Shown here in pieces: positions 1 to 64,000 of a stretch of DNA of 64,000 nt; the first letter of the stretch is position 1; each line of letters opens with the position of its first letter. Source of the stretch: an uncultured Clostridia bacterium (lineage in GTDB: Bacteria > Bacillota > Clostridia > Christensenellales > UBA1242); assembly GCA_944372335.1 (NCBI GenBank), contig CALVYQ010000004.1:1-64000 (forward strand), read 5' to 3'. The notes under the pieces are model-generated. The model was not told the origin of the DNA. It made no database searches and saw nothing but the letters and a program-made list of their open reading frames with translations. Made by a program: the position numbers and the translations under genes.

Positions 1-2022
1 AATGTGAATCAAGTTCCAGATTACTCTGACTACTATTTCTATGTGGATAATTCTGGCGTCATATTTAATGAAGTAATGGATTTGTGTTCTACTAATGGTG
101 TGTCATATAGTTATGCTCCAGCAGGCACAAATATTTGGGATATAATTATTCCAATTCTTTATATTTGCTTTGCAATCTTTGTCATCTACATGATTTATAG
201 AATGATAGCGGGTGCGAATAAAGGAGCTATGAACTTTGGAAAAACTAAGGTTAAGTCCTATTCAATGTCGAAAGTGAAATTCTCAGATATCGCTGGTATG
301 GACGAAGAAAAGCAAGAACTCCAAGAGATTGTAGAATTCTTGAAAAATCCTAAAAAATTTACCGATTTAGGTGCAAGAATACCTAAGGGCGTGCTACTTG
401 TCGGCCAACCGGGAACAGGTAAAACACTGCTTGCAAGAGCGGTTGCGGGCGAAAGCAAAGTGCCATTTATTTCAATAAGTGGTTCTGACTTTGTTGAGAT
501 GTTTGTCGGCGTTGGTGCGTCAAGAGTGAGAGATTTGTTTGACCAAGCGAAGAAAAATAAGCCATGCATTGTCTTTATTGATGAAATTGATGCGGTTGGT
601 CGTCAAAGAGGAGCTGGCCTTGGTGGTGGAAATGACGAGCGTGAACAAACACTAAATCAACTCCTTGTTGAGATGGACGGTTTTGAACCTAACGAGGGCA
701 TCATCGTACTTGCAGCAACAAACAGAAGTGATGTTCTGGATCCTGCGCTTATGCGTCCGGGTAGATTTGATAGACAGATATATGTTCATGTTCCAGATGT
801 TCGTGGAAGAGAGGGAATCCTCAAAATTCACGCAAGAAATAAACCTATTGATGACAGTGTCGATTTCAATGTGCTAGCAAGAATAACAAGTGGCTTTACA
901 GGGGCTGATATTGAAAATATGCTAAACGAAGCGGCAATACTTGCAGCACGTGCAAACAGACCTAAGATTACTATGGAGGATATCACAGAGGGAATCAACA
1001 AAGTGGTTATGGGGCCTCAAAAGAAGAGCAGAGTTATCACTGAAAAAGAAAGAAAACTTACCGCTTATCATGAAGCAGGTCACACAATACTTGCAAAGAG
1101 TTTGAAATATTGCGAAGATGTGCAAGAGGTATCCATCATTCCTCGTGGTAGTGCTGGTGGTTACACAATGAGTAGGCCTAACGACGACGACTTAATGATG
1201 AGTATCGGTAAAGCTAATGACACAATCGCTATGAGTATGGGCGGAAGAATTGCTGAGGAGTTAATCTTTAAAAACATCACAAGCGGAGCGTCATCTGATA
1301 TTCAACACGCCACAAAACTTGCTCGTGCAATGGTATATGAATGGGGTATGAGTAAGAAACTAGGCTTCTTGGCACTCTCTTCAAATGGCGAAGTGTTCAT
1401 TGGCAGAGATTACCAAACAAGAAATAACTTCTCTGAAAAACTAGCTGGTATTGCCGATGATGAGATAATGAGCATTTTAAATGATAACTATAAGCGTGCA
1501 AAGGAAGTTTTAACTGAAAAAATTGATTTACTCCATGAGATGGCAAAACTCTTAATGGCAAGAGAAACTATCTATAAAGAAGAAGTTGATATGATTATGG
1601 CTGGCAAAAAGACGGAGGAAATCGTAAAAATTATGGAAAAGCGTGATAAGGAGCAGAAAGAGAAGGAAGCAAAATTACGCTTAGAACAAAGCCGTTTTGA
1701 AAAGCTTAGAACTTATGAAGCAAAGATTGCAGACGGTGAAAAACTTTTGAGTCAGGGTATAATCACCAAAGAAGAACTTGATGTTGTGAAGAAGGAATAC
1801 GAAGCTTTCAAGAAGAGTATCGAGGCGGAAAAGGAAGCTGAAAAACAAAAAGAGATTGCAGTAACTGCAAAAGAAGAAGTGCCAGAAGAAAAGACAGTTA
1901 AAGCGACCAAGAAGGCGAGTGTTAAGAAAGAAGAACCAAACAGCGAAAAGCAAGAAAAACAAGAGAGAACGGAAAAGAAAAAACGCACTACAAAAAAAGA
2001 CGATAAGAAGGACGAAGAATAA
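1..2022 (+). CDS. ftsH: ATP-dependent zinc metalloprotease FtsH (5' end outside window)
   Basis: Membrane-bound AAA+ protease that extracts and degrades membrane and misfolded cytosolic proteins. The reading frame is open at base 1, and the visible part starts in the extracytoplasmic segment. The first membrane helix and true start are therefore upstream; the GTG at 4 is not a credible start. Visible in order (numbered from base 4): second membrane helix at about 45-67, AAA+ module with Walker A GQPGTGKT and Walker [10 protein letters not shown], the second region of homology ending MRPGRFDRQ, then the zinc-protease motif HEAGH at about 356-360. The C-terminal 120 residues are a Lys/Glu-rich coiled-coil tail, longer and more charged than in most FtsH proteins. 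Identity is certain. Confidence 0.97.
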
Positions 2023-2024
2023 AT

Positions 2025-2738
2025 ATGGAAGAAGTAAAGAACGAAGAAGTTAAAGTTGACGATGAACTTTATGCAAAGATTGAAACAGAAAAACTTATTA
2101 AGGAAAAGAAAAGAAAAAATGCACTAATTATAACTTTTCTTTCCATAATATTTGCATTAGCTGTGGTAATCATTTGCTTAGCTTCCATACCACTTAATAT
2201 GAAGCCAAGCTTTTTGAAAAGCACATTTAATGCAAATGTCACAGTCAATGGAACAAGTACTGGCGAGATGACGCCAACAGTCAATGGTGAGAGCAATGCG
2301 GAATATAACGAGTTTGTCAAAGTTTTAAATGATGCCTTTGGTCAAACATACTTTTCTGCGCTATTTAATGGCAGTTTATCAAGTGCTAACCCTATTGAAA
2401 ATAAAGAAAAATTTATAGATTTTAAAAGAGATTTAAATAATGCAACGGGTTATGTCTATTTTACTTTTGGTGAAGAGCAGAATATTAAAGATAAAAATGG
2501 TAAAATATATTCTTCCCCTAAAAATTTGAATGCTGTCCCTTTTACATTTGATGAAGCATACCTTATTTTAAATGAAGAAGGAGGAATACAAACTGCATCT
2601 TTCTATGTTATTGTTAGATACTTAGATAGCGAAGGTAAGGAGCTCAAAGACTTTGAAGGTGAATATGTAATTGAAATACCTGTCAAAGCAGATACCAGCA
2701 AAATTTTTGACCACTATGACCCAAATGCGGAAGACTAG
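2025..2738 (+). CDS. Single-pass membrane protein of unknown function
   Basis: The 237-residue product has a charged cytoplasmic N-terminus, one membrane helix at about 34-55, and about 180 residues predicted outside the cell. I recognise no family. The ATG lies two bases after the ftsH stop, so the two are co-transcribed and probably translationally coupled. A terminator follows directly, making this the last gene of the ftsH transcript. A role linked to FtsH or the envelope is only inferred from position. Confidence 0.8.
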   Translation: MEEVKNEEVKVDDELYAKIETEKLIKEKKRKNALIITFLSIIFALAVVIICLASIPLNMKPSFLKSTFNANVTVNGTSTGEMTPTVNGESNAEYNEFVKVLNDAFGQTYFSALFNGSLSSANPIENKEKFIDFKRDLNNATGYVYFTFGEEQNIKDKNGKIYSSPKNLNAVPFTFDEAYLILNEEGGIQTASFYVIVRYLDSEGKELKDFEGEYVIEIPVKADTSKIFDHYDPNAED

Positions 2739-2745
2739 ATAAAAA

Positions 2746-2772
2746 ACACCTCACAATAGAGGTGCTTTTTTA
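2746..2772 (+). terminator. Rho-independent terminator of the ftsH transcript
   Basis: CACCTC (2747-2752) pairs with GAGGTG (2759-2764) across a six-base loop, followed by a T run. It lies just after the stop of the membrane-protein gene. Confidence 0.85.
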
Positions 2773-2781
2773 TTTAACATA

Positions 2782-2810
2782 TTGACATTAAAGTTTTTTA
2801 ATGGTAAAAT
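2782..2810 (+). promoter_or_regulatory. Sigma-A type promoter for the coiled-coil gene
   Basis: TTGACA (2782-2787), a 17-base spacer and TAAAAT (2805-2810). It sits between the ftsH terminator and the gene at 2833, which has an AAGGAG ribosome binding site. Confidence 0.8.
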
Positions 2811-2832
2811 GTTGTAGCGAAAGGAGAAAAAG

Positions 2833-3315
2833 ATGAAACAAAAATTAGACCAACAAAGGAACATAATGGTTAATTTTTATAATGACAAAATCGAATACTT
2901 AAAAGTTGAAATACAACGCATTAATGAAATTATTAGAGAAATAAATAAGCGACACAAAAAGCTTGTTCGAAAAATTACTAGGAATCAAGAAGATATATCT
3001 AGATACACTAATCTGATTGAGCTTGATAAAAGCTTGATTGAAAACTTGAAATATAATCCATACGCTCAGTTAGATAATCAAAATCTTATCAAATCTTTAA
3101 GTTTGGAAATTTCAGAATTTGAATTTAAAAGAGATTTAGCACAAGTTGCTGTTGACGAAAATCTTAAAGCGGTTTTAGATGTTGTTAGAAAGCTTGAAGA
3201 AGCAAAAGAGGCAAGAACTAGCTTGTCAAGTAAGCTTGCTGATTGCAAGTTGGAAAAGAAGAATGCTACTTCTAAAAATGCAGGCGACAGTTCAAAGAGT
3301 GAAAAGATTATTTAA
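2833..3315 (+). CDS. Coiled-coil protein of unknown function
   Basis: A 160-residue, highly charged, almost wholly helical protein with no signal peptide or membrane segment. Heptad-like patterning runs over about residues 15-65 and 85-145, with a Lys/Ser-rich tail. It has its own promoter (2782-2810) and an AAGGAG site seven bases before the ATG. I do not recognise the family. It is a single-gene unit between the ftsH transcript and the ribosomal L10 operon. Confidence 0.8.
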   Translation: MKQKLDQQRNIMVNFYNDKIEYLKVEIQRINEIIREINKRHKKLVRKITRNQEDISRYTNLIELDKSLIENLKYNPYAQLDNQNLIKSLSLEISEFEFKRDLAQVAVDENLKAVLDVVRKLEEAKEARTSLSSKLADCKLEKKNATSKNAGDSSKSEKII

Positions 3316-3349
3316 ATTCAAGTATTTTTTAGAAAAATGCAAAAAATAG

Positions 3350-3378
3350 TTGACAAATTATTCTGCTTGTGTTAATAT
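3350..3378 (+). promoter_or_regulatory. Promoter of the rplJ-rplL operon
   Basis: TTGACA (3350-3355), 17-base spacer, TAATAT (3373-3378). It is nearly consensus, as expected for ribosomal protein genes. Transcription should begin near 3385, at the start of the L10 leader. Confidence 0.85.
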
Positions 3379-3385
3379 ATAAGGG

Positions 3386-3508
3386 TAAAAAATCTTCCAA
3401 AGACCGCAAGTGCCTTCGGGCGTAAACTTTAAGTGCTTGCCGAGGAAAAGAACATTAGATTTAGTTTTTTCTATCTCTGTGCCTTTTCCGTGGTTACAGA
3501 GATTTTTT
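3386..3508 (+). ncRNA. Ribosomal protein L10 leader (attenuator)
   Basis: The segment carries the conserved-looking block AAGACCGCAAGTGCC near 3400 and CTTGCCGAGG near 3436. Its position is as for the L10 leader RNA of Bacillota, between the promoter and rplJ. The leader ends in an intrinsic terminator at 3473-3508. In this family, excess L10-L12 complex binds the leader and favours the terminator. The match is by eye; a covariance search for the L10_leader family would settle it. Confidence 0.85.
3473..3508 (+). terminator. Attenuator hairpin within the L10 leader
   Basis: ATCTCTGT (3473-3480) pairs with ACAGAGAT (3496-3503), followed by a T run. It lies upstream of the rplJ ribosome binding site, so termination here would prevent rplJ-rplL expression. 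Confidence 0.8.
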
Positions 3509-3546
3509 ATTGAAACACAAAATTAAATCTAAAAGGAGGTTATTTC

Positions 3547-4062
3547 ATGAGTGCTAATTTTGAGGCAAAAAAACAACTCGTTGAGGAAATTAAAGAAAAA
3601 TTTTCCAAAGCAAAAACTCTCGCATTTGTTGATTATCGTGGCATAACTGTGGAAGAAGACACTGCTATGCGTAAAGCATTTCGTGAGAATGGTTGTGAAT
3701 ACAAAGTTTACAAAAACCGCTTGATGTTGAAAGCACTTTCTGACCTTGGTATTGAGTGTTCTGCAAATTACTTTGAAGGCACCACTGCCGTTGCAATTGG
3801 CTATGAAGATGAAGTTGCACCTGCAAAGATCTTATGCGACACCATCGACAAAACCAAGAAAATGGCTATCAAATTTGGAATTTTAAATGGAGTTAGCGTA
3901 AAGGCTAGCGACATTGAAGCACTTTCAAAACTCCCATCAAAGGAAGAGTTGATTGCAAAACTTCTTGGAACTTTGAACAACCCTATCACAGGACTATGCA
4001 GAGTTTTACAAGCTCCAACTCGTGGGCTTGCCGTTGCTTTAAATGCGATTGCAACGAAATAA
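3547..4062 (+). CDS. rplJ: 50S ribosomal protein L10
   Basis: Base of the ribosomal stalk; it binds 23S rRNA and carries L7/L12 dimers on its C-terminal helix. The 171-residue product has the family length, a recognisable N-terminal L10 domain (FVDYRGITVEE at about 27-37, YKVYKNRL at about 53-60) and the short C-terminal L12-binding helix. The start follows AAAAGGAGG. It is first in the rplJ-rplL operon and is expected to be controlled by the L10 leader. Confidence 0.97.
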   Translation: MSANFEAKKQLVEEIKEKFSKAKTLAFVDYRGITVEEDTAMRKAFRENGCEYKVYKNRLMLKALSDLGIECSANYFEGTTAVAIGYEDEVAPAKILCDTIDKTKKMAIKFGILNGVSVKASDIEALSKLPSKEELIAKLLGTLNNPITGLCRVLQAPTRGLAVALNAIATK

Positions 4063-4103
4063 TAAAAATCGCATAATTAAAAATTTTAAAAGGAGATAAT
4101 AAA

Positions 4104-4481
4104 ATGGCTGATATTAAAAATCTTGTTGAAGAAATTAAAAAATTAACTATCGTTGAAGTTTCTGAGCTTGTTAAGGCTTTAGAGGAAGAATTTGGTGTTT
4201 CTGCTGCTGCTCCTGTTGCAGTTGCAGCTGCTCCAGCTGCTGGTGCTGCTGCTCCAGCCGCTGAGGAAAAGAGCGAATTTAACGTATTCTTGAAAGAAGT
4301 TGGAGCTAACAAAATCGCTGTTATCAAAGTGGTTAGAGAAGTTACCGGACTTGGCTTAAGTGAAGCTAAGGCTGTTGTTGACGGTGCTCCAAAGATGGTT
4401 AAAGAAAATGTTGCAACAAGCGAAGCAAAAGAAATCGAAGCTAAATTTAAAGAAGCTGGTGCTGTTGTCGAATTACAGTAA
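4104..4481 (+). CDS. rplL: 50S ribosomal protein L7/L12
   Basis: Flexible stalk protein that recruits translation GTPases. Its 125 residues comprise an N-terminal dimerisation domain, an Ala/Pro-rich hinge at about residues 33-52, and a C-terminal domain with the hallmark KTEF-like/[18 protein letters not shown] segment. AAAGGAG precedes the ATG. It is second in the operon, with a terminator 30 bases after the stop. Confidence 0.98.
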
Positions 4482-4510
4482 TTTAAGAACAAAATTTTGT
4501 GTTTCAAAAA

Positions 4511-4537
4511 AATACGCTATTTAGGCGTATTTTTTAT
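4511..4537 (+). terminator. Terminator of the rplJ-rplL operon
   Basis: AATACGC (4511-4517) pairs with GCGTATT (4525-4531), followed by a T-rich run. Confidence 0.85.
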
Positions 4538-4626
4538 TTTTCTAAAATCTATTTTTCTATAGTTTAAACTAACAATCAAAATAGTTAAATATATTACAAA
4601 ATTTAAAATATTTTCAAAAATTAGTA

Positions 4627-4654
4627 TTGACAAATTCTAGTTTTGTGGTATAAT
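4627..4654 (+). promoter_or_regulatory. Promoter of the small gene at 4711
   Basis: TTGACA (4627-4632), 16-base spacer, and perfect TATAAT (4649-4654). The nearest gene start is 57 bases downstream, with an AAAGGAGAGG ribosome binding site. Confidence 0.8.
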
Positions 4655-4710
4655 ACTTTCTGCGTTTTAAAAAGCAATAATAAAAATTTAATTAAAAGGA
4701 GAGGAAGAAT

Positions 4711-4968
4711 ATGAATAATGAGCCGATTATAATAGCAAAAGAAAGACAAAACAATGAAGTAAAATTTGATAAACAAACTGAACGTACAATCAATGCTGTG
4801 AAAATTCTTGTTTCGCAAGGAAAAATTGATTTTGCTAAGTTTATTTCAGATTCAAATCCGGGCTTAGGTCACTATTTACGCACAACCGGTAGAGAGCTAC
4901 TTGCTGATTTGCTTGAGGGTAATGATGAAACAAGCACAAGAAAAAATTTATCAATTAGAGAAAGATAA
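4711..4968 (+). CDS. Small cytosolic protein of unknown function
   Basis: The 85-residue, hydrophilic, mostly helical product has no signal or membrane segment. I recognise no family. A consensus promoter, a good AGGAG site and a terminator right after the stop make it a convincing monocistronic gene despite its size. The terminator is shared with the convergent gene ending at 5029. Confidence 0.75.
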   Translation: MNNEPIIIAKERQNNEVKFDKQTERTINAVKILVSQGKIDFAKFISDSNPGLGHYLRTTGRELLADLLEGNDETSTRKNLSIRER

Positions 4969-4987
4969 AAATTTAATTTTCTAATAA

Positions 4988-5015
4988 AAAAGGATAATGC
5001 TTATATTATCCTTTT
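4988..5015. terminator. Bidirectional terminator
   Basis: AAAGGATAAT (4989-4998) pairs with ATTATCCTTT (5005-5014). A tracts on the left and T tracts on the right let it serve both the 4711 gene and the minus-strand gene ending at 5029. Confidence 0.85.
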
Positions 5016-5028
5016 TTTGTTTTAATTT

Positions 5029-5754
5029 TTATAATTTTTCACCAATAATCTTGTATGGTTGCTTGCTAATTTTATCTTTATACATATTTTCGCTTGACTC
5101 TTCTTTTTTGGCAGGCTCAGGTAGATGCTCGATTTTTGTTGTTGGGGCGATCTCAAATTGCCTGTCAAATTCGTACAAATAATATTCTGAACCATCAATA
5201 TAGGAACATTCCCACAGTTTTATTGCTTTTGTCGGAAAATTCTTTCGATCGATAATATACCACTCCCCATCTAAATTCCAATATGCATCGTGTAATCCAC
5301 CACTGAAGCAAAAGTGGTGAACCCAATATATTGAATGATTATTAGGAATAACAAATGTCATATTTTCGCAATCTAAAAAAGCGTTGTTGTGAATTTTTAT
5401 AGGATACTCTGTTTTTACGACGATTTTTTTGTTTCTGAGTCCTTTAAAACATTCATTGCTTATGGTAACATATCCATTAGATATATAATTTATCATCTCT
5501 GTCTTGATTTTTTTTACCGAGATATCTTTACTTTTTAAACTATAGATATATTCTTGTTTGTTAGTTACGGCGTCTAATTTTTTGGTGATAATAGGAGGCA
5601 ATATGATTTCTTCTAAGTTTCTATCATCTCTCAAATTTACAAATTTTTCTATCGTTGTGCTTTTTACTATAAAGCCATAATCTGGGAGTCCGTCTTCGCC
5701 ATACTTTATGTAAAAATCACCATATTTTACATATTTTCTACTTAAATCTTTCAT
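5029..5754 (-). CDS. Protein with a BspA-type LRR-like segment
   Basis: The 241-residue product is soluble with no signal peptide. Its middle part (about residues 95-145) has the rhythm of BspA-type leucine-rich repeats (ISNECFKGL..., IHNNAFLDCENMTFVIP), but there are only one or two units. The rest is unrecognised. I chose the ATG at 5754. An upstream in-frame ATG at 5784 lies inside the -10/-35 region of a consensus promoter (5773-5801) and could not be transcribed from it. It is monocistronic, ending at the shared terminator 4988-5015. Confidence 0.7.
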   Translation of the reverse strand: MKDLSRKYVKYGDFYIKYGEDGLPDYGFIVKSTTIEKFVNLRDDRNLEEIILPPIITKKLDAVTNKQEYIYSLKSKDISVKKIKTEMINYISNGYVTISNECFKGLRNKKIVVKTEYPIKIHNNAFLDCENMTFVIPNNHSIYWVHHFCFSGGLHDAYWNLDGEWYIIDRKNFPTKAIKLWECSYIDGSEYYLYEFDRQFEIAPTTKIEHLPEPAKKEESSENMYKDKISKQPYKIIGEKL

Positions 5755-5772
5755 ATTTTTCTCATCTGTCTT

Positions 5773-5801
5773 ATTATAACACAATCAAATTTGGTTGTCA
5801 A
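5773..5801 (-). promoter_or_regulatory. Consensus promoter for the minus-strand gene at 5754
   Basis: On the minus strand: TTGACA (5801-5796), 17-base spacer and TATAAT (5778-5773). The position fixes the translation start of the gene below it to the ATG at 5754. Confidence 0.85.
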
Positions 5802-5892
5802 TATGGAGTTTTTAAAAATTAATGATTGTTGTAAAACTTGCAATATTGTGATTTTGGTTTGATGTGTGATTTTTACATACCTAAATTTTCCA

Positions 5893-5915
5893 TAAAAAAA
5901 GTGGCAATGCCACTT
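5893..5915 (-). terminator. Terminator overlapping the gpmI stop codon
   Basis: On the minus strand, AAGTGGC (5915-5909) pairs with GCCACTT (5905-5899) around a three-base loop, followed by a T run. The stem begins inside the gpmI stop codon, an unusually tight arrangement. Confidence 0.8.
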
Positions 5916-7416
5916 AAAATAAAGGTTCGTCATAGGTATCAGGCGGGGTGATGCCGAGAAGTTTTAAAACGGTTGGGGCAATGCTGGTCAGCGACTTACC
6001 TTTTTTGAGTTTAACCTTTTTGTTCTTTTCGCTGACTAATATGCATGGCACAGGATTGGTGGTATGAGTGGTGATTTTGTTGCCCTTTTTATCGAACATC
6101 TCTTCTGCATTGCCGTGGTCAGCTGTGATGATGCATTCTCCACCAACCATAAGGATGGCTAGGGCAACTGCGTAGGCACATTTTTCTACGCATTCAATTG
6201 CTTGTTTTGTGCTGTTAAAGTTACCGGTGTGTCCTATCATATCTGGATTTGAGAAGTTGACCAATATATAGTCATATTTTTGAGAGTGAATGGCTTCAAT
6301 CACAGCCTCAGTTATTTCAAGCGCACGCATTTTTGGAAATTTTGAAAAATCTTTAACATTCACGCTGTCGATAAGTTTTCTATCTTCGCCTTCATAAGCT
6401 TTTTCAATTCCTCCATTGATGAAGAAAGTGACGTGTGCATATTTAGTTGTTTCTGATGTGTGAAACTGCTTAAGTCCATTTGCAGAAATTACACTTGCTA
6501 AATTATCCTTAACGATAATAGGTGGATAGAGAATGTTTAAATTTTTAAGTTCAGCAGAATACTCTGTCATTGTGGAAAATAGGAGATTTTTAAATTTTTT
6601 AGTTTCAAACTCCTTAAAATCTTCCTGTGTGAAGGCGGTGGAAAGCTCAATAGCACGGTCGGTTCGATAGTTGAAGAAGATAACGCTGTCATTATCCTTA
6701 ATCGTTCCATTTTCATCTATAATGCAAGGTTCAATAAATTCGTCAGTCAAGCCTTCATCGTATTTTGTTTTTAAAGCTGTGATGGCGTCATCGAACTTTG
6801 TTCCTTTGCCCTCTGTTAAAAGGTCATACGCAACTTTAAGCCTATCAAAACGCTTTTCTCTGTCCATAGCATAAACTCTACCAATTATTGTGGCAATTTT
6901 AATGTTGGTTTCGGCATAACGATTTTCAAAGTCAGTTATAAATTTTATTCCGTCTTTAATGCCTGTATCACGTCCGTCCATAAAGGCGTGAACATAGATG
7001 TTTTTTATCTTAAAATTTTTGCTAAAAGTCAAAATGGCGTCAAGGTGCGATAATGTGGAATGCACTCCACCGTTGGAAAATAACCCCATTAGATGTAGTG
7101 AGGAGTTATTCTTTTCAGCATAGGTGAGGGCTTTGATTAGGGCAGGGTTCTCATAAAATTTTCCTGTTTCAATATCATGATTGATATGAGCTAAATCTTG
7201 TAGTATCACTCTTCCAGCACCAATTGTTAAATGTCCAACCTCAGAATTTCCCATCTGTCCAGCAGGAAGTCCAACAGCCTCTCCGCTTGCCTTTAATATG
7301 GTGTGAGGGTATTTCTTTTTTAACTTATCAAGATGTGGCGTGCCTTGACTTTTAATAGCGTTTCCATAGCTATCCTTTCTTTCACCAAATCCGTCTAAGA
7401 TTACTAATGTGACCAT
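5914..7416 (-). CDS. gpmI: 2,3-bisphosphoglycerate-independent phosphoglycerate mutase
   Basis: Interconverts 3- and 2-phosphoglycerate in glycolysis using Mn2+. The 500-residue length is typical for the family. The N-terminal ILDGFGER metal-binding loop, the MGNSEVGH catalytic-serine motif at about 56-63, FMDGRDT, and the C-terminal VNFSNPDMIGHTG and TADHGNAEEM metal ligands are all visible. AAAGGAG precedes the ATG. It stands alone between the 5893 terminator and a DUF378 gene; pyruvate kinase is encoded 10 kb away at 17095. Confidence 0.97.
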   Translation of the reverse strand: MVTLVILDGFGERKDSYGNAIKSQGTPHLDKLKKKYPHTILKASGEAVGLPAGQMGNSEVGHLTIGAGRVILQDLAHINHDIETGKFYENPALIKALTYAEKNNSSLHLMGLFSNGGVHSTLSHLDAILTFSKNFKIKNIYVHAFMDGRDTGIKDGIKFITDFENRYAETNIKIATIIGRVYAMDREKRFDRLKVAYDLLTEGKGTKFDDAITALKTKYDEGLTDEFIEPCIIDENGTIKDNDSVIFFNYRTDRAIELSTAFTQEDFKEFETKKFKNLLFSTMTEYSAELKNLNILYPPIIVKDNLASVISANGLKQFHTSETTKYAHVTFFINGGIEKAYEGEDRKLIDSVNVKDFSKFPKMRALEITEAVIEAIHSQKYDYILVNFSNPDMIGHTGNFNSTKQAIECVEKCAYAVALAILMVGGECIITADHGNAEEMFDKKGNKITTHTTNPVPCILVSEKNKKVKLKKGKSLTSIAPTVLKLLGITPPDTYDEPLF

Positions 7417-7555
7417 AATTTCTCCTTTGCTATATAAGGATAATCTTATTTAAAAATAAAGTCAAATAAAAATTGAATTTGCATTCGATTTGATTAATAT
7501 TTTTTAGAATGTAATTTTTAAATATATATCAAGAAAATGTGGAGTATTGAGGATT

Positions 7556-7840
7556 TTATTTATCCATATCTTCAAGTTCTTTTGATGCTTCGCTGTTGAC
7601 TGTGGTTAAATTACCATTCTTCTTTTTCTTCTTCTCATACACTTTTACAGAACCTTTGTTTATAATTATTCTCAGTATAAGGTAAAGGCAACCAACGCCG
7701 ATTAGGATATAGCAAAGCCTAGAAAACATACTTGCTTGAAAGCCAAACAAGCCTGCAATAAAATCATATTGAAGAAGACCAATAAGTAACCAATTTATAC
7801 AACCTATTATTGTTAAGATAAAAGCGATAAAGGTGAGCAT
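7556..7840 (-). CDS. DUF378-family membrane protein
   Basis: The 94-residue product has two hydrophobic helices (about 4-24 and 41-60) and the DUF378 signature INWLLIGLLQYDFIAGLFG followed by RLCYILIGVGCLYLI. A lysine-rich cytoplasmic tail of about 30 residues extends beyond the usual family length. AGGAGG lies upstream of the ATG. Function of the family is unknown; it is common in Bacillota. Confidence 0.85.
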   Translation of the reverse strand: MLTFIAFILTIIGCINWLLIGLLQYDFIAGLFGFQASMFSRLCYILIGVGCLYLILRIIINKGSVKVYEKKKKKNGNLTTVNSEASKELEDMDK

Positions 7841-7941
7841 ATTTCCTCCTAAAATATAGTTTTCTTAAAATCTAAACTTTTAATCAAAAATACAAAAAAT
7901 ATGGCTAAAATATCAAAAAAAAGTTAAAAAAGCTGTATTTT

Positions 7942-9210
7942 TTGTTTAAAAAGCCAATTTCAAGCAAAAATTTAGATATGATTAAGCGAGAAAAGGTTGT
8001 TAAATATAAAGAATTTATTTTAAATTGCGTGCGATTTCATGCCCCAATTTGCTTTTCGGCGGATATTGACAAAACCGCTCTTTTTAGTCATGGAATTGAC
8101 CTAGATTATCCTATATTTGTCTATGAAAATGCCATTGACGATAATCTTATTTGTGCTTTTAAAGAGGCGGAAAAAGAGGAGAAATTTAATCTTTTAATTC
8201 CTATTGAAAACTTAACTAGGAAAGCAGAGAGAAAACTTTTAAAGATAAAAAATGTTGTGCTCTATAGCCGAAACCAAGAGATGAATTTTTTAAATATGAT
8301 AAATAAACTCAACATAAACTACCGCTCAAAATCCAACTATAATGTTATCTATAAAGATAAGTTTTGTAAGATCAACAATGTTATTTTAAATCCAAAATAT
8401 CGAAATTTTCATCTCTTTCAGAAAGAAAAAATCTCTGCAATTGATGCTACTTATAAAGAATTTTTGCTTAATGGGAACAATATTTATATAAACCTAAAAA
8501 ATAACTCTAATAAAGATGAAAAGTTAAATTTAGAGCTAAACTTTCCATTGAAAAGGGGATATTATATTTTTAAGAAGCACAATGGATATTTCACGATTGA
8601 TAATTTGCAAAATGATGAAAGGTTATATTTTAACTATGTAAGTCCCTCTGCAAGCGTCAGTTATTCTATGATTGATGGATTGGATAACTCATGCTATGCC
8701 ACCATATTTTTGAAGATAAATTTTGTTTTGAAGGCGGGGTGTGAAAAAACTATATTTTTTAATTTGTCTAATAAAAAATCTCCACTAAAAACAAAATTGC
8801 AATTTGACAAACTTTTTAATCTAGCAATTAATAAGAATATGGACGCCTTTGATTTAAGAGTAAAAACAAAAAATCAAAAATTTGACCAATATTTTAACAA
8901 CACGCTTCCAAGAAAGATTTGGCTAAAATGGTTAAATTTTGAAAATGACAAAATATTGATAGATAAATACATGACCTACCGCTCTCTTTTTATCAAGGGA
9001 AAAGAGAAGATTTCCTTTGTGCCTTTCAAAGAGATTGGGCTTAAAGAACTTGGCATTTTTAATGGCGAATATTACAAAAAAATCTTAATATCCTTTGGTG
9101 CAGAAAAATTTTTGCAGGTCGGAAAAACTAAGTTTTTTAATATAAACAATGTAACAAGATTTAGTTTAAGAAAGAATGATGCGATAAACTTATCTTTTGA
9201 TAGAATTTAA
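7942..9210 (+). CDS. Unrecognised 422-residue protein with unclear start
   Basis: A long open frame with consistent codon usage, rich in Lys, Asn and Phe, with no signal peptide or membrane helix. The middle (about residues 170-280) looks beta-rich. I recognise no family. The start is doubtful: the 5'-most candidate is TTG at 7942 and the first ATG is 7978; neither has a Shine-Dalgarno sequence or an evident promoter. An ATG at 7901 would be in frame only if the A8 run at 7915-7922 had one more A. An AT-rich inverted repeat (9209-9217 with 9237-9245) follows the stop. It could be a real gene or a decaying one. Confidence 0.55.
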   Translation: MFKKPISSKNLDMIKREKVVKYKEFILNCVRFHAPICFSADIDKTALFSHGIDLDYPIFVYENAIDDNLICAFKEAEKEEKFNLLIPIENLTRKAERKLLKIKNVVLYSRNQEMNFLNMINKLNINYRSKSNYNVIYKDKFCKINNVILNPKYRNFHLFQKEKISAIDATYKEFLLNGNNIYINLKNNSNKDEKLNLELNFPLKRGYYIFKKHNGYFTIDNLQNDERLYFNYVSPSASVSYSMIDGLDNSCYATIFLKINFVLKAGCEKTIFFNLSNKKSPLKTKLQFDKLFNLAINKNMDAFDLRVKTKNQKFDQYFNNTLPRKIWLKWLNFENDKILIDKYMTYRSLFIKGKEKISFVPFKEIGLKELGIFNGEYYKKILISFGAEKFLQVGKTKFFNINNVTRFSLRKNDAINLSFDRI

Positions 9211-9412
9211 ATTTATAGAAAAAAATATCCATATTTTATAAATTTTATCAAAAAAACGTATTTTTTATTGCTTTTTCTATTTTTTTTAATTTTTTAAATT
9301 TGTTAGATTAAATTTATTAATTTTTTGTTGTGCTTTATTTTCTTGCTATTTAAAATATTTCGTTATTGTATAAATTCTTTTCTTTTGCGAAAAATAGAGA
9401 AAAGGAGTTTAT

Positions 9413-10564
9413 ATGAAAAAATTTTTTACTTCATTTTTGCTTTTAGTGTTGGTGTTTTCTTTTTTACTTGCATCGCCACTACATATCGTGCACGCTGAGA
9501 GTGATGTTGATCTATCATCTAAAAGCGGACTACTTATGGATTATTCAAGTGGAGAAGTTTTGTTTGAGAAAGATGCTCTTGCTCATCTTCCAGTTGCTAG
9601 CATGGTTAAGATGATGACAATTTTAATTGCTCTTGAAGAGTATGATATGGGCAATGTTAATCTTGACACAATGATATCTACCACCGAAAATGCGTCAGGT
9701 ATGGGTGGAAGTCAGGTGTTTATTGACCCTTATGTTGAATATTCTTTTGAAGATTTATTAAAGTCAGTTATCATGGCGTCTGCCAATGATGCGTCTGTCG
9801 CACTTGCTGAATATTTCAACGGAAATGAAAAGAGCTTTGTAAATCGTATGAATAGGCGAGCAAAGGAACTTGGTATGAATGACACGAACTATGTCAACTG
9901 TACAGGACTTCCAGCACCGGAGCAATATTCTTGTGCGAAAGATAGTTGTGTTTTGATGCGTGAAATTTTAAAACATGAACTATATCATGATTATTCAAGT
10001 ATATGGATAGACAAACTTATTCACCCTTCTGGCAGAGAGACGGAACTTGTTAATACGAATAAACTTATAAGATACTTTCAAGGCTGTGATGGTGGAAAGA
10101 CAGGTTCGACCAACGAGGCAGGTTGTTGTTTGACGGCCTCTGCAAAACGTGGTGATATGAGATTGATTTCGTGTATCATCGGGGCGGAAAATAGCAAAAC
10201 ACGCTTTAACGAATCGTCACTTCTTTTAAACTATGGTTTTAGTAATTTTGAAAATAAATTTTTAGTAACTATGAATGATGTTATTGCAACGCTCCCTGTT
10301 AGTAAAGGAAAAGTTGAAGTGATTGATCTATTTGCAAAAGAAAACTACACAGCTGTTGTTAAAAAAGGCGGAAGCAACAAATATGAAACGATTTTAAAAT
10401 TGCCAGAAAAAATTAAAGCTCCTCTAAAAAGTGGAGAAAAGGTAGGGAGTGTTATTGTAACGAAAGACGGCAATATCGTTAAAGAAATTGATGTTGTTGT
10501 TATGCAAGATGTTAAGCACAGTTCCTATTTCGACAGTATAAATAAGATTGCCGAAAATTGGTAG
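9413..10564 (+). CDS. dacF: D-alanyl-D-alanine carboxypeptidase (PBP5-like, peptidase S11)
   Basis: Trims the terminal D-Ala from peptidoglycan pentapeptides outside the membrane. Residues 1-28 form a signal peptide. The three active-site motifs of penicillin-binding enzymes are present: SMVK at 63-66, SAN at 123-125 and KTG at 229-231. A C-terminal beta domain (about 275-375) follows as in DacA/DacF; the very C-terminal amphipathic anchor is not obvious. Good GGAG site. The neighbouring scpA-scpB-M50 order matches a common Bacillota arrangement. The subfamily (DacF versus DacA/DacB) is a guess. Confidence 0.92.
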   Translation: MKKFFTSFLLLVLVFSFLLASPLHIVHAESDVDLSSKSGLLMDYSSGEVLFEKDALAHLPVASMVKMMTILIALEEYDMGNVNLDTMISTTENASGMGGSQVFIDPYVEYSFEDLLKSVIMASANDASVALAEYFNGNEKSFVNRMNRRAKELGMNDTNYVNCTGLPAPEQYSCAKDSCVLMREILKHELYHDYSSIWIDKLIHPSGRETELVNTNKLIRYFQGCDGGKTGSTNEAGCCLTASAKRGDMRLISCIIGAENSKTRFNESSLLLNYGFSNFENKFLVTMNDVIATLPVSKGKVEVIDLFAKENYTAVVKKGGSNKYETILKLPEKIKAPLKSGEKVGSVIVTKDGNIVKEIDVVVMQDVKHSSYFDSINKIAENW

Positions 10565-10664
10565 AACTAAAAATTCATAAAAAATCATATAAAAACTAAT
10601 AAAAAATTGAAAAAATCTACATTTTTAATAAAAAATGTTAAAAATTAAGAAAAATTAATTGTTT

Positions 10665-10697
10665 AAGCGTGTTTTGAAAGCACGCTTTTATTTTTTG
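10665..10697 (+). terminator. Terminator downstream of dacF
   Basis: AAGCGTG (10665-10671) pairs with CACGCTT (10681-10687), followed by a T-rich tract. Confidence 0.85.
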
Positions 10698-10724
10698 AAA
10701 ATTTATATTTTTATTTTCATTTAC

Positions 10725-10753
10725 TTGCAATAGAAAGCCTATTTTGATATAAT
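10725..10753 (+). promoter_or_regulatory. Promoter of scpAB placed for a leaderless transcript
   Basis: TTGCAA (10725-10730), 17-base spacer and TATAAT (10748-10753). Only six bases separate the -10 box from the scpA ATG at 10760, so transcription should start at or beside the A of the ATG. No Shine-Dalgarno sequence is present. Confidence 0.75.
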
Positions 10754-10759
10754 ATTTTC

Positions 10760-11554
10760 ATGGAAGATACTATCAAGGAAGAAAATAAAATAAATGAAGA
10801 AAATTCTGGACAACCAGATATGCTTCTTTCAACTGACCAGTATCGTTTCAAACTTGACAACTTTGAAGGGCCACTTGATTTACTTTTGCATCTTATCAAA
10901 GAGGCAAAGATGGATATTGCCACAGTTAAGCTTGCTGATATCACAGAGCAATATCTTAACTATATGCAAGATTTAAAAAATATTGATATGGACAGGGCGA
11001 GTGAGTTTATCACGATCGCTGCAACGCTAATTGAAATTAAGTCTAAAAAACTTTTACCTGTTGAGCAAGAGGCCGTTGTTGACGATGAGGAAGATGATGA
11101 GGCAATACTACTTAGACGTCTTAAAGAATACGAACTGTTTAAGCAGACGGGAAAGGAATTAAGAGAGATTGAAGATGTAAATAAATTCTATCGAGCACCG
11201 GGCAAAGAGACGGAAAAAGTAAAGATTGTGATGAAAGATATGGTGCTTGAACAGCTTTTAGACGCCTTTGCAAGACTTTTAACAAAAGAAGAACTTAAAA
11301 AGGTGGTAAAAAGTGATGAGCCTAAAAAGATTGTTAAGGATAGATTTACGGTGGCAGAAAAAATCATCTCTATAAGAAACTTTGCAAAGGAAAGAAAACG
11401 TTTTACTTTTGAAGAGCTTTTTGAAGATGATATGTCAAAGAGTGAACTTATCAATGTCTTTTTGGCACTACTAGAACTTCTAAAACTTCAAACAGTTAAA
11501 GTGCTTCAAAGCCATGTTTTTGGTGAAATTGTGATAACGGCAAATGAGGTGTAA
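10760..11554 (+). CDS. scpA: Segregation and condensation protein A
   Basis: Kleisin subunit of the SMC-ScpAB condensin that compacts and segregates the chromosome. The 264 residues carry the ScpA N-terminal motif FEGPLDLLLHLIKEAKMDI at about 35-53, ITEQYL, and a C-terminal winged-helix segment (VFLALLELLKLQTV). The first 25 residues are a poorly conserved acidic extension; a downstream start is possible, but the promoter fits a leaderless start at this ATG. scpB follows after two bases. Confidence 0.95.
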   Translation: MEDTIKEENKINEENSGQPDMLLSTDQYRFKLDNFEGPLDLLLHLIKEAKMDIATVKLADITEQYLNYMQDLKNIDMDRASEFITIAATLIEIKSKKLLPVEQEAVVDDEEDDEAILLRRLKEYELFKQTGKELREIEDVNKFYRAPGKETEKVKIVMKDMVLEQLLDAFARLLTKEELKKVVKSDEPKKIVKDRFTVAEKIISIRNFAKERKRFTFEELFEDDMSKSELINVFLALLELLKLQTVKVLQSHVFGEIVITANEV

Positions 11555-11556
11555 GT

Positions 11557-12231
11557 ATGAAAGTGGAGAATAAAAAAGAATTAAAAGAGATTGTGCTTTC
11601 AATTTTATTCGTCGCAGGCGATGGCCTTGACAAAGACTTTATCTTGCAAAAGCTGGAAATAACTCCAAAGGAGCTTGACGAGGCTATTGATGAGCTTTGC
11701 AAAGAGTATAATGGAGACAAGGGCATTCATGTTATTAAATTTAAAAACAAAGTTCAACTTTGTTCAAATCCAGCATTTGCTGATTATATAAGCGAGGTGT
11801 TAAATCCTGTTCGTGAGCGTTCACTTACTCGTGCGGCACTTGAAACACTAGCTATTATTGCATATAAACAGCCTATCACAAAGCTTGAAATTGAGGATAT
11901 TAGGCGTGTTAACAGTGACTATGCTGTTCAGATACTTAGCGAGCAAAATATGATTGAAGTTGTTGGAAGAAAAGATGCAGTTGGCAAGCCTCTTCTCTTT
12001 GGAACAACAGAAAACTTTTTGAAGCGTTTTAATCTTCAAGATTTGGCGGATTTGCCAGACTATGAACAGCTTTTGGAGCGTATTAGGGTTATCAACGAGG
12101 AAGAAATTAAGGAAGCACAAAATCAGGGAGATAGTCTATATAACGAATTTGAGCTTAAAACAGAGGAACTTCCAGATTTTTTGAAAGATGAAGATGAATT
12201 AAACAAGATTTCCGGTGATGCTATTTCATAA
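11557..12231 (+). CDS. scpB: Segregation and condensation protein B
   Basis: Dimeric winged-helix partner of ScpA in the SMC complex. At 224 residues it has the usual length plus an acidic C-terminal tail. Typical ScpB segments are visible: LSILFVAGDGL at the N-terminus, RAALETLAIIAYKQPITKLEIEDIR at about 89-113, and GRKDAVGKPLLFGTTENFLKRF. It begins two bases after scpA and is translationally coupled. No clear terminator follows. Confidence 0.95.
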   Translation: MKVENKKELKEIVLSILFVAGDGLDKDFILQKLEITPKELDEAIDELCKEYNGDKGIHVIKFKNKVQLCSNPAFADYISEVLNPVRERSLTRAALETLAIIAYKQPITKLEIEDIRRVNSDYAVQILSEQNMIEVVGRKDAVGKPLLFGTTENFLKRFNLQDLADLPDYEQLLERIRVINEEEIKEAQNQGDSLYNEFELKTEELPDFLKDEDELNKISGDAIS

Positions 12232-12341
12232 AACTGATGTGATGATTTTGTGAATTTTATATATACTATAAACACTACTTGCTTTCAATAAAATAAGTTA
12301 GAAAGAAGTTTACTTGCAGATGTAATTTTGTGGAGGTAAAT

Positions 12342-15300
12342 GTGAAAAAATTTTTATTATCTATATTATCAATATTTTTCTGCTTAGGCACTTTGACGGG
12401 TGGTGCTCTTCTTTTATCAGGATGTAATAGTTCAAGTTACTCTGAAAATAATCCAACTGAAGAAAATCCAGGAATTCTTGATGACGAGAATGGTGAAATT
12501 GAGATAACACCACCTAGCGAAGATGGAATAATTGATGATGACGATGAGGTTAGTGCAATGGCACATAGCTTTCAAGTTATTGCTCAGTTTAGAAGATCTT
12601 CGACAAGTATGGTAACTGCTAGCACAAGTCTTAGCTCCTCTTATCCTCAAGAGGCGTTCAGCGTCACTTGGACTGATGGGTCGAATACTGTCGATTGGGG
12701 AAATGCTCCAACAGTAAACAGCGGTGGTTCGACAACGACAGGGGCAGCATCAGTTAATGCATCTTATTTTTCTTATTCCTACGATGGTGGCTGGTTCACA
12801 CCAAATAGAACGGCTAGGATTCAAGCAAGTGCAGGCGGTGGATATATTCCAATGGGAATGTCAACAAGTTCGAGTTTTACAACTTCTTCATATACATCTC
12901 CAAATTATCAAACTTATTATTTTGGAAACAGTGGAACACTATCGACAAGTAATGTCACGGCAACGCAAAACGTAACAGGAACAGTCTATGTAAAATTTAG
13001 AAGAACCTATACAATTACATATTATTATTGGTTTGATTCATCAAGACCCGGCACTTATGGTGATTCAAATAGTGCTCATACAGCAACTATATATGCCGGT
13101 GTTTCTTCAAGTATGTGGACGCCACCAACTTTTACAGGCTATGTATTTGAGGGTTGGTCAACAACTAGAAACGGTACAAGTGTTATAAATTCAATTACAG
13201 CGGCGAATGCTAATAGCAATAGGACATATTATGCTGTTTATGCTAGAAGTTTTGTGACGATGCCATATTATACCACTAACTTTTCCTCAATAAGTGTTGG
13301 GTCAAATGAATCAGGAACTTATGGAGGTTCGATAACCTCAACTTACTATACTGCAGATGGAAGAAAGACAACAACATTGGATATCGGAGCTTTTGTTCTT
13401 TTTGATACAAATATAACTGTAACTGCTAATGCCCGTTCTGGTTATGTGTTCTATGGTTGGTATTCTGAAACTCCAACCAGATCTAACTATGAGTCCGCAC
13501 GCATAAGTGATGAATTATCTATGACTTTTTCAACAAGTAGTGGAACGTTAGATAGATATGCTCTATTCGTCCGGAGTTACACGCTGACTATAAACTATTA
13601 TTCACGCAGTGCTTCCACATCTACAAATCTCAGTATTTCTGCTGAAGATGGTAGGTTATCAGCTTCCACTGTAAGTCTTGGTAATAGTGTAACCTTTCAA
13701 TCTTATGGTACTTCCTTAACCTTTCCTATTACAATAGAGACTACTGCAAGCATCAATTACTATTTAGGTACAAGTTCTTCTGCAACATCGGAGAGTATGC
13801 TTACCTATAATTATTATGCAAATGCTTCAAGAACGATAAATATCTATGTTGTTCAGCGGTATTCGGTAACTTTTGATGGCAATGGCTTTACAGGCTTTAC
13901 GGGAGGCGAGATGATGTTACCTACTTATAAACGGCACGGAGAAAGTGTAAATTTAAATGCTAATACTTTCATAAGAACCGGCTATGATTTTGCTGGCTGG
14001 GCAACCTCTCCTACCGGTGGTGTTGTCTATGAAGATGAAGACTTATACACAGCCAACGCCAATGAAGTTTTGTATGCTGTTTGGGAACTTGCTACTTATC
14101 AAATCACCTATAATTCAAACTATCCAAGTGGAACAGATGAGACTTATGTTCAGACAAAAACGCATGGCACGAATGTGAGTATTTTGAGTTTGTCGAGTTG
14201 CGGATTTTCCACGCCGACAGGATATACCTTTGAGGGCTGGGCGACTTCGGCTAGTTCCACTAGAGTAAAATACAGTGCGGGTGCCACTTATTCGACAAAT
14301 GCCGATGAAGATTTATATGCGGTTTGGGAAAGAATAACATATACTATCAGATTCTATCCAAACTATCCAACATCAACCTCAGCCGGAACGGCGGTTAGAA
14401 GAACCAAGACTTATGGCGTAAGTTTCACAATTAATTCCGCTTCAAGTTATGGCTTCTCTTGCACGGGATATACTTTTAGCCGTTGGACAACAGGTGAGAG
14501 TGGAACAGGGACTTCATATTATACAGGCTCAAGCTACACAGCAAACGCAAGTTTGACGCTCTACGCACAATGGACGAGGGCGACATATACAAACTATTAT
14601 AGATATCGAACCACAAGCGGATCAGGCACAACCTACACAACGCAAACTCGAACTTATGGTAGTTCATTTAATGCTTTGACTACTTCAAGTGTTTCTGAAT
14701 ATGTATCAAATGGTTGGACGCTAGCTGGCTGGGCAACGGCGTCAGATACAACATCAAATTTGTATGATCCGGGAGAGTCTATCTCTGCTTACTCTACAAA
14801 CACTTCTACGGTAACTTTCTATGCAGTATCTGAGCGTACTGTTTCGATAACCTATAATGCAAATAATGGAAGTTTCAGCACTACTCCAACAACCACAGGC
14901 ACGCAACTATGGAATCAGTATGGAAATGTTTATAGCAATCCAAGTTTAACCGTTACAAGCACCACTCCAACAAGAGGTGGTTACACTTTTCTTGGTTGGT
15001 CAACAAATCAAGATGCCACAAGTGCAACATACTTAGGAGGAGCTAGATATACTTTTTCAAGAGCATATAATCTTTCTGCAAGTGTGACGTTTTATGCTGT
15101 TTGGAGAGAAAATAACCCTGCTTATTATGATGACGCTGGAGATTATTGGTATGTGGAACTTGGTGCGATGCCTCAAAGTAGAGTGGAAGACAGTGAAATT
15201 ATAGACGGCATAAATGCTTCTTCAACCGTCGGGTCAACCTACTTTATAGCAGATATGGCACTAACTGCTACTGTATATGACAATGAAGAGTATTGCGAGT

Positions 15301-15839
15301 ATAACGGCAATTGGTACAGGGTTGAGCCGATTAGGTGGAGATTAGATTATAGCACAAGTCAGACGGTAGGCTTTGGCACAACTACTGACACGCTTGCCAT
15401 TATGGATACCATTGTTTTTGTCAGTCAATTTTCAGAAACTGAGTTAAATGTGGGAGATGGTTATTCTGATACGGCGGTTACAGGGCTACTCGAAAGCTTT
15501 GCAGAAACAGCATATTTTGTTACAGAAACAAAGAGTATGCCAACCTTTGGCTCAACAACAATAAATGGCACGGCAGAGAGTGTGACATCGAATATCTTTG
15601 TGGCGTCAAGAGAGGAGATAACAGAGGTTGCAGGAAACGGCAAGATACAATTCTCTGACCTTGTAAAAGATTATCTAATTTCAATCGGACAGTTGCCACT
15701 TTATTACACACGTGATTTAGGTAAAAATTACAACAATATCTTCTGTATGAATGGCAATGGTGAGAGTGTTCAGTACAAGCCACAAAATTATTTCGGTGTG
15801 CAATTCAGCGTTTTGATAACTGAATATGCTTGCGTATAA
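12342..15839 (+). CDS. Giant InlB-repeat lipoprotein with shared C-terminal module
   Basis: The GTG start at 12342 is chosen because GGAGG lies six bases upstream; an earlier in-frame GTG at 12330 overlaps that site. The 1165-residue product has a signal peptide with lipobox LLLSGC (Cys about 27), then a Ser/Thr/Tyr-rich extracellular region. It contains at least seven InlB B-type (Listeria-Bacteroides) repeats with cores like GYDFAGWATSPTGG. The last 220 residues (from NNPAYYDDAGDYWY) form a module shared with the proteins at 23791 and 59282, containing EPIRWR, YTRDLG-NYNNI and the terminal Tyr-Ala-Cys-Val. It resembles DUF6273-type domains. Likely surface adhesin; function inferred. Confidence 0.85.
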   Translation: MKKFLLSILSIFFCLGTLTGGALLLSGCNSSSYSENNPTEENPGILDDENGEIEITPPSEDGIIDDDDEVSAMAHSFQVIAQFRRSSTSMVTASTSLSSSYPQEAFSVTWTDGSNTVDWGNAPTVNSGGSTTTGAASVNASYFSYSYDGGWFTPNRTARIQASAGGGYIPMGMSTSSSFTTSSYTSPNYQTYYFGNSGTLSTSNVTATQNVTGTVYVKFRRTYTITYYYWFDSSRPGTYGDSNSAHTATIYAGVSSSMWTPPTFTGYVFEGWSTTRNGTSVINSITAANANSNRTYYAVYARSFVTMPYYTTNFSSISVGSNESGTYGGSITSTYYTADGRKTTTLDIGAFVLFDTNITVTANARSGYVFYGWYSETPTRSNYESARISDELSMTFSTSSGTLDRYALFVRSYTLTINYYSRSASTSTNLSISAEDGRLSASTVSLGNSVTFQSYGTSLTFPITIETTASINYYLGTSSSATSESMLTYNYYANASRTINIYVVQRYSVTFDGNGFTGFTGGEMMLPTYKRHGESVNLNANTFIRTGYDFAGWATSPTGGVVYEDEDLYTANANEVLYAVWELATYQITYNSNYPSGTDETYVQTKTHGTNVSILSLSSCGFSTPTGYTFEGWATSASSTRVKYSAGATYSTNADEDLYAVWERITYTIRFYPNYPTSTSAGTAVRRTKTYGVSFTINSASSYGFSCTGYTFSRWTTGESGTGTSYYTGSSYTANASLTLYAQWTRATYTNYYRYRTTSGSGTTYTTQTRTYGSSFNALTTSSVSEYVSNGWTLAGWATASDTTSNLYDPGESISAYSTNTSTVTFYAVSERTVSITYNANNGSFSTTPTTTGTQLWNQYGNVYSNPSLTVTSTTPTRGGYTFLGWSTNQDATSATYLGGARYTFSRAYNLSASVTFYAVWRENNPAYYDDAGDYWYVELGAMPQSRVEDSEIIDGINASSTVGSTYFIADMALTATVYDNEEYCEYNGNWYRVEPIRWRLDYSTSQTVGFGTTTDTLAIMDTIVFVSQFSETELNVGDGYSDTAVTGLLESFAETAYFVTETKSMPTFGSTTINGTAESVTSNIFVASREEITEVAGNGKIQFSDLVKDYLISIGQLPLYYTRDLGKNYNNIFCMNGNGESVQYKPQNYFGVQFSVLITEYACV

Positions 15840-15876
15840 TTTAAAAATTTAAATAAAAATTAAGTTTATAAAAACT

Positions 15877-15915
15877 AAATATGGTGTAGTATGTTATGCG
15901 TATTACACCATATTT
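15877..15915. repeat. Intergenic palindrome, family copy A
   Basis: AAATATGGTGTA (15877-15888) is the exact inverse of TACACCATATTT (15904-15915), with a 15-base centre. The 35-base core 15879-15913 matches copies near 40665, 55728 and 60122. It may also end the upstream lipoprotein transcript, though the T tract is weak. Confidence 0.8.
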
Positions 15916-15966
15916 ATTATTGTCTTTTCCGAGTCTAAGTTGTTGTTTTTAAGCATATAATATTTT

Positions 15967-16101
15967 GTGGAGAGACAGAAATCCTATGGTGAGCAATATA
16001 CCTCTGTGAGAGCGGGCTACAAGATTAAACTAAGAATTGCTCTTCCGTTGTTTTTTATTATCTCTTTTTTCATAATTTTAATTTGTAATCTGTTTGGTTA
16101 A
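15967..16101 (+). CDS. Possible 44-residue single-pass membrane peptide
   Basis: A short GTG-initiated frame encodes a charged N-terminus (VERQKSYGEQYTSVRAGYK) followed by one hydrophobic helix (IALPLFFIISFFIILIC). TATAAT at 15956-15961 lies five bases before the GTG, so the message would be leaderless, but the -35 is weak. Its end abuts the M50 protease gene. It is supported only by composition, the -10 placement and the otherwise empty gap. Confidence 0.4.
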   Translation: MERQKSYGEQYTSVRAGYKIKLRIALPLFFIISFFIILICNLFG

Positions 16102-16114
16102 TGGTTTATATATT

Positions 16115-17002
16115 ATGGGATATATGGTAAATTTGCTTAAAAAAACAATAAAATTCAAAAAAAATAGTAAATTTGGGGTGAATCCTGCCTTTTTTCTTAT
16201 TCTTCTGTGGCTCATCTTTAATTCTGGCGTGATGATTTTTTTAAGTTACTTATTTGCCATTCTTTTGCACGAGCTTGGACATTATTTTATGGCGAAAACT
16301 CTTGGTTATAGGCTTTCAAAATTTTCTCTTTCGCCTTATGGCGTCAGTCTTTCCTATTATGGTGAGGAGCTTGAGGAACGTGATGATATCTTTATTGCTC
16401 TATCTGGGCCTATAACAAATATCGTTTGTTCGCTTTTGTGCTTGGCTCTTTGGTGGATATTTCCTGTTTCATACACTCTCCTTTCGCCATTTGTTGAAGT
16501 TAGTTTAGTCATTGCTCTTTTTAATCTCTTGCCAGCATATCCACTCGATGGCGGGAGAGTTTTCGTATCTATCTGTGCGAAATTTATGGAAAGAAAAAAG
16601 GCAATCAAGCTTACAATGATTTTTAATATACTGTTTGCTTTCTTTTTCTTTTTAATTTTTATTGTTTTATGCTTTATTGATTTTAATCCAACATATTTAC
16701 TTTTTGCAGTCTTTTTAGTTTTAGGGCTTTTAGACTTAAATTTTTTAAGCAAATATGAAAAAATTTCCGCTTTTAACAAAAGTTTCAAGAGTTTCTCTAA
16801 GCCTAGAATTTATGTGGTTGATGAGAATGTGACTATAAAGGATATGCTAAGGCGTGTAAGAAAAAATCGAACCTGTCTATTTGTTTTGATAAAAGAGAAC
16901 GGCAAGAGTGTTATTTTGAGTGATAAGTTAATGTTGAATATATCACTGAAAGTGGATATTAACTCTAAAATTTCTGATTTGGAAAATATAAGGAAAAAAT
17001 AG
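16115..17002 (+). CDS. M50-family intramembrane metalloprotease (SpoIVFB/site-2 protease type)
   Basis: Zinc protease that cleaves substrates within the membrane. The product, 295 residues from the ATG at 16115, has several membrane helices, the zinc motif HELGH at 52-56 inside a helix, and the second ligand motif NLLPAYPLDGGRV at about 140-152. The C-terminal 80 residues resemble the degenerate CBS-like tail of SpoIVFB. Start codons at 16115 and 16124 are both possible; neither has a good ribosome binding site. An M50 gene near scpA-scpB and a dac gene is common in Clostridia, which argues for a general rather than strictly sporulation role. Confidence 0.88.
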   Translation: MGYMVNLLKKTIKFKKNSKFGVNPAFFLILLWLIFNSGVMIFLSYLFAILLHELGHYFMAKTLGYRLSKFSLSPYGVSLSYYGEELEERDDIFIALSGPITNIVCSLLCLALWWIFPVSYTLLSPFVEVSLVIALFNLLPAYPLDGGRVFVSICAKFMERKKAIKLTMIFNILFAFFFFLIFIVLCFIDFNPTYLLFAVFLVLGLLDLNFLSKYEKISAFNKSFKSFSKPRIYVVDENVTIKDMLRRVRKNRTCLFVLIKENGKSVILSDKLMLNISLKVDINSKISDLENIRKK

Positions 17003-17021
17003 ACGGCATTTATATAAAATA

Positions 17022-17057
17022 AAAAAGGAATTTTAATAAAATAGCAAATTCCTTTTT
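17022..17057. terminator. Bidirectional terminator between the M50 gene and pyk
   Basis: AAAAAGGAATTT (17022-17033) pairs perfectly with AAATTCCTTTTT (17046-17057) around a 12-base loop. It can serve the convergent M50 and pyk genes. Confidence 0.85.
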
Positions 17058-17094
17058 ATATAAGTTTTAAAAATATTTGGCTAAATATCTTTAA

Positions 17095-18492
17095 TTATTT
17101 AATTTTCTTTACCATCAAAAGATTACTGCCACTCATTCCTGCTCTTCCACCGGTCTGCACAATTTTATCTCCACTCTCTACAAGTTTTGTATCAATTGTA
17201 TGCTCTAGTCCATGCTTTAGCACTTCTTCCATATTTTTGTATTCCTTTTCTAGCACAGGGATAACACCATAAAGCATACTCATTTGATAGAAAATTTTAC
17301 TTGTTGGGGTGCAGGCAATGATTGGAATTTGTGGACGAAATCTGCTGACATTTTTTGCTGTCACTCCTGTCTTTGTGCCGACATTTATTGCTTTGACATT
17401 TTCTGTTTGTGCTAAACTACAAACTGCATAGCCTATGCTGGCGGTTGTGTTGTGTGTTTTAAATGGTGTTGGCTCGAATTTTAGGTGAGCTTCCATCTCT
17501 TCTGCAATCTTACGCATAGTGTTGACGCTTTCAATCGGAAAATTGCCTGAAGCGGTTTCGCCTGAAAGCATAATGGCAGTTGTGCCGTCAAATATTGCAT
17601 TGGCAACATCACTCACTTCTGCTCTTGTTGGGCGTTTATTAAAAATCATACTTTCCAGCATCTGGGTGGCGGTTATTGAGATTTTGCCTTGCTCGTTACA
17701 CTTTTTGATAAATTCTTTTTGTAAGATTGGTAGTTTCATGAATTCAACTTCAACTCCTAAATCACCTCTTGCCACCATAACACCATCGCTTAAACTCAAA
17801 ATCTTATCAAAATTCTTTACTCCATCTACGCTTTCAATTTTAGATATCAATAGAGGAGTTGTAAACTTTATCTCTCTTAGATAATCTCTGACATCTTTTA
17901 CATCGTTTGCTTCACTGACAAAGGAGAGTGAAAGAAAATCTGCATCTACTTCTTTAGCAAACATTAAGTCAGCTTTATCCTGTTCGCTAAGGTATGGCAT
18001 ATCAGTTTTTACACCAGGAATATTTATGCTTTTGTGATTTGAAAGCGTTCCACTTGTCATCACTTGACAAACGCAATCTGTATTTGTCAATTTTTTTACT
18101 TGAAGTTCAATCACGCCATCATTTAAAAGAATTTTGTTTCCTTTCTTTAATATCTTTGGTAGATTTTTGTAGGTGACAGCAACTTCTTTTTCGTTTCCAA
18201 CAACATCTCTTGTTGTGAGAGTGAATTCGTCACCTTCCTTTAAAAAGACACTGCCATTTTCAAAGTCACGAACTCTTATTTCTGGACCCTTTGTATCTAT
18301 CATTATGCCAATTGAAACTCCAAACTTTTCACGCACCACTTTAACTTTATCAATCATGGCTTTATGTGATTCATGAGTGCCGTGACTCATGTTGAATCTT
18401 GCCACATTCATGCCATTTTGTGCCATTTTTTCAAGTATCTTGACATCATCGCAACTTGGGCCTATTGAACAAATAATTTTCGTCTTATTCAT
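17095..18492 (-). CDS. pyk: Pyruvate kinase
   Basis: Final step of glycolysis: phosphoenolpyruvate plus ADP to pyruvate plus ATP. The 465 residues have the classic start TKIICSIGPS, NMSHG, IMIDTKGPEIR, the catalytic loop LLISKIES, MVARGDLGVE and ATQMLESMI. The C-terminal allosteric domain ends at VKK without the extra PEP-utiliser domain found in Bacillus. AGAGGTG lies upstream of the ATG. Confidence 0.97.
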   Translation of the reverse strand: MNKTKIICSIGPSCDDVKILEKMAQNGMNVARFNMSHGTHESHKAMIDKVKVVREKFGVSIGIMIDTKGPEIRVRDFENGSVFLKEGDEFTLTTRDVVGNEKEVAVTYKNLPKILKKGNKILLNDGVIELQVKKLTNTDCVCQVMTSGTLSNHKSINIPGVKTDMPYLSEQDKADLMFAKEVDADFLSLSFVSEANDVKDVRDYLREIKFTTPLLISKIESVDGVKNFDKILSLSDGVMVARGDLGVEVEFMKLPILQKEFIKKCNEQGKISITATQMLESMIFNKRPTRAEVSDVANAIFDGTTAIMLSGETASGNFPIESVNTMRKIAEEMEAHLKFEPTPFKTHNTTASIGYAVCSLAQTENVKAINVGTKTGVTAKNVSRFRPQIPIIACTPTSKIFYQMSMLYGVIPVLEKEYKNMEEVLKHGLEHTIDTKLVESGDKIVQTGGRAGMSGSNLLMVKKIK

Positions 18493-18688
18493 AAATTTTA
18501 CACCTCTTTACTTTGATATGATAGCAAAACAACGCACAAAACGCAAACGATTTTTCCTGTATTGTTGCCCAAGGCCATTTAAAATTGTTGATTAAAGTAA
18601 ATTTTGTCTATATTATTATAAAAAAATCAAAAAAATAGTTGTATTATTTAAAGTTTTGTGCTAAAATACCTTAGCAAGGAGTTTTTAT

Positions 18689-18922
18689 ATGAGTATGCTT
18701 TGCAACCTTTGGACGGATTTCCAAGATTGGATTTCGCACGATTGGTCAGATGTAACTTTTTATGTTGTCATGTCAATTTTAGCCATTATTGGACTTTTGG
18801 CTCTCGGCTCTTTTGTTAAGGGTTCATATAACAAAGAGGGCAAAGTTAAATGGCTTAAACTTGTCGGAAGTGTCATCTGTCTTGCCATTGTTGCTGTGCT
18901 TTGTGTTGCAAAATTTGCTTAA
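18689..18922 (+). CDS. Small membrane protein upstream of secG
   Basis: The 77-residue product has two hydrophobic segments (about 23-43 and 54-75) separated by a basic loop, with a Trp/Asp-rich N-terminus. No family recognised. AAGGAG precedes the ATG and TAAAAT lies about 20 bases further up. It is 14 bases ahead of secG and is presumably co-transcribed with secG-rnr. Confidence 0.7.
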   Translation: MSMLCNLWTDFQDWISHDWSDVTFYVVMSILAIIGLLALGSFVKGSYNKEGKVKWLKLVGSVICLAIVAVLCVAKFA

Positions 18923-18936
18923 ATTAAGGAGTAATT

Positions 18937-19272
18937 ATGAATAACGGACAAATACCTCTTTGGATATCGCAATCTTTCCCTATTATTAGAATTGTGCTTT
19001 TCTGTTTAATCTTTGTATGTGCAATAATAATCATTGTTGCCATCTTGTTTCAATCAGAAGATGCAGGTAGCACTGAATCTGTCACAGGTATCAAAGAAAG
19101 TTACTATGCACAGAATAAGGGTAGTTCAAGAGATGGAAAACTTAAACTAATCACAACTATTATGGCTATTGTGATTTTCGTTTGTGCTATTCTTTACTTT
19201 GTTACACTTATTCCATTTGGTGGTGCAGAATCAGGTTCGACTGCAAGTATAGCAAGTATATTAGGAGCTTAA
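18937..19272 (+). CDS. secG: Preprotein translocase subunit SecG
   Basis: Small two-helix partner of SecYEG. The 111 residues have helices at about 15-40 and 65-90 joined by a cytoplasmic loop. Placement directly ahead of rnr, smpB and ssrA is the classic SecG context in Bacillota and weighs heavily in the call. The C-terminal Gly/Ser-rich tail is unremarkable. The gene ends one base before the rnr start. Confidence 0.85.
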   Translation: MNNGQIPLWISQSFPIIRIVLFCLIFVCAIIIIVAILFQSEDAGSTESVTGIKESYYAQNKGSSRDGKLKLITTIMAIVIFVCAILYFVTLIPFGGAESGSTASIASILGA

Positions 19273-19273
19273 A

Positions 19274-21355
19274 ATGAACAAAAAAGAGCAAATTCTTTCG
19301 CTCATAGACAAAAATAGTTTGGTCTTCTCAAACATAGACAAACTATTTTTATTTATGTCATCAGCATTAAATACAAGTGAAGCTGTGGTTAAAAAACTTT
19401 TCTATGAGCTTGTAAACAACGGGGATATCTATGAAATAAGAAAAAACAAATTCATCACCATTCCATCTCATGGATATGTCAAGGGTGACTTTATTGGCAC
19501 AACTAAGGGATTTGGATTTGTTAATGTTAAGGGTATGACTGAGGATATCTTTATTCCTGCCAACAAAACAATGAACGCCCTTGACGGCGAGAAGGTGATT
19601 GTTAAAATTTTATCTACAACAAATGAAGGCTGTGATGGTGAAGTTGTAAGTATTTATGACGAGCTTAAAAACATTGTGGGACTTGTTAAACTTGTTGCAG
19701 GCAATTATTTTCTTGACCCAGACAATAAGAGGATTGTCACCGATTTTCCTATTGTCAAGACTGGCTTAAAGATAAAAGAAAATATGAAAGTCAATGCACG
19801 AGTTGTGAGAACGGATAAGGGTAAGGTAAAATGTGTTGTCGATGAAATTTTGGGAATGAATGATGATATAAAAACTTTGGAACTATCGTTAATTAGACAA
19901 CATCATCTCTATGAGAATTTTCCTTCTGTTGTGGTTGAAGAGGAAAAGCGTGTGCCAAAGAATATCACCGAAAAACAGAAAAAAGGCAGGCTTGATTTAA
20001 CTAATGAAGTGATTTTTACAATAGATGGTGCGGACGCCAAAGATTTGGACGATGCGGTGTCTATAAAAAAATATGCCAATTATTACGAGCTAGGTGTACA
20101 TATTGCCGATGTCGGTGAGTATGTTCCAAGGGATAGTGTGATTGATGAAGAGGCGTATAGAAGAGGTACAAGTGTATATTTTCCAACTTCCGTTTTGCCT
20201 ATGCTTCCACGTTCTTTGTCAAATGGCATTTGTTCCTTAAATGAAGGTGTGGAGAGACTGACGCTTTCCTGCATTATGAAAGTTAATTTTGATGGCGAGG
20301 TTATTGACCATAAGCTTTGTGAAAGTGTAATAAAAAGTAAAGCACGCCTCACTTACGATGAAGTATATGAAGCTCTGTCGGAAGGTAAGGTCAATGATAA
20401 AATCAAGAATTTGCTTCCTTATTTTAAAACTATGAGAGAACTATGCGACATTTTAGAGGCGAATGCCATAAAGCGAGGTTCGCTTGATTTGGAAGTGCCA
20501 GAGGTCGAGTTCATTTTTGACGAAAAAGGTATTGCTGTCGGCATTAAGCGTAGAGAGAGGAATGAAGCTCATAGACTTATTGAAGATTTTATGGTGCTTG
20601 CAAATATCGTTGTAGCAAAGGAATTTGATACGCTTAAAATGCCTTTTGTCTATCGTGTGCACGAAGCTCCAACAAAAGAGAAGGTATATGCACTTTGTGA
20701 TTTCATCAAAGGCTTGGGTGTAAGTTATCCGAAAGTGCCAGATAACATCACGCCGAGATATTACCAAGAGATTTTGGAAAATGCTGAGAATAGCTCATCA
20801 AAAGACGTTATCAACAAGATGCTTTTGAGAAGTATGCAAAAAGCTAAATATATGAATAAAAATCTTGGGCATTTCGGCTTAGCTCTTGATTATTATTGTC
20901 ATTTTACCTCGCCAATTAGGCGTTATCCAGATCTATGTATTCATAGAATTATCAAAGACTATCTTCACAAAAAGATAGATGCAGAAGAAAAGGAAGATTT
21001 AGATATCTTTACTTTTGATGCAAGTGAACAATCTAGCGAATGCGAAAGAAATGCTGATATGGCAGAGCGAGATGTTGATGATCTTTGGAAAGCTTATCTT
21101 ATGAAAGATAGGATAGGAGAAGTTTTTGATGCAACAATTTCTTCTGTGACAAATTTTGGTGTTTTTGTGGCTCTTGATAACACTTGTGAAGGGCTTGTGC
21201 GACTAGAGGCACTTCCAGATGATACTTATATTTATCTTGAAAAACAACTAAAACTAAAGGGTTCATCAAATGTCTTTTCGATAGGTGACAAGGTGAAAGT
21301 TGAGCTTACTAATGTCAACCTATATAGCAGAGAAATTGACTTTAAAATGGTATAA
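19274..21355 (+). CDS. rnr: Ribonuclease R
   Basis: Processive 3'-5' exoribonuclease that degrades structured RNA and, with SmpB-tmRNA, non-stop mRNAs. The 693 residues show an N-terminal winged-helix region, cold-shock-like domains (KGFGFVNV at about 78-85), the RNB catalytic domain with IDGADAKDLDDAVSI at about 250-264, HFTSPIRRYPDLCIHR near 545-560, and a C-terminal S1 domain (ISSVTNFGVFVAL). A terminator separates it from smpB. Confidence 0.96.
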   Translation: MNKKEQILSLIDKNSLVFSNIDKLFLFMSSALNTSEAVVKKLFYELVNNGDIYEIRKNKFITIPSHGYVKGDFIGTTKGFGFVNVKGMTEDIFIPANKTMNALDGEKVIVKILSTTNEGCDGEVVSIYDELKNIVGLVKLVAGNYFLDPDNKRIVTDFPIVKTGLKIKENMKVNARVVRTDKGKVKCVVDEILGMNDDIKTLELSLIRQHHLYENFPSVVVEEEKRVPKNITEKQKKGRLDLTNEVIFTIDGADAKDLDDAVSIKKYANYYELGVHIADVGEYVPRDSVIDEEAYRRGTSVYFPTSVLPMLPRSLSNGICSLNEGVERLTLSCIMKVNFDGEVIDHKLCESVIKSKARLTYDEVYEALSEGKVNDKIKNLLPYFKTMRELCDILEANAIKRGSLDLEVPEVEFIFDEKGIAVGIKRRERNEAHRLIEDFMVLANIVVAKEFDTLKMPFVYRVHEAPTKEKVYALCDFIKGLGVSYPKVPDNITPRYYQEILENAENSSSKDVINKMLLRSMQKAKYMNKNLGHFGLALDYYCHFTSPIRRYPDLCIHRIIKDYLHKKIDAEEKEDLDIFTFDASEQSSECERNADMAERDVDDLWKAYLMKDRIGEVFDATISSVTNFGVFVALDNTCEGLVRLEALPDDTYIYLEKQLKLKGSSNVFSIGDKVKVELTNVNLYSREIDFKMV

Positions 21356-21373
21356 AATTAAGAAAAAACTAAA

Positions 21374-21411
21374 AAATTGGCGAATTTTTTATAGATTTTG
21401 CCAATTTTTTT
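21374..21411 (+). terminator. Terminator of the secG-rnr transcript
   Basis: AAATTGGC (21374-21381) pairs with GCCAATTT (21400-21407), followed by T residues. Confidence 0.85.
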
Positions 21412-21464
21412 ATATTTTTGACATTCAAAATATGTATTGATATTCATTAATTTTAGTTAAGCAC

Positions 21465-21494
21465 TTGCAAAATATATGCCATTTATGATATAAT
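21465..21494 (+). promoter_or_regulatory. Promoter of smpB
   Basis: TTGCAA (21465-21470), 18-base spacer, TATAAT (21489-21494). AAAGGAGGAG precedes the smpB ATG. Confidence 0.7.
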
Positions 21495-21523
21495 ATATAT
21501 GTACGCTTCAAAAAGGAGGAGAT

Positions 21524-21967
21524 ATGAAAATTATAGCCAACAATAAAAAAGCAAAGCATGATTATTTTCTCTCGGATATGATAGAGGCGGGTATTGCTTT
21601 GGAAGGAGCTGAAGTTAAATCGGTGCGTGGCGGTGGCGTTAGTTTGCTTGACAGTTTCGTGCAAATAAAGAATGGAGAGATGCTTTTAAAAAATGCTTAT
21701 ATTAAACCTTACGAAAAGGCAAATGTTTTTAAAAGTGATGAGCGCAGAACGAGAAAACTTCTACTTCATAAGGCAGAAATTTTAAAGTTTGAAAAAGCGG
21801 TGAAAGAAAAGGGCTTCTCTATTGTGCCAACCAAACTCTATATCAACGATAATGGGGTTGTAAAAATAGAAATTGCTCTTGCCAAAGGTAAAAAACTTTA
21901 TGACAAACGACAAACTTTAAAAGAACAGACAATGAAGCGTGACATCGCAAGACTATCTAGCCATTAA
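21524..21967 (+). CDS. smpB: SsrA-binding protein SmpB
   Basis: Binds tmRNA and positions it in stalled ribosomes for trans-translation. At 147 residues it has the family length. Visible motifs are NKKAKHDYFL near the N-terminus, EGAEVKSVRGG, and the C-terminal YDKRQTLKEQTMKRDIAR tail that enters the mRNA channel. A strong AGGAGG site precedes the ATG. tmRNA starts four bases after the stop. Confidence 0.97.
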   Translation: MKIIANNKKAKHDYFLSDMIEAGIALEGAEVKSVRGGGVSLLDSFVQIKNGEMLLKNAYIKPYEKANVFKSDERRTRKLLLHKAEILKFEKAVKEKGFSIVPTKLYINDNGVVKIEIALAKGKKLYDKRQTLKEQTMKRDIARLSSH

Positions 21968-21971
21968 ATAT

Positions 21972-22360
21972 GGGGGCGATTTAGTTTCGACAGAGTTTTA
22001 TTTAGAAAATGTAAAGCACGTGGCGAATGTTCTGACGCCTAAAACTGAACACTTAAAATAAACGCAGAAAAAAATGACAATGTTGTTTCAATGAATGCTA
22101 TGCCTTGTGCAGCCTAGTTGAAACTAGCCTGATTAGAGCATAATCTAATCCGCCATGTTTTGAGTTGCCGACAAAATATTGGTGTCGATAGGCAAAACCT
22201 TTATGCAGAGTTCTTCCTTATATGCATAAAAAATTTAAAGGGATAGTTGTGATAACCTGTTTATGGGTGACATCATAATGAATTTTAATCATAAACTAAA
22301 CGTGTAGAAAAGTTTTCTAAAAAGATTTTGGACTCGGGAGCGTAACCCGACGCCTCCACC
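21972..22360 (+). ncRNA. ssrA: tmRNA
   Basis: The 5' GGGGGC (21972-21977) pairs with GCCTCC (22351-22356) to form the tRNA-like acceptor; the discriminator A and encoded CCA end at 22360. GTTTCGACAG near 21994 and the 3' CGGGAGCGTAACCCGACGCC segment are typical. The tag frame runs 22064-22117: GCA resume codon then the peptide AEKNDNVVSMNAMPCAA and TAG. This tag is long and ends Cys-Ala-Ala rather than the common Leu/Val-Ala-Ala. Placement after smpB supports the call. Confidence 0.95.
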
Positions 22361-22460
22361 AAAAAATGCAAAAATTTGGCTAATTTTTAGAAAAAAACTT
22401 AATTTTAATTGTATTTTTGCTATTTTTTAATAAAAAATAGAGATTTTTAAGTTTTTGCTA

Positions 22461-22489
22461 TTGACTTATTATTTTAGATATGATAAAAT
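22461..22489 (+). promoter_or_regulatory. Promoter of the Glu-rich membrane protein gene
   Basis: TTGACT (22461-22466), 17-base spacer, TAAAAT (22484-22489). Confidence 0.75.
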
Positions 22490-22530
22490 AAGGGTGAATA
22501 AAAAGTTTGAGATTTTAAGGAAGGTGTGTT

Positions 22531-23649
22531 ATGTTAAATTTGTTAAGTGCAAATGTTGGATCAACCTTGATGGAAGTGTTTATCATTCTTGGCGTTGTCA
22601 TCGCAGCAAGCTTGATTATCTATTTTATTTGGGAGGCAGTTTTATCATATTCTGCAAAAAAGAAAGGTGATGATAAGAAAACATCAACTCCGACAAATAG
22701 AGCAAATGAAGCAAATGTTCAAAGCTATACCTTTGAAGAGCAACCAAAACTTCTTGAAGAAGGTAATATTGTCGATGTTGACACTGATAAAGCTCAAGAA
22801 GAGGAGCAAGAAATTGCTAATGAAGAGTCTGAAGAAGAGCGTTTAAATCGTGAAAGAAGAGAGTATCTTGAAAGACGCCGCCAGGAACTTATAAGAAAAC
22901 TTCAAGAAGAACAGGAAGAAAAAGAAGAAGAGCCTGAAGAAGTTGAAGATGAGCAAGAGGAAAGCGTCGAAGAAGAACCAGAAGAAACTGTTGTTGATGA
23001 AGATGAAGAAGAGGAAGAACAAGAAGAGGACAACAGTGCTGAAGAAATTGCAAGACTTCAAGCTGAAAAAGAGGAACTTCTTAAAGAGAAAGAAAGATAC
23101 GAAGAGATGTGCAGAGCTCTTGAAGAAGAAAAACAACAACTCCTTGAAAGTGTTGAGGCAAACAGCAATCTTCCTGTTGTTGTAGCTCCAAAGCTTACAT
23201 TAGAGGATTTGGAAGAACGTTTAAGAGAAGCAGAAGAAAAGTTAAAAGTTAACGAGAAAGATTTAAAACAATGCAAGAAAGATTTTGTTCCTCTTAATAG
23301 AATTTGGAAAACACACGAGAAAGATAAGAAGAAACTTGAAAGAAAAGAAGCTAAAGTTGCTAAACAAAAAGTTATGCTTTATGGTGTAAACAACTACGAG
23401 GATATAGACGAAGAAAAGGCAAGAAAACTCGCTGAGGATCTTGACCTCTATGATGGACTTAAACTTTCTGTTCAACACTGTGAAGAGGTTATGGAAAAGA
23501 ATGCAGACAGATACCCACTTCTTAAGAAAATGTATGAAGTTTTGAAGCGTCAAAACACTGAACTCAAAGATGAAATTAAGTCATTGAGAGAACAGATTGC
23601 CGAACTCGAAGCAGAACAAGAAAATCCTAGCGAAGGCGAAGAGGAATAA
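22531..23649 (+). CDS. Membrane-anchored Glu-rich coiled-coil protein
   Basis: The 372-residue product has an N-terminal membrane helix at about 15-37, then a very acidic low-complexity region (about 90-175) and long coiled coils (about 175-255 and 300-365), all probably cytoplasmic. The layout resembles EzrA- or septation-type scaffolds, but I see no diagnostic motif. AAGGAAGG precedes the ATG. It is monocistronic with its own promoter and terminator. Confidence 0.75.
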   Translation: MLNLLSANVGSTLMEVFIILGVVIAASLIIYFIWEAVLSYSAKKKGDDKKTSTPTNRANEANVQSYTFEEQPKLLEEGNIVDVDTDKAQEEEQEIANEESEEERLNRERREYLERRRQELIRKLQEEQEEKEEEPEEVEDEQEESVEEEPEETVVDEDEEEEEQEEDNSAEEIARLQAEKEELLKEKERYEEMCRALEEEKQQLLESVEANSNLPVVVAPKLTLEDLEERLREAEEKLKVNEKDLKQCKKDFVPLNRIWKTHEKDKKKLERKEAKVAKQKVMLYGVNNYEDIDEEKARKLAEDLDLYDGLKLSVQHCEEVMEKNADRYPLLKKMYEVLKRQNTELKDEIKSLREQIAELEAEQENPSEGEEE

Positions 23650-23659
23650 TAAAAAATTT

Positions 23660-23697
23660 AAAAATAGTCGTTACTAAATTAAATAACGGCTATTTTT
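23660..23697 (+). terminator. Terminator after the coiled-coil gene
   Basis: AAATAGTCGTTA (about 23662-23673) pairs with TAACGGCTATTT (about 23684-23695) with one G-U pair, followed by T residues. Confidence 0.8.
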
Positions 23698-23790
23698 TAT
23701 TTATTTTATTTTGTGAAATTAAAAATTTTTGTTATACTATAATTAATAATGCTAGAATTAAGCTTTTCAAATTGCTATTAAGGAGAAATT

Positions 23791-26334
23791 ATGAAAAGAT
23801 TTTTGATTTGTCTATTTTCTTTTCTATTTATAGGTTGTTCCATCGCTGGTGGAGCGGTTCTCCTTTCAAATTCATCTTATAGCGATGAATACCGGGGAGG
23901 GGATTCGTCAAACTCAGAAAATGATGTAACCAAAAACGCTCCGACAAACGATGACCTCTGGACGGACGAGGGAAATTACGCCACTTCATTTGCAGGCGGT
24001 GACGGACAAACAGAGGCAACGGCATACCAAATTGCCACGCCAGAGCAACTTGCATATTTATCATATTTAATAAACACATCTTCAACAAATTCTACATACA
24101 AATCACTTTACTATGTTCAAACTGCGGACATAGATTTATCTGCACACTATTGGGATGCGATTGGTTATTCGTTCTCCTATTATTTTTCAGGACACTATGA
24201 TGGTGGCGGTTATACAATTTCTGGGCTATATACACAATCAGGTACTAGTTCTACTTATAGTGATCAAGGTTTGTTCGGAGGTGTTCGTGGATCATCGTCT
24301 TCAAATCTTGCTGTAATTCAAAATATTGTCATTAGTTATAATTCTGTCGTTCAAGGATATAGCAATGTCGGCGGAGTTGTTGGGTATGCTTACTATTCCA
24401 CAATCACCAACTGCTATAACACAGGTACTGTGAGTGGGACTGACGCTGTCGGCGGAGTTGTTGGGATTGCTCAGAGATCCACCATCACCAACTGCTATAA
24501 CACAGGCTCTGTAAAGGGGAATGAGAATGTCGGCGGAGTTGTTGGGGATGCTCGTTATTTTTCTTCCGCTATCACCAACTGCTATAACACTGGAACTGTG
24601 ACTGGGAGTGGTAATGCTGTCGGCGGAGTTGCTGGATCTGTATTTAGTACTTATCTTTACACCACTGCCAACTGCTATAACACCGGCTCTGTAACTGGAA
24701 GTAAACGTGTCGGTGGCGTTGTTGGGGATTCTAGTTGTTCTGGGTCTTCTACCATCGCTAACTGCTATAACACCGGTGCTGTTGATGGAGATTCTCATAT
24801 AGGGGGAGTTGTGGGGTATGTTTATAATTCCACAACCGCCAACTGCTATTACGGCGGGAACTGCACGCTTTCGTATGGAATTGGGAATTCTTCTTCTAAC
24901 ACTGGGGCGTCAAAGGATGAAAATTTAATTGCTAATGCCAAAAGTTTAAGTTGGTATCAAGATAGCTCTAAGTGGAGGAGCAGGTATCCATGGGATTTTG
25001 TTGAGGTCTGGTCGCTTGTGCCTAGTGCAAATGACGGTTACCCTATCTTGCAAGGCTTCTCAGTTAATATATCATATAATTCCAACTTTGGCGAAAATGA
25101 GGTAATAACCGAGCAAGTGCCTAGCGGGCAAGAGATTGTGATTGCGGGGTATGACCTATTCACACGAGTGGGCTATGAGATAGCTCATTGGAACACCAAG
25201 CCAGACGGCACTGGTTTAAATTTCTACGCAGGTGACACATATTCAGAGGGTGCTGGGCTAACTCTCTATGCCATTTGGGAGGCTGGTATTTACTCTATTA
25301 CATTAGACGCAAACGGTGGCAGTGATGGAACGGAAACAATTTGGTTAAAATATAATGATGGTTATTATAACAATAGTTCTGCAACAGGCAGTGCAATAAC
25401 AAGTTTAACAAGCTTGCCAACACGGGCGGGGTATAGTTTCAATGGCTATTATACAAATTCAACAACCGGCAATTTGATTATAGCTTCGGACGGCACAATC
25501 AGGGCAAACAACACGTATTTTACAGCAAACACAACTCTCTATGCTCAGTGGACAGCCAACAATCCAGCGTATTATGACGAAGAGGGCGGATATTGGTATA
25601 TAGAAAATGGGCGTGCTCCACAAAGTAGAGTGGAAGATGAAACATTAAAGACATATTTAGAAGAGAATTGGGATAACTTAAATGCCGGGACTACTTATCA
25701 CTTTGGCGGTTGGGAAAATATAACAACAAAAGTATATAATGGAGAAGAATATATGGAACTTTATGGCAACTATTATCTTGTCGAGCCTATAAGGTGGCGA
25801 ATAATCTCAAACGGAAATCAAGAAGTTGGCTATGGTGAAGTTTCAGAAGATGGCATAATGGCGGTTATGGACAAAATTATATATTTAGGCAGATATGCAG
25901 GAATTGAAATTTCTGCTGGTGAGGGGTATAGCGATATGCCAATATCATACCTTTTAAACTCCGAACATCCTCTCATTAGTGACAAATTTTTAGTTGAGTG
26001 GACGGAAAGTTTACCAACTTTTGGAACAACATCAATTCATGGTGAAACTATAGAATATACGAGTAAGGCCTTTGTTTCATCTATAGAAGATATTGAAGCG
26101 GTGACGGGAGATAGAAAGGTTAAATTTTCTGATTATGTAGAAGATCTCATGGTAATTCATAAAGGTGTAATTCCACTTTGTTACACACGAGATTTAGGTT
26201 CAAACTATAACAATATTCTATGTTTAAATGAAAACGGTGACATAACACAGAGAAAGCCAAATCTTACAGTAAATCAACTTGGCGTGCAGTTCACAATTAA
26301 AATATCAGAGTATGCTTGTGTATCTTCATTATAA
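23791..26334 (+). CDS. GLUG/InlB-repeat surface protein with shared C-terminal module
   Basis: The 847-residue product has an N-terminal signal or anchor helix (FLFIGCSIAGGAVLLS). The lipobox is poor; the paralogue at 12342 has a clear one. Next comes a segment SEATAYQIATPEQL-like typical of GLUG proteins, six tandem GLUG repeats (24361-24850; cores VGGVVG and NCYNTG), two InlB-type repeats (GYEIAHWNTKPDG, GYSFNGYYTNSTTG), and the C-terminal 230-residue module shared with 12342 and 59282. It contains EPIRWRI, YTRDLGSNYNNILC and the Tyr-Ala-Cys-Val motif near the end. AAGGAG precedes the ATG. Probably an exported adhesin; role inferred. Confidence 0.85.
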   Translation: MKRFLICLFSFLFIGCSIAGGAVLLSNSSYSDEYRGGDSSNSENDVTKNAPTNDDLWTDEGNYATSFAGGDGQTEATAYQIATPEQLAYLSYLINTSSTNSTYKSLYYVQTADIDLSAHYWDAIGYSFSYYFSGHYDGGGYTISGLYTQSGTSSTYSDQGLFGGVRGSSSSNLAVIQNIVISYNSVVQGYSNVGGVVGYAYYSTITNCYNTGTVSGTDAVGGVVGIAQRSTITNCYNTGSVKGNENVGGVVGDARYFSSAITNCYNTGTVTGSGNAVGGVAGSVFSTYLYTTANCYNTGSVTGSKRVGGVVGDSSCSGSSTIANCYNTGAVDGDSHIGGVVGYVYNSTTANCYYGGNCTLSYGIGNSSSNTGASKDENLIANAKSLSWYQDSSKWRSRYPWDFVEVWSLVPSANDGYPILQGFSVNISYNSNFGENEVITEQVPSGQEIVIAGYDLFTRVGYEIAHWNTKPDGTGLNFYAGDTYSEGAGLTLYAIWEAGIYSITLDANGGSDGTETIWLKYNDGYYNNSSATGSAITSLTSLPTRAGYSFNGYYTNSTTGNLIIASDGTIRANNTYFTANTTLYAQWTANNPAYYDEEGGYWYIENGRAPQSRVEDETLKTYLEENWDNLNAGTTYHFGGWENITTKVYNGEEYMELYGNYYLVEPIRWRIISNGNQEVGYGEVSEDGIMAVMDKIIYLGRYAGIEISAGEGYSDMPISYLLNSEHPLISDKFLVEWTESLPTFGTTSIHGETIEYTSKAFVSSIEDIEAVTGDRKVKFSDYVEDLMVIHKGVIPLCYTRDLGSNYNNILCLNENGDITQRKPNLTVNQLGVQFTIKISEYACVSSL
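24361..24850 (+). repeat. Six tandem GLUG-encoding DNA repeats
   Basis: The phrase GTCGGCGGAGTTGTTGGG or close variants begins near 24367, 24448, 24529, 24619 and 24709, with a diverged copy near 24799. The spacings are 81, 81, 90, 90 and 90 bases, so each unit keeps the frame at 27 or 30 residues. The high DNA identity suggests recent expansion and a length-variable array. Confidence 0.85.
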
Positions 26335-26419
26335 TTTTTGAAAAATAAGGGAAGAAAAAAATATTAAATATCTTAATATCATATAATTTTAAATTTTTAT
26401 AGAAAATCTTAAATTAATT

Positions 26420-26447
26420 TTGCAAATTTTGCTTTATTTGATATAAT
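26420..26447 (+). promoter_or_regulatory. Promoter of the P-type ATPase gene, near-leaderless
   Basis: TTGCAA (26420-26425), 16-base spacer, TATAAT (26442-26447). The ATG at 26457 is nine bases beyond the -10 box, leaving a leader of only two or three bases, and there is no Shine-Dalgarno sequence. Confidence 0.65.
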
Positions 26448-26456
26448 CTAAATATT

Positions 26457-29231
26457 ATGATAGATAAACCTTATAGTAAAGACATAGAAATGGTGCTAAA
26501 CGAGACTAAGAGCTCTAAAAGTGGGCTTGATACTTTTGACGCACAAAACCGCTTAAAAAACGATGGAAAAAATCTTATTGTTGGTAAAAAAAAGAAAAGC
26601 GAGTTTGTTAAATTCTTAGGTCAATTTAAAGATGTTTTAATTATTGTTTTGCTTGTCAGCTGTGTGATCAGTGTGGTTATTGGCATTATTGAAAATAGTG
26701 TCAATGAGTTTATTGATGCTGGCATTATTTTGCTTGTTGTTTTAATCAATGCTATTATCGGATATGTTCAAGAACATAACAGCGAAAAAGCTATGCAGGC
26801 ACTCAAAAATCTTACCAAGCCTTATTGTAAGGTTGTGCGAGATGGCAAGGTTGTGAAAGTAAAGAGCGAAGAAGTTGTTATAGGTGATATCGTTGTGCTT
26901 GAAGCGGGAGATATCGTTCCGGCTGATGTCAGACTTATTGAAGCAAATTCTTTAAAAATTGAAGAAAGTGCTTTGACCGGGGAAAGTGAAGCAACTGAAA
27001 AAGAAGCAGACTTAGTTTTAGATGAAAATGTTGTTTTAAATGACAGAAAAAACATGGCATATATGGGCAGTATTGTGACTTATGGAAGAGGAAGAGGCGT
27101 TGTGACAAGCTGTGGTATGCAGACGGAGATAGGTAAAATTGCCTCTGCTCTTGACGAGATAAAAGATGAAACAACTCCGCTCACTAAGCGTATAAAGGTG
27201 ACAAGTCTATGGATAACTGGTATCGTGCTTTTTGTCGCTCTTATTATCTTTATTGTTGGAATTGCGACAGGTGCAAACATCTTTTCTTCTTTCACATTGG
27301 CAATTGCTGTTGCTGTTTGTGCCATACCTGAAGGGCTTCCGGCCTGTGTTACAATCACCTTGTCTATGGGTGTCAAAAAGATGAGTGAGCAAAGGGCTAT
27401 TGTAAAAAAACTTCCGGCAGTTGAAACTCTTGGCTCAACTGAAATAATTTGCACTGACAAAACGGGGACTTTGACGCTGAATAAAATGACGGTTAAAAAA
27501 GCTTTTTTATTTGACAATTGTTTAAAAGATTTTAACAGTCTTAATTTTGCCGTTCAAAATGTCAATGCAAACACTGTGAAACTTCAAAAGAAGGAAGAAA
27601 AAGCAGTTAAACTTTTAGAAAGCAATAAGACTCTTCAAACTTTTATGATTGGTATGGTGTTATGCAACGATGTGCAGATAAAACTAGAAAATGACAATTT
27701 AACTTGCATAGGTGACCCTACTGAGGTGGCTCTTGTTCATTGTGGTTATCGTTTTGGTGCAAACAAGGAACTTTTAGAAGGAAAATTTCCTCGTGTTGGC
27801 GAAGTTCCGTTTGAAAGCAATCGTAAAATGATGACTACCGTAAATATGGTGGAGGGCAATAAATATGTCTTTACCAAAGGGGCTCTTGACAGCGTGCTTG
27901 GAAGATGTAAATATGTTTTGAAGGACGGCAAAAAGTTTAAACTCACAGAGAAATATAGGGAGGAAATTGTCAAACAAAATTCCCTGCTTGCCTCTGATGC
28001 ACTCAGAGTGCTTGCTCTTGCATATAAAAAAGAAGAGGAAAATCTTAAACACTACACTTCCGATAACACAGAAAACGATTTGATTTTCGTAGGGCTAATA
28101 GGTATGATTGACCCACCACGTGCTGAGGTAGCTGAATCAATAAAGACTTGCAATGAGGCGGGCATAACTGTGGTTATGATAACAGGTGACAACAAAGAAA
28201 CTGCCTTTGCAATAGGAAAAGAACTTGGAATTTGTCAAGATAAAAAAGAGGTGATTTCTGGGGCGGAACTTGACTTATTCAGTGAAGATGATTGGAAAAA
28301 CAAGGTCGGGAGTTACCATGTCTTTGCACGTGTCAGTCCTGAACACAAAGTGAAAATTGTCAAGGCATTTAAAGCTAATGATAAAATAGTTGCCATGATT
28401 GGAGATGGTGTTAATGACGCTCCAGCTATTAAGGTTGTTGATATTGGTGTCGGCATGGGTATTACAGGCACCGATGTCACAAAAGAGGCAGCTGATATGA
28501 TATTGACAGACGATAACTTCTCCACCGTTGTTGGTGCAGTGAAAGAGGGAAGAAAAATCTATCAAAATATTCTAAAAATCATCGAATTTTTACTTGGTGC
28601 TTGCTTCGCAGAGCTTATTGCCATATCTCTCATCACCTGCATCTTCCGTGACCACACTTTCTTTTCTCCGGTGCTTCTTCTTTGGATAAACTTTGTCAGT
28701 GACACTTTTGTTGGGCTTGCTCTTGGTTTTGAAAAAGCTGATGATGATATAATGAAAGATAGGCCGGTTAAAACAAATGGCAGTCTTTTCAAGGGTAAGG
28801 TTGGATTTAATATCTTCTGTTCATCAATCTTTGTTTCGATTGTTTTGATTGCTTTATATATAATTTTGACATACGTATTTAATCTACAATCAGAGTTTGT
28901 GACAACAGTATGCTTTATCTATTTAGTGTTCACCGAACTCTTCCAATCTTACAATTTAAAAAGTGACACGCAAAGCCTTTTCCACAGAAATCCTTTCGAT
29001 AATAAAATTTTAAATTATGGTTTCTTGCTTTCCGCACTTCTTACCATAATTATTGTCCTATTACCTATCGCACCAATTCAATCCGCTTTCGGTATTATGA
29101 TGATTGATTGGTGGGGCTGGCTTCTTGCAATTGGCTTGGCACTTTTGATTATTCCATATATAGAACTAGTTAAGGTTATTGTACGCCATGTCAAAAGGCG
29201 AAAGATGAGGGCGTATGAAGCGAAAAAGTAA
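26457..29231 (+). CDS. P-type calcium-translocating ATPase (P2A, SERCA/PMCA-like)
   Basis: Pumps cations, most likely Ca2+, out of the cell at the cost of ATP. The 924 residues include the N-terminal cation ATPase domain, the actuator TGES motif, IPEGLPA in helix 4 (characteristic of P2A pumps), the phosphorylated Asp in CTDKTGTLT (Asp about 334), the hinge GDGVNDAPAI and a C-terminal six-helix domain. The message appears nearly leaderless. It overlaps the next gene by 17 bases. Confidence 0.94.
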   Translation: MIDKPYSKDIEMVLNETKSSKSGLDTFDAQNRLKNDGKNLIVGKKKKSEFVKFLGQFKDVLIIVLLVSCVISVVIGIIENSVNEFIDAGIILLVVLINAIIGYVQEHNSEKAMQALKNLTKPYCKVVRDGKVVKVKSEEVVIGDIVVLEAGDIVPADVRLIEANSLKIEESALTGESEATEKEADLVLDENVVLNDRKNMAYMGSIVTYGRGRGVVTSCGMQTEIGKIASALDEIKDETTPLTKRIKVTSLWITGIVLFVALIIFIVGIATGANIFSSFTLAIAVAVCAIPEGLPACVTITLSMGVKKMSEQRAIVKKLPAVETLGSTEIICTDKTGTLTLNKMTVKKAFLFDNCLKDFNSLNFAVQNVNANTVKLQKKEEKAVKLLESNKTLQTFMIGMVLCNDVQIKLENDNLTCIGDPTEVALVHCGYRFGANKELLEGKFPRVGEVPFESNRKMMTTVNMVEGNKYVFTKGALDSVLGRCKYVLKDGKKFKLTEKYREEIVKQNSLLASDALRVLALAYKKEEENLKHYTSDNTENDLIFVGLIGMIDPPRAEVAESIKTCNEAGITVVMITGDNKETAFAIGKELGICQDKKEVISGAELDLFSEDDWKNKVGSYHVFARVSPEHKVKIVKAFKANDKIVAMIGDGVNDAPAIKVVDIGVGMGITGTDVTKEAADMILTDDNFSTVVGAVKEGRKIYQNILKIIEFLLGACFAELIAISLITCIFRDHTFFSPVLLLWINFVSDTFVGLALGFEKADDDIMKDRPVKTNGSLFKGKVGFNIFCSSIFVSIVLIALYIILTYVFNLQSEFVTTVCFIYLVFTELFQSYNLKSDTQSLFHRNPFDNKILNYGFLLSALLTIIIVLLPIAPIQSAFGIMMIDWWGWLLAIGLALLIIPYIELVKVIVRHVKRRKMRAYEAKK

Positions 29232-30510
29232 GGTTTTTGATTTAAGTGCAATTTCGATTATTTGCTGTGATTGTATCCATGGAATACTTTTAATTTTTAT
29301 CGATTTATTTCTTGTATCTAACGTTTTAAAAGATGTTAACTATGATATTTCTTATAAGATAATGCAAATCGCACTATTCTATATAATTTATTACGCTGTT
29401 TTAGGAATTAGCTATCTTTTTTCTGGCTATTATCTTAAAAATCACAATAAGAGCGTGTTCGTGTCTATTGGTGCATTTGGATTTACCATTGTTATTGTGC
29501 TTATTTATTTCTTGAGAGGACAGTTAATAACTTTCCTGCCACTTATTGCTCTCCTCTATGGACTTAGCTTTGGATTCTATTCTCCAGGCTATCACAATTT
29601 GACATCAGAGACAATATCGAGCAAACACCAAGTGCGATTTTTTGCCGTTAAGCGTATTGCTTTTCAGGCTGTCTATGTTGTTTTTCCTATAACTTTCGGT
29701 TTTATTGACAGTATTGATTTTTCTATTGTCATCATAATTATGGCTGTTCTTTGTGTGGCTCTTGTGGTATTTTCTTTTTTAATAAAGCCAAAACAGGTAT
29801 ATAAGCTTTCATTTAATATAAGGAAATTCTATAAATATTTAAAAAAGAACAAGCAAAGCACAGAGCCATTGAGATTTGTCTATCTCTCCAACTTTTTTAG
29901 GGGGGCTTCAATCGACTGCTTTACCACATTTTTAACGGTGCTTGTTTGGATAGGTGCTCAATCAACCTCGACGCTTGGTATTTTGCAATCGGTGTTTACA
30001 CTTCTATCTATTGTGACGCTCTTTTTATATCTTCGATATTATCGCAAAAAACGCTCAAAAGCATTTATTTTCCCGGTGTTTATCATAGTGTGCCTCTTTG
30101 TTTTAAGCATAATTATAACGCAGGGAACAAGTATGGTAGCAATAACCATCTTTTACGCAGTCTATACTATTTTAAATGTTGTTTATATTTCAATCTCCGA
30201 CAGCAGAAAGGCAAGTGTAGTGAGAATACTTTCTCTTCATTCTCACATTTTAGAAAGTACAGCAATAATGGAATTAACTTTGGCAGGCGGAAGAGTATTC
30301 TCTTCTCTATTACTGCTACTTTCAGGCCTGTTTGACGGACTTATTGGAAATAACTCAAATATCTTCCTTTTGGTTACACTTGGAATAATTGCTGTTTTGT
30401 ATATTTTCTTAGGACTTTCGCTTTATTGGATAGAAAAGAGTTTGATAAGACAAGATATGCAATTTCACAAAATTCATACTAACGAATTATATGAAAAAGT
30501 AGAGGACTAA
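29215..30510 (+). CDS. Major facilitator superfamily transporter
   Basis: The 431-residue product has about 12 hydrophobic helices split by a basic central loop (KPKQVYKLSFNIRKFYKYLKK at about 192-212), the layout of MFS carriers. Substrate unknown. The start lies inside the last codons of the P-type ATPase gene (17-base overlap), so the two are co-expressed. It carries a T6-A-G6 stretch near 29893-29905 within the coding frame. The frame is intact here. Confidence 0.8.
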   Translation: MKRKSKVFDLSAISIICCDCIHGILLIFIDLFLVSNVLKDVNYDISYKIMQIALFYIIYYAVLGISYLFSGYYLKNHNKSVFVSIGAFGFTIVIVLIYFLRGQLITFLPLIALLYGLSFGFYSPGYHNLTSETISSKHQVRFFAVKRIAFQAVYVVFPITFGFIDSIDFSIVIIIMAVLCVALVVFSFLIKPKQVYKLSFNIRKFYKYLKKNKQSTEPLRFVYLSNFFRGASIDCFTTFLTVLVWIGAQSTSTLGILQSVFTLLSIVTLFLYLRYYRKKRSKAFIFPVFIIVCLFVLSIIITQGTSMVAITIFYAVYTILNVVYISISDSRKASVVRILSLHSHILESTAIMELTLAGGRVFSSLLLLLSGLFDGLIGNNSNIFLLVTLGIIAVLYIFLGLSLYWIEKSLIRQDMQFHKIHTNELYEKVED

Positions 30511-30512
30511 AC

Positions 30513-30541
30513 TTTACTTTTTCTTTTTGTTGGTGTATAAT
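30513..30541 (+). promoter_or_regulatory. Promoter of the prfB operon
   Basis: TTTACT (30513-30518), 17-base spacer, TATAAT (30536-30541), starting right after the MFS gene stop. Confidence 0.75.
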
Positions 30542-30586
30542 TAAGTTACCATATTGGGCAATTTATTTTTATTTAAAGGAGTATTT

Positions 30587-31709
30587 ATGATTTTAGATAC
30601 GCAAAAAGAAAAATTGAATTTGATTAAAGAAGATTTTAAATTTATTAAGGAGTGTCTTTGACCCAGAAAAACTTAAATTACGTGTAGAAGAGTTAAAGAA
30701 AATTCAGCTTCAAGACGATTTCTATAATGACCAAAAGTTGGTGTCAAAAGTTGGCAGAGAGATGAAAACTTGTGAGTACAAGCTTGAAAAAATTAACTCT
30801 TTGAAAGAGAATGTTCAAAATGCAGAAGCCATTATGGAACTACTTGAAGATAATGAAGATGCTTCGCTTTTTGAAGAATTGAATGCACTTATTGAAAAAC
30901 TTTCCATAGAGATTGAAAACGCTAAACTTGAAACTCTATTATCAGGCAAGTATGATAGTTACAATGCCATACTCACCTTGCACGCAGGTGCTGGCGGAAC
31001 AGAGGCAATGGATTGGGCGGATATGCTTTTCCGTATGTATTCAATGTATGCAGAAAAGAATGGGTTTAAAATGAAAGTTTTAGATGTTTTAGACGGCGAA
31101 GAAGCTGGGCTTAAAAGCATTTCCTTTTTAATAAGTGGTGAAAATGCCTATGGCTATTTAAAGGCAGAAAAGGGAGTTCATAGGCTCGTAAGAATTTCTC
31201 CATTTGATGCAAATTCAAGGCGTCACACAAGTTTTGCCTCACTTGAAGTCATGCCAGAAATTGAAGAAGCACCAGACATCAACATTCGTCCAGAAGATTT
31301 AAAGATAGACACCTATCGAAGTTCGGGTGCGGGTGGTCAGCACGTCAATAAGACAGAATCGGCAATTCGTATAACGCATATTCCAACAGGAATTATTGTT
31401 GCTTGTCAAACAGAGCGTTCGCAAGTACAAAATCGTGAAACTGCCATGAAGATGCTTTATAGTAGGCTTGTTGAAAAGCAGGAACTTGAAGAACAAGAGA
31501 AACTTGCTTCTATCCGTGGTGATGTGAAAAAGATTGAATGGGGAAGTCAAATTCGTTCTTATGTCTTTTGCCCATATACCCTTGTCAAAGATCATCGAAC
31601 AGGCTATGAGACAAGTGATGTGGAGGCGGTTATGAACGGAGATATTCAAGGCTTTATCAATGAATATTTGAAAAGAACAAGCGTAAAACAAGGAGAGAAA
31701 AATGTCTAA
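30587..31709 (+). CDS. prfB: Peptide chain release factor 2 (programmed +1 frameshift)
   Basis: Recognises UGA and UAA stops. Translation starts at ATG 30587 after AAAGGAG, runs 24 codons to CTT (30656-30658), meets TGA (30659-30661) and must shift +1 to continue at GAC (30660) to 31709, giving about 373 residues. Without the shift only a 24-residue peptide is made. The RF2-specific SPF anticodon-like motif (RISPFDANSRRH) and the catalytic GGQ (SGAGGQHVNKTES) are present. It heads a tight operon with tsaD (eight-base overlap), pnuC and a U32 gene. Annotating only the frame from ATG 30738 would miss the first 50 residues. Confidence 0.96.
30647..30662 (+). promoter_or_regulatory. RF2 autoregulatory frameshift site
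   Basis: An internal Shine-Dalgarno AAGGAG (30647-30652) lies three bases before the slippery codon CTT and the in-frame TGA followed by C. This is the canonical RF2 arrangement: low RF2 lets the ribosome slip, so RF2 controls its own synthesis. Confidence 0.95.
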
Positions 31710-32769
31710 ATATTTAGAAAACGCTCGCATTGCATTTGAAAAACTTAGAACTAAAAAAGATGTCACTATTCTTGCCATAGAATCCTCCTGTGATGAGACG
31801 GCAATAAGTGTCGTAAGAAATGGAAGAGAAGTACTTTCAAATATTGTGGCATCTCAAATAGATATTCATAAGAAGTTTGGTGGAGTTGTGCCTGAGGTTG
31901 CTTCTCGTAATCATGTTATGGCAATTTCAGGGTGCTATAAAGAGGCGTTGAAAGAAGCTAATATCAGCGAAAGTGATATAGATGCCATAGCGGTCACCTA
32001 TGGGGCTGGACTTATTGGAGCTCTTCTTGTTGGCATAAATTTTGCAAAGACGCTTGCCTACGCTCTCAATCTTCCTCTTATTGCTGTGAGCCATGTGCAT
32101 GGACATATAAGTGCGAACTATCTTTCTCACCTTGAACTTGAACCGCCTTTTGTCTGCCTTATGGTAAGTGGTGGGCATACAGCACTACTTAAAGTCAATG
32201 ATTACACAAAGCTATCGCTTATCGGCTCAACGGTCGATGATTCTGTGGGCGAATGCTTTGATAAGGTTGCACGAGTTTTAGGGCTTTCCTATCCGGGTGG
32301 GCCAAACATCGATAGACTAGCAAAAGGTGGAAAAAATATCATTAAATTTAACTACCATGAACCACTGAAAGACACTTTCAACTTTTCCTTCAGCGGACTT
32401 AAAACGGCGGTTGTCAATTTTGTGCACAATCATGAGCAGGCTGGTAAGGAATATAATAAGGCAGATATTGCTTGTAGCTTTCAAGAGATTGTCACAGATG
32501 AACTCTCTGAAAAGGCTGTTAAATGTTGTTTAAAAGAAGATAGTAAAATACTTGTTGTTGCAGGTGGAGTTGGAGCAAATTCAAGACTTAGAGAAAAGTT
32601 GAAAGAAAAGAGTGAAAAAGAAAATATCAAAGTTTTCTTTCCAGACTTAAAATTTTGCACAGATAATGCGGCGATGATAGGCTCAATGGCATATTACTAT
32701 CTAAAAGCCGGCATCGGACTTAGTGATTTAAGTTTGACAGGCAAACCTAATGTGCCGATTAGCATTTAA
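31702..32769 (+). CDS. tsaD: tRNA N6-adenosine threonylcarbamoyltransferase
   Basis: Transfers the threonylcarbamoyl group to A37 of ANN-decoding tRNAs (t6A). The 355 residues contain ILAIESSCDETAISVV, the metal-binding HVHGH motif at about 132-136, LMVSGGHTAL and SFSGLKTAV. An N-terminal extension of about 20 residues precedes the usual start; the ATG overlaps the prfB end and fits translational coupling. Confidence 0.96.
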   Translation: MSKYLENARIAFEKLRTKKDVTILAIESSCDETAISVVRNGREVLSNIVASQIDIHKKFGGVVPEVASRNHVMAISGCYKEALKEANISESDIDAIAVTYGAGLIGALLVGINFAKTLAYALNLPLIAVSHVHGHISANYLSHLELEPPFVCLMVSGGHTALLKVNDYTKLSLIGSTVDDSVGECFDKVARVLGLSYPGGPNIDRLAKGGKNIIKFNYHEPLKDTFNFSFSGLKTAVVNFVHNHEQAGKEYNKADIACSFQEIVTDELSEKAVKCCLKEDSKILVVAGGVGANSRLREKLKEKSEKENIKVFFPDLKFCTDNAAMIGSMAYYYLKAGIGLSDLSLTGKPNVPISI

Positions 32770-32778
32770 AAGGGAAAA

Positions 32779-33525
32779 ATGGAAAAGATAAAGAATTTTT
32801 TTAAAGAAATCAAGTGGTATGAATATCTATTTGTGATTGTGGCACTTGCAGTGATAATTGCGTTAAGCATCTATTACAATTCGCATATTTTTTACATTTT
32901 GAGTTCTACTTTGGGCATTGTTGGAGTTCTGTTTTTGTCAAAGGGCAACATTGTCGGAATTCTAATCTGTATAACTCAATTAGTTTTCTATTCAATAATT
33001 TCGTTTTTAAATGGCTTTTATGGCGAAATTGTAAATAATCTATGTGTAACGCTAATTTTATATATTGTCAATCTTGTGACTTGGATAAAGAACTTATATA
33101 ACAAAAACGGACAAGTGAAAATAAACCCACATATTACTTGGCAAGAAATTGTCATAGCTATCAGTTGTGTTTTGGCATTATCTGTTGGAATGTATTTTAT
33201 TCTTGATGTTTTTAACACAAATATGCTCTTTGTCAGTACACTTTCTTTCACTTTCAACACGCTTGCGATATATTTCTTAGCTCGCCGAAGTTTCTTAAAT
33301 TTTGTTTTCTATATCTTTAGCAATATTACAAATTTTATCATGTGGGGAACGCTAATTGCCTCAACAAACGATTATTCAATACTTATAACAGTTATTAATA
33401 TTGCAGTGTATTTTTTGCTTAATTGTTATGGTGTATATAATTGGTTACGAACTCAGAAAGAGCAAAATTATGAATTTAAAGATGCATCATTTGACAAAAT
33501 TATGAAAATATTAAAGGAGAATTAA
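32779..33525 (+). CDS. pnuC: Nicotinamide riboside/mononucleotide transporter PnuC family
   Basis: Facilitates uptake of an NAD precursor vitamer. The 248 residues have seven or eight helices and PnuC-like motifs: a helix with TWIKNLYNK near the middle, ITNFIMWG at about 195-202, and the C-terminal NCYGVYNWLRTQKEQ segment. It starts nine bases after tsaD and ends exactly where the U32 gene starts. The substrate (riboside rather than mononucleotide) cannot be read from the sequence. Confidence 0.85.
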   Translation: MEKIKNFFKEIKWYEYLFVIVALAVIIALSIYYNSHIFYILSSTLGIVGVLFLSKGNIVGILICITQLVFYSIISFLNGFYGEIVNNLCVTLILYIVNLVTWIKNLYNKNGQVKINPHITWQEIVIAISCVLALSVGMYFILDVFNTNMLFVSTLSFTFNTLAIYFLARRSFLNFVFYIFSNITNFIMWGTLIASTNDYSILITVINIAVYFLLNCYGVYNWLRTQKEQNYEFKDASFDKIMKILKEN

Positions 33526-34716
33526 ATGGAACTACTTGCACCAGCAGGAAATTATGAAAAATTTTTAACGGCACTGCATTTTGGAGCAGATGCTGTCTAT
33601 CTTGCCGGCAATCGATTTGGACTTCGTGCCTTTGCCGGAAATTTCTCTGATGAAGAGATAAAAAAGGCGTCTAAACTTGCACATAGTCTAAACAAAAAGG
33701 TGTATGTGACGCTGAATATAATTGCACATGACACCGATTTTGAAGGACTAAAAGACTATCTACTATTTTTGCAAAACGAAGCGAAGGTAGATGCAGTTAT
33801 CGTGGCTGATATTGGTATTATGCAGTTTGTTAGAGTCAACGCACCACTTCTTGACATTCATCTAAGCACGCAGGCGAATATCATCAACAGTTATTCGGCA
33901 AATTTTTTCGCAGAACTTGGCGTTAAAAGGTTAATACTTGCAAGAGAACTTTCTCTTAAAGAGATACAAAATATACGAAAAAATCTCTCTCCAAAGGTGG
34001 AAATTGAAGTGTTTGTGCATGGTGCAATGTGCATGGCATATTCTGGCAGGTGCTTGCTCTCAAACTATCTAACAGGGCGAGACAGTAATCACGGTGAATG
34101 CGTGCAGGCGTGCAGATGGAAATATTATGTTAGAGAAGTAAGCCGTGAGGACGAACTTGAAGTTGAAGAGGACGAAAAGGGGAGTTATATCTTTAATTCA
34201 CGTGATTTAAATATGCTTCCATATTTAAAGGAGCTAAAAGATGCAGGCGTTGACAGCATAAAGATTGAGGGTAGAATGAAATCTTCTTTCTATGTCGCCA
34301 CTGTTGTCAATGCTTATCGTATGGCACTTGATATTTTGCCTAAAAAGCCGACAAAGGAGATGTGTGAAGAACTTATGAAAGCGAGTCATAGAAGATATAC
34401 AACCGGCTTCTACTTTGACGAGACTAACAGACAATATCAAGAGGACAGTGCACCTGTTCAAAATTCTGAATTTATTGCACAGGTAGTAAATGATGTAGAT
34501 GGAAGTATAGCGGAAGTTGAGATGCGTAACAAATTTTCTGTTGGAGATACGCTTGAAATATTAAGCCCTGACAAAAAGATTTTTAACAAAAAAATAAAAG
34601 TGGAAAAGATAATTTCTTTAGATGGTGAGAGTTTAGATAGTGCTAAAAAGGTTCAGGAAAGAGTTAAAATAAACTGCCAATATCCTCTTAAAAAAGGTGA
34701 TATTTTAAGGAAATAA
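33526..34716 (+). CDS. Peptidase U32 family protein (prephenate-dependent tRNA hydroxylation type)
   Basis: The 396 residues start MELLAPAGNYEKFLTALHFGADAVYLAG and contain the U32 signature EVFVHGAMCMAYSGRCLLSNY with the clustered cysteines of the family. Characterised homologues (TrhP, RlhA) act in RNA hydroxylation rather than proteolysis; which one applies here is open. The start codon directly follows the pnuC stop with no gap. Last gene of the prfB operon. Confidence 0.92.
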   Translation: MELLAPAGNYEKFLTALHFGADAVYLAGNRFGLRAFAGNFSDEEIKKASKLAHSLNKKVYVTLNIIAHDTDFEGLKDYLLFLQNEAKVDAVIVADIGIMQFVRVNAPLLDIHLSTQANIINSYSANFFAELGVKRLILARELSLKEIQNIRKNLSPKVEIEVFVHGAMCMAYSGRCLLSNYLTGRDSNHGECVQACRWKYYVREVSREDELEVEEDEKGSYIFNSRDLNMLPYLKELKDAGVDSIKIEGRMKSSFYVATVVNAYRMALDILPKKPTKEMCEELMKASHRRYTTGFYFDETNRQYQEDSAPVQNSEFIAQVVNDVDGSIAEVEMRNKFSVGDTLEILSPDKKIFNKKIKVEKIISLDGESLDSAKKVQERVKINCQYPLKKGDILRK

Positions 34717-34746
34717 AGTTAAAAAATTTTAAATATCATATTTTAT

Positions 34747-34775
34747 TTGACTTTTCATACATATTATTGTAAGAT
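34747..34775 (+). promoter_or_regulatory. Promoter upstream of the membrane protein-ung pair
   Basis: TTGACT (34747-34752), 17-base spacer, TAAGAT (34770-34775), then AGAGGAG and ATG at 34790. Confidence 0.7.
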
Positions 34776-34789
34776 TAATTAGAGGAGTT

Positions 34790-35248
34790 ATGGATAAGGT
34801 GGATTTAAAACATATTGAAAATGTAGAGGGAAAATATCATCTTACTTTTTTGGAAGGTAAGAAAATTATTAATAGTGCTAATGAAGATATAAGAAATGCA
34901 TTATTTTCGCTTCTGCTTTTTGGTGCTCTTATTGCTGTTTTTATCCTTATAAGCGGTTTTAATCTATATTATATCTATTTTTTAGTGGCGTTTTTAGTGG
35001 TGTTTGTTGCCATGATTGTTGTTTTTGCATTGCAGAAAAGAAAAGGTAGAAAACAATGTGTCTTTGCTGTTTCTCATTCTAAAAAGACGGAAATTATTAA
35101 TAAAGGTGCAAGCGTGGAAAGAACTTCAAAGGTGATTGCTTCATCGGTAGCCAAAGATTTTGAAAAAAATTCCACTAACAAGAAAATAAAAAAAAGTATG
35201 CGTGAAAATCTCGACAATTTTGATAAAGAGGAAAAGAAAAATTTTTAA
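34790..35248 (+). CDS. Two-helix membrane protein of unknown function
   Basis: The 152-residue product has two adjacent membrane helices (about 43-65 and 68-88), a charged N-terminal domain of 40 residues and a basic C-terminal tail. I recognise no family. AGAGGAG precedes the ATG. ung starts two bases after its stop, so the pair is co-transcribed. Confidence 0.7.
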   Translation: MDKVDLKHIENVEGKYHLTFLEGKKIINSANEDIRNALFSLLLFGALIAVFILISGFNLYYIYFLVAFLVVFVAMIVVFALQKRKGRKQCVFAVSHSKKTEIINKGASVERTSKVIASSVAKDFEKNSTNKKIKKSMRENLDNFDKEEKKNF

Positions 35249-35249
35249 T

Positions 35250-35909
35250 ATGATAAGAATAACAAAAGATTGGGCAAATAGGCTGAAAGGTGAGTTTGAA
35301 AAGGACTATTTCAAAAAACTTCAAGCGTTTTTGGAGGAAGAGTACGCACGCTTTGATGTCTATCCTAAAATGGAGAATATTTTTAACGCTTTAAATTATT
35401 GCCCTTATGATAAAGTTAAGGTCGTGATTATCGGACAAGATCCATATCATGAGCCACATCAAGCTCATGGGCTATCTTTTTCTGTGGAAGAAGGGGTGAC
35501 ATATCCGCCATCACTTGTCAACATCTTTAAGGAAATCGAAGATGATTTAGGCGTCAAGGTGCAAGATTCAGGTAACCTCATAAGGTGGGCGAGACAGGGC
35601 GTTATGCTCTTAAACACTACATTAACAGTAAGGCGAGGGCAGGCTAATTCGCATCGTGGTAAAGGTTGGGAAATTTTTACAAATGAGATAATTAGGCAGT
35701 TGTCTGCACGTAAAGACCCTATTGTCTTTCTTTTATGGGGTAGTAATGCTCAAAGTTTTGCGCCGATTATTGAAAAGCAACATTTAGTTTTAAAAGCCCC
35801 ACACCCAAGCCCACTTTCGGCATATCGTGGCTTTTTCGGCTGTAAACACTTTTCAAAAGCGAATGATTTTCTTATCAAATGCGGAAAAGAGCCTATTGAT
35901 TGGAGATAA
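35250..35909 (+). CDS. ung: Uracil-DNA glycosylase (family 1)
   Basis: Removes uracil from DNA to begin base-excision repair. The ATG at 35250 is preferred: it follows the previous stop by one base and gives 219 residues beginning IRITKDWAN, the family length. A GTG at 35202 would add 16 residues overlapping the upstream gene. The water-activating loop GQDPYH and the C-terminal HPSPLSAYRGF motif are present. There is no near ribosome binding site; translation is probably coupled. Confidence 0.96.
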   Translation: MIRITKDWANRLKGEFEKDYFKKLQAFLEEEYARFDVYPKMENIFNALNYCPYDKVKVVIIGQDPYHEPHQAHGLSFSVEEGVTYPPSLVNIFKEIEDDLGVKVQDSGNLIRWARQGVMLLNTTLTVRRGQANSHRGKGWEIFTNEIIRQLSARKDPIVFLLWGSNAQSFAPIIEKQHLVLKAPHPSPLSAYRGFFGCKHFSKANDFLIKCGKEPIDWR

Positions 35910-35954
35910 TTTTAAAAGTTTAAGTAAATATTTTGATAAATTAGTGAAAAATAC

Positions 35955-35983
35955 TTGATTTTTTATAAAATTTTTGGTATATT
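35955..35983 (+). promoter_or_regulatory. Promoter of the tRNA operon
   Basis: TTGATT (35955-35960), 17-base spacer, TATATT (35978-35983). The predicted start near 35990 coincides with the foot of a long hairpin. It is the only good promoter upstream of the three tRNA genes. Confidence 0.65.
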
Positions 35984-35990
35984 AAAAGGG

Positions 35991-36266
35991 CAGTTGTCAA
36001 AAATATCCTCTTACTCATAAAAGATATTGCGACAACTAACGCAAAAAGTTTTGTATAAGATATGTCAAATTCTGCCATTAATGATGGAAGGGTAGGAAAA
36101 AAACAAAACTTAAGCTTAATTTGCGGAAGTGGCTCTTGGCAAACGCGTTGCCTTGCCTTAGGAATGGAAGGGCGGGCAAAAACTTCGAAGCCACTCAAAC
36201 CTTTGCATTCGCCTTGTCAAGTCAAAGCGTCTAGGTGCAAACAAAAACAAAACTCAAATATAATTT
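35991..36266 (+). ncRNA. Structured leader of the tRNA operon, unknown RNA
   Basis: A stretch of about 275 bases without a credible gene contains three strong inverted-repeat systems: 35992-35998 with 36031-36037 (plus 36002-36007 with 36023-36028); 36128-36134 with 36189-36195 enclosing 36148-36159 with 36168-36179; and 36202-36207 with 36236-36241 enclosing 36210-36216 with 36223-36229. It also contains tRNA-Gly-derived sequence. I do not recognise it as a known RNA class (no RNase P, SRP, 6S or T-box hallmarks seen). It could be a small RNA or debris from tRNA duplication. Confidence 0.45.
36123..36157 (+). pseudogene. Degenerate 5' half of tRNA-Gly
   Basis: GCGGAAGTGGCTC (36123-36135) and GCGTTGCCTTGCC (36145-36157) are identical to the same blocks in the functional tRNA-Gly at 36267, with the same nine-base spacing but a different D-loop. 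After the anticodon the sequence diverges and no T arm or CCA exists. The upstream flank (36102-36122) also resembles that of the real tRNA, so this is a partial duplication. Confidence 0.75.
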
Positions 36267-36341
36267 GCGGAAGTGGCTCAGTGGTAGAGCGTTGCCTTGC
36301 CAAGGCAAATGTCGCGAGTTCGAATCTCGTCTTCCGCTCCA
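36267..36341 (+). tRNA. tRNA-Gly (GCC anticodon)
   Basis: Acceptor GCGGAAG pairs with CTTCCGC; D stem GCTC/GAGC; anticodon loop TTGCCAA read as GCC; T arm with GTTCGAATC; encoded CCA at the 3' end. Confidence 0.97.
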
Positions 36342-36413
36342 AAAGCCGAAAATCCTAGGCTAAAAAAAGGTTATCGCAAAAGCGATATGAGAGGTAAACT
36401 CTTAAAAGAATAT

Positions 36414-36451
36414 TGGCGGAGTTGAAAATAATATCTCAACCCGCCATTTTT
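36414..36451 (+). terminator. Terminator-like hairpin between tRNA-Gly and tRNA-Cys
   Basis: TGGCGG (36414-36419) plus GTTGA (36421-36425) pair with TCAAC (36436-36440) plus CCGCCA (36441-36446), then five T residues. It lies five bases before tRNA-Cys. It could attenuate the operon or be a processing signal; no separate tRNA-Cys promoter is visible. Confidence 0.6.
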
Positions 36452-36456
36452 AAAAT

Positions 36457-36531
36457 GGTACCATCGCCAAGTGGTAAGGCAAAGGTCTGCAAAACCTTTA
36501 TTCCCCGGTTCAAATCCGGGTGGTACCTCCA
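36457..36531 (+). tRNA. tRNA-Cys (GCA anticodon)
   Basis: Acceptor GGTACCA pairs with TGGTACC; anticodon loop TCTGCAAAA containing GCA; T loop GGTTCAAATCC; encoded CCA. Confidence 0.97.
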
Positions 36532-36537
36532 AATCTT

Positions 36538-36623
36538 GCCGATGTGGCGGAATGGCAGACGCACAGGACTTAAAATCCTGAGTTCGAAAGGACGTGTGGG
36601 TTCGACTCCCACCATCGGCACCA
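36538..36623 (+). tRNA. tRNA-Leu (TAA anticodon)
   Basis: Acceptor GCCGATG pairs with CATCGGC; anticodon stem AGGAC/TCCT with loop containing TAA; long variable arm typical of class II tRNAs; T arm GGTTCGACTCC; encoded CCA. Confidence 0.97.
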
Positions 36624-36632
36624 GACAAAAAT

Positions 36633-36664
36633 AATCCGAACCATTTTGGTGCGGATTTTTTTAT
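36633..36664 (+). terminator. Terminator of the tRNA operon
   Basis: AATCCG (36633-36638) pairs with CGGATT (36652-36657), extended by ACCA/TGGT, followed by a T run. The remaining gap to 36902 is AT-rich; I see only a probable -10 box TATAAT at 36875-36880 for the next gene. Confidence 0.85.
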
Positions 36665-36902
36665 TTTTATATTTTCTTTATTATTTTTTTTCTTTATCCA
36701 ATATTTAGATAAATTGTTAATAAATTTTAAAAATATGCCTCAATGTTTGTTTATTTTGAGCAAAATGATAATTTTTTCAACTTGTGATTTGTCTAAAGCT
36801 AAATATCTCTGAATAAAATTAAATAAATAATTAATTTTATGAACAAAATCTTACCAAATTTAATCAATATATGATATAATAATTTATATTGGGAGGGGAA
36901 TA

Positions 36903-38024
36903 ATGAAAAAAATTATAACAACACTTTGTCTTTGTGCGATGTTTTTGGTGAGCGGAATAACTCTTGCGGCGTGTGGAGAAGAATCAGCACCTGAAACTTA
37001 CACAATATCTTTGCCTACTTCAACTGACTATACTGTTGAAAGCGATAAAGAGGTGGCAGAGGCGGGGCAAGAAGTCACTTTGACTATCACGCTTTTAAAC
37101 AATGAATTAGTGATTGAAAATGTTTTGGCAAATACTATCACTTGTGAAGAAAACTATAACGGAACATTCTCTTTTACAATGCCGGCAGAAAATGTGACTG
37201 TAACAGTTCAAACAAGTCAATTGCAGGAAGTTCATTCCACCGAGTTCGTTTGGTTAGATGAGGATAATCTTTACACAATAGCAGAAGATGGCGAGGAAAC
37301 ATTCAGTTGGGACACAAGAGATATAAACATAACTTTTGCTAATAGGCAGGCAATGACAATTATCAACGAGACCATAATATCTTCAAATCAAGATGTTATA
37401 CCTGACACGGCAATAAATTTTGTGCCAATTACAGATATGAACATAAATGGCTCAAGTGGTTCAAATGAAATTGTTAAAGGTGTTATTGAAATCAATCCAT
37501 TTGAAATCAACGCAGGGATAACATATCTAACAATGGAATTTGTCAATGGAAATAATTCGTGGAGTGATTCAAATAGGGGAACACTAGTAGTTAAAATTAC
37601 AGTTGTGCCTTATGGCGAATTGACGCTTGAAACCGTGAGGGAAGAATTAGTTATCGACTTATTTATGGAGATGCAATATCAGACAGGCGACACATTTTGT
37701 TTAAGAATTGGCGATAGCGACCATGTTGATGGCACATCAAATCTAAGTTATGTTGACTATGTTTTAACGATGGAGTCTGGGCGTGAACTATCTGTGGAAT
37801 TTGATTATATTTTAGGCCATTCGTATTGGATAAGACTTGTTGAAGGCGACACTCAACCAGATATTCCTGTTGGCTATGTTGAAGAATTTGTTTTTGAAAA
37901 TTCAATAGAATCTGGTGATGAAGAAAGTGAATACACTGGCTATTACAATGGAAGTTTAATGTATATGGAAGCAAATGATAGAGTGACAATTGATGCAGAA
38001 AGAAATCCTGCATTTGAAGACTAG
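36903..38024 (+). CDS. Lipoprotein of unknown function
   Basis: The 373-residue product has a clear lipoprotein signal with lipobox LAAC (Cys at about 24), then an extracellular, Glu/Thr-rich, probably beta-sandwich region without cysteines. No family recognised. GGGAGGGG precedes the ATG and TATAAT lies at 36875-36880. It is monocistronic with a strong terminator directly after the stop. Confidence 0.8.
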   Translation: MKKIITTLCLCAMFLVSGITLAACGEESAPETYTISLPTSTDYTVESDKEVAEAGQEVTLTITLLNNELVIENVLANTITCEENYNGTFSFTMPAENVTVTVQTSQLQEVHSTEFVWLDEDNLYTIAEDGEETFSWDTRDINITFANRQAMTIINETIISSNQDVIPDTAINFVPITDMNINGSSGSNEIVKGVIEINPFEINAGITYLTMEFVNGNNSWSDSNRGTLVVKITVVPYGELTLETVREELVIDLFMEMQYQTGDTFCLRIGDSDHVDGTSNLSYVDYVLTMESGRELSVEFDYILGHSYWIRLVEGDTQPDIPVGYVEEFVFENSIESGDEESEYTGYYNGSLMYMEANDRVTIDAERNPAFED

Positions 38025-38055
38025 AAAAAGGATTAGAAAATTCTAATCCTTTTTC
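38025..38055 (+). terminator. Terminator of the lipoprotein gene
   Basis: AAAAAGGATTAGAA pairs perfectly with TTCTAATCCTTTTT around a two-base centre, beginning at the first base after the stop codon. Confidence 0.9.
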
Positions 38056-38238
38056 TATATAAACATTATTTTATTTTTTCAATCATTATGAGTTTGGGCG
38101 AAATTAAATTATAAGTATATTATGAGATAAGATATGCGGGTTCAAGAAGAATTTAAATAGTTAAAAATTTTTAAATTCTTCTTTTTTTATTTGGTAAATT
38201 TTTTCATTTGTGATAAACTTAAAAAGTGGAGGAAATTT

Positions 38239-39786
38239 ATGAAAATTGCTTTTACAGGAATAACTGGCAATGTTGGGCAAGAGGTTTTAAGCGAAGTTAT
38301 GAAATTAGAGGGAGTGGAAAAGATTAAACTTTTGGTGCTTCCTGATGATAAGAGAATAAAGAAATTAAAAAAGGAATATAAGGGCAAGACAGCCAATTGG
38401 GAGATAATTCTAGGAAATATCGGAGATAAAAATATATGTAAAAAACTTGTGGAAGGGGTTGACTATGTTGTAAATCTTGCAGCAGTCATTCCGCCACATA
38501 GCGACAAATTTCCACGCAAGGCGGTGGAGTGCAATGAGATAGGTGTTGACAATTTGGTAAGTGTTATTGAATTTCAAAAGAAACAACCTAAGCTTATCCA
38601 TTTTTCCACGGTGGCACTCTATGGAAACAGAAATAGCAAACATCTTTATGGCAGAATTGGTGACCCACTACTTGTTAGTCCGTTTGACATATATTCAGCA
38701 ACCAAACTGCGTGGCGAGTTTAGAGTTTTGGAAAGTAAGCTTGAAAAATGGGCGGTGCTTCGTGAAACTGCTGTACTACATAAAAATATGCTGTCGGACA
38801 ATATGAGTGACGGGCTTATGTTCCACACCTGTTTCAACGCACCACTTGAATGGGTGACAGCTCATGACAGCGGAGTGCTTGTGGCAAACATTTTAAAGCA
38901 GGATATGCAGGCCGACCTTGGTGAGAAGTTCTGGAGAAAGTGTTTTAATATTGGTGGTGGAAACGAAAATAGATTGACCGGCTTTGACACACTAAACGAT
39001 GGCTTTAAGATTATAGGTGGCACTTGTAAAGATTTCTTTAAGCCATATTATAATTCTCTTCGCAATTTCCATGGAATGTGGTTCTATGATAGCGATGTTC
39101 TAGACAAGATGTTCGACTATCAGCATCAAGATACACGAGAATATTGGAAGGAAGTGAAAAAATCTCACAAAATTTTTCAGGCAGGCAGGGTTGTTCCAAA
39201 ATATTTTATAAGAAAGTTTGTGATTGATAAGTTACGCAAAGATTCAAATGCTCCAAAATATTGGTTCGACCATAAGGATACTGCACGGCTTACTGCATAT
39301 TTTGGAAGCGTGGGAAGATACCTTGCTATGCCTAAAAAATGGAAAGATTTCCCTCTACTAATAGAAAATAAAGATGAAGAGGGGAACGCTATTGTTTATG
39401 CGAAACTACATGATATTAAAAACGCCAAATTAATAGATTATGGCTTTGATATTGATAAGGACAATGTGACGCTTAAAGATTTGCAAAATGTGGCAAAGAT
39501 GCATGGCGGAGAACTTGTTTCAAAAAAATATAGCGGTAATCTATATGAAAAATTAAATTGGAAAACGCAAGACGGAGAGTTCTTTGCTGCAAATGCATAC
39601 ACAGTGCTATATTGTGGGCATTGGTTCAATCCAACCTATAAAAAGAATGTTTGGGATTTTGATAGGCTTGCTAAGAAAGATAAGATTTTTGCGCAGATTT
39701 GGTATAATTCTCACGATGAGAAAGAAAATCATTTCTATTATTTTGATGATGAATTTAGTGCACACATAAAAACAGAGGGGAAATAA
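38239..39786 (+). CDS. NAD(P)-dependent epimerase/dehydratase-type protein with C-terminal extension
   Basis: Extended short-chain dehydrogenase fold. The ATG at 38239 has GGAGG seven bases upstream, and the protein then opens with the nucleotide-binding strand MKIAFTGITGNVGQEVL. In-frame codons further upstream have no binding site. The catalytic Tyr-x3-Lys appears as YSATKLRGE near residue 150. About 200 C-terminal residues lie beyond the usual fold and are unrecognised. Its stop overlaps the start of the flavodoxin/ferredoxin gene by one base, so the two are coupled and may share a redox pathway. Substrate unknown. Confidence 0.82.
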   Translation: MKIAFTGITGNVGQEVLSEVMKLEGVEKIKLLVLPDDKRIKKLKKEYKGKTANWEIILGNIGDKNICKKLVEGVDYVVNLAAVIPPHSDKFPRKAVECNEIGVDNLVSVIEFQKKQPKLIHFSTVALYGNRNSKHLYGRIGDPLLVSPFDIYSATKLRGEFRVLESKLEKWAVLRETAVLHKNMLSDNMSDGLMFHTCFNAPLEWVTAHDSGVLVANILKQDMQADLGEKFWRKCFNIGGGNENRLTGFDTLNDGFKIIGGTCKDFFKPYYNSLRNFHGMWFYDSDVLDKMFDYQHQDTREYWKEVKKSHKIFQAGRVVPKYFIRKFVIDKLRKDSNAPKYWFDHKDTARLTAYFGSVGRYLAMPKKWKDFPLLIENKDEEGNAIVYAKLHDIKNAKLIDYGFDIDKDNVTLKDLQNVAKMHGGELVSKKYSGNLYEKLNWKTQDGEFFAANAYTVLYCGHWFNPTYKKNVWDFDRLAKKDKIFAQIWYNSHDEKENHFYYFDDEFSAHIKTEGK

Positions 39787-40652
39787 TGAAAATTTTAATT
39801 TGCTACTTTTCTGGAACAGGAAACACCAAGCGGGTGGTTGATAAATTTGCTGAATATATAAAAGAAGCAGAGCATGAGGTTGTTTTGCATAGGGTGGAGC
39901 ACGAGTTTAATTTAAATATTGAGGACTTTGATTTGATTGGTTTCGGCTATCCTGTTCACGCCTTTAACGCACCTGAGATAATCTTAAAATTTGTTAAGAA
40001 ACTGAAAAAACTAGATAACAAAAAGGATTGTTTTATCATCAACACTTCTGGCGAACCATTAAAACTAAACAACATTTCTTCTCTTAAACTCACAAGTCTT
40101 TTAAAGAAAAAGAATATGATTGTGAAATATGAATATCACTATGTGATGCCATACAACATCATCTTTCGTCACACCGACCGAATGGCTTATCGCATGTGGG
40201 AGACAGCGAAAAAGGTTATACCACTTGATGTTAAAGATTTATTGGAGAAAAAGCCTGCTAAACTTAAAAAGGTGTTTATGGGAAGATTTTTGGCTTACAT
40301 TTTCCGTATTGAGCATTGGGGTGGAAAATTTAATGGCAAGCACTATAAGGTTTTGCCTGAGTGCGTCAATTGCAATTGCTGTGTAAATATCTGTCCAACC
40401 AAGAACATCACAGTGAAAGATGGAGAATTTCATTTTGGTAAAAATTGCATAATGTGTATGCGTTGTTCCTTCCTTTGTCAAAAGAACGCTATAAAGATTG
40501 GCTTCTTCAATAAGTGGAAAGTGAATGGTGTTTACAACTTCAATAATCCAGGCGACACAAGCGAGGATAAGCATAAAAAATATTGCAAAAAGGCATATCA
40601 AAAATATTTCAAACTTAACGAAGAGCGAATTGCTAAGGCAAGTGCAGAATAA
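39786..40652 (+). CDS. EFR1-type flavodoxin-ferredoxin fusion protein
   Basis: The 288 residues combine an N-terminal flavodoxin-like domain with the FMN phosphate loop YFSGTGNTKR at about 7-16 and a C-terminal bacterial ferredoxin domain with two 4Fe-4S motifs: CVNCNCCVNICP near 197 and CIMCMRCSFLC near 220, the second lacking the usual trailing Pro. This matches the EFR1 family of electron carriers, whose partners are mostly unknown. Translation is coupled to the upstream epimerase gene. Confidence 0.88.
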   Translation: MKILICYFSGTGNTKRVVDKFAEYIKEAEHEVVLHRVEHEFNLNIEDFDLIGFGYPVHAFNAPEIILKFVKKLKKLDNKKDCFIINTSGEPLKLNNISSLKLTSLLKKKNMIVKYEYHYVMPYNIIFRHTDRMAYRMWETAKKVIPLDVKDLLEKKPAKLKKVFMGRFLAYIFRIEHWGGKFNGKHYKVLPECVNCNCCVNICPTKNITVKDGEFHFGKNCIMCMRCSFLCQKNAIKIGFFNKWKVNGVYNFNNPGDTSEDKHKKYCKKAYQKYFKLNEERIAKASAE

Positions 40653-40664
40653 GATTTCTATAAA

Positions 40665-40699
40665 ATATTGTGTAGTATGCATAGCGTAATACACTATAT
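40665..40699. repeat. Intergenic palindrome, family copy B
   Basis: A 35-base element with arms ATATTGTGTA and TACACTATAT and a 15-base centre; one mismatch between the arms. Same length and pattern as copy A at 15879, including the shared inner GTATG and GCGTA blocks. Confidence 0.75.
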
Positions 40700-40749
40700 C
40701 TTGTGTAAATTTATTTTGTTGTTTGAAAAATTTAAATGAGAAAAAATTA

Positions 40750-40780
40750 AAATCTAGCGTAATATTTGCTAGATTTTTTT
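40750..40780. terminator. Bidirectional terminator between the EFR1 and dnaI-like genes
   Basis: AAATCTAGC (40750-40758) pairs with GCTAGATTT (40768-40776), T run on the right and A-rich sequence on the left. It serves the convergent genes. Confidence 0.85.
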
Positions 40781-40815
40781 AAATAAATAATAATTTTTAA
40801 TGTTATTTATTCTTT

Positions 40816-41709
40816 TTAATATTTTTTATTTATTCTTAAATCAAGCCCTTCCATGTTTATATTTATAGAGCTATCTCGGTCAACTATTCTTGAAAAGATG
40901 CGTTCATCATATCTATCATAAATTTCGTCTAGTGTTAGGTTAGAGGTGATGATTGTGCAAAGTTTTCTGATTCTCCTTTCGTTTATAACATGGAATAATA
41001 GTTCAATTGTGATGCCTTTATAAAGCGTTTCTGTGCCTAAATCATCAATAAAGAGAAATTCGCAAGAGAGATATTTATCAAGCAATTCTTCGTTGTAATT
41101 AAATCTATATTCTTTAAAATCTCGGCTCATTTGAAAGGCGGTGACAAGCTTGACGATTTTACCTTCATCAATTAACTCATTGGCAATGGCGGTGGTTAAA
41201 TATGTCTTTCCGATGCCAACTTTTCCGCTTATAAAGATAAGATTTTTTTTAAAGTCGCTATGGCACCATTCTTCTAATTTTTCATATAGCTTTTGATATT
41301 CTTTTGGTGCGGTTTTCTTTGCACTTTCAAAAGACACAAGCTTGCCAAAGTTACTCTCTTCAAGAAGAAGGTTAGATATTTCTTTTTTAAGGCAGGAGCA
41401 CATTTTACCATCAACATAACCGCTATCTTTACATTTAGAGCAGTTAAATTTTTCAGCAAGTGTGATATTTTGTTTTTTTAAAAATTGGTCTAAGTCAGCT
41501 TTTAATTTGTTTTCTTTTTTTCTATCCACTTTTTCGCCATAAACTTCACGCCTAGCATTTTCAATCGTTTCTTGAACTAAAGCAGAGTTTAATTTCAAAT
41601 ATTCCTCATTTTTATTTAGAACTTCATGATTTTTTTCATAGTTTTCGTTTATTTTTTGATGACGAATGGCAAGAATATTTTCCGCTTTTAAAACTGTTTC
41701 TCTTTTCAT
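40816..41709 (-). CDS. dnaI: Primosomal ATPase, DnaI/DnaC-like helicase loader
   Basis: AAA+ ATPase expected to load the replicative helicase. The 297 residues have a zinc-binding-like CSKCKDSGYVDGKMCSC segment at about 93-109, Walker A GKVGIGKT at about 162-169, and Walker B CEFLFIDDLG near 210-219. The cysteine cluster fits DnaI better than transposon IstB. The gene begins one base after the stop of a DnaD-domain protein, mirroring the dnaB-dnaI pair of Bacillus. The exact symbol is by analogy. Confidence 0.85.
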   Translation of the reverse strand: MKRETVLKAENILAIRHQKINENYEKNHEVLNKNEEYLKLNSALVQETIENARREVYGEKVDRKKENKLKADLDQFLKKQNITLAEKFNCSKCKDSGYVDGKMCSCLKKEISNLLLEESNFGKLVSFESAKKTAPKEYQKLYEKLEEWCHSDFKKNLIFISGKVGIGKTYLTTAIANELIDEGKIVKLVTAFQMSRDFKEYRFNYNEELLDKYLSCEFLFIDDLGTETLYKGITIELLFHVINERRIRKLCTIITSNLTLDEIYDRYDERIFSRIVDRDSSININMEGLDLRINKKY

Positions 41710-41710
41710 A

Positions 41711-43144
41711 TCACACCTCTATTTCGTCTATTGATTGGAAGAGTGCGTTCATCTCTTCACGGGTATAGTTATGGCGATTTGTCAATTTTTTGGATTTACT
41801 GCCAGAGACAATTTGTCCAGAGTTCTTTGCATCTTCCACTGTTCTAATATTTTTGTCATGGAATGCGGAGAGCGTCATATTGAGATATTGCATAGGTTGT
41901 TCTTTACCTAGTGCCAAAGTGCAGGCGTATTCTATAACGTCTTCTGGAATAAGCCAAGTTTCCGTCCAGATTTTGTATTTGTCTCTATCAAATTGATTTA
42001 CGTTTCGGCTTAGTCCGATCGCTTCTAAAATTTCCTTAATCTTCTTATCGACAGCAAGCACACCTTTAAAATACTCATTCAGACTTGGCATACTGAGTAT
42101 TCCTAATTTATGGAACTTGTTTAATACCTTGTCCATGCCCTCTAATGTGCGAACATTTGTTTTAAAACAATAGTTTGCTATACTTTCCAGCATTTCCACT
42201 GAAAAGCCAAGATTGAACCATTTATAGACATAGTTTTCTACCACAGGCTCTAAGTTTTCATAGAATAAGCCTAAATTTGTGGTAAGCTTTTTAGCAACTA
42301 TGTTTGCCTCTTTCTTTTCGCTCTCGAAATTTTCAATTTCTTCCTTGCTCAAAAGCTTTAACGAGAAATATTTTTTTAGAAGGGCATCAAGATACTCAAA
42401 ACTTGGTTTTTTAAGATTTTTGGCAACATATAAAATTGTTTCATCATTAAAGCCAAGTTCTTTCCAGGTTTTGTAGAGTGTTCTTTCACTGACAGAAGGA
42501 AGGCGTTTAAGTTTTAAGGTTTTAAAAATATATTCCAGCCCTGTGTTTAAAGTTTCAAACTGCAAAATTTGATTTTCGATCTGCTTGGCGGTCAATATTC
42601 CACGATTTGCCCAATCCTTTGCCACTGTTATTATGTAGGAATAGCCGAGTTTTTCATCGTGCTTTGCGTCAACACAATATTTTATTACCATGATAAGGGC
42701 TTCTTTTTCCATGTGATAATTTTCTATTATGTTATAATATTCCTCATATTCCTTTGGCGTTATCATTCTGCCTGAGATTATCTCTTGAGCCTGCGTGTTA
42801 AAGGTGGCATATTTCTTTGTGTTATACTTCTTTATACCATTGAGTGCATCTGAAATTGGCAAGTATCTAACTTCAAATGGGATAACCTCTAATATTTGAA
42901 CAAGCCCTTGTTCCTGCCAATAATAGAAACAGCTTTCCACTTCTTCAAGGCTCATCTTAAGCTCGTTTGCAAAATTCTCCAAAGTGTTATCCTTACTGCT
43001 GGCGTCTTGACATTTGTATAAGCCATAGAGATAGACTTTCACACAGTCTTCATTTGCGTATGGAAGATAATTGTTAATGAATATATTGTCAACACTTGTG
43101 GTGTTATTTGCCACTGCATCTACTGATAATCTACAAAATGCCAT
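41711..43144 (-). CDS. DnaD-domain replication initiation protein (DnaB-like)
   Basis: Primosome component that works with the helicase loader. The ATG at 43144 follows AAAGGAG and opens with MAFCRLSVDAVAN; upstream in-frame sequence has no binding site. The 477 residues have an N-terminal winged-helix part and at least two DnaD-like helical domains (VIKYCVDAKHDEKLGYSYIITVAKDWANRGI near 200-230 is the hallmark), and a further repeat-like helical region, which is longer than most DnaD proteins. It is co-transcribed with the dnaI-like gene. Confidence 0.85.
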   Translation of the reverse strand: MAFCRLSVDAVANNTTSVDNIFINNYLPYANEDCVKVYLYGLYKCQDASSKDNTLENFANELKMSLEEVESCFYYWQEQGLVQILEVIPFEVRYLPISDALNGIKKYNTKKYATFNTQAQEIISGRMITPKEYEEYYNIIENYHMEKEALIMVIKYCVDAKHDEKLGYSYIITVAKDWANRGILTAKQIENQILQFETLNTGLEYIFKTLKLKRLPSVSERTLYKTWKELGFNDETILYVAKNLKKPSFEYLDALLKKYFSLKLLSKEEIENFESEKKEANIVAKKLTTNLGLFYENLEPVVENYVYKWFNLGFSVEMLESIANYCFKTNVRTLEGMDKVLNKFHKLGILSMPSLNEYFKGVLAVDKKIKEILEAIGLSRNVNQFDRDKYKIWTETWLIPEDVIEYACTLALGKEQPMQYLNMTLSAFHDKNIRTVEDAKNSGQIVSGSKSKKLTNRHNYTREEMNALFQSIDEIEV

Positions 43145-43236
43145 ATTGTTCTCCTTTGCCTTTTGATTGTAGCACAGTTTAAGACTTTTTACAACTTTTT
43201 CGTTATTTTTTGGTAAAATTAATAATAAAATATGGC

Positions 43237-44700
43237 ATGAAGAAGTTTGCGTTATTATTAGTTTTAATTTTAACAATCCCGTTTTTTGTCGTGGGTTGCA
43301 CGGATAAAGGCGAAGCTAATTACACATCATACACTCTTTTTTGCGAATATGATGAGGTTAATCACACGCTAGATGGAAAAGAAAGAGTGGAAATATTTAA
43401 TAAATATGATAATACTTTAGGCGAGCTTAAATTTTTTCTTTACCCAAATTCCTTTAGTGAGGGTAAGGAGGCGGTTAGCTCAAGCTATTTTAATCGAGCC
43501 TATCCAACAGGTGAGATAAGTTATGGCAACATCGGGATAGAAAGCGTAACAAGTGAGAATGAGGCTCTTGTATATCAAGTCAACGAAGAAGGCAATATAT
43601 TGACGGTCTCTTTACAAGAAGAGATTTATCCAAACGAAAGGATAAGCGTGGATATTGAGTTCACGGTCAAGCTTGCCAACATAAATCATAGGCTTGGTTA
43701 CGGCGAAAATACCGTCAACTTTGGCAATTTCTATCCCGTTCTATGTGTCTATGAAAATGGCTTTGTGGAAAATAATTTTGCCACGAATGGCGACCCTTTT
43801 TATAGTGAAACGGCAAATTATGATGTAACATTATCTTTCAATAAAAATTTTGTGCTTGCAAGTAGTGGTGATGTGTTAAGCGAAAGTGAAAATGGTGATA
43901 ACATTGTGGTGAATATTGAGGCAAAAAAGGTGCGTGATTTTGCTTTTACTCTTTCCACAAAATTCCAAAAAATTTCAAATACTGTTGGTGATATAACAGT
44001 AAATTATTATTACTATGATGAAGATAACTTTGAAGAAAATTTAATGATAGCGTGCGATGCTATGACAACTTTTCAAGAGCTTTTTGGAGAATATCCATAT
44101 AAGACAATAAATGTGGCAAAAACTAATTTCTGTTTTGGTGGAATGGAGTATCCAAATTTGGTGTTTATCTCAGATGAGGTGGCGGACGCAGAAACATATA
44201 AATATGTTATCGTGCATGAACTTGCTCATCAGTGGTGGTATTCTTTAGTTGGTAATAATGAATTTAGTGAAGCGTGGCTTGATGAAAGTTTGACAGAATA
44301 TAGCACGGCACTCTTTTTTGAAAAAAATGAACAATATGGAATAGATTATGATGAATTGATAGAGGGTGCATTAAGAAGCTATCGACTTTTTATTGGCACA
44401 TATAAAGATATTTTAGGTGATGTCGATGAGAGCATGAACAGAAGTTTAAGTGAGTTTAATACAGAACCAGAATATGTCAACTGTGTCTATACAAAAGGGG
44501 TATTGATGTTTGACAGCATAAGAAAGACGCTGGGCGATAACAAGTTTTTTAAGTGCCTTGAAAATTATTTTGATGAATATAAATATAAAACGGTAACATC
44601 AAACGATATTATTGAAAGTTTTTCTAAGTCTTCAAAAACAAATCTTAAAGGCTTCTTTAACGCATGGCTTAACGGCGAGGTAGTGCTGGATAATGAGTAG
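43237..44700 (+). CDS. M1-family (gluzincin) metallopeptidase lipoprotein
   Basis: Zinc aminopeptidase-like protein anchored outside the cell. The ATG at 43237 begins a lipoprotein signal MKKFALLLVLILTIPFFVVGC; an upstream in-frame TTG at 43210 is unlikely. Zinc ligands HELAH at 327-331 followed by WLDESLTEY carry the third ligand Glu, and MEYPNLVF near 300-308 replaces the family GAMEN motif. At 487 residues it is a short M1 protein lacking the large C-terminal domain. It has no clear Shine-Dalgarno sequence; TAAAAT boxes lie at 43214 and 43226. Divergent from the dnaD-like gene. Confidence 0.88.
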   Translation: MKKFALLLVLILTIPFFVVGCTDKGEANYTSYTLFCEYDEVNHTLDGKERVEIFNKYDNTLGELKFFLYPNSFSEGKEAVSSSYFNRAYPTGEISYGNIGIESVTSENEALVYQVNEEGNILTVSLQEEIYPNERISVDIEFTVKLANINHRLGYGENTVNFGNFYPVLCVYENGFVENNFATNGDPFYSETANYDVTLSFNKNFVLASSGDVLSESENGDNIVVNIEAKKVRDFAFTLSTKFQKISNTVGDITVNYYYYDEDNFEENLMIACDAMTTFQELFGEYPYKTINVAKTNFCFGGMEYPNLVFISDEVADAETYKYVIVHELAHQWWYSLVGNNEFSEAWLDESLTEYSTALFFEKNEQYGIDYDELIEGALRSYRLFIGTYKDILGDVDESMNRSLSEFNTEPEYVNCVYTKGVLMFDSIRKTLGDNKFFKCLENYFDEYKYKTVTSNDIIESFSKSSKTNLKGFFNAWLNGEVVLDNE

Positions 44701-44855
44701 AAAACACTTGAGTATAAATATTAATAATCAAAATTTAAATGATTATAAGAATAAAAATAAAGAAAAAGCACAAAAAATTATTTAACCACTCATTTATAGA
44801 TAAGCAAGAGTTTGAGTGAGAATTTTAATTTATTTAAAAAAAATATTCAATTTAA

Positions 44856-44883
44856 TTGACAACGGGGGGGGGAATGCTACAAT
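44856..44883 (+). promoter_or_regulatory. Promoter with poly-G spacer for the SGNH hydrolase gene
   Basis: TTGACA (44856-44861), 16-base spacer, TACAAT (44878-44883). Nine of the 16 spacer bases are an uninterrupted G run (44864-44872), striking in such AT-rich DNA. Gain of one G would give the optimal 17-base spacing. Confidence 0.8.
44864..44872 (+). repeat. Nine-base poly-G tract
   Basis: Homopolymer of nine G between the -35 and -10 boxes. No other G or C run of this length was seen in the window. Confidence 0.95.
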
Positions 44884-44927
44884 TAGAAAAATAAACAAGC
44901 GAAGTTTATTTTTAGAAGGAGATTGAT

Positions 44928-47456
44928 ATGGAAGAAAAAGTTAAAAACAATAAAGTTTTGATAACAATTTTATCGGTTTTGATGTCGGTGTTTTTCGTTA
45001 GTACAATTGTATTTGTCGCTTTGTTCGCCACTTCAAAAGACAAGGAACTGACGCTTAGTTTTGAAGTAAATGCAAACGAGTGCTGTGTTGATGTGGTAGG
45101 ACAGATATATCAGCAACAAAATGCCGAACAAACAACTGCACCGGTTAAGAGTGTTAACGTTAAAAGTTATATGGATAACTATGGAGTAATTACCTTTGAT
45201 GAAGATTTCATAGACACTTTGTCAGTTGATGATTTGAGGGTAGATAGTGAAAATCAATACATAAAAATAATGTTTGAAATAGAAAATCATTCCATTTTTG
45301 CCATTGATGCAAGTGTGGCGTATGGTGAAAATTATGCAAGTGAAGAGAGCATTGCGACTGGTGAATCTCATGTGCTTGAGATAGGATTTGATATTAATGA
45401 TGTTGATTTAGATGAAAGCATTGTTGTTTCAATTGAAAAGAGCGGAGATAAATCAACTTACACCGAATTTGTTGGCTATGATGGCTATATTTGGAGAAGT
45501 TATCCTAATGGCGAAACAGAGAAAACAAACACTATTGTTCAATCTAATATGACAACAGATTTAATTTCCGAAAACACCTTAGGATTAACAAATTCAGGAG
45601 TTTATTATCAGCAAGATATTATAGATTTTTCCAATAGCCAAGTTGCTTTGATGACTCATTATTTTAATAATATAAATAAAACTGGCTATAGTGGTGCACT
45701 TATTGGCAGTCTCTCAATCTATGCAGTAAAAGCAGGCGAGTTGACTGTTGGCACGGCTTCGGTTGAAGAAATTGTTGCCTCAAAAACAAACGGCGAAAGT
45801 GTTGCTTTAACTAACTCCATTTCCTTTACTTTGCAAAAAGGGACAAACTTACTTACATTAAATGATTATTTCGTTGAAGAAAATTCAACCTTGGTTCTAG
45901 GTGAAACTGGTGATAGTGCGATAACCACCTTCTTTAAGGAAGTTCCAACAAACGATGAGCAAGGTGTTTTCTGCTTGCTTGATGGCAGTTCTTCAAATGA
46001 AGTTGTAAGCACAACCGGTGCTTTTGATGACAAGCTTGCAATAAAGGTAAATTTAACAGGTATTTATGACCAAATTTATTCCGGTGATGTTGTTTCAATC
46101 AATGATGGTATTGAAACTGCACTTCTTGACCAAGACGGTTGGAGAAGTGAATCTACTAGTACAAATATGATAAATTCAACAAGTTATGATTTAAACAAAT
46201 ATTCCAGCTTAAAAGTTTCATATATAAGGCTTTTTGTTAGAAGTGTATCCTCACTAACAGAAGATCAAACTTTCACAGTTAATGTTGTTAAAAATTATTA
46301 TCCTTATGAAATTGTGAAAAGTTATCAATTTGTTTTACCTGCTGATGAAATAAATATTGCAGAGTCAACAACTGGTGGGGCTGATAGTGCTTATGATGAA
46401 AACACTGGAAGATATATTTTAGGACGTTGGAGAACGCTATATTGCAATGAAGAAGTTGTGACAAAGGGTGATGAAACTCTGTCTTTCTATGCGGGAGCAG
46501 ATGTTGACTCAATTCGAATTTCAACCTCTAATGGTGATTCAAGAGTTTCTGAGTGGCAGGGTATAACATCATTGAATATGTCTTACACATGGGGAAGAAT
46601 GTGTATATTTGTTGATGTTTATGGACAAAGACTTGAAAATGTGCTTCAATCATACAGTGCAAGAATTGAGGAATTGAGTAATCAAAACAGAGTGCTGGAA
46701 AGTTTGGAAGGTAAGAAGATTTCGATAATTGGTGACAGCATTTCAACTTGGGAGGGTATTTCAAATAATCCTGATGCAAATGTGACAACAGAAAATAATC
46801 CGCTTTATTACACAAACGACCAACCAAGAGAGTTGGAATCGTATGAAGATACATGGTGGATGCAAGCAATCAATGGAACCGGCATGGAACTTTTGGTTAA
46901 CAACTCATGGTCTGGTGCAAAAGTAAATAAGAAAGGTATTGAGATGTCAACTGAACTTGATAATAACGAAGGAGTGAGTCCAGATATTGTTGCTGTATAT
47001 ATGGGAGTTAACGATTTTCATTCCTATGGATTTTGTGGCGATAATGTGTACGATGATGAATTTTTTAAACGGGTGGAATCTTCCGATTTTATACCAACAA
47101 GTTTTGATGAAGCGTATGCTTTGATGATTTATCAAATTAAAGCAAAATATAATGCTGATATCTATCTTTTTAACATTCCATATAATGGAAAGATTGAAGG
47201 GCTTTCAGGAACACATGGGCTTGATAATATGAATAATTTGCTAGCAAAGTATAACGAAGCAATATCAGCAATTGCTGAACACTATAACTGCACATTAGTT
47301 GATTTAAATAGCACTGAACTGTCAACCGACTATGACACGCTTACAGGAGATGGACTACATCCTAATATGGCTGGTATGGATATAATCACAAATCTATTTG
47401 TTGAAGCGATTGAGAACAATTATCTGACAAATGAACAAACAGCTGAGGTGGCTTAA
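44928..47456 (+). CDS. Membrane-anchored SGNH/GDSL hydrolase with large extracellular region
   Basis: The 842-residue product has an N-terminal membrane anchor at about 8-33, about 550 residues of unrecognised extracellular, probably beta-rich sequence, then an SGNH hydrolase domain from about 595. Visible SGNH blocks are GDSIS (block I Ser), NNSWSG (block II), YMGVNDF (block III) and DGLHPN (block V Asp-His). Such enzymes deacylate glycans, peptidoglycan or esters; the substrate is unknown. AGAAGGAG precedes the ATG. The poly-G promoter suggests on/off or graded variation of its expression. Confidence 0.87.
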   Translation: MEEKVKNNKVLITILSVLMSVFFVSTIVFVALFATSKDKELTLSFEVNANECCVDVVGQIYQQQNAEQTTAPVKSVNVKSYMDNYGVITFDEDFIDTLSVDDLRVDSENQYIKIMFEIENHSIFAIDASVAYGENYASEESIATGESHVLEIGFDINDVDLDESIVVSIEKSGDKSTYTEFVGYDGYIWRSYPNGETEKTNTIVQSNMTTDLISENTLGLTNSGVYYQQDIIDFSNSQVALMTHYFNNINKTGYSGALIGSLSIYAVKAGELTVGTASVEEIVASKTNGESVALTNSISFTLQKGTNLLTLNDYFVEENSTLVLGETGDSAITTFFKEVPTNDEQGVFCLLDGSSSNEVVSTTGAFDDKLAIKVNLTGIYDQIYSGDVVSINDGIETALLDQDGWRSESTSTNMINSTSYDLNKYSSLKVSYIRLFVRSVSSLTEDQTFTVNVVKNYYPYEIVKSYQFVLPADEINIAESTTGGADSAYDENTGRYILGRWRTLYCNEEVVTKGDETLSFYAGADVDSIRISTSNGDSRVSEWQGITSLNMSYTWGRMCIFVDVYGQRLENVLQSYSARIEELSNQNRVLESLEGKKISIIGDSISTWEGISNNPDANVTTENNPLYYTNDQPRELESYEDTWWMQAINGTGMELLVNNSWSGAKVNKKGIEMSTELDNNEGVSPDIVAVYMGVNDFHSYGFCGDNVYDDEFFKRVESSDFIPTSFDEAYALMIYQIKAKYNADIYLFNIPYNGKIEGLSGTHGLDNMNNLLAKYNEAISAIAEHYNCTLVDLNSTELSTDYDTLTGDGLHPNMAGMDIITNLFVEAIENNYLTNEQTAEVA

Positions 47457-47486
47457 AACTCAATAAAAACTCATAACTATCTATCA

Positions 47487-47517
47487 AAAAAACTCTATCA
47501 AATTGATAGAGTTTTTA
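47487..47517 (+). terminator. Terminator of the SGNH hydrolase gene
   Basis: AACTCTATC (47491-47499) pairs with GATAGAGTT (47505-47513), flanked by A and T runs. Confidence 0.88.
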
Positions 47518-47550
47518 TATTATTTTAAATTAAATTCAATTTATCTATAT

Positions 47551-47574
47551 AAAAAAAAGAACAAGGCTGTTCTT
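47551..47574 (-). terminator. Terminator for the minus-strand gene at 47685
   Basis: On the minus strand AAGAACA (47574-47568) pairs with TGTTCTT (47563-47557) and is followed by a run of T. It lies about 110 bases beyond the stop codon. Confidence 0.75.
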
Positions 47575-47684
47575 GTTTATGTTAATGAAAAGTATGTTGC
47601 TTAATATTTATTGGTGTTTGCATATTACTGCCAAAAACTTGTGATATGAATATTTTATAAAAAATGTAAAAGTAGAGCATAAAG

Positions 47685-48068
47685 TTAAATTTTATGTAAT
47701 TCAAACGAAAATTTATTTTTTAAATCTCTATCAAAGTATTCATAATCGGTTATAACGGCATCACACCCTTTCAATGCCCATTCAATTTTTCCAATAAAGT
47801 TATTTTCGTCAATTGGCAAGAAGGCATCAAAACCCGTATAATCTTCAGGTGCAAGTTTATGATTAAAAGCATAATAGCATCTAGTGCTTCCTTTTTCTAA
47901 TTTAATAAGCCTACTTGCAGAGATAGAAGCTAGGCTGTTATTAAGAAAATAAAAGAACCTATAATTTTTTTCAAACAAGGTGTTTAATATTTGCTTAAGT
48001 TTACGCTTTTGAGATATTTCATCGTTGAGTAAAACCAAGCAACTTCTATTTTTCACTAATCTTTTCAT
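47685..48068 (-). CDS. Small cytosolic protein of unknown function
   Basis: The 127-residue basic protein has an alternating helix/strand pattern suggesting a small Rossmann-like fold (RSCLVLLNDE near the start, GCDAVITDYEYFDRDL near the end). I cannot place it in a family. An AAAAGGA site precedes the ATG, and a TTTACA/TATAAT promoter lies upstream. Divergent from the XRE regulator gene at 48218, which might control it. Confidence 0.7.
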   Translation of the reverse strand: MKRLVKNRSCLVLLNDEISQKRKLKQILNTLFEKNYRFFYFLNNSLASISASRLIKLEKGSTRCYYAFNHKLAPEDYTGFDAFLPIDENNFIGKIEWALKGCDAVITDYEYFDRDLKNKFSFELHKI

Positions 48069-48121
48069 GAATTTTCCTTTTATAATAAGAATTATAGTAT
48101 TAAAATTTACTCTTAGTATAT

Positions 48122-48149
48122 ATTATAGTATAAAAATGACGAATGTAAA
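48122..48149 (-). promoter_or_regulatory. Promoter of the minus-strand gene at 48068
   Basis: On the minus strand TTTACA (48149-48144), 16-base spacer, TATAAT (48127-48122). The neighbouring sequence repeats ATTATAGTAT twice (near 48089 and 48122), which may be an operator or chance. Confidence 0.6.
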
Positions 48150-48217
48150 GTAATTTTAAGTAATTACAGTAGTTATTATTTTGTTTGATTTGGTTAAAAT
48201 CTTTATAAGAGAGAAAA

Positions 48218-48541
48218 ATGAACAAAGAGATAAGCGAAAATCGTAAGTTTTTAATAAATCGCATAGGATATTTTAGGGTGCGTGCAAAATTGAGTGCACG
48301 GGATTTATCTTTGAGAATGGGAAAATCTCCGGGATACATCACCAAATTTGAGGCAGGTGGAATAAATTTGCCGGCTGATATTTTGTTTGATATTCTTGAT
48401 ATTTTGAATGTTTCAAGAGAGGAATTTTTTTCGCAAGACCCAGAAAAATTTGAGCGAGAGAAAAAGTTTATTTTGAAATTTCGTAACCTTTCAAATGAAA
48501 ATCAAGATTTAGTCTATAACATAATGGAAAGTTTAAAGTGA
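48218..48541 (+). CDS. XRE-family helix-turn-helix regulator
   Basis: The 107-residue product carries a phage-repressor-type DNA-binding domain at about 14-70, with LSARDLSLRMGKSPGYITKFE as the helix-turn-helix, followed by a short helical tail. A weak GAGAG site precedes the ATG. Flanked by a divergent small gene and by trpS 53 bases downstream, where a 12-base palindrome sits near the trpS transcription start. Target genes are unknown. Confidence 0.88.
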   Translation: MNKEISENRKFLINRIGYFRVRAKLSARDLSLRMGKSPGYITKFEAGGINLPADILFDILDILNVSREEFFSQDPEKFEREKKFILKFRNLSNENQDLVYNIMESLK

Positions 48542-48546
48542 TTTAC

Positions 48547-48576
48547 TTGACAATATTTAGCCTTAGGTGATAAAAT
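48547..48576 (+). promoter_or_regulatory. Promoter of trpS
   Basis: TTGACA (48547-48552), 18-base spacer, TAAAAT (48571-48576). No T-box leader lies between this and trpS; only 18 bases remain to the ATG. Confidence 0.75.
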
Positions 48577-48577
48577 T

Positions 48578-48589
48578 ACTCCTAGGAGT
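48578..48589. promoter_or_regulatory. Twelve-base palindrome over the trpS start site and SD
   Basis: ACTCCTAGGAGT is a perfect palindrome two bases after the -10 box and includes the AGGAG ribosome binding site. It is a candidate operator or a small translational hairpin. Confidence 0.45.
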
Positions 48590-48594
48590 AAGTC

Positions 48595-49584
48595 ATGAAA
48601 AGAGTTTTGACAGGTATAAAGCCAACAGGGTATGCTCATATTGGAAACTACTTTGGGGCAATTAGGCCGGCGATTGAACTAAGTAAAAAGGAAGAATATG
48701 AGTGTTTCTATTTTATTGCTGACTATCACGCTTTGACCACACTAAATAGCAAGGCGGAGATGAAGGAGTATTTTTACAATATTGCTTGCACATGGCTTGC
48801 GTGTGGGCTTGACCCAAAGAAGGTGGTGTTTTATCGTCAATCTGATATTAAAGAAGATTTTGAGCTTAATTGGATTCTTTGTAATGTCACACCAAAGGGA
48901 TTGATGAACAGGGCTCACGCATATAAAGCTCTTGTCGAAAAAAATGAGGCAAATGGGCTTGATAGAGATGATAAGGTCAATATGGGACTTTATAACTATC
49001 CAATTTTGATGAGTGCCGATATCATGCTTTTTGATGCTGACTATGTGCCTGTTGGACTCGACCAAAAACAGCATATAGAAATAGCTCGTGATATTGCTCA
49101 TAACTTTAATTTAAAGTATGGCGAAACTCTTAAAGAGCCGGTGGAATATATTGATGAAAACAACAACACTCTTGTCGGGCTTGATGGAAGAAAGATGAGT
49201 AAAAGCTATAACAACACTATCAAACTTTTTGGTGATGAAAATGAACTTAAAAAAGCAATCTTTCGTGTGGTGACTGACAGCCGTTTGCCGGGTGAACCAA
49301 AGGACGCAGATTGCACAGTCAACAAACTCTATAAACTTTTTGTAAGTGAGAGTGAGGCGAAAATTTTTGAAGAAGATTTATTAAAAGGACTAGGCTGGGG
49401 TGATGCCAAAAAGCGTCTTTTTGAAGCTACAAATAGATATATCTCGCCAATGAGAGAAAAGTTTAATTATTATATGGCTCATAAAAAAGAGGTAGATGCA
49501 ATTTTAGACGAGGGGGCGGAAAAGGCTCGCATAATTGCTCAAAAGGTGCTAAAGAGAGTAAGAAAGGCAATAGGAGCAGAATAG
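48595..49584 (+). CDS. trpS: Tryptophanyl-tRNA synthetase
   Basis: Class I synthetase charging tRNA-Trp. The 329 residues have the HIGH-like YAHIGNYFGA at about 13-22 and the KMSKS motif (GRKMSKSYNN near 199-208), plus MSADIMLFDADYVPVGLDQKQHIE. Family length is normal. An AGGAG site lies six bases before the ATG. No T-box is present, so regulation must differ from the usual Bacillota tRNA-sensing leader. Confidence 0.97.
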   Translation: MKRVLTGIKPTGYAHIGNYFGAIRPAIELSKKEEYECFYFIADYHALTTLNSKAEMKEYFYNIACTWLACGLDPKKVVFYRQSDIKEDFELNWILCNVTPKGLMNRAHAYKALVEKNEANGLDRDDKVNMGLYNYPILMSADIMLFDADYVPVGLDQKQHIEIARDIAHNFNLKYGETLKEPVEYIDENNNTLVGLDGRKMSKSYNNTIKLFGDENELKKAIFRVVTDSRLPGEPKDADCTVNKLYKLFVSESEAKIFEEDLLKGLGWGDAKKRLFEATNRYISPMREKFNYYMAHKKEVDAILDEGAEKARIIAQKVLKRVRKAIGAE

Positions 49585-49647
49585 AGATTTAAAAATGAAG
49601 CTCTTGTGTTTAAATTATAATAAAGTGAGAAAATTTAGGAGAAAAAT

Positions 49648-51465
49648 ATGATTACTGATGTTGAGATTAAGAATAAATGGTTTGAGTTTTTTGAAAGTAA
49701 GGGGTTTAAGCGTATTGATAGTTATTCAATAATACCTGAAAATGACCCAACTGTGCTTTTTACCACTGCAGGTATGCACCCTCTAGTGCCATATTTACTT
49801 GGCGAAAAACACCCAAAAGGTAATATGATTTGCAATATTCAAAGATGTATAAGAACCACTGATATTGACGATGTTGGAGATGATAGCCACTTGACTTTCT
49901 TTGAAATGCTGGGCAATTGGTTCTTAGGTGAATGCGACAAGAAAAAAATGATTGAATATTCCTATGAATTTTTGACTAGTCCTAAGTATTTAGGAATAGA
50001 TAAAAAGCGTCTTGCAACCACTGTGTTTGCAGGAGATGAACTCGCTCCTCGTGATACCTTTTCGCATGATGTTTGGAAAAAATGCGGAATAGAAAATGTC
50101 TATTATCTAGATAAAAAACATAATTGGTGGGCACTTGGTGGAGGCGTTGGGCCTTGTGGGCCAGATACTGAGATGTTTCTAGACACCGGGAAGGAAAAGT
50201 GTAGTGAAAATTGCTCTCCTGCTTGCGACTGCGGAAAATATTTAGAGATTTGGAATGACGTTTTCATGCAATATGTTGTTGAGAAAGAGGGTGATGCGGT
50301 TAAGCCTCTTAAAAAGCCAAACATCGACACCGGCATGGGGTTAGAGCGAACTGTGGTTGTTATAAATGGCTTAAAATCTGTCTATGATTGTGGAGTTTTA
50401 AAAAAGGCAATCGACTTTATCTCTGTTCATGCAAAAGTCCCTTATCTTGAAAACGAAAAGTCAAAGCGTTCCTATCGAATCATCGCTGACCATTTGCGTT
50501 CAGCACTATTTATCCTCGGAGATGAAAAAGGGGTTGTGCCAAGCAATGTTGGTCAGGGCTATATTTTGAGAAGGCTTATTCGTCGTGCTGTCAACTGTGC
50601 CAGAAACATTTCTTTGGATACAAAATATTTTAATGATATTATTGATATATATGTAGATAGGCATGGCGAAGATTATGCTGACATTAAGCGAAACAGAGAG
50701 TTTGTTAAGACAGAACTTGATAAGGAAGTGGAAAAATTTTCTAAGGCTCTTGAAGAAGGGCATAAGGAGTTTGATAAGGTTATAGCCGGCATTGAAAAGC
50801 ACAAAGAGTTTGCTTTAAGAAATGGCGAAGTTGTGCCAAACATCATCTCAGGCAAGGCTTGCTTTAGACTTTATGACACTTTTGGCTTTCCATTTGAACT
50901 TACAAAAGAACTTGCACGTGAAATTGGCTATGAGGTTGATGAAGAGGGATACAAAAAGGCATTTATGGAACATCAAGAAAAGAGCAGAACGGCATCTTCT
51001 GGAACATTTAAAGGAGGACTTGCTGATACCTCTGATGCTAGTGCCCATCTTCACACAGCAACGCATTTACTTATGGCAGGGCTTAGAAAGATGTTTGGAA
51101 ATGGTGTTATGCAAAAGGGCTCAAATATCACACCAGAACGTATGAGGCTAGATTTTAATGTTGACCATAAATTGACCGGTGAAGAGTTAAAGAAGCTTGA
51201 AGATTTTGTTAACGATGCCATTCAAAAAGAAATTCCTGTAACTTACGAAGAGATGACGCTTGATGAAGCTAAGAAGAGTGGGGCTGTCGGTGTGTTTGAA
51301 AGCAAGTATGGCGAAAAGGTTAAAGTTTATACTATTGGTGATATATCTAAGGAAATTTGCGGTGGGCCACACGCTAAAAATACCAAAGATTTACATCATT
51401 TTAAGATTGCTAAAGAGGAAAGCTCCTCTGCTGGAATTAGAAGAATCAAGGCTATTTTAGATTAA
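49648..51465 (+). CDS. alaS: Alanyl-tRNA synthetase lacking the C-Ala domain
   Basis: Class II synthetase; 605 residues against about 870 for a standard AlaRS. It has the catalytic N-terminus (FTTAGMHPLVPYLLG, LTFFEMLGNWFLG, TGMGLERT) and an editing domain with HxxxH (HTATH) and the CGGPH zinc site. It ends right after AGIRRIKAIL. The coiled coil and C-Ala oligomerisation domain are absent. The stop is followed at once by a promoter and an unrelated gene, so the truncation is not a local frameshift. Similar short forms are known in some reduced lineages. GGAG precedes the ATG. Confidence 0.9.
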   Translation: MITDVEIKNKWFEFFESKGFKRIDSYSIIPENDPTVLFTTAGMHPLVPYLLGEKHPKGNMICNIQRCIRTTDIDDVGDDSHLTFFEMLGNWFLGECDKKKMIEYSYEFLTSPKYLGIDKKRLATTVFAGDELAPRDTFSHDVWKKCGIENVYYLDKKHNWWALGGGVGPCGPDTEMFLDTGKEKCSENCSPACDCGKYLEIWNDVFMQYVVEKEGDAVKPLKKPNIDTGMGLERTVVVINGLKSVYDCGVLKKAIDFISVHAKVPYLENEKSKRSYRIIADHLRSALFILGDEKGVVPSNVGQGYILRRLIRRAVNCARNISLDTKYFNDIIDIYVDRHGEDYADIKRNREFVKTELDKEVEKFSKALEEGHKEFDKVIAGIEKHKEFALRNGEVVPNIISGKACFRLYDTFGFPFELTKELAREIGYEVDEEGYKKAFMEHQEKSRTASSGTFKGGLADTSDASAHLHTATHLLMAGLRKMFGNGVMQKGSNITPERMRLDFNVDHKLTGEELKKLEDFVNDAIQKEIPVTYEEMTLDEAKKSGAVGVFESKYGEKVKVYTIGDISKEICGGPHAKNTKDLHHFKIAKEESSSAGIRRIKAILD

Positions 51466-51470
51466 TTGTC

Positions 51471-51499
51471 TTGACATGAACTTATATTATTGATAAAAT
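51471..51499 (+). promoter_or_regulatory. Promoter of the DUF4097-type gene
   Basis: TTGACA (51471-51476), 17-base spacer, TAAAAT (51494-51499), only five bases after the alaS stop. Confidence 0.85.
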
Positions 51500-51529
51500 G
51501 TTTTATATCTTGTGAAAAGGAGGGAGTAT

Positions 51530-53050
51530 ATGGCTCAAGGCGGAATAAGAAAAGGATTTTTCTTTTACTTTGGACTTTTAGTGCTTCTTGTTATAGCTGT
51601 ATTTTTAATTATACTTGTTATTTTGTTTTTCAATCCGGGGAAAACTATTCTGGGACTACAATATTTTACTAATGGCGAAACGGTGCAACTTCAAACTACC
51701 ACCGATGATGAAACGCCTTTTAATTTTACATCGGGCGGGAATGTTAGAAGTATTGATATTGATTGCTCGTATGCCAATGTGTATGTGCAGGTAAGTGAGG
51801 ATATTCACGAAAACTGCGTGCAGATAACAAATGAGGCTTCCGGCTTTGCCACATACAAGCAGGCACGTCCTTATGAATATTCTGTTACTCTTGAGGGCAC
51901 AACTTTGAAGATTGATGTTACAGAATCGGTAGGTTTCCTTTATTTTTCAAGAAATGTTTCAATAATCATCAATATTGAGGCAAGATATTTTGATGGAAGC
52001 GTTTCGTATGATGGTAATTATCAAGGTATAACTTTTGATATTCAAACAACAAGCGGAAACGTCTATCTTGGTACAGGAGACTCAAATGCCTATGAGATAA
52101 GACCTAATAATGTTATGGTAGAAACGACAAGTGGCAATATTTATCTATCTAAAAATTTAGATTTGTCGGGCATGAATACCCTTTCTCTTGAAACGGGAAG
52201 CGGTGAGATAACAACCGATAGTTACAACGTTAGTGTTGATGGTGGAAGCAATCTAAATGGTAGAGGCATTGTGATGAACTCCGGAGAAGTGAATTTAACC
52301 ACAAACACAGGGCTTATGGATTTTGACCTTATCAGAATAAACAACAACGGCGTACTTAATCTTAGCAATGAAAACGGAAATATGACAATTGGTGAAATTG
52401 ATGTCAATAGTGTAAATTTAAATGCTCTTGAAGGAAATTATTATTTTGATAAAGTCACAGCAAACATTCTTTCTTTCACTCCATCAGAAGATAGGATTGA
52501 ATCACCAAATATTAGAGTTGGCTCTTTAACAGGAGATTTTGTTATCTCATCTTCTGAAAATAATTCCACTCCTAATATCAATATAGATAAACTTGTTGGA
52601 GATTTTGCTTCAACCGGCGTCAATGGAAGCTTTAATATAGGCGAAATAACAGGAGAAGTTAGAGTTGATACAAGAAGTGGTAGTTTGAATGTTAACTTTG
52701 TAAGCTCCGGAACATTATACACAGACACCATAACAACAGAGAGAGGAAATATAACTGTCGGCTTCTTGGGCGTTTGCAATCATGATATGAATATTTGGAC
52801 TGACAGTGGTAAGGTTACCATCAATGTTGTTGATGAAACAGGCTTTACTTCAACTGTGTATGATTATGCTGAATATTCAAAGGACGAGGCAGAAAGAACT
52901 CCGCTAGCAAACGATACTGACAGAATTACAGTAAATATTGGAACGCATGAGGCTGTAAAAAATCCACTTGATATCAATCCTTCCACAGGCTCTAGCAAAG
53001 GAACATTCACAATCTTCACAAACGATGATGTTGAATATGTTAAAGAATAA
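51530..53050 (+). CDS. Membrane-anchored beta-strand repeat protein (DUF4097-like)
   Basis: The ATG at 51530 follows AAAAGGAGGG; an in-frame GTG at 51512 overlaps that site. The 506-residue product has one membrane helix at about 9-36 and then an extracellular region of short repeated strands with recurring TTSGNVYLG, TSGNIYLS, ENGNMTIGEI and RSGSLNVNF phrases. These are typical of DUF4097/adhesin-like beta-solenoid domains. Function unknown. Own promoter and terminator. Confidence 0.82.
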   Translation: MAQGGIRKGFFFYFGLLVLLVIAVFLIILVILFFNPGKTILGLQYFTNGETVQLQTTTDDETPFNFTSGGNVRSIDIDCSYANVYVQVSEDIHENCVQITNEASGFATYKQARPYEYSVTLEGTTLKIDVTESVGFLYFSRNVSIIINIEARYFDGSVSYDGNYQGITFDIQTTSGNVYLGTGDSNAYEIRPNNVMVETTSGNIYLSKNLDLSGMNTLSLETGSGEITTDSYNVSVDGGSNLNGRGIVMNSGEVNLTTNTGLMDFDLIRINNNGVLNLSNENGNMTIGEIDVNSVNLNALEGNYYFDKVTANILSFTPSEDRIESPNIRVGSLTGDFVISSSENNSTPNINIDKLVGDFASTGVNGSFNIGEITGEVRVDTRSGSLNVNFVSSGTLYTDTITTERGNITVGFLGVCNHDMNIWTDSGKVTINVVDETGFTSTVYDYAEYSKDEAERTPLANDTDRITVNIGTHEAVKNPLDINPSTGSSKGTFTIFTNDDVEYVKE

Positions 53051-53058
53051 GAATATAT

Positions 53059-53100
53059 AAAAAGCACCTTAAATGTAAAATTTTAAAAAGGTGTTTTTTT
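53059..53100 (+). terminator. Terminator of the DUF4097-like gene
   Basis: AAAGCACCTT (53061-53070) pairs with AAGGTGTTTT (53088-53097, one G-U pair), followed by more T. The gap to 53250 is AT-rich with possible TATAAT boxes near 53175 and 53196 for the next gene. Confidence 0.8.
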
Positions 53101-53250
53101 ATTTAATTTCCTAAATGAAAATATTTTGTTAAAATATTTGGAAAAATATATAAAAATGTGGTATTAATATAATGTAACTTAAATATATTCTATACATTAT
53201 AATCAAAATTTAAACAATACTAACAATGGCACGGATAAAGAGAGGGGAAG

Positions 53251-55698
53251 ATGAAAAAGATTTTAAAATTTTCAATTTTGTCGATATTTGCTTTTCTTGT
53301 GTTTTGCGGAACCTTGATTTTTTCTATGCCAAGTTTAAAAGTAGCAGATGCTGAAATCACAGAAAGCACAGCAGATATTTCGATAAGCACACCTGAGGGG
53401 TTGAGTTCTTTTATCACCAACTATTCTGAAAGTACCTCAAACGACACTGTTTTGTTAACAAGAGATATAGATATGTCTGGTTATTCCGTTGAAAACACAA
53501 TCGGAACAAGCAAAATTCCTTTTACAGGCACTTTTGATGGTAACGGTCATACTATTAGCAATTTAAGCATTAACTTTTCAAATACAACAGCAGATTGTAT
53601 TGTGCCTTCATATTTAGGGCTTTTTGGTGTAACAAATGGAGCAACAATTCTCGACCTTGAGATTTCTGGGGTTACTAATATCTCTGTTTCAAATTCTCCA
53701 GATGTTTTAGATGTCGGAATTCTCGTTGGGAAAGCGGAAAATACAACAATTGAAAATTGTACTATCAACTCTACATTAAGCTATAATGACAACAAAAATA
53801 AAGATGGTGTCAATGATGAAAATCGAGGAATTAAAACCATAAATGCTGGTGGAATGGTCGGAGAACTTGTAAACTCCACTATTAGAAATTCTATTTATAG
53901 GCCAAGCAATGCGAGCAGTTTTTATCTTGAGAGTATTTTTAGACGTGATGCCAAGTTTGGCGGTATTGCCGGCGTTGTTCAAAACTCTAATATATTTTTT
54001 ACTGTCAGTGCTCCAAAAATTGAAGTGCAAACAAGCGAAAATTTTGCGGGATATACATACATAGGCGGCATATTTGGCACAATCAGTCAGGGTAACAGCA
54101 AGGTTATAAACTGTGTTGTCGAGCCAACCATTAGCGTAGTTAATAATTATGACAAAATTGTCTATAGTGGTGCAATCGGTGGATTCATTTATCTTCCAGC
54201 TCCTTATGCAAACAATATTTCATACGTCTATTATTATTCTCCGCTAAATGCTTTTGGAGAAGGCACTAATTACACGTCAAGCAACAATATAACAAGTGTG
54301 AGCGATACGATTATAACTCATACTGCTGAGGCGGGGAGTGAATATACCGATGCACGTGATTATTTTGAGTCTAAGAAATGGAATGGGCTTTATGGTGACC
54401 GTTGGGATTTTGCAAATACCTTTATTATTCAAGATAACAATATATTCTTGCAAGCCTTTCAGGGAGAATTTTCAATTAGGGTGACAACAAGTAGTGCAAG
54501 TGTGGAAGATAACATAATCATTCTTTTAGATGATGAAGATGAAGACAACGAACTCGAATATACGCCTGAATATAATGATATTGTGCAAATTAGATTTAAA
54601 TTTAACGATCAAGTCAACAAATTAATAGGTCAATATTATAGGCTAGATAACTTAACTCTTAGAAGTGGTGTGACTCAATCGGTGGCATCGTTTAGCGAAA
54701 GTAGTGAAGGATATCGACTTATTACGACAGATAACTATGATAGAATCAGTATGACCACAAAGGAAGATAATGGCGAGATTGTATATACAATTACCATAAA
54801 TGGTGTTACAAATAATTACACAGGCGTATATCAATTAAATATTGTTGCAAATGACTTTGAAGCTAGATTTGAATATCGACTTTTTGATAAAGATGGTGAA
54901 CCGGAGGATTCAGAAATTGTGCCAACTGAGTGCTATGTCTATAATAAAACAGGCGGGACTCAAGATTCCAGATATTATACCGTCTATGATATGACCTATA
55001 ACAATTCTTACACCATTGCCACTCGTGCAGATTCTAGATCCATCTATGAATTTAGAGGCTGGTATTTAGATAAAGGTGATGAAGAGGATACCCCTCTAAG
55101 TGAGCCAGATGAGGGGACGACAGACGTCTTTTCAAATAGTGATTTGAGTTTTACATTTGGACAAGGTAATTTTGCCCTAACTAAAGACTTTGTTGTCTAT
55201 GCTAAATATGTTGATAATTCTTGTGAGATGACTTTTGTCTTTGATGAGGGTATAGAGAGAATTGTTATTTCAACCAACGAAAATGCGATAACAACAACAG
55301 AAACAACAATAAAAGTTAAGAAGCAAACCAATGTTAAGATGGAGTTATATTTAAAAGAGAACTATGCATTTGATGTGCAAAGATTTTTGGACGAGGTAAG
55401 CACTTTCCGTGTTAACTGCACGCTTGATAACGAAGTCTCCACAGATACCTATTATCTTTTCACTCTTGATTTGGCTCAAATCAGCGACCAGAGTTTTGGT
55501 GATGTTTTAAATCTTTCCTTCGAAACTGAGGTTCAAGACACAACCGATTGGACTCTTATTTGGATAATTATAGGTTCAGTTTTGGGCGGGCTTGTTTTAA
55601 TTGCGATTATTATCATTGTTGTGGTTGTTGTTAAAAGAAAAGGTGGTGGCGGTGGCGGAAGGAGTCGCAAAAGCTCTTACAGGAATATGTATTATTAA
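53251..55698 (+). CDS. GLUG-type surface protein with C-terminal membrane anchor and Gly/Arg tail
   Basis: The 815 residues have a signal peptide (about 1-30), a region with GTFDGNGHTISNL and GLUG-like units (VGILVGKAENTTIENC, AGGMVGELVNSTIRN, IGGIFGTISQGNSKVINC), an InlB-like unit (YEFRGWYLDKGDEED), and a C-terminal membrane helix near 768-792. A short cytoplasmic tail KRKGGGGGGRSRKSSY follows. Unlike the three other repeat proteins here it lacks the Tyr-Ala-Cys-Val module and is held by a true transmembrane anchor. GAGAGGGG precedes the ATG. Confidence 0.83.
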   Translation: MKKILKFSILSIFAFLVFCGTLIFSMPSLKVADAEITESTADISISTPEGLSSFITNYSESTSNDTVLLTRDIDMSGYSVENTIGTSKIPFTGTFDGNGHTISNLSINFSNTTADCIVPSYLGLFGVTNGATILDLEISGVTNISVSNSPDVLDVGILVGKAENTTIENCTINSTLSYNDNKNKDGVNDENRGIKTINAGGMVGELVNSTIRNSIYRPSNASSFYLESIFRRDAKFGGIAGVVQNSNIFFTVSAPKIEVQTSENFAGYTYIGGIFGTISQGNSKVINCVVEPTISVVNNYDKIVYSGAIGGFIYLPAPYANNISYVYYYSPLNAFGEGTNYTSSNNITSVSDTIITHTAEAGSEYTDARDYFESKKWNGLYGDRWDFANTFIIQDNNIFLQAFQGEFSIRVTTSSASVEDNIIILLDDEDEDNELEYTPEYNDIVQIRFKFNDQVNKLIGQYYRLDNLTLRSGVTQSVASFSESSEGYRLITTDNYDRISMTTKEDNGEIVYTITINGVTNNYTGVYQLNIVANDFEARFEYRLFDKDGEPEDSEIVPTECYVYNKTGGTQDSRYYTVYDMTYNNSYTIATRADSRSIYEFRGWYLDKGDEEDTPLSEPDEGTTDVFSNSDLSFTFGQGNFALTKDFVVYAKYVDNSCEMTFVFDEGIERIVISTNENAITTTETTIKVKKQTNVKMELYLKENYAFDVQRFLDEVSTFRVNCTLDNEVSTDTYYLFTLDLAQISDQSFGDVLNLSFETEVQDTTDWTLIWIIIGSVLGGLVLIAIIIIVVVVVKRKGGGGGGRSRKSSYRNMYY

Positions 55699-55727
55699 TT
55701 ACTTAATCTATAGTATTATGTCACAAG

Positions 55728-55760
55728 ATATTGTGTTAATTAATGTATAATACACCATAT
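55728..55760. repeat. Intergenic palindrome, family copy C (diverged)
   Basis: Arms ATATTGTGTT and TACACCATAT with a 13-base centre (33 bases). It lies between two membrane-protein genes and includes a TATAAT (55745-55750) that could be the -10 box for the gene at 55778. Confidence 0.6.
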
Positions 55761-55777
55761 ATTGCTATAGGAGGAAT

Positions 55778-57685
55778 ATGTCAAAACGAATAACCTTTGG
55801 AATTTTAATGATTGTGTTTTTTAGCACAATCTTTTTTCCTATTAAGTTTCAAGAAGCACACGCCATATCAATAAAAGATAGTAATATTGTCTATAACAGT
55901 ATTGATAAAATTATTGTTATTGACGAAAGCAAAGTGCTAAATATCACTGAAAAAATCACACTTACCTATAAACAATCAGGGATAAATGTTGGGCTTGCAA
56001 GGCATATATCAAGAATGAATAATGTTACACGCATAGTTGATGGCAAAAGAATTTCTAAAACATATATTCATAATTTGAAATTAAATAGCGTTACCATGAA
56101 TGGAGAAACAGAATATGGCTTTGTCGAGAGAGATGGTGACTATTTTGTCATTAATATTGGTGCAGATGGCGACTATAAAAGTGAAGGACAATATGTCTAT
56201 GAAATCAATTATACCTATGATTTAGGCGAAGATTTCATCTCCTCTTTTGATGATTTTACCTTTGACTTGATGGATTATGATTATTTAACTTCTGTAGAAA
56301 ACTTTTCAGCCACAATAATTTTACCAAATTTAGTTGATGATATAGCTAATAACATATCCTTTAGAACAAATGATTTTGAAGGGTTGGGTGCTGAAGCGGT
56401 TAATTTGAAGATTGACAGCGAGATAGGCGAAGATGGACGGTCAAGAAGCACTATAAGTCTTGGTATGCAAAACATTCCAGCACAGACTGGGCTCACAATT
56501 CAGCTTATACTTCCAAATAACTACTTTAACGCCAAGTTTGTTCCTCACCCTCTTTATTATGTCACCATCGCCGTTTCAATAGTTGCTGTAATTGGTATTA
56601 TTTTACTTTTATTTTCTCATAAATTTCATAAAAAAGAAGTTGTCACGGTGGAATTTTATCCGCCAAAGAATTGTTCTGCAATTGATGTTGCTAAGATATA
56701 TCGTGGTAAGGTAAAAGCAAAGGACTTCACTGCTTTGATACTTGAATGGGCAAGCAAGAAACTGATAAAGATTGAACTTATTGATAAAAATACTGTAAAA
56801 CTCATAAAATTGCAAGACTTTCCAAAGGAAAATAATATTCCAATTGAGTTGATATCAGGCAAGATAAACGAGTCTAACCTTTTTGATGCTTTCTTTTCCA
56901 AAGGCAATGTTTTTATAGCAAGAAAGAATAAAGCAATTAAAAATCCAAAACTTAGCAAAGCGTCTAGGAGCATCTATAAGCAAGATGAGGAGATAAAAAA
57001 GAAAAGCCTTATTTTGAAAACGGTGATTTCCTTATTAGCACTCTTGCCAATCCTATTTCATATAATCTGGTATAATGTGGTTATCAGTGCCAATTTTACT
57101 TACTTCATGGTGCTTATCTTTCCTGTGATTGCTTTAATTGTTCTGGTGTATTCCACAATTCCTTGGTGGTTCAAACTTTTTTGGTGTAGCTTTTTTGGTG
57201 GACTTCCGCTTGGTATGATGCTTTCCTTTATCATTATCCCGTATGATTTTTTGTATCTTGCAATAATAACCGCATTAATTTTGATTGTTGGATTCTGTCT
57301 CACTCCTCTTGTCAAAGTTTTTACCGAATTTGAACGCTCAATGAGGGGCAAGGTGATTGGCTTTAAAAACTTTTTGAAGGTTGCAGAACTAGACAAGTTG
57401 AATGCACTTGTTCAAGAGGATCCTGAGTATTTTTATCACATCTTGCCATATTGCTATATCTTCAATTTGACGGATAAAATGGAGGAAAAGTTTAAAGCTT
57501 TAGAAATAGAAAAACCGGATTATCTTAATGGTATCAGCACTGTTGTTGTAGGTAGAGCTATACGAGGTGCTATCACTCATAAAATATCGAGCTTTTCAAC
57601 GTCATCATCTTCGTTTAGAGGCGGCGGAGGAAGGCGTGGTTCATCTGGCGGTGGAGCTGGAGGTGGCGGTGCACGAGGACGCTAG
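55778..57685 (+). CDS. DUF2207-family membrane protein
   Basis: The 635 residues have a signal peptide, an extracellular DUF2207 domain (about 30-250), a first membrane helix near 263-285, a cytoplasmic domain, three or four further helices at about 410-510 and a C-terminal tail of almost only Gly, Ser and Arg (RGGGGRRGSSGGG). That tail is a hallmark of this family, whose function is unknown. AGGAGG precedes the ATG. Its TAG stop overlaps the TAG of the convergent gene in the shared CTAG at 57682-57685. Confidence 0.88.
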   Translation: MSKRITFGILMIVFFSTIFFPIKFQEAHAISIKDSNIVYNSIDKIIVIDESKVLNITEKITLTYKQSGINVGLARHISRMNNVTRIVDGKRISKTYIHNLKLNSVTMNGETEYGFVERDGDYFVINIGADGDYKSEGQYVYEINYTYDLGEDFISSFDDFTFDLMDYDYLTSVENFSATIILPNLVDDIANNISFRTNDFEGLGAEAVNLKIDSEIGEDGRSRSTISLGMQNIPAQTGLTIQLILPNNYFNAKFVPHPLYYVTIAVSIVAVIGIILLLFSHKFHKKEVVTVEFYPPKNCSAIDVAKIYRGKVKAKDFTALILEWASKKLIKIELIDKNTVKLIKLQDFPKENNIPIELISGKINESNLFDAFFSKGNVFIARKNKAIKNPKLSKASRSIYKQDEEIKKKSLILKTVISLLALLPILFHIIWYNVVISANFTYFMVLIFPVIALIVLVYSTIPWWFKLFWCSFFGGLPLGMMLSFIIIPYDFLYLAIITALILIVGFCLTPLVKVFTEFERSMRGKVIGFKNFLKVAELDKLNALVQEDPEYFYHILPYCYIFNLTDKMEEKFKALEIEKPDYLNGISTVVVGRAIRGAITHKISSFSTSSSSFRGGGGRRGSSGGGAGGGGARGR

Positions 57686-58305
57686 ATAACTAAAATCACT
57701 TTTCCGTTGAGCAGATAAAGCAAAAGTGTTTCTGTCAAATTTAGTATTAACAAAACTAAAAGTCCAAAGAGTAAATATAGCAATCTGTTGCAGTCAGTGT
57801 TTCCATAGCGTTTGCAATTGCCATTAATTTTGCTTAAAATTAGATAGAACATAATAAGCACAAAAAGCGTCAAAAGTTGGCAAGGTAAGATGATGACTAT
57901 TGCGGTTAAACTTCCGCCTAGGCCGTAGAGTATGAAAATTAAAGCAAAGTTTAAGCCAAAAAGATACCCTCTATAGACAATTAAAATTTCAGCAATTGGA
58001 AAAAGAATTGGAACAAAGGATACTCCAAATAAAATAATTGCGTTGACAGAAAGTGACAGCATACGAGAGAAAAATGCTGATGACGAGCCAACAAGTCCAT
58101 TTTTGAAATCGTCCAGACTTATCTCTTGCAGGCGAGATAAACTTTCGCTGTTAGAGTGTTTTATTGCGACAAAAATTCCAGCGGATATTGCAATAATAAC
58201 CAACATAAGCGTTAGAATAAATTTTCCTCTATTTTCTTTCAATGTGCGAGAGCAGGAAAAACGTAGTCCGTTTATAAAAGAATGCGATTTATACGATTTT
58301 AACAT
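57682..58305 (-). CDS. SpoIIM-like integral membrane protein
   Basis: The product, 207 residues from ATG 58305, has five or six hydrophobic helices. The arrangement resembles SpoIIM: a basic N-terminus, helix with AISAGIFVAIK, an extracytoplasmic stretch, then FPIAEILIVYRGYLFGLNFALIFILYGLGGSL and the ILPCQLLTLFV helix. No Shine-Dalgarno sequence is visible; TAATAT lies eight bases upstream of the ATG. Family assignment is by pattern only. If right, the protein may act in engulfment or more general envelope remodelling. Confidence 0.55.
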   Translation of the reverse strand: MLKSYKSHSFINGLRFSCSRTLKENRGKFILTLMLVIIAISAGIFVAIKHSNSESLSRLQEISLDDFKNGLVGSSSAFFSRMLSLSVNAIILFGVSFVPILFPIAEILIVYRGYLFGLNFALIFILYGLGGSLTAIVIILPCQLLTLFVLIMFYLILSKINGNCKRYGNTDCNRLLYLLFGLLVLLILNLTETLLLYLLNGKVILVI

Positions 58306-58375
58306 AGATAATAATATTAAAAATAATGACAAAAAAGAACATTTTTCCTATAATTGATATAAAATATATATTTGT

Positions 58376-58404
58376 TTGACTTTTTTGCTGGCAAGATGTA
58401 AAAT
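58376..58404 (+). promoter_or_regulatory. Promoter of the MBL-fold gene
   Basis: TTGACT (58376-58381), 17-base spacer, TAAAAT (58399-58404). AGAGGTG follows near 58412. The promoter covers an in-frame TTG at 58376, ruling that out as a start. Confidence 0.8.
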
Positions 58405-58423
58405 TCAAGATAGAGGTGACAAA

Positions 58424-59044
58424 ATGAGGCTGATTGGAGATATATATGATAGCAATGTTTTCGTGGAAGCCATAGGAGGGGAAAAATATATTGTTGATGC
58501 TGGCGCTGATTTTAACAAATTAAAACAAGTTATAAAAGATAAAAATGTATCAGCGCTCTTTCTTACGCACGGGCATTTTGACCACTCATATTTTGCAATG
58601 GATTACTCCGAAAATTTAGATATTAAAATTTATGCAAGCGACAAAATTAAGGAATACCTTGAAGATCCGAAAAAGAATTACTCTACCGATTTAGATTGCG
58701 AGCCTATGAAGGTTACCGATTTTTCTAATTTCGTGTTATTACATGGTGATGGAAAAATTGTGATTGGCAAAATGGAGGTTGAATATTACCAATTGGGCGG
58801 GCATAGTAAAAGTGATATGTGCTACTTAATTGGTGAAGATTTGTATGTTGGCGATTTGGTCATTGGCCGTGGTATCGGAAGAATGGATTTATACGGTGGC
58901 GACAAGCAGGAAATGATTAAGAGCTTAAAAAAACTCTCAGCCTTGAAATACACAACAATGCACTGTGGACACGGTGAAGATTTGACTAAAAATATGGCTG
59001 ACAAAGTGATAGCAACCTATTTAAAATTCCTTTCAAGAAATTAA
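58424..59044 (+). CDS. Metallo-beta-lactamase-fold hydrolase
   Basis: The 206-residue protein has the metal-binding HGHFDH motif at about 46-51, a later QLGGHSKSDMCYLIG His and a GDLVIGRG Asp, with MHCGHGE near the C-terminus. This is the glyoxalase II-like layout. The substrate is unknown. ATG 58424 is chosen by the promoter and AGAGGTG site. Cytosolic, monocistronic. Confidence 0.9.
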   Translation: MRLIGDIYDSNVFVEAIGGEKYIVDAGADFNKLKQVIKDKNVSALFLTHGHFDHSYFAMDYSENLDIKIYASDKIKEYLEDPKKNYSTDLDCEPMKVTDFSNFVLLHGDGKIVIGKMEVEYYQLGGHSKSDMCYLIGEDLYVGDLVIGRGIGRMDLYGGDKQEMIKSLKKLSALKYTTMHCGHGEDLTKNMADKVIATYLKFLSRN

Positions 59045-59281
59045 ATTTATATAAAATAGTTAAAAATGTAAGAATTTGTTTTTAATAGACAAGTTCTTTT
59101 TTTTGCTAATTGCATAAATATTTTTAATTTATATAAAATAAATAATAAATTTATTATAAAAATTCTTTAATTTTATTTTGTAAAATCAAATAAATAATTT
59201 ATAATAATATGGTCATAAAGTATGATTATTTTTTCAAAATATTTCTAAAATATAACAATTTATAAAAAGTCGGAGGTAGTA

Positions 59282-60043
59282 GAGAAAAAAATATTGATAG
59301 CTCTCTTTGCTTTTATGTTGATTGGTTCAACAATTGCTGGCGGAGTTGTGCTTTATGATAATATTAGTGTAAGTGCTCCTGACAGCAATGTGTCAAAAAG
59401 CGCACCAACAAATGATGACCTTTGGACGGACAGGGGAAACTATGCAACAAGTTTCGCAGGTGGTGATGGGCAATCAGAGGCAACTGCATACCAGATAGCA
59501 ACCGCTGAACAACTTGCAAGACTTGCGTATTTAATAAATTCTTCGTCAAATTCTACTTATAATGACCTTTACTATGTTCAAACAGCGGACATAGATTTAT
59601 CAGCCCACTATTGGGATCCAATTGGAAATTATGGCAGCAGTTCGTATTATTTTAGAGGAAATTATAATGGTGGTGAATTAAATCAGATAGATAGCACATA
59701 TCTAATAAATTGGACTCAATCAATGCCTACATTTGGCACAACTTCGCTTAAAGGAGAAGAGCATGATAATACGGCGTATATGTTTGTATCCTCTATCGAA
59801 GATATTGAAACAGTGACAGGGGATAGAAAGGTTAAATTTTCCGATTTTGCGTATGACTTTATGGTTAATTATCGAGGTTCTGTTCCAATATGCTGGACAC
59901 GAGATTTGGGGTCAAACTACAATAACATTCTTTGCTTAAATGAAAATGGAGATATAACGCAGAGAAAGCCAAATCTTACAGTAAATCAACTTGGGGTGCA
60001 ATTCACAATTAAAATATCAGAATATGCGTGTGTGGAGAGATAA
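59282..60043 (+). pseudogene. Decayed paralogue of the 23791 surface protein (internal deletion, start lost)
   Basis: The N-terminal 125 residues match the start of the 23791 protein (APTNDDLWTD, NYATSFAGGDGQ, YYVQTADIDLSAHYWD). They then jump at about 59674 straight to its C-terminal module (MPTFGTT, VTGDRKVKFSD, TRDLGSNYNNILCLNENG). All GLUG and InlB repeats and the first part of the module are missing, an in-frame loss of about 530 residues. CGGAGG (59271-59276) is intact, but where the ATG should precede AAAAAAATATTG there is GAG. Only TTG 59294 remains, poorly spaced. It may be a pseudogene or a minimally expressed 249-residue protein. Confidence 0.7.
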
Positions 60044-60116
60044 CTTACCAATCTTTTTGTCTATTTGAATTGCAAACTTTTTATTAAAAATATTAGCAAT
60101 AATATTTCCAAATTAT

Positions 60117-60161
60117 ACAAAATATAGCGTATTATTCAATGCATAATACGCTATATTTTGT
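60117..60161. repeat. Intergenic palindrome, family copy D
   Basis: The 35-base core 60122-60156 has arms ATATAGCGTATTAT and ATAATACGCTATAT, perfectly complementary over 14 bases with a seven-base loop. The pairing extends to 60117-60161. Same length and pattern as copies A and B with compensating base changes in the arms. Confidence 0.8.
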
Positions 60162-60197
60162 TTTAATATTTAATTATTGTTAGTTTAGCAAACAATA

Positions 60198-61037
60198 TTA
60201 TTTTGCGAAATACACCATACCATAAGCACCAGGGCCAGCGTGCGTGCCAACTACACAGCCGATGCTGTGATATTCAATCTTGTCTGGGTCAACTTCAAGT
60301 TTATCTTTATATTTTTGCACAAAGTTTTCAATGTTCTTTTTATTTGCTGAGTAGCCAAAGTAGAGTGGATAGGTTTTGTCACGATTTTTAAGGACTTCTT
60401 CAACCATATAGATATTTGCTTGCTCACCACGTTTTTTTGCCTTGTTTACCACTCTTCCGCCTTCAAGAGCGATAATAGGTTTCATATTTAGTACTGTTCC
60501 AAGTGCGGCAGCTGCACCACTTATTCTTCCGCCAAGTCTGAGATATTTCAAGTCGCTTACAACAGCAACAAGCCTTATTTTTCTCTTTAGGCGTTCAAGC
60601 TCGTCAATAACTTCCTGAGGTGTTGGATTTTTTTCTTTTATGTACTTCACAATCTCCATAATTAAAGCACCTTCTGCAAATGTGGTGACTTCGGAATCGC
60701 AAATATATACATTTTTCATTTTTAAAGCCTCAACCGCATTCTTGGCTTGAGCGATTGTTCCTGCAAGATTTGACGAGATGACAATTGTCAAAACGAACCA
60801 ATCTTCCTTATTGCAATATGGAGAAAGGGCAGTTTCAAATTTATATTGATTTGGTTGGCTGGTCTTTGGAATTATGCCGGTTGTTTTCATTTTTTCATAA
60901 AACTCGTCATTTGGCAAGCCTTCTGGGAAAAGCTCTCCTGCAAAGTTTAGTTCGATAGGTAGAATGGTTATATCATTTTCTTTAGCAAAGCTATCTGGCA
61001 TATCAACAGATGCTTCTGTAACAATTTTATACTTCAT
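60198..61037 (-). CDS. DegV family fatty-acid-binding protein
   Basis: Binds fatty acids; in related bacteria DegV/FakB proteins present fatty acid to the FakA kinase. The ATG at 61037 follows GTGAGGAG and gives 279 residues beginning MKYKIVTEASVDMPD, the standard DegV opening. TSQPN near 75-79, RLGGRISGAAA and a C-terminal CVVGTHAGPGAYG are the family lipid/phosphate-binding motifs. The in-frame extension to 61091 has no binding site. Confidence 0.93.
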   Translation of the reverse strand: MKYKIVTEASVDMPDSFAKENDITILPIELNFAGELFPEGLPNDEFYEKMKTTGIIPKTSQPNQYKFETALSPYCNKEDWFVLTIVISSNLAGTIAQAKNAVEALKMKNVYICDSEVTTFAEGALIMEIVKYIKEKNPTPQEVIDELERLKRKIRLVAVVSDLKYLRLGGRISGAAAALGTVLNMKPIIALEGGRVVNKAKKRGEQANIYMVEEVLKNRDKTYPLYFGYSANKKNIENFVQKYKDKLEVDPDKIEYHSIGCVVGTHAGPGAYGMVYFAK

Positions 61038-61134
61038 AAACTCCTCACTTTTATCTATTATGATTATATAAAAAAAGCTTGCATAAAGCAAGCAAAAAAC
61101 AAATAAATTTAAAGAATTTTAAGTTTTTTAAATT

Positions 61135-62799
61135 CTAATTACGTTTAAAAAGTTGGTTGGTAAAGAAATACATTCCAAGCATAAGCACTAGGGTGTAGCA
61201 GATTGAAATAAAGAAATTTCCGCCTGATAAAAATGGAGTGTTAAGGAAACTAATAGATGAGCTTGCTCCACCAAAATACGAGAAGAGGTTGGCGTGTGCG
61301 AAAGGAAATAGTGCATAAACAAAGAAACCACTTAAAAAGGTGTTCATTATAAATCCAACGGCAAAGATACCAAGAGATATGCCAAACATCAACTCAAATT
61401 TTCTTGATATATTCATTAAAAGAATGGTTATAAGAGTGTAAAATACTATCTCAAATTCTATGCAAAGAATTTTGAATAAGATATAAACAATAGGGCTTAT
61501 TATGTATGGTGAGGCCAAATTAAACACCGCAAGTACCGGCGTAAATGTCACGCCATAGATGATATAGCTTATTAAAATTATGAGAATGGAGAAAAATAGA
61601 AGTAGAGAAAAGGAGGCGAGCACAATTGCGAAGAATTTGCCTGCAAAAACAGAATTGAATGAAGTATTTTGTGCAAGCACGACATCTACTTTACCTTTTC
61701 TTCGGTCACGTCCAAAGAGTTTATATGCAAAAAAGATGCTTACAAAGGTTAAAATAAATCCAATGATTGATATGAGGTAATAAGCAAAATCGTAGGCATT
61801 GACACTGCCATTTGCACTATTGAAATTCATAGGTGACAAATAGTTTGTGCAATAAAGGCTGTCTTCTTTAAGTATGTAATTATTGCTGATGATATTTTGT
61901 CTTAACTCTAATTCCTCTTGGCTTTCGTAACCTATATAGTTTGCATAGTTTGGTAAGCTTTGAGATAATAGGAGGAATAACTCGCCTTGCATATTATAGC
62001 TTGCATAAGTGGCAATTCGCTTATAGTTTAAAGCGAGGCTTGCCATATCATAGATGTCTTTAGAATTGTAGTAAACATTATTAAATTCTTGCAAGATGTC
62101 ATTTAGTTTATTTTCAACGCTAACCACATAGTTTACTTCAAGCTCTACTGTTTTATCAGCATCTGTTTGCCAATTGATAACTTCCATACTTAAAAAGTCC
62201 CGGAACAATTGACGATCTTCAAGTAAAATGTCATACATATCTCTAACATTTTCTCTGTTAGTGGTGTAGTATAGGTTGTTATCCAAAAGTTCAGTGAGAT
62301 GTTGTATTGTGGCTAAATCATTTTCTGTAAAATAGAGTGGGCTTTCAAAATCTTTTAAAGATGAAATTCTGCTATAAAAATCGTGAAGTTCAGACTGAAC
62401 ACTGATATCAAATGAATTATTTACAAAGTTATCAGGGTAGCTATCCGGATAGGCGTTATATAGTTGCAAGTTCTCTAAAAATGTTGTGATATTTGTTGTA
62501 AGGTTGTTGTATTGTTCTATTAGAGAAGTATCTCTCTGTCCGTCTATAATTTTTTTGTTTTCTGCAATCTTTTCATCTAGATTTATAATGCTGTCTTCAT
62601 AATTTCCATAGATAAAATCGGCGTAAAGTTCATCGGCGGTTTCGTATTCAAAACTTAAGTTTGTTTGAGGTGTCACGTTTGGATTAAAGCAAAAGCCGGC
62701 TATCACACACGCAACAATGGCAACAAAAATGCCACATAAAGTTATCGGGTTGAGTATTAATCTACGAAAATCGTATCCACAAATTTTGAACAACTTCAT
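61135..62799 (-). CDS. ABC transporter permease with large extracellular domain
   Basis: The 554-residue product has one N-terminal helix (about 17-37), about 300 residues outside the membrane, and six helices from about 335 to 550. This is the layout of ABC-2/ABC-type permeases that pair with a single ATPase. It contains RRKGKVDVVLAQNTSF, a coupling-helix-like segment. The ATG follows AAGGAGA. The ATPase gene lies 90 bases upstream on the same strand. Substrate unknown. Confidence 0.85.
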   Translation of the reverse strand: MKLFKICGYDFRRLILNPITLCGIFVAIVACVIAGFCFNPNVTPQTNLSFEYETADELYADFIYGNYEDSIINLDEKIAENKKIIDGQRDTSLIEQYNNLTTNITTFLENLQLYNAYPDSYPDNFVNNSFDISVQSELHDFYSRISSLKDFESPLYFTENDLATIQHLTELLDNNLYYTTNRENVRDMYDILLEDRQLFRDFLSMEVINWQTDADKTVELEVNYVVSVENKLNDILQEFNNVYYNSKDIYDMASLALNYKRIATYASYNMQGELFLLLSQSLPNYANYIGYESQEELELRQNIISNNYILKEDSLYCTNYLSPMNFNSANGSVNAYDFAYYLISIIGFILTFVSIFFAYKLFGRDRRKGKVDVVLAQNTSFNSVFAGKFFAIVLASFSLLLFFSILIILISYIIYGVTFTPVLAVFNLASPYIISPIVYILFKILCIEFEIVFYTLITILLMNISRKFELMFGISLGIFAVGFIMNTFLSGFFVYALFPFAHANLFSYFGGASSSISFLNTPFLSGGNFFISICYTLVLMLGMYFFTNQLFKRN

Positions 62800-62889
62800 A
62801 ATTTCTCCTTAGCTTATTTTTAATAAAAGTCACTTTTTTTCAAAAAAAATCGTAAAAAATTCGCATTTTTTTATATTTTTTGTCTAATT

Positions 62890-63804
62890 TTAATTTTTAT
62901 TTTTGAAATATGATGATAATTTGTCTAAAGTTTTTTCTTCGCCTTTTTCTTTATGTCCAGCTGAATATATGGTTATCTTTTTTGATTTCAAAAATTTTAA
63001 TAAGTCTTCAAGTTCGTCATCGCTTATTTTTGGTATCAAAACTTTTTGACCCTCCAATAATACCTCTTTGCCTCTCTCTTCTTTTAAGAGTTTTCCTAGA
63101 TAATTTGGTTGCTTTGTTAAAATGAAAGTGTACCTCTTTTGATTAAAATCTTTCCACTTTTCATTTGCTTCGACAGAGGTCACTTCTCTATCATTCATAA
63201 AGATATAGGTATTAACAAAATCAAAAGCCTCTTTATTCGTTCCGGTTAAAAGAAAAGCACAATCTTTTTTTGTTTTTAATATTTTCACCAAAAGTTTTCT
63301 ATCTTCATCGTCTAAATCTAGGAATGGCTCATCGAGAATATATACTTTTGCGTCAACGGCTAGTGCTATAACAAGGGAAAGTTTTTTCTTTTCGCTGTTT
63401 GAAAGAGAATATACTCGGTTGTTCATAACCTCATACATTTTAAACGCTTTCAAAGTTTCAACCACTTTGCCAAGATTGTATTTTCTTTTGAGTCCAAGAA
63501 GATACTTTATATTTTTTAATACAGTTTGAAATTTAAAGAATGTTGGTGGGTGTAGGGAGATGCTGATTTCGTTTTGAAGGTTTCTATTGTTTTTAAGATT
63601 TTCTCCGTTAATAAAGATATCGCCGTTTGTCAATGGGAGAGCACCAGCTATAAGCTTGCATAAACTTGTTTTGCCACTGCCATCGTCTCCTATCACAACA
63701 GCCACTTCGTTATTATGCAAATTAAAAGATACATCTTTGACTAAAAATTTCTTTTTGACAAAGGAAGATATATCTCTTACTTCTAAAATAATTTCATTTT
63801 TCAT
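62890..63804 (-). CDS. ABC transporter ATP-binding protein
   Basis: Drives the adjacent permease. The 304 residues have Walker A GDDGSGKTS at about 39-47, a degenerate signature LSNSEKKKLSL near 137-147 (LSNSE in place of LSGGQ), Walker B VYILDEPFLDL, and about 90 C-terminal residues of accessory domain. A consensus promoter (63811-63839) ends six bases before the ATG, so the message should be leaderless. No Shine-Dalgarno sequence is present. Confidence 0.9.
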   Translation of the reverse strand: MKNEIILEVRDISSFVKKKFLVKDVSFNLHNNEVAVVIGDDGSGKTSLCKLIAGALPLTNGDIFINGENLKNNRNLQNEISISLHPPTFFKFQTVLKNIKYLLGLKRKYNLGKVVETLKAFKMYEVMNNRVYSLSNSEKKKLSLVIALAVDAKVYILDEPFLDLDDEDRKLLVKILKTKKDCAFLLTGTNKEAFDFVNTYIFMNDREVTSVEANEKWKDFNQKRYTFILTKQPNYLGKLLKEERGKEVLLEGQKVLIPKISDDELEDLLKFLKSKKITIYSAGHKEKGEEKTLDKLSSYFKNKN

Positions 63805-63810
63805 GAGGAT

Positions 63811-63839
63811 ATTATAACAAAAAATATAGTATTTGTAAA
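63811..63839 (-). promoter_or_regulatory. Promoter of the ABC transporter operon, leaderless arrangement
   Basis: On the minus strand TTTACA (63839-63834), 17-base spacer, TATAAT (63816-63811), six bases and then the ATG at 63804. The -35 half lies in a palindrome (63824-63853). Confidence 0.8.
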
Positions 63840-63853
63840 GATAAATACCATAT
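63824..63853. repeat. Palindrome overlapping the ABC promoter, possible family copy E
   Basis: ATATAGTATTT (63824-63834) and AAATACCATAT (63843-63853) are inverse with one mismatch around an eight-base centre. Outer ATAT ends match the intergenic palindrome family, but the element is five bases shorter. It could instead be an operator for the promoter it covers. Confidence 0.5.
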
Positions 63854-63897
63854 TATAAATTGATTTTATACATTACTTTTGGCTAAATCAGTCGGTG

Positions 63898-64000
63898 TTA
63901 ATCAAATTGTCAAAGACAAATTCATAGATATTTGGAGCTTGTTGACGCCATTTTTTACAACACTCTTCCGCACTCTGCCTTGTTGGAGCTTTAACTTTGA
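63898..64000 (-). CDS. C-terminal end of an unidentified protein (partial)
   Basis: On the minus strand an open frame enters at base 64000 and ends at TGA (63900-63898). The visible 34 residues read KAPTRQSAEECCKKWRQQAP then NIYEFVFDNLINTD. The composition is plausible for coding sequence, but too little is visible for identification. Confidence 0.45.

What the first reader, a model, noticed from the sequence alone, without database searches (positions are those of the whole stretch)
44856..44927. Poly-G tract inside a promoter spacer: candidate phase-variable SGNH hydrolase
A run of nine G (44864-44872) forms more than half of the 16-base spacer between TTGACA and TACAAT upstream of an 842-residue membrane-anchored hydrolase. 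Homopolymeric G tracts in promoter spacers change length by slipped-strand mispairing and switch surface genes in other bacteria (fimbrial and opacity-type loci in Neisseria and Haemophilus). Here G9 gives 16 bases and G10 would give the optimal 17. No other such tract was seen in this AT-rich window. Tract and boxes are seen; switching is inferred.
Basis: partly seen in the sequence, partly recalled or inferred. Interest (0 to 1): 0.78.

Follow-up and report, generated by a model that had tools for sequence, protein, structure and literature searches.

The report
Slippery G-tract promoter switch, uncultured Clostridia
In an uncultured Clostridia genome a run of nine Gs fills over half of the gap between the two boxes of a predicted promoter for a predicted surface enzyme, where copying slips would likely turn the gene up or down; the same layout recurs in about half of the sampled genomes of its genus, up to about twenty times in one genome, which suggests a lineage-wide but still untested surface-switching system.

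Summary
In detail: TTGACA (44856-44861), a 16-base spacer holding G9 (44864-44872), TACAAT (44878-44883), then a predicted SGNH hydrolase gene (44928-47456). The reading as a phase-variable promoter is well supported by comparison but untested at this locus. The own genome has 8 G-runs of 9 or more where about 0.3 are expected. The promoter-spacer pattern occurs in 54 of 101 genus genomes, 61 of 248 genomes of an order-wide sample and 7 of 277 same-class genomes outside the order; the reversed-pattern control matched once in the genus sample and not in the others. One gene's promoter has C9 (spacer 16) in one species, C10 (spacer 17) in another, and poly-G or no tract in more distant ones. Listed tract promoters peak at spacer 16, tract-free promoters at 17, so the listed state is typically one base short. 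Coding tracts show in-frame and out-of-frame lengths. The hydrolase gene and its promoter are absent from the nearest named relative at the same place. Mismatch-repair genes are present. No reads were available, so slipping, its rate and which state is high are inferred. The mechanism is known (fetA/porA type); its scale in this lineage was not found in my literature searches.

The parts
44856..44861 (+). -35 box TTGACA (predicted)
   Evidence: sequence; consensus scan
44862..44877 (+). 16-base spacer AC-G9-AATGC
   Evidence: sequence
44864..44872 (+). G9 homopolymer, candidate slip site
   Evidence: 0.016 such runs expected in the window
44875..44883 (+). TG-extended -10: TGC then TACAAT (44878-44883), predicted
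   Evidence: sequence; marks TG before the second hexamer
44916..44921 (+). ribosome-binding site AAGGAG (predicted)
   Evidence: sequence
44928..47456 (+). 842-aa protein: hydrophobic N-terminal segment (read from sequence), C-terminal SGNH/GDSL hydrolase domain
   Evidence: PF13472 E 2.3e-14, PF00657, PF16255
47488..47516 (+). terminator-like hairpin after the gene
   Evidence: 3 found in the region, 0.9 expected in shuffles
23791..26334 (+). window paralog of the tract-bearing lipoprotein-like family, with the run interrupted (GGGGAGGGG) where three paralogs have pure G9 or G10

Best explanation
The G9 run fills 9 of the 16 bases between TTGACA and TACAAT upstream of a predicted membrane-anchored SGNH hydrolase gene, and it likely works as a slipped-strand phase-variation tract, in which gain of one G would bring the spacer to 17 and would raise transcription while loss would lower it. 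Shown: the boxes, the tract and its position, the excess of such runs in this genome, the same layout across the genus and parts of the order, and length differences at orthologous and paralogous tracts elsewhere. Inferred: that slips occur at this tract, that spacer length sets expression here, that 16 is a low and 17 a high state, and that the protein is on the cell surface. The locus would be one of a set of contingency loci in this genome: by position, four promoter spacers, four 5' coding tracts, three at or next to ribosome-binding positions and one unassigned.
For: Own genome: 8 runs of G9 or more against 0.30 expected, 11 of the 12 runs of 7 or more at gene 5' ends or in promoter spacers by my reading. 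Genus: pattern in 54 of 101 genomes, one reversed-control match; poly-C form in 53 of 101, one control match. Gradient: 53 of 231 order genomes outside the own family, 7 of 277 same-class genomes outside the order, no control match in either. Length differences: one lipoprotein promoter with C9/16, C10/17, C8/16, interrupted run/17, and G8 with 16, 17 or 18 in more distant relatives; same-flank promoters of one genome with different lengths. Spacer peak 16 for listed tract promoters, 17 for tract-free ones. In-frame and out-of-frame coding tracts, and a protein from another assembly that reads through in frame where the own copy is out of frame. The gene is absent at this place in the nearest named relative, as expected of accessory surface genes.
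Against: No reads and no second copy of this promoter: tract length at this locus is known from one assembly only. P0001 has no close relative in 100 other genus genomes. MutL and MutS are present, so slip rates may be modest. G032 shows 18 matches, all with runs of exactly 8, and no G9 at all, as a fixed motif would. The extended -10 may soften the effect of spacer length. Three of the 13 better-aligned relatives of the gene (G075, G058, G055) have no tract.
Confidence: 0.75

Rival explanations
1. A fixed promoter motif: the G/C run is a constant spacer element (for a regulator or for DNA shape) that marks a group of surface genes and does not switch.
For: Repeated promoters with one length and spacer in some genomes: G032 18 listed matches, all G8, 16 of the 18 with spacer 16; G075 14 of 15 with G8. 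Mismatch repair is present.
Against: Poly-C and poly-G replace each other at the same place in one gene's promoters and length differs between close orthologs; same-flank promoters differ in length within a genome; the same runs also lie in coding starts, where lengths give in-frame and out-of-frame products.
Confidence: 0.17
2. Neutral homopolymer: the run is a chance or mutational product and its length has no regulatory effect at this promoter.
For: Expression was not measured; one extended -10 can work with a poor spacer (recalled).
Against: 8 runs of G9 or more against 0.30 expected; position between the two boxes is specific, with one reversed-control match in 101 genomes.
Confidence: 0.05
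3. Sequencing or assembly artefact: the run or its length is wrong.
For: G-runs are hard to read: PMC9187656 (passages) reports a repeated-G artefact in Illumina reads and a difference between the reference and the main true tract lengths.
Against: The runs lie inside contigs between conserved boxes, in assemblies of many species and in both poly-G and poly-C form. The exact length may still be off by one.
Confidence: 0.03

Closest known systems
fetA and porA promoters of Neisseria (poly-C / poly-G runs between -35 and -10)
   Same: Homopolymer between the boxes; length changes spacing and, for fetA, expression (PMC5320596, passages).
   Different: [quoted passage not shown] here up to 22 pattern matches per genome (G094), in a Clostridia lineage, with poly-G and poly-C exchanged between relatives. 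Length dependence is not tested here.
G-tracts of Bifidobacterium breve pilus genes
   Same: Gut Gram-positive bacterium; G-runs of 9 to 12 whose length sets expression, with measured mixed lengths; the paper also mentions, without data, G-tracts in promoter spacers (PMC9187656, passages).
   Different: The studied switch is in a coding frame; here the run is in a promoter spacer, and no reads are available.
Poly-G phasome of Campylobacter
   Same: Many G-runs of 7 or more per genome with a length peak at 9 (53%) and 10 (26%) (PMC6321876, passages); sugar transfer genes are typical there (recalled) and occur here.
   Different: [quoted passage not shown] Here promoter spacers are a frequent site and poly-C is about as common as poly-G there. 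Mismatch repair is present here; its lack in Campylobacter is recalled, not looked up.

Membership tests
Promoter-spacer (transcriptional) phase-variable locus, fetA/porA type | homopolymer of about 8 or more between -35 and -10 of a gene | tested here: met
Promoter-spacer (transcriptional) phase-variable locus, fetA/porA type | tract length differs between strains or reads at this very locus | not testable with these tools
   no reads; no close relative of the gene in 100 other genus genomes; DNA of the other contigs with the protein is not held
Promoter-spacer (transcriptional) phase-variable locus, fetA/porA type | tract length differs between orthologous or same-flank promoters of the lineage | tested here: met
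   against it, G032 with only G8 among runs of 8 or more
Promoter-spacer (transcriptional) phase-variable locus, fetA/porA type | expression depends on tract length | not testable with these tools
   needs a reporter or transcript data
Promoter-spacer (transcriptional) phase-variable locus, fetA/porA type | gene for a surface structure | tested here: inconclusive
   hydrophobic N-terminal segment read from sequence, hydrolase domain; location predicted only
SGNH/GDSL hydrolase | significant match to the family profiles | tested here: met
   PF13472 2.3e-14, PF00657 1.3e-9, PF16255 5.3e-9, all over cut-off
SGNH/GDSL hydrolase | catalytic motifs GDS, GxND and DxxH (motifs recalled) | tested here: met
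   IIGDSIS, MGVNDF and DGLHP read in the translation

The most novel reading that the evidence does not exclude
A lineage-wide transcriptional phasome: uncultured Clostridia of this genus and parts of its order hold sets of surface genes, up to about twenty per genome, behind promoters kept one base short of the 17-base optimum by a slippery poly-G or poly-C run, so that single copying slips flip genes one at a time and each cell shows a different surface. Selection keeps a slippery run in the spacer but not its base, since relatives swap poly-C for poly-G.
Probability: 0.5. Interest if true: 0.85.

Novelty: new variant of a known kind. Interest (0 to 1): 0.7.

Why it matters
Homopolymer phase variation is best known from Neisseria, Campylobacter and Haemophilus (recalled; papers), with a gut Gram-positive case in Bifidobacterium. 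If real here, uncultured animal-associated Clostridia would carry a large stochastic surface-switching system, much of it at promoters, that ordinary genome annotation does not show. It would make surface variation in these bacteria measurable from existing metagenome reads by counting tract lengths, and the 16-versus-17 spacer offset gives a direct prediction to test.

Tried and rejected
Loss of mismatch repair as the cause: rejected for the own genome, which has MutL and MutS. MutL profile matches occur in 239 of 248 order genomes, 224 over the cut-off. Two of the nine without a match, G119 and G298, hold the longest spacer tracts in the (cut) list (G18 and G16), but long tracts also occur with MutL present (G275 G15; G189 G14), so this stays a hint.

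Close relatives of the SGNH gene: the genome-contig scan found none, the genus search gave partial matches in 6 of 100 other genomes, and the protein search gave 2 distant relatives beside itself, with only the best 7995 candidates scored. So no orthologous comparison of this very promoter was possible.

RNA elements at the tracts: no Rfam match at gathering scores in the 6 stretches given. The hairpin after the promoter (44888-44960) folds no better than shuffles: 37 of 200 fold at least as well.

Automatic classification also called weak promoters at L046, at the first tract of L278 and at L280 (2 to 4 mismatches, no ORF following); I rejected these. Its coding calls were not curated one by one.

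Rows left out: of 150 rows that one search listed, 13 were not typed into (11 of G055 and one of G043, whose printed match ran past a nearer -10 or had another -35 pattern; one duplicate of G007). For one search one duplicate row of G034 was left out. Both lists were cut by the tool. Many listed rows are promoter families of one genome and so not independent; the Fisher values ignore this.

Literature: searches listed no report of homopolymer phase variation in Christensenellales-like or other uncultured Clostridia. I saw titles and abstract starts, and passages of PMC9187656, PMC8553145, PMC5320596 and PMC6321876. The library holds open-licence papers only.

Full report
Observation. The window has TTGACA at 44856-44861, a 16-base spacer with nine G at 44864-44872, TACAAT at 44878-44883, AAGGAG at 44916-44921 and an ATG at 44928. 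The ORF 44928-47456 is 842 aa. It starts with a hydrophobic segment (read) and ends with an SGNH/GDSL hydrolase domain (PF13472, E 2.3e-14) with the usual catalytic motifs (read; motifs recalled). A terminator-like hairpin follows at 47488-47516, and the promoter is the best match of its region, with a TG-extended -10. G9 is the only G- or C-run of 7 or more in the window.

More than chance. A first-order model of the window expects 0.30 runs of 9 or more G in the 1.2-Mb genome, both strands; there are 8. Runs of 7 or more number 12: one G7, three G8, seven G9, one G10. By my reading of their positions four lie in promoter spacers (C4:44864 and C1:139413 as poly-G with spacer 16; C1:69272 and C11:19401 as poly-C on the gene's strand with spacers 15 and 17), four in 5' coding parts (C1:6624, C1:71798 and C5:72959 in one family of lipoprotein-like proteins, C1:227646 in a PfkB-family kinase), three at or next to a ribosome-binding position (C11:2083, five bases before the ATG of a thioredoxin-like ORF; C11:38439; C7:48480), and one is unassigned (C2:153295).

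Lineage. AlaRS of the window matches records of uncultured Clostridia best (up to 89% among the 80 kept), with records titled Christensenella or Christensenellaceae further down; I infer a Christensenellales-like group. In the genus sample 85 of 101 genomes, own included, have at least one G9. The pattern TTGACN{0,12}G8N{0,8}TANNAT occurs in 54 of 101, with up to 22 matches in one genome (G094), and the reversed pattern matches once (G047). The poly-C form occurs in 53 of 101, with one reversed match (G056). In the order-wide sample 61 of 248 genomes match and none with the reversed pattern; without the own family it is 53 of 231. In a class-wide sample 11 of 291 match, of which 7 of 277 lie outside the order, none with the reversed pattern. 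The feature is thus concentrated in this order and strongest in this genus.

Length differences. A lipoprotein-like gene with relatives in 26 of 101 genus genomes (several distant) has in its four closest relatives the same spacer ends and leader with C9 and spacer 16 (G041), C10 and 17 (G037), C8 followed by T and 16 (G030), and an interrupted run CCAC7 with 17 (G094); more distant ones have C9 or C10 with 17 (G034, G006), G8 with 16, 17 or 18 (G086, G087, G046 and a second G030 copy), or no tract (G075, G058, G055); the remaining relatives were too distant or cut to compare well, two of them (L338, L339) with C-runs further upstream (spacers counted by hand from its output). Poly-C and poly-G thus replace each other in the same place. 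Within genomes, promoters with the same flanks differ in length, e.g. G008 G8 x6 and G9 x3, G014 G9 x2 and G10 x1, G043 G9 x2 and G11 x1. Against this, G032 has 18 listed matches all with G8 and no G9.

Spacer length. In 137 listed poly-G promoters of 23 genomes the spacer is 15 (17), 16 (91), 17 (18), 18 (8), 19 (2) and 20 (1). In 149 listed poly-C promoters 16 leads with 61, then 15 with 27 and 17 with 24. Tract-free TTGAC[AT]...TATAAT pairs in the window, genus stretches and named relatives peak at 17: 21 at 17 and 5 at 16; with TANNAT 52 and 20. Fisher tests of 16 against 17 give 8.6e-10 (poly-G) and 2.5e-06 (poly-C), not allowing for related rows and with slightly different box patterns in the two samples. 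Listed tract promoters therefore sit mostly one base short of the local optimum, as does the hydrolase promoter. This fits a low state that one added base would correct; which state is high is inferred.

Coding tracts. Five paralogs in the own genome share a lipoprotein-like start: two have GGGGAGGGG (C1:15268 and window 23791), three have pure runs: G9 open for 1291 aa (C5), G10 out of frame after 44 aa (C1:71798), and G9 in a gene broken soon after (C1:6624). A protein from another assembly (P0015) matches the C1:71798 gene at 98.9% over residues 36-214 and at 93% over the rest, and reads through the tract in frame; the own copy is out of frame there and has a second frameshift near L040:8338 without a homopolymer, so it may also be decayed or misassembled. 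Three short out-of-frame products of this family are in the protein collection. In G042 five paralogs with the same context have G10 and G10 (open to the end of the stretch) and G9, G9 and G12 (stop after 43 or 44 aa). Of 43 tracts taken without promoter selection from G041, G086, G042 and G037 (G037's list was cut), 5 are clear promoter spacers with an ORF starting within 40 bases; most of the others fall in or at the start of an open frame by an automatic, uncurated call. Of 9 tract-associated proteins scanned, 5 are glycosyltransferases, one an ABC transporter, one the PfkB-family kinase, one has a Listeria-Bacteroides repeat and one has no match.

Downstream genes. The promoters in G032, G043, G014, G008, G055 and G029 that have an ORF within 150 bases often precede proteins with a hydrophobic start (e.g. 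L204, L212, L231, L234, L237), but a good part of the sites listed show no ORF of 50 or more residues so near. That the set is a surface regulon is therefore an inference from part of the sites.

The locus itself. The protein has 2 distant relatives in the protein search. It is an accessory gene, which fits variable surface genes but means that this promoter cannot be compared between species.

Mechanism. Copying slips at G9 would change the spacing of the boxes and so transcription; that spacing matters in this way is reported for fetA in Neisseria (PMC5320596, passages). For this locus it is inference. Mismatch repair genes are present, so the rate may be modest. The TG-extended -10 may make the change graded.

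Known or new. The mechanism is known, and B. breve is a gut Gram-positive precedent whose authors mention promoter-spacer G-tracts too (PMC9187656, passages). What I did not find in print is its use across a genus and order of uncultured Clostridia, with many promoter tracts per genome, a spacer peak at 16, and exchange of G for C. I rate it a new variant of a known kind.

Noticed in passing
L204, L206, L209, L212 (G032); L237, L238 (G008): Repeated promoters are followed by a near-identical hairpin at the expected transcript start (AGGGTATCC...GGATACCCT in G032, AGGGTATC...GATACCCT in G008), and several such contigs end just after the promoter, as if what follows is repeated.
   Followed up: partly
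L043 (G000:C2:153295-153302, minus strand): A G8 run just before ATG of a very short frame; no longer ORF follows and Rfam gives no match in this stretch.
   Followed up: partly
L047 (G000:C11:2083-2091, minus strand): G9 stands five bases before the ATG of a thioredoxin-like ORF, and just after TATAAT, so it may serve as the ribosome-binding site; slips there would change translation rather than promoter spacing.
   Followed up: no
window 23791-26334 and G000:C1:15268: Two of five lipoprotein-like paralogs carry a synonymous A inside the run (GGGGAGGGG), which keeps the frame but would make it less slippery than the pure G9 of their paralogs.
   Followed up: partly
G119 and G298 (order sample): The longest spacer tracts in the cut list (G18, G16) are in two of the nine order genomes without a MutL match.
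   Followed up: no
L039 (G000:C1:6521 on) and L040 (about 8338): Two tract-bearing lipoprotein-like genes have further damage beyond the tract, so they may be decaying or misassembled.
   Followed up: partly
poly-C promoters listed: Many poly-C promoters carry TG one base before the -10 (extended -10), while many poly-G ones run straight into the -10 (seen in the lists, not counted).
   Followed up: no
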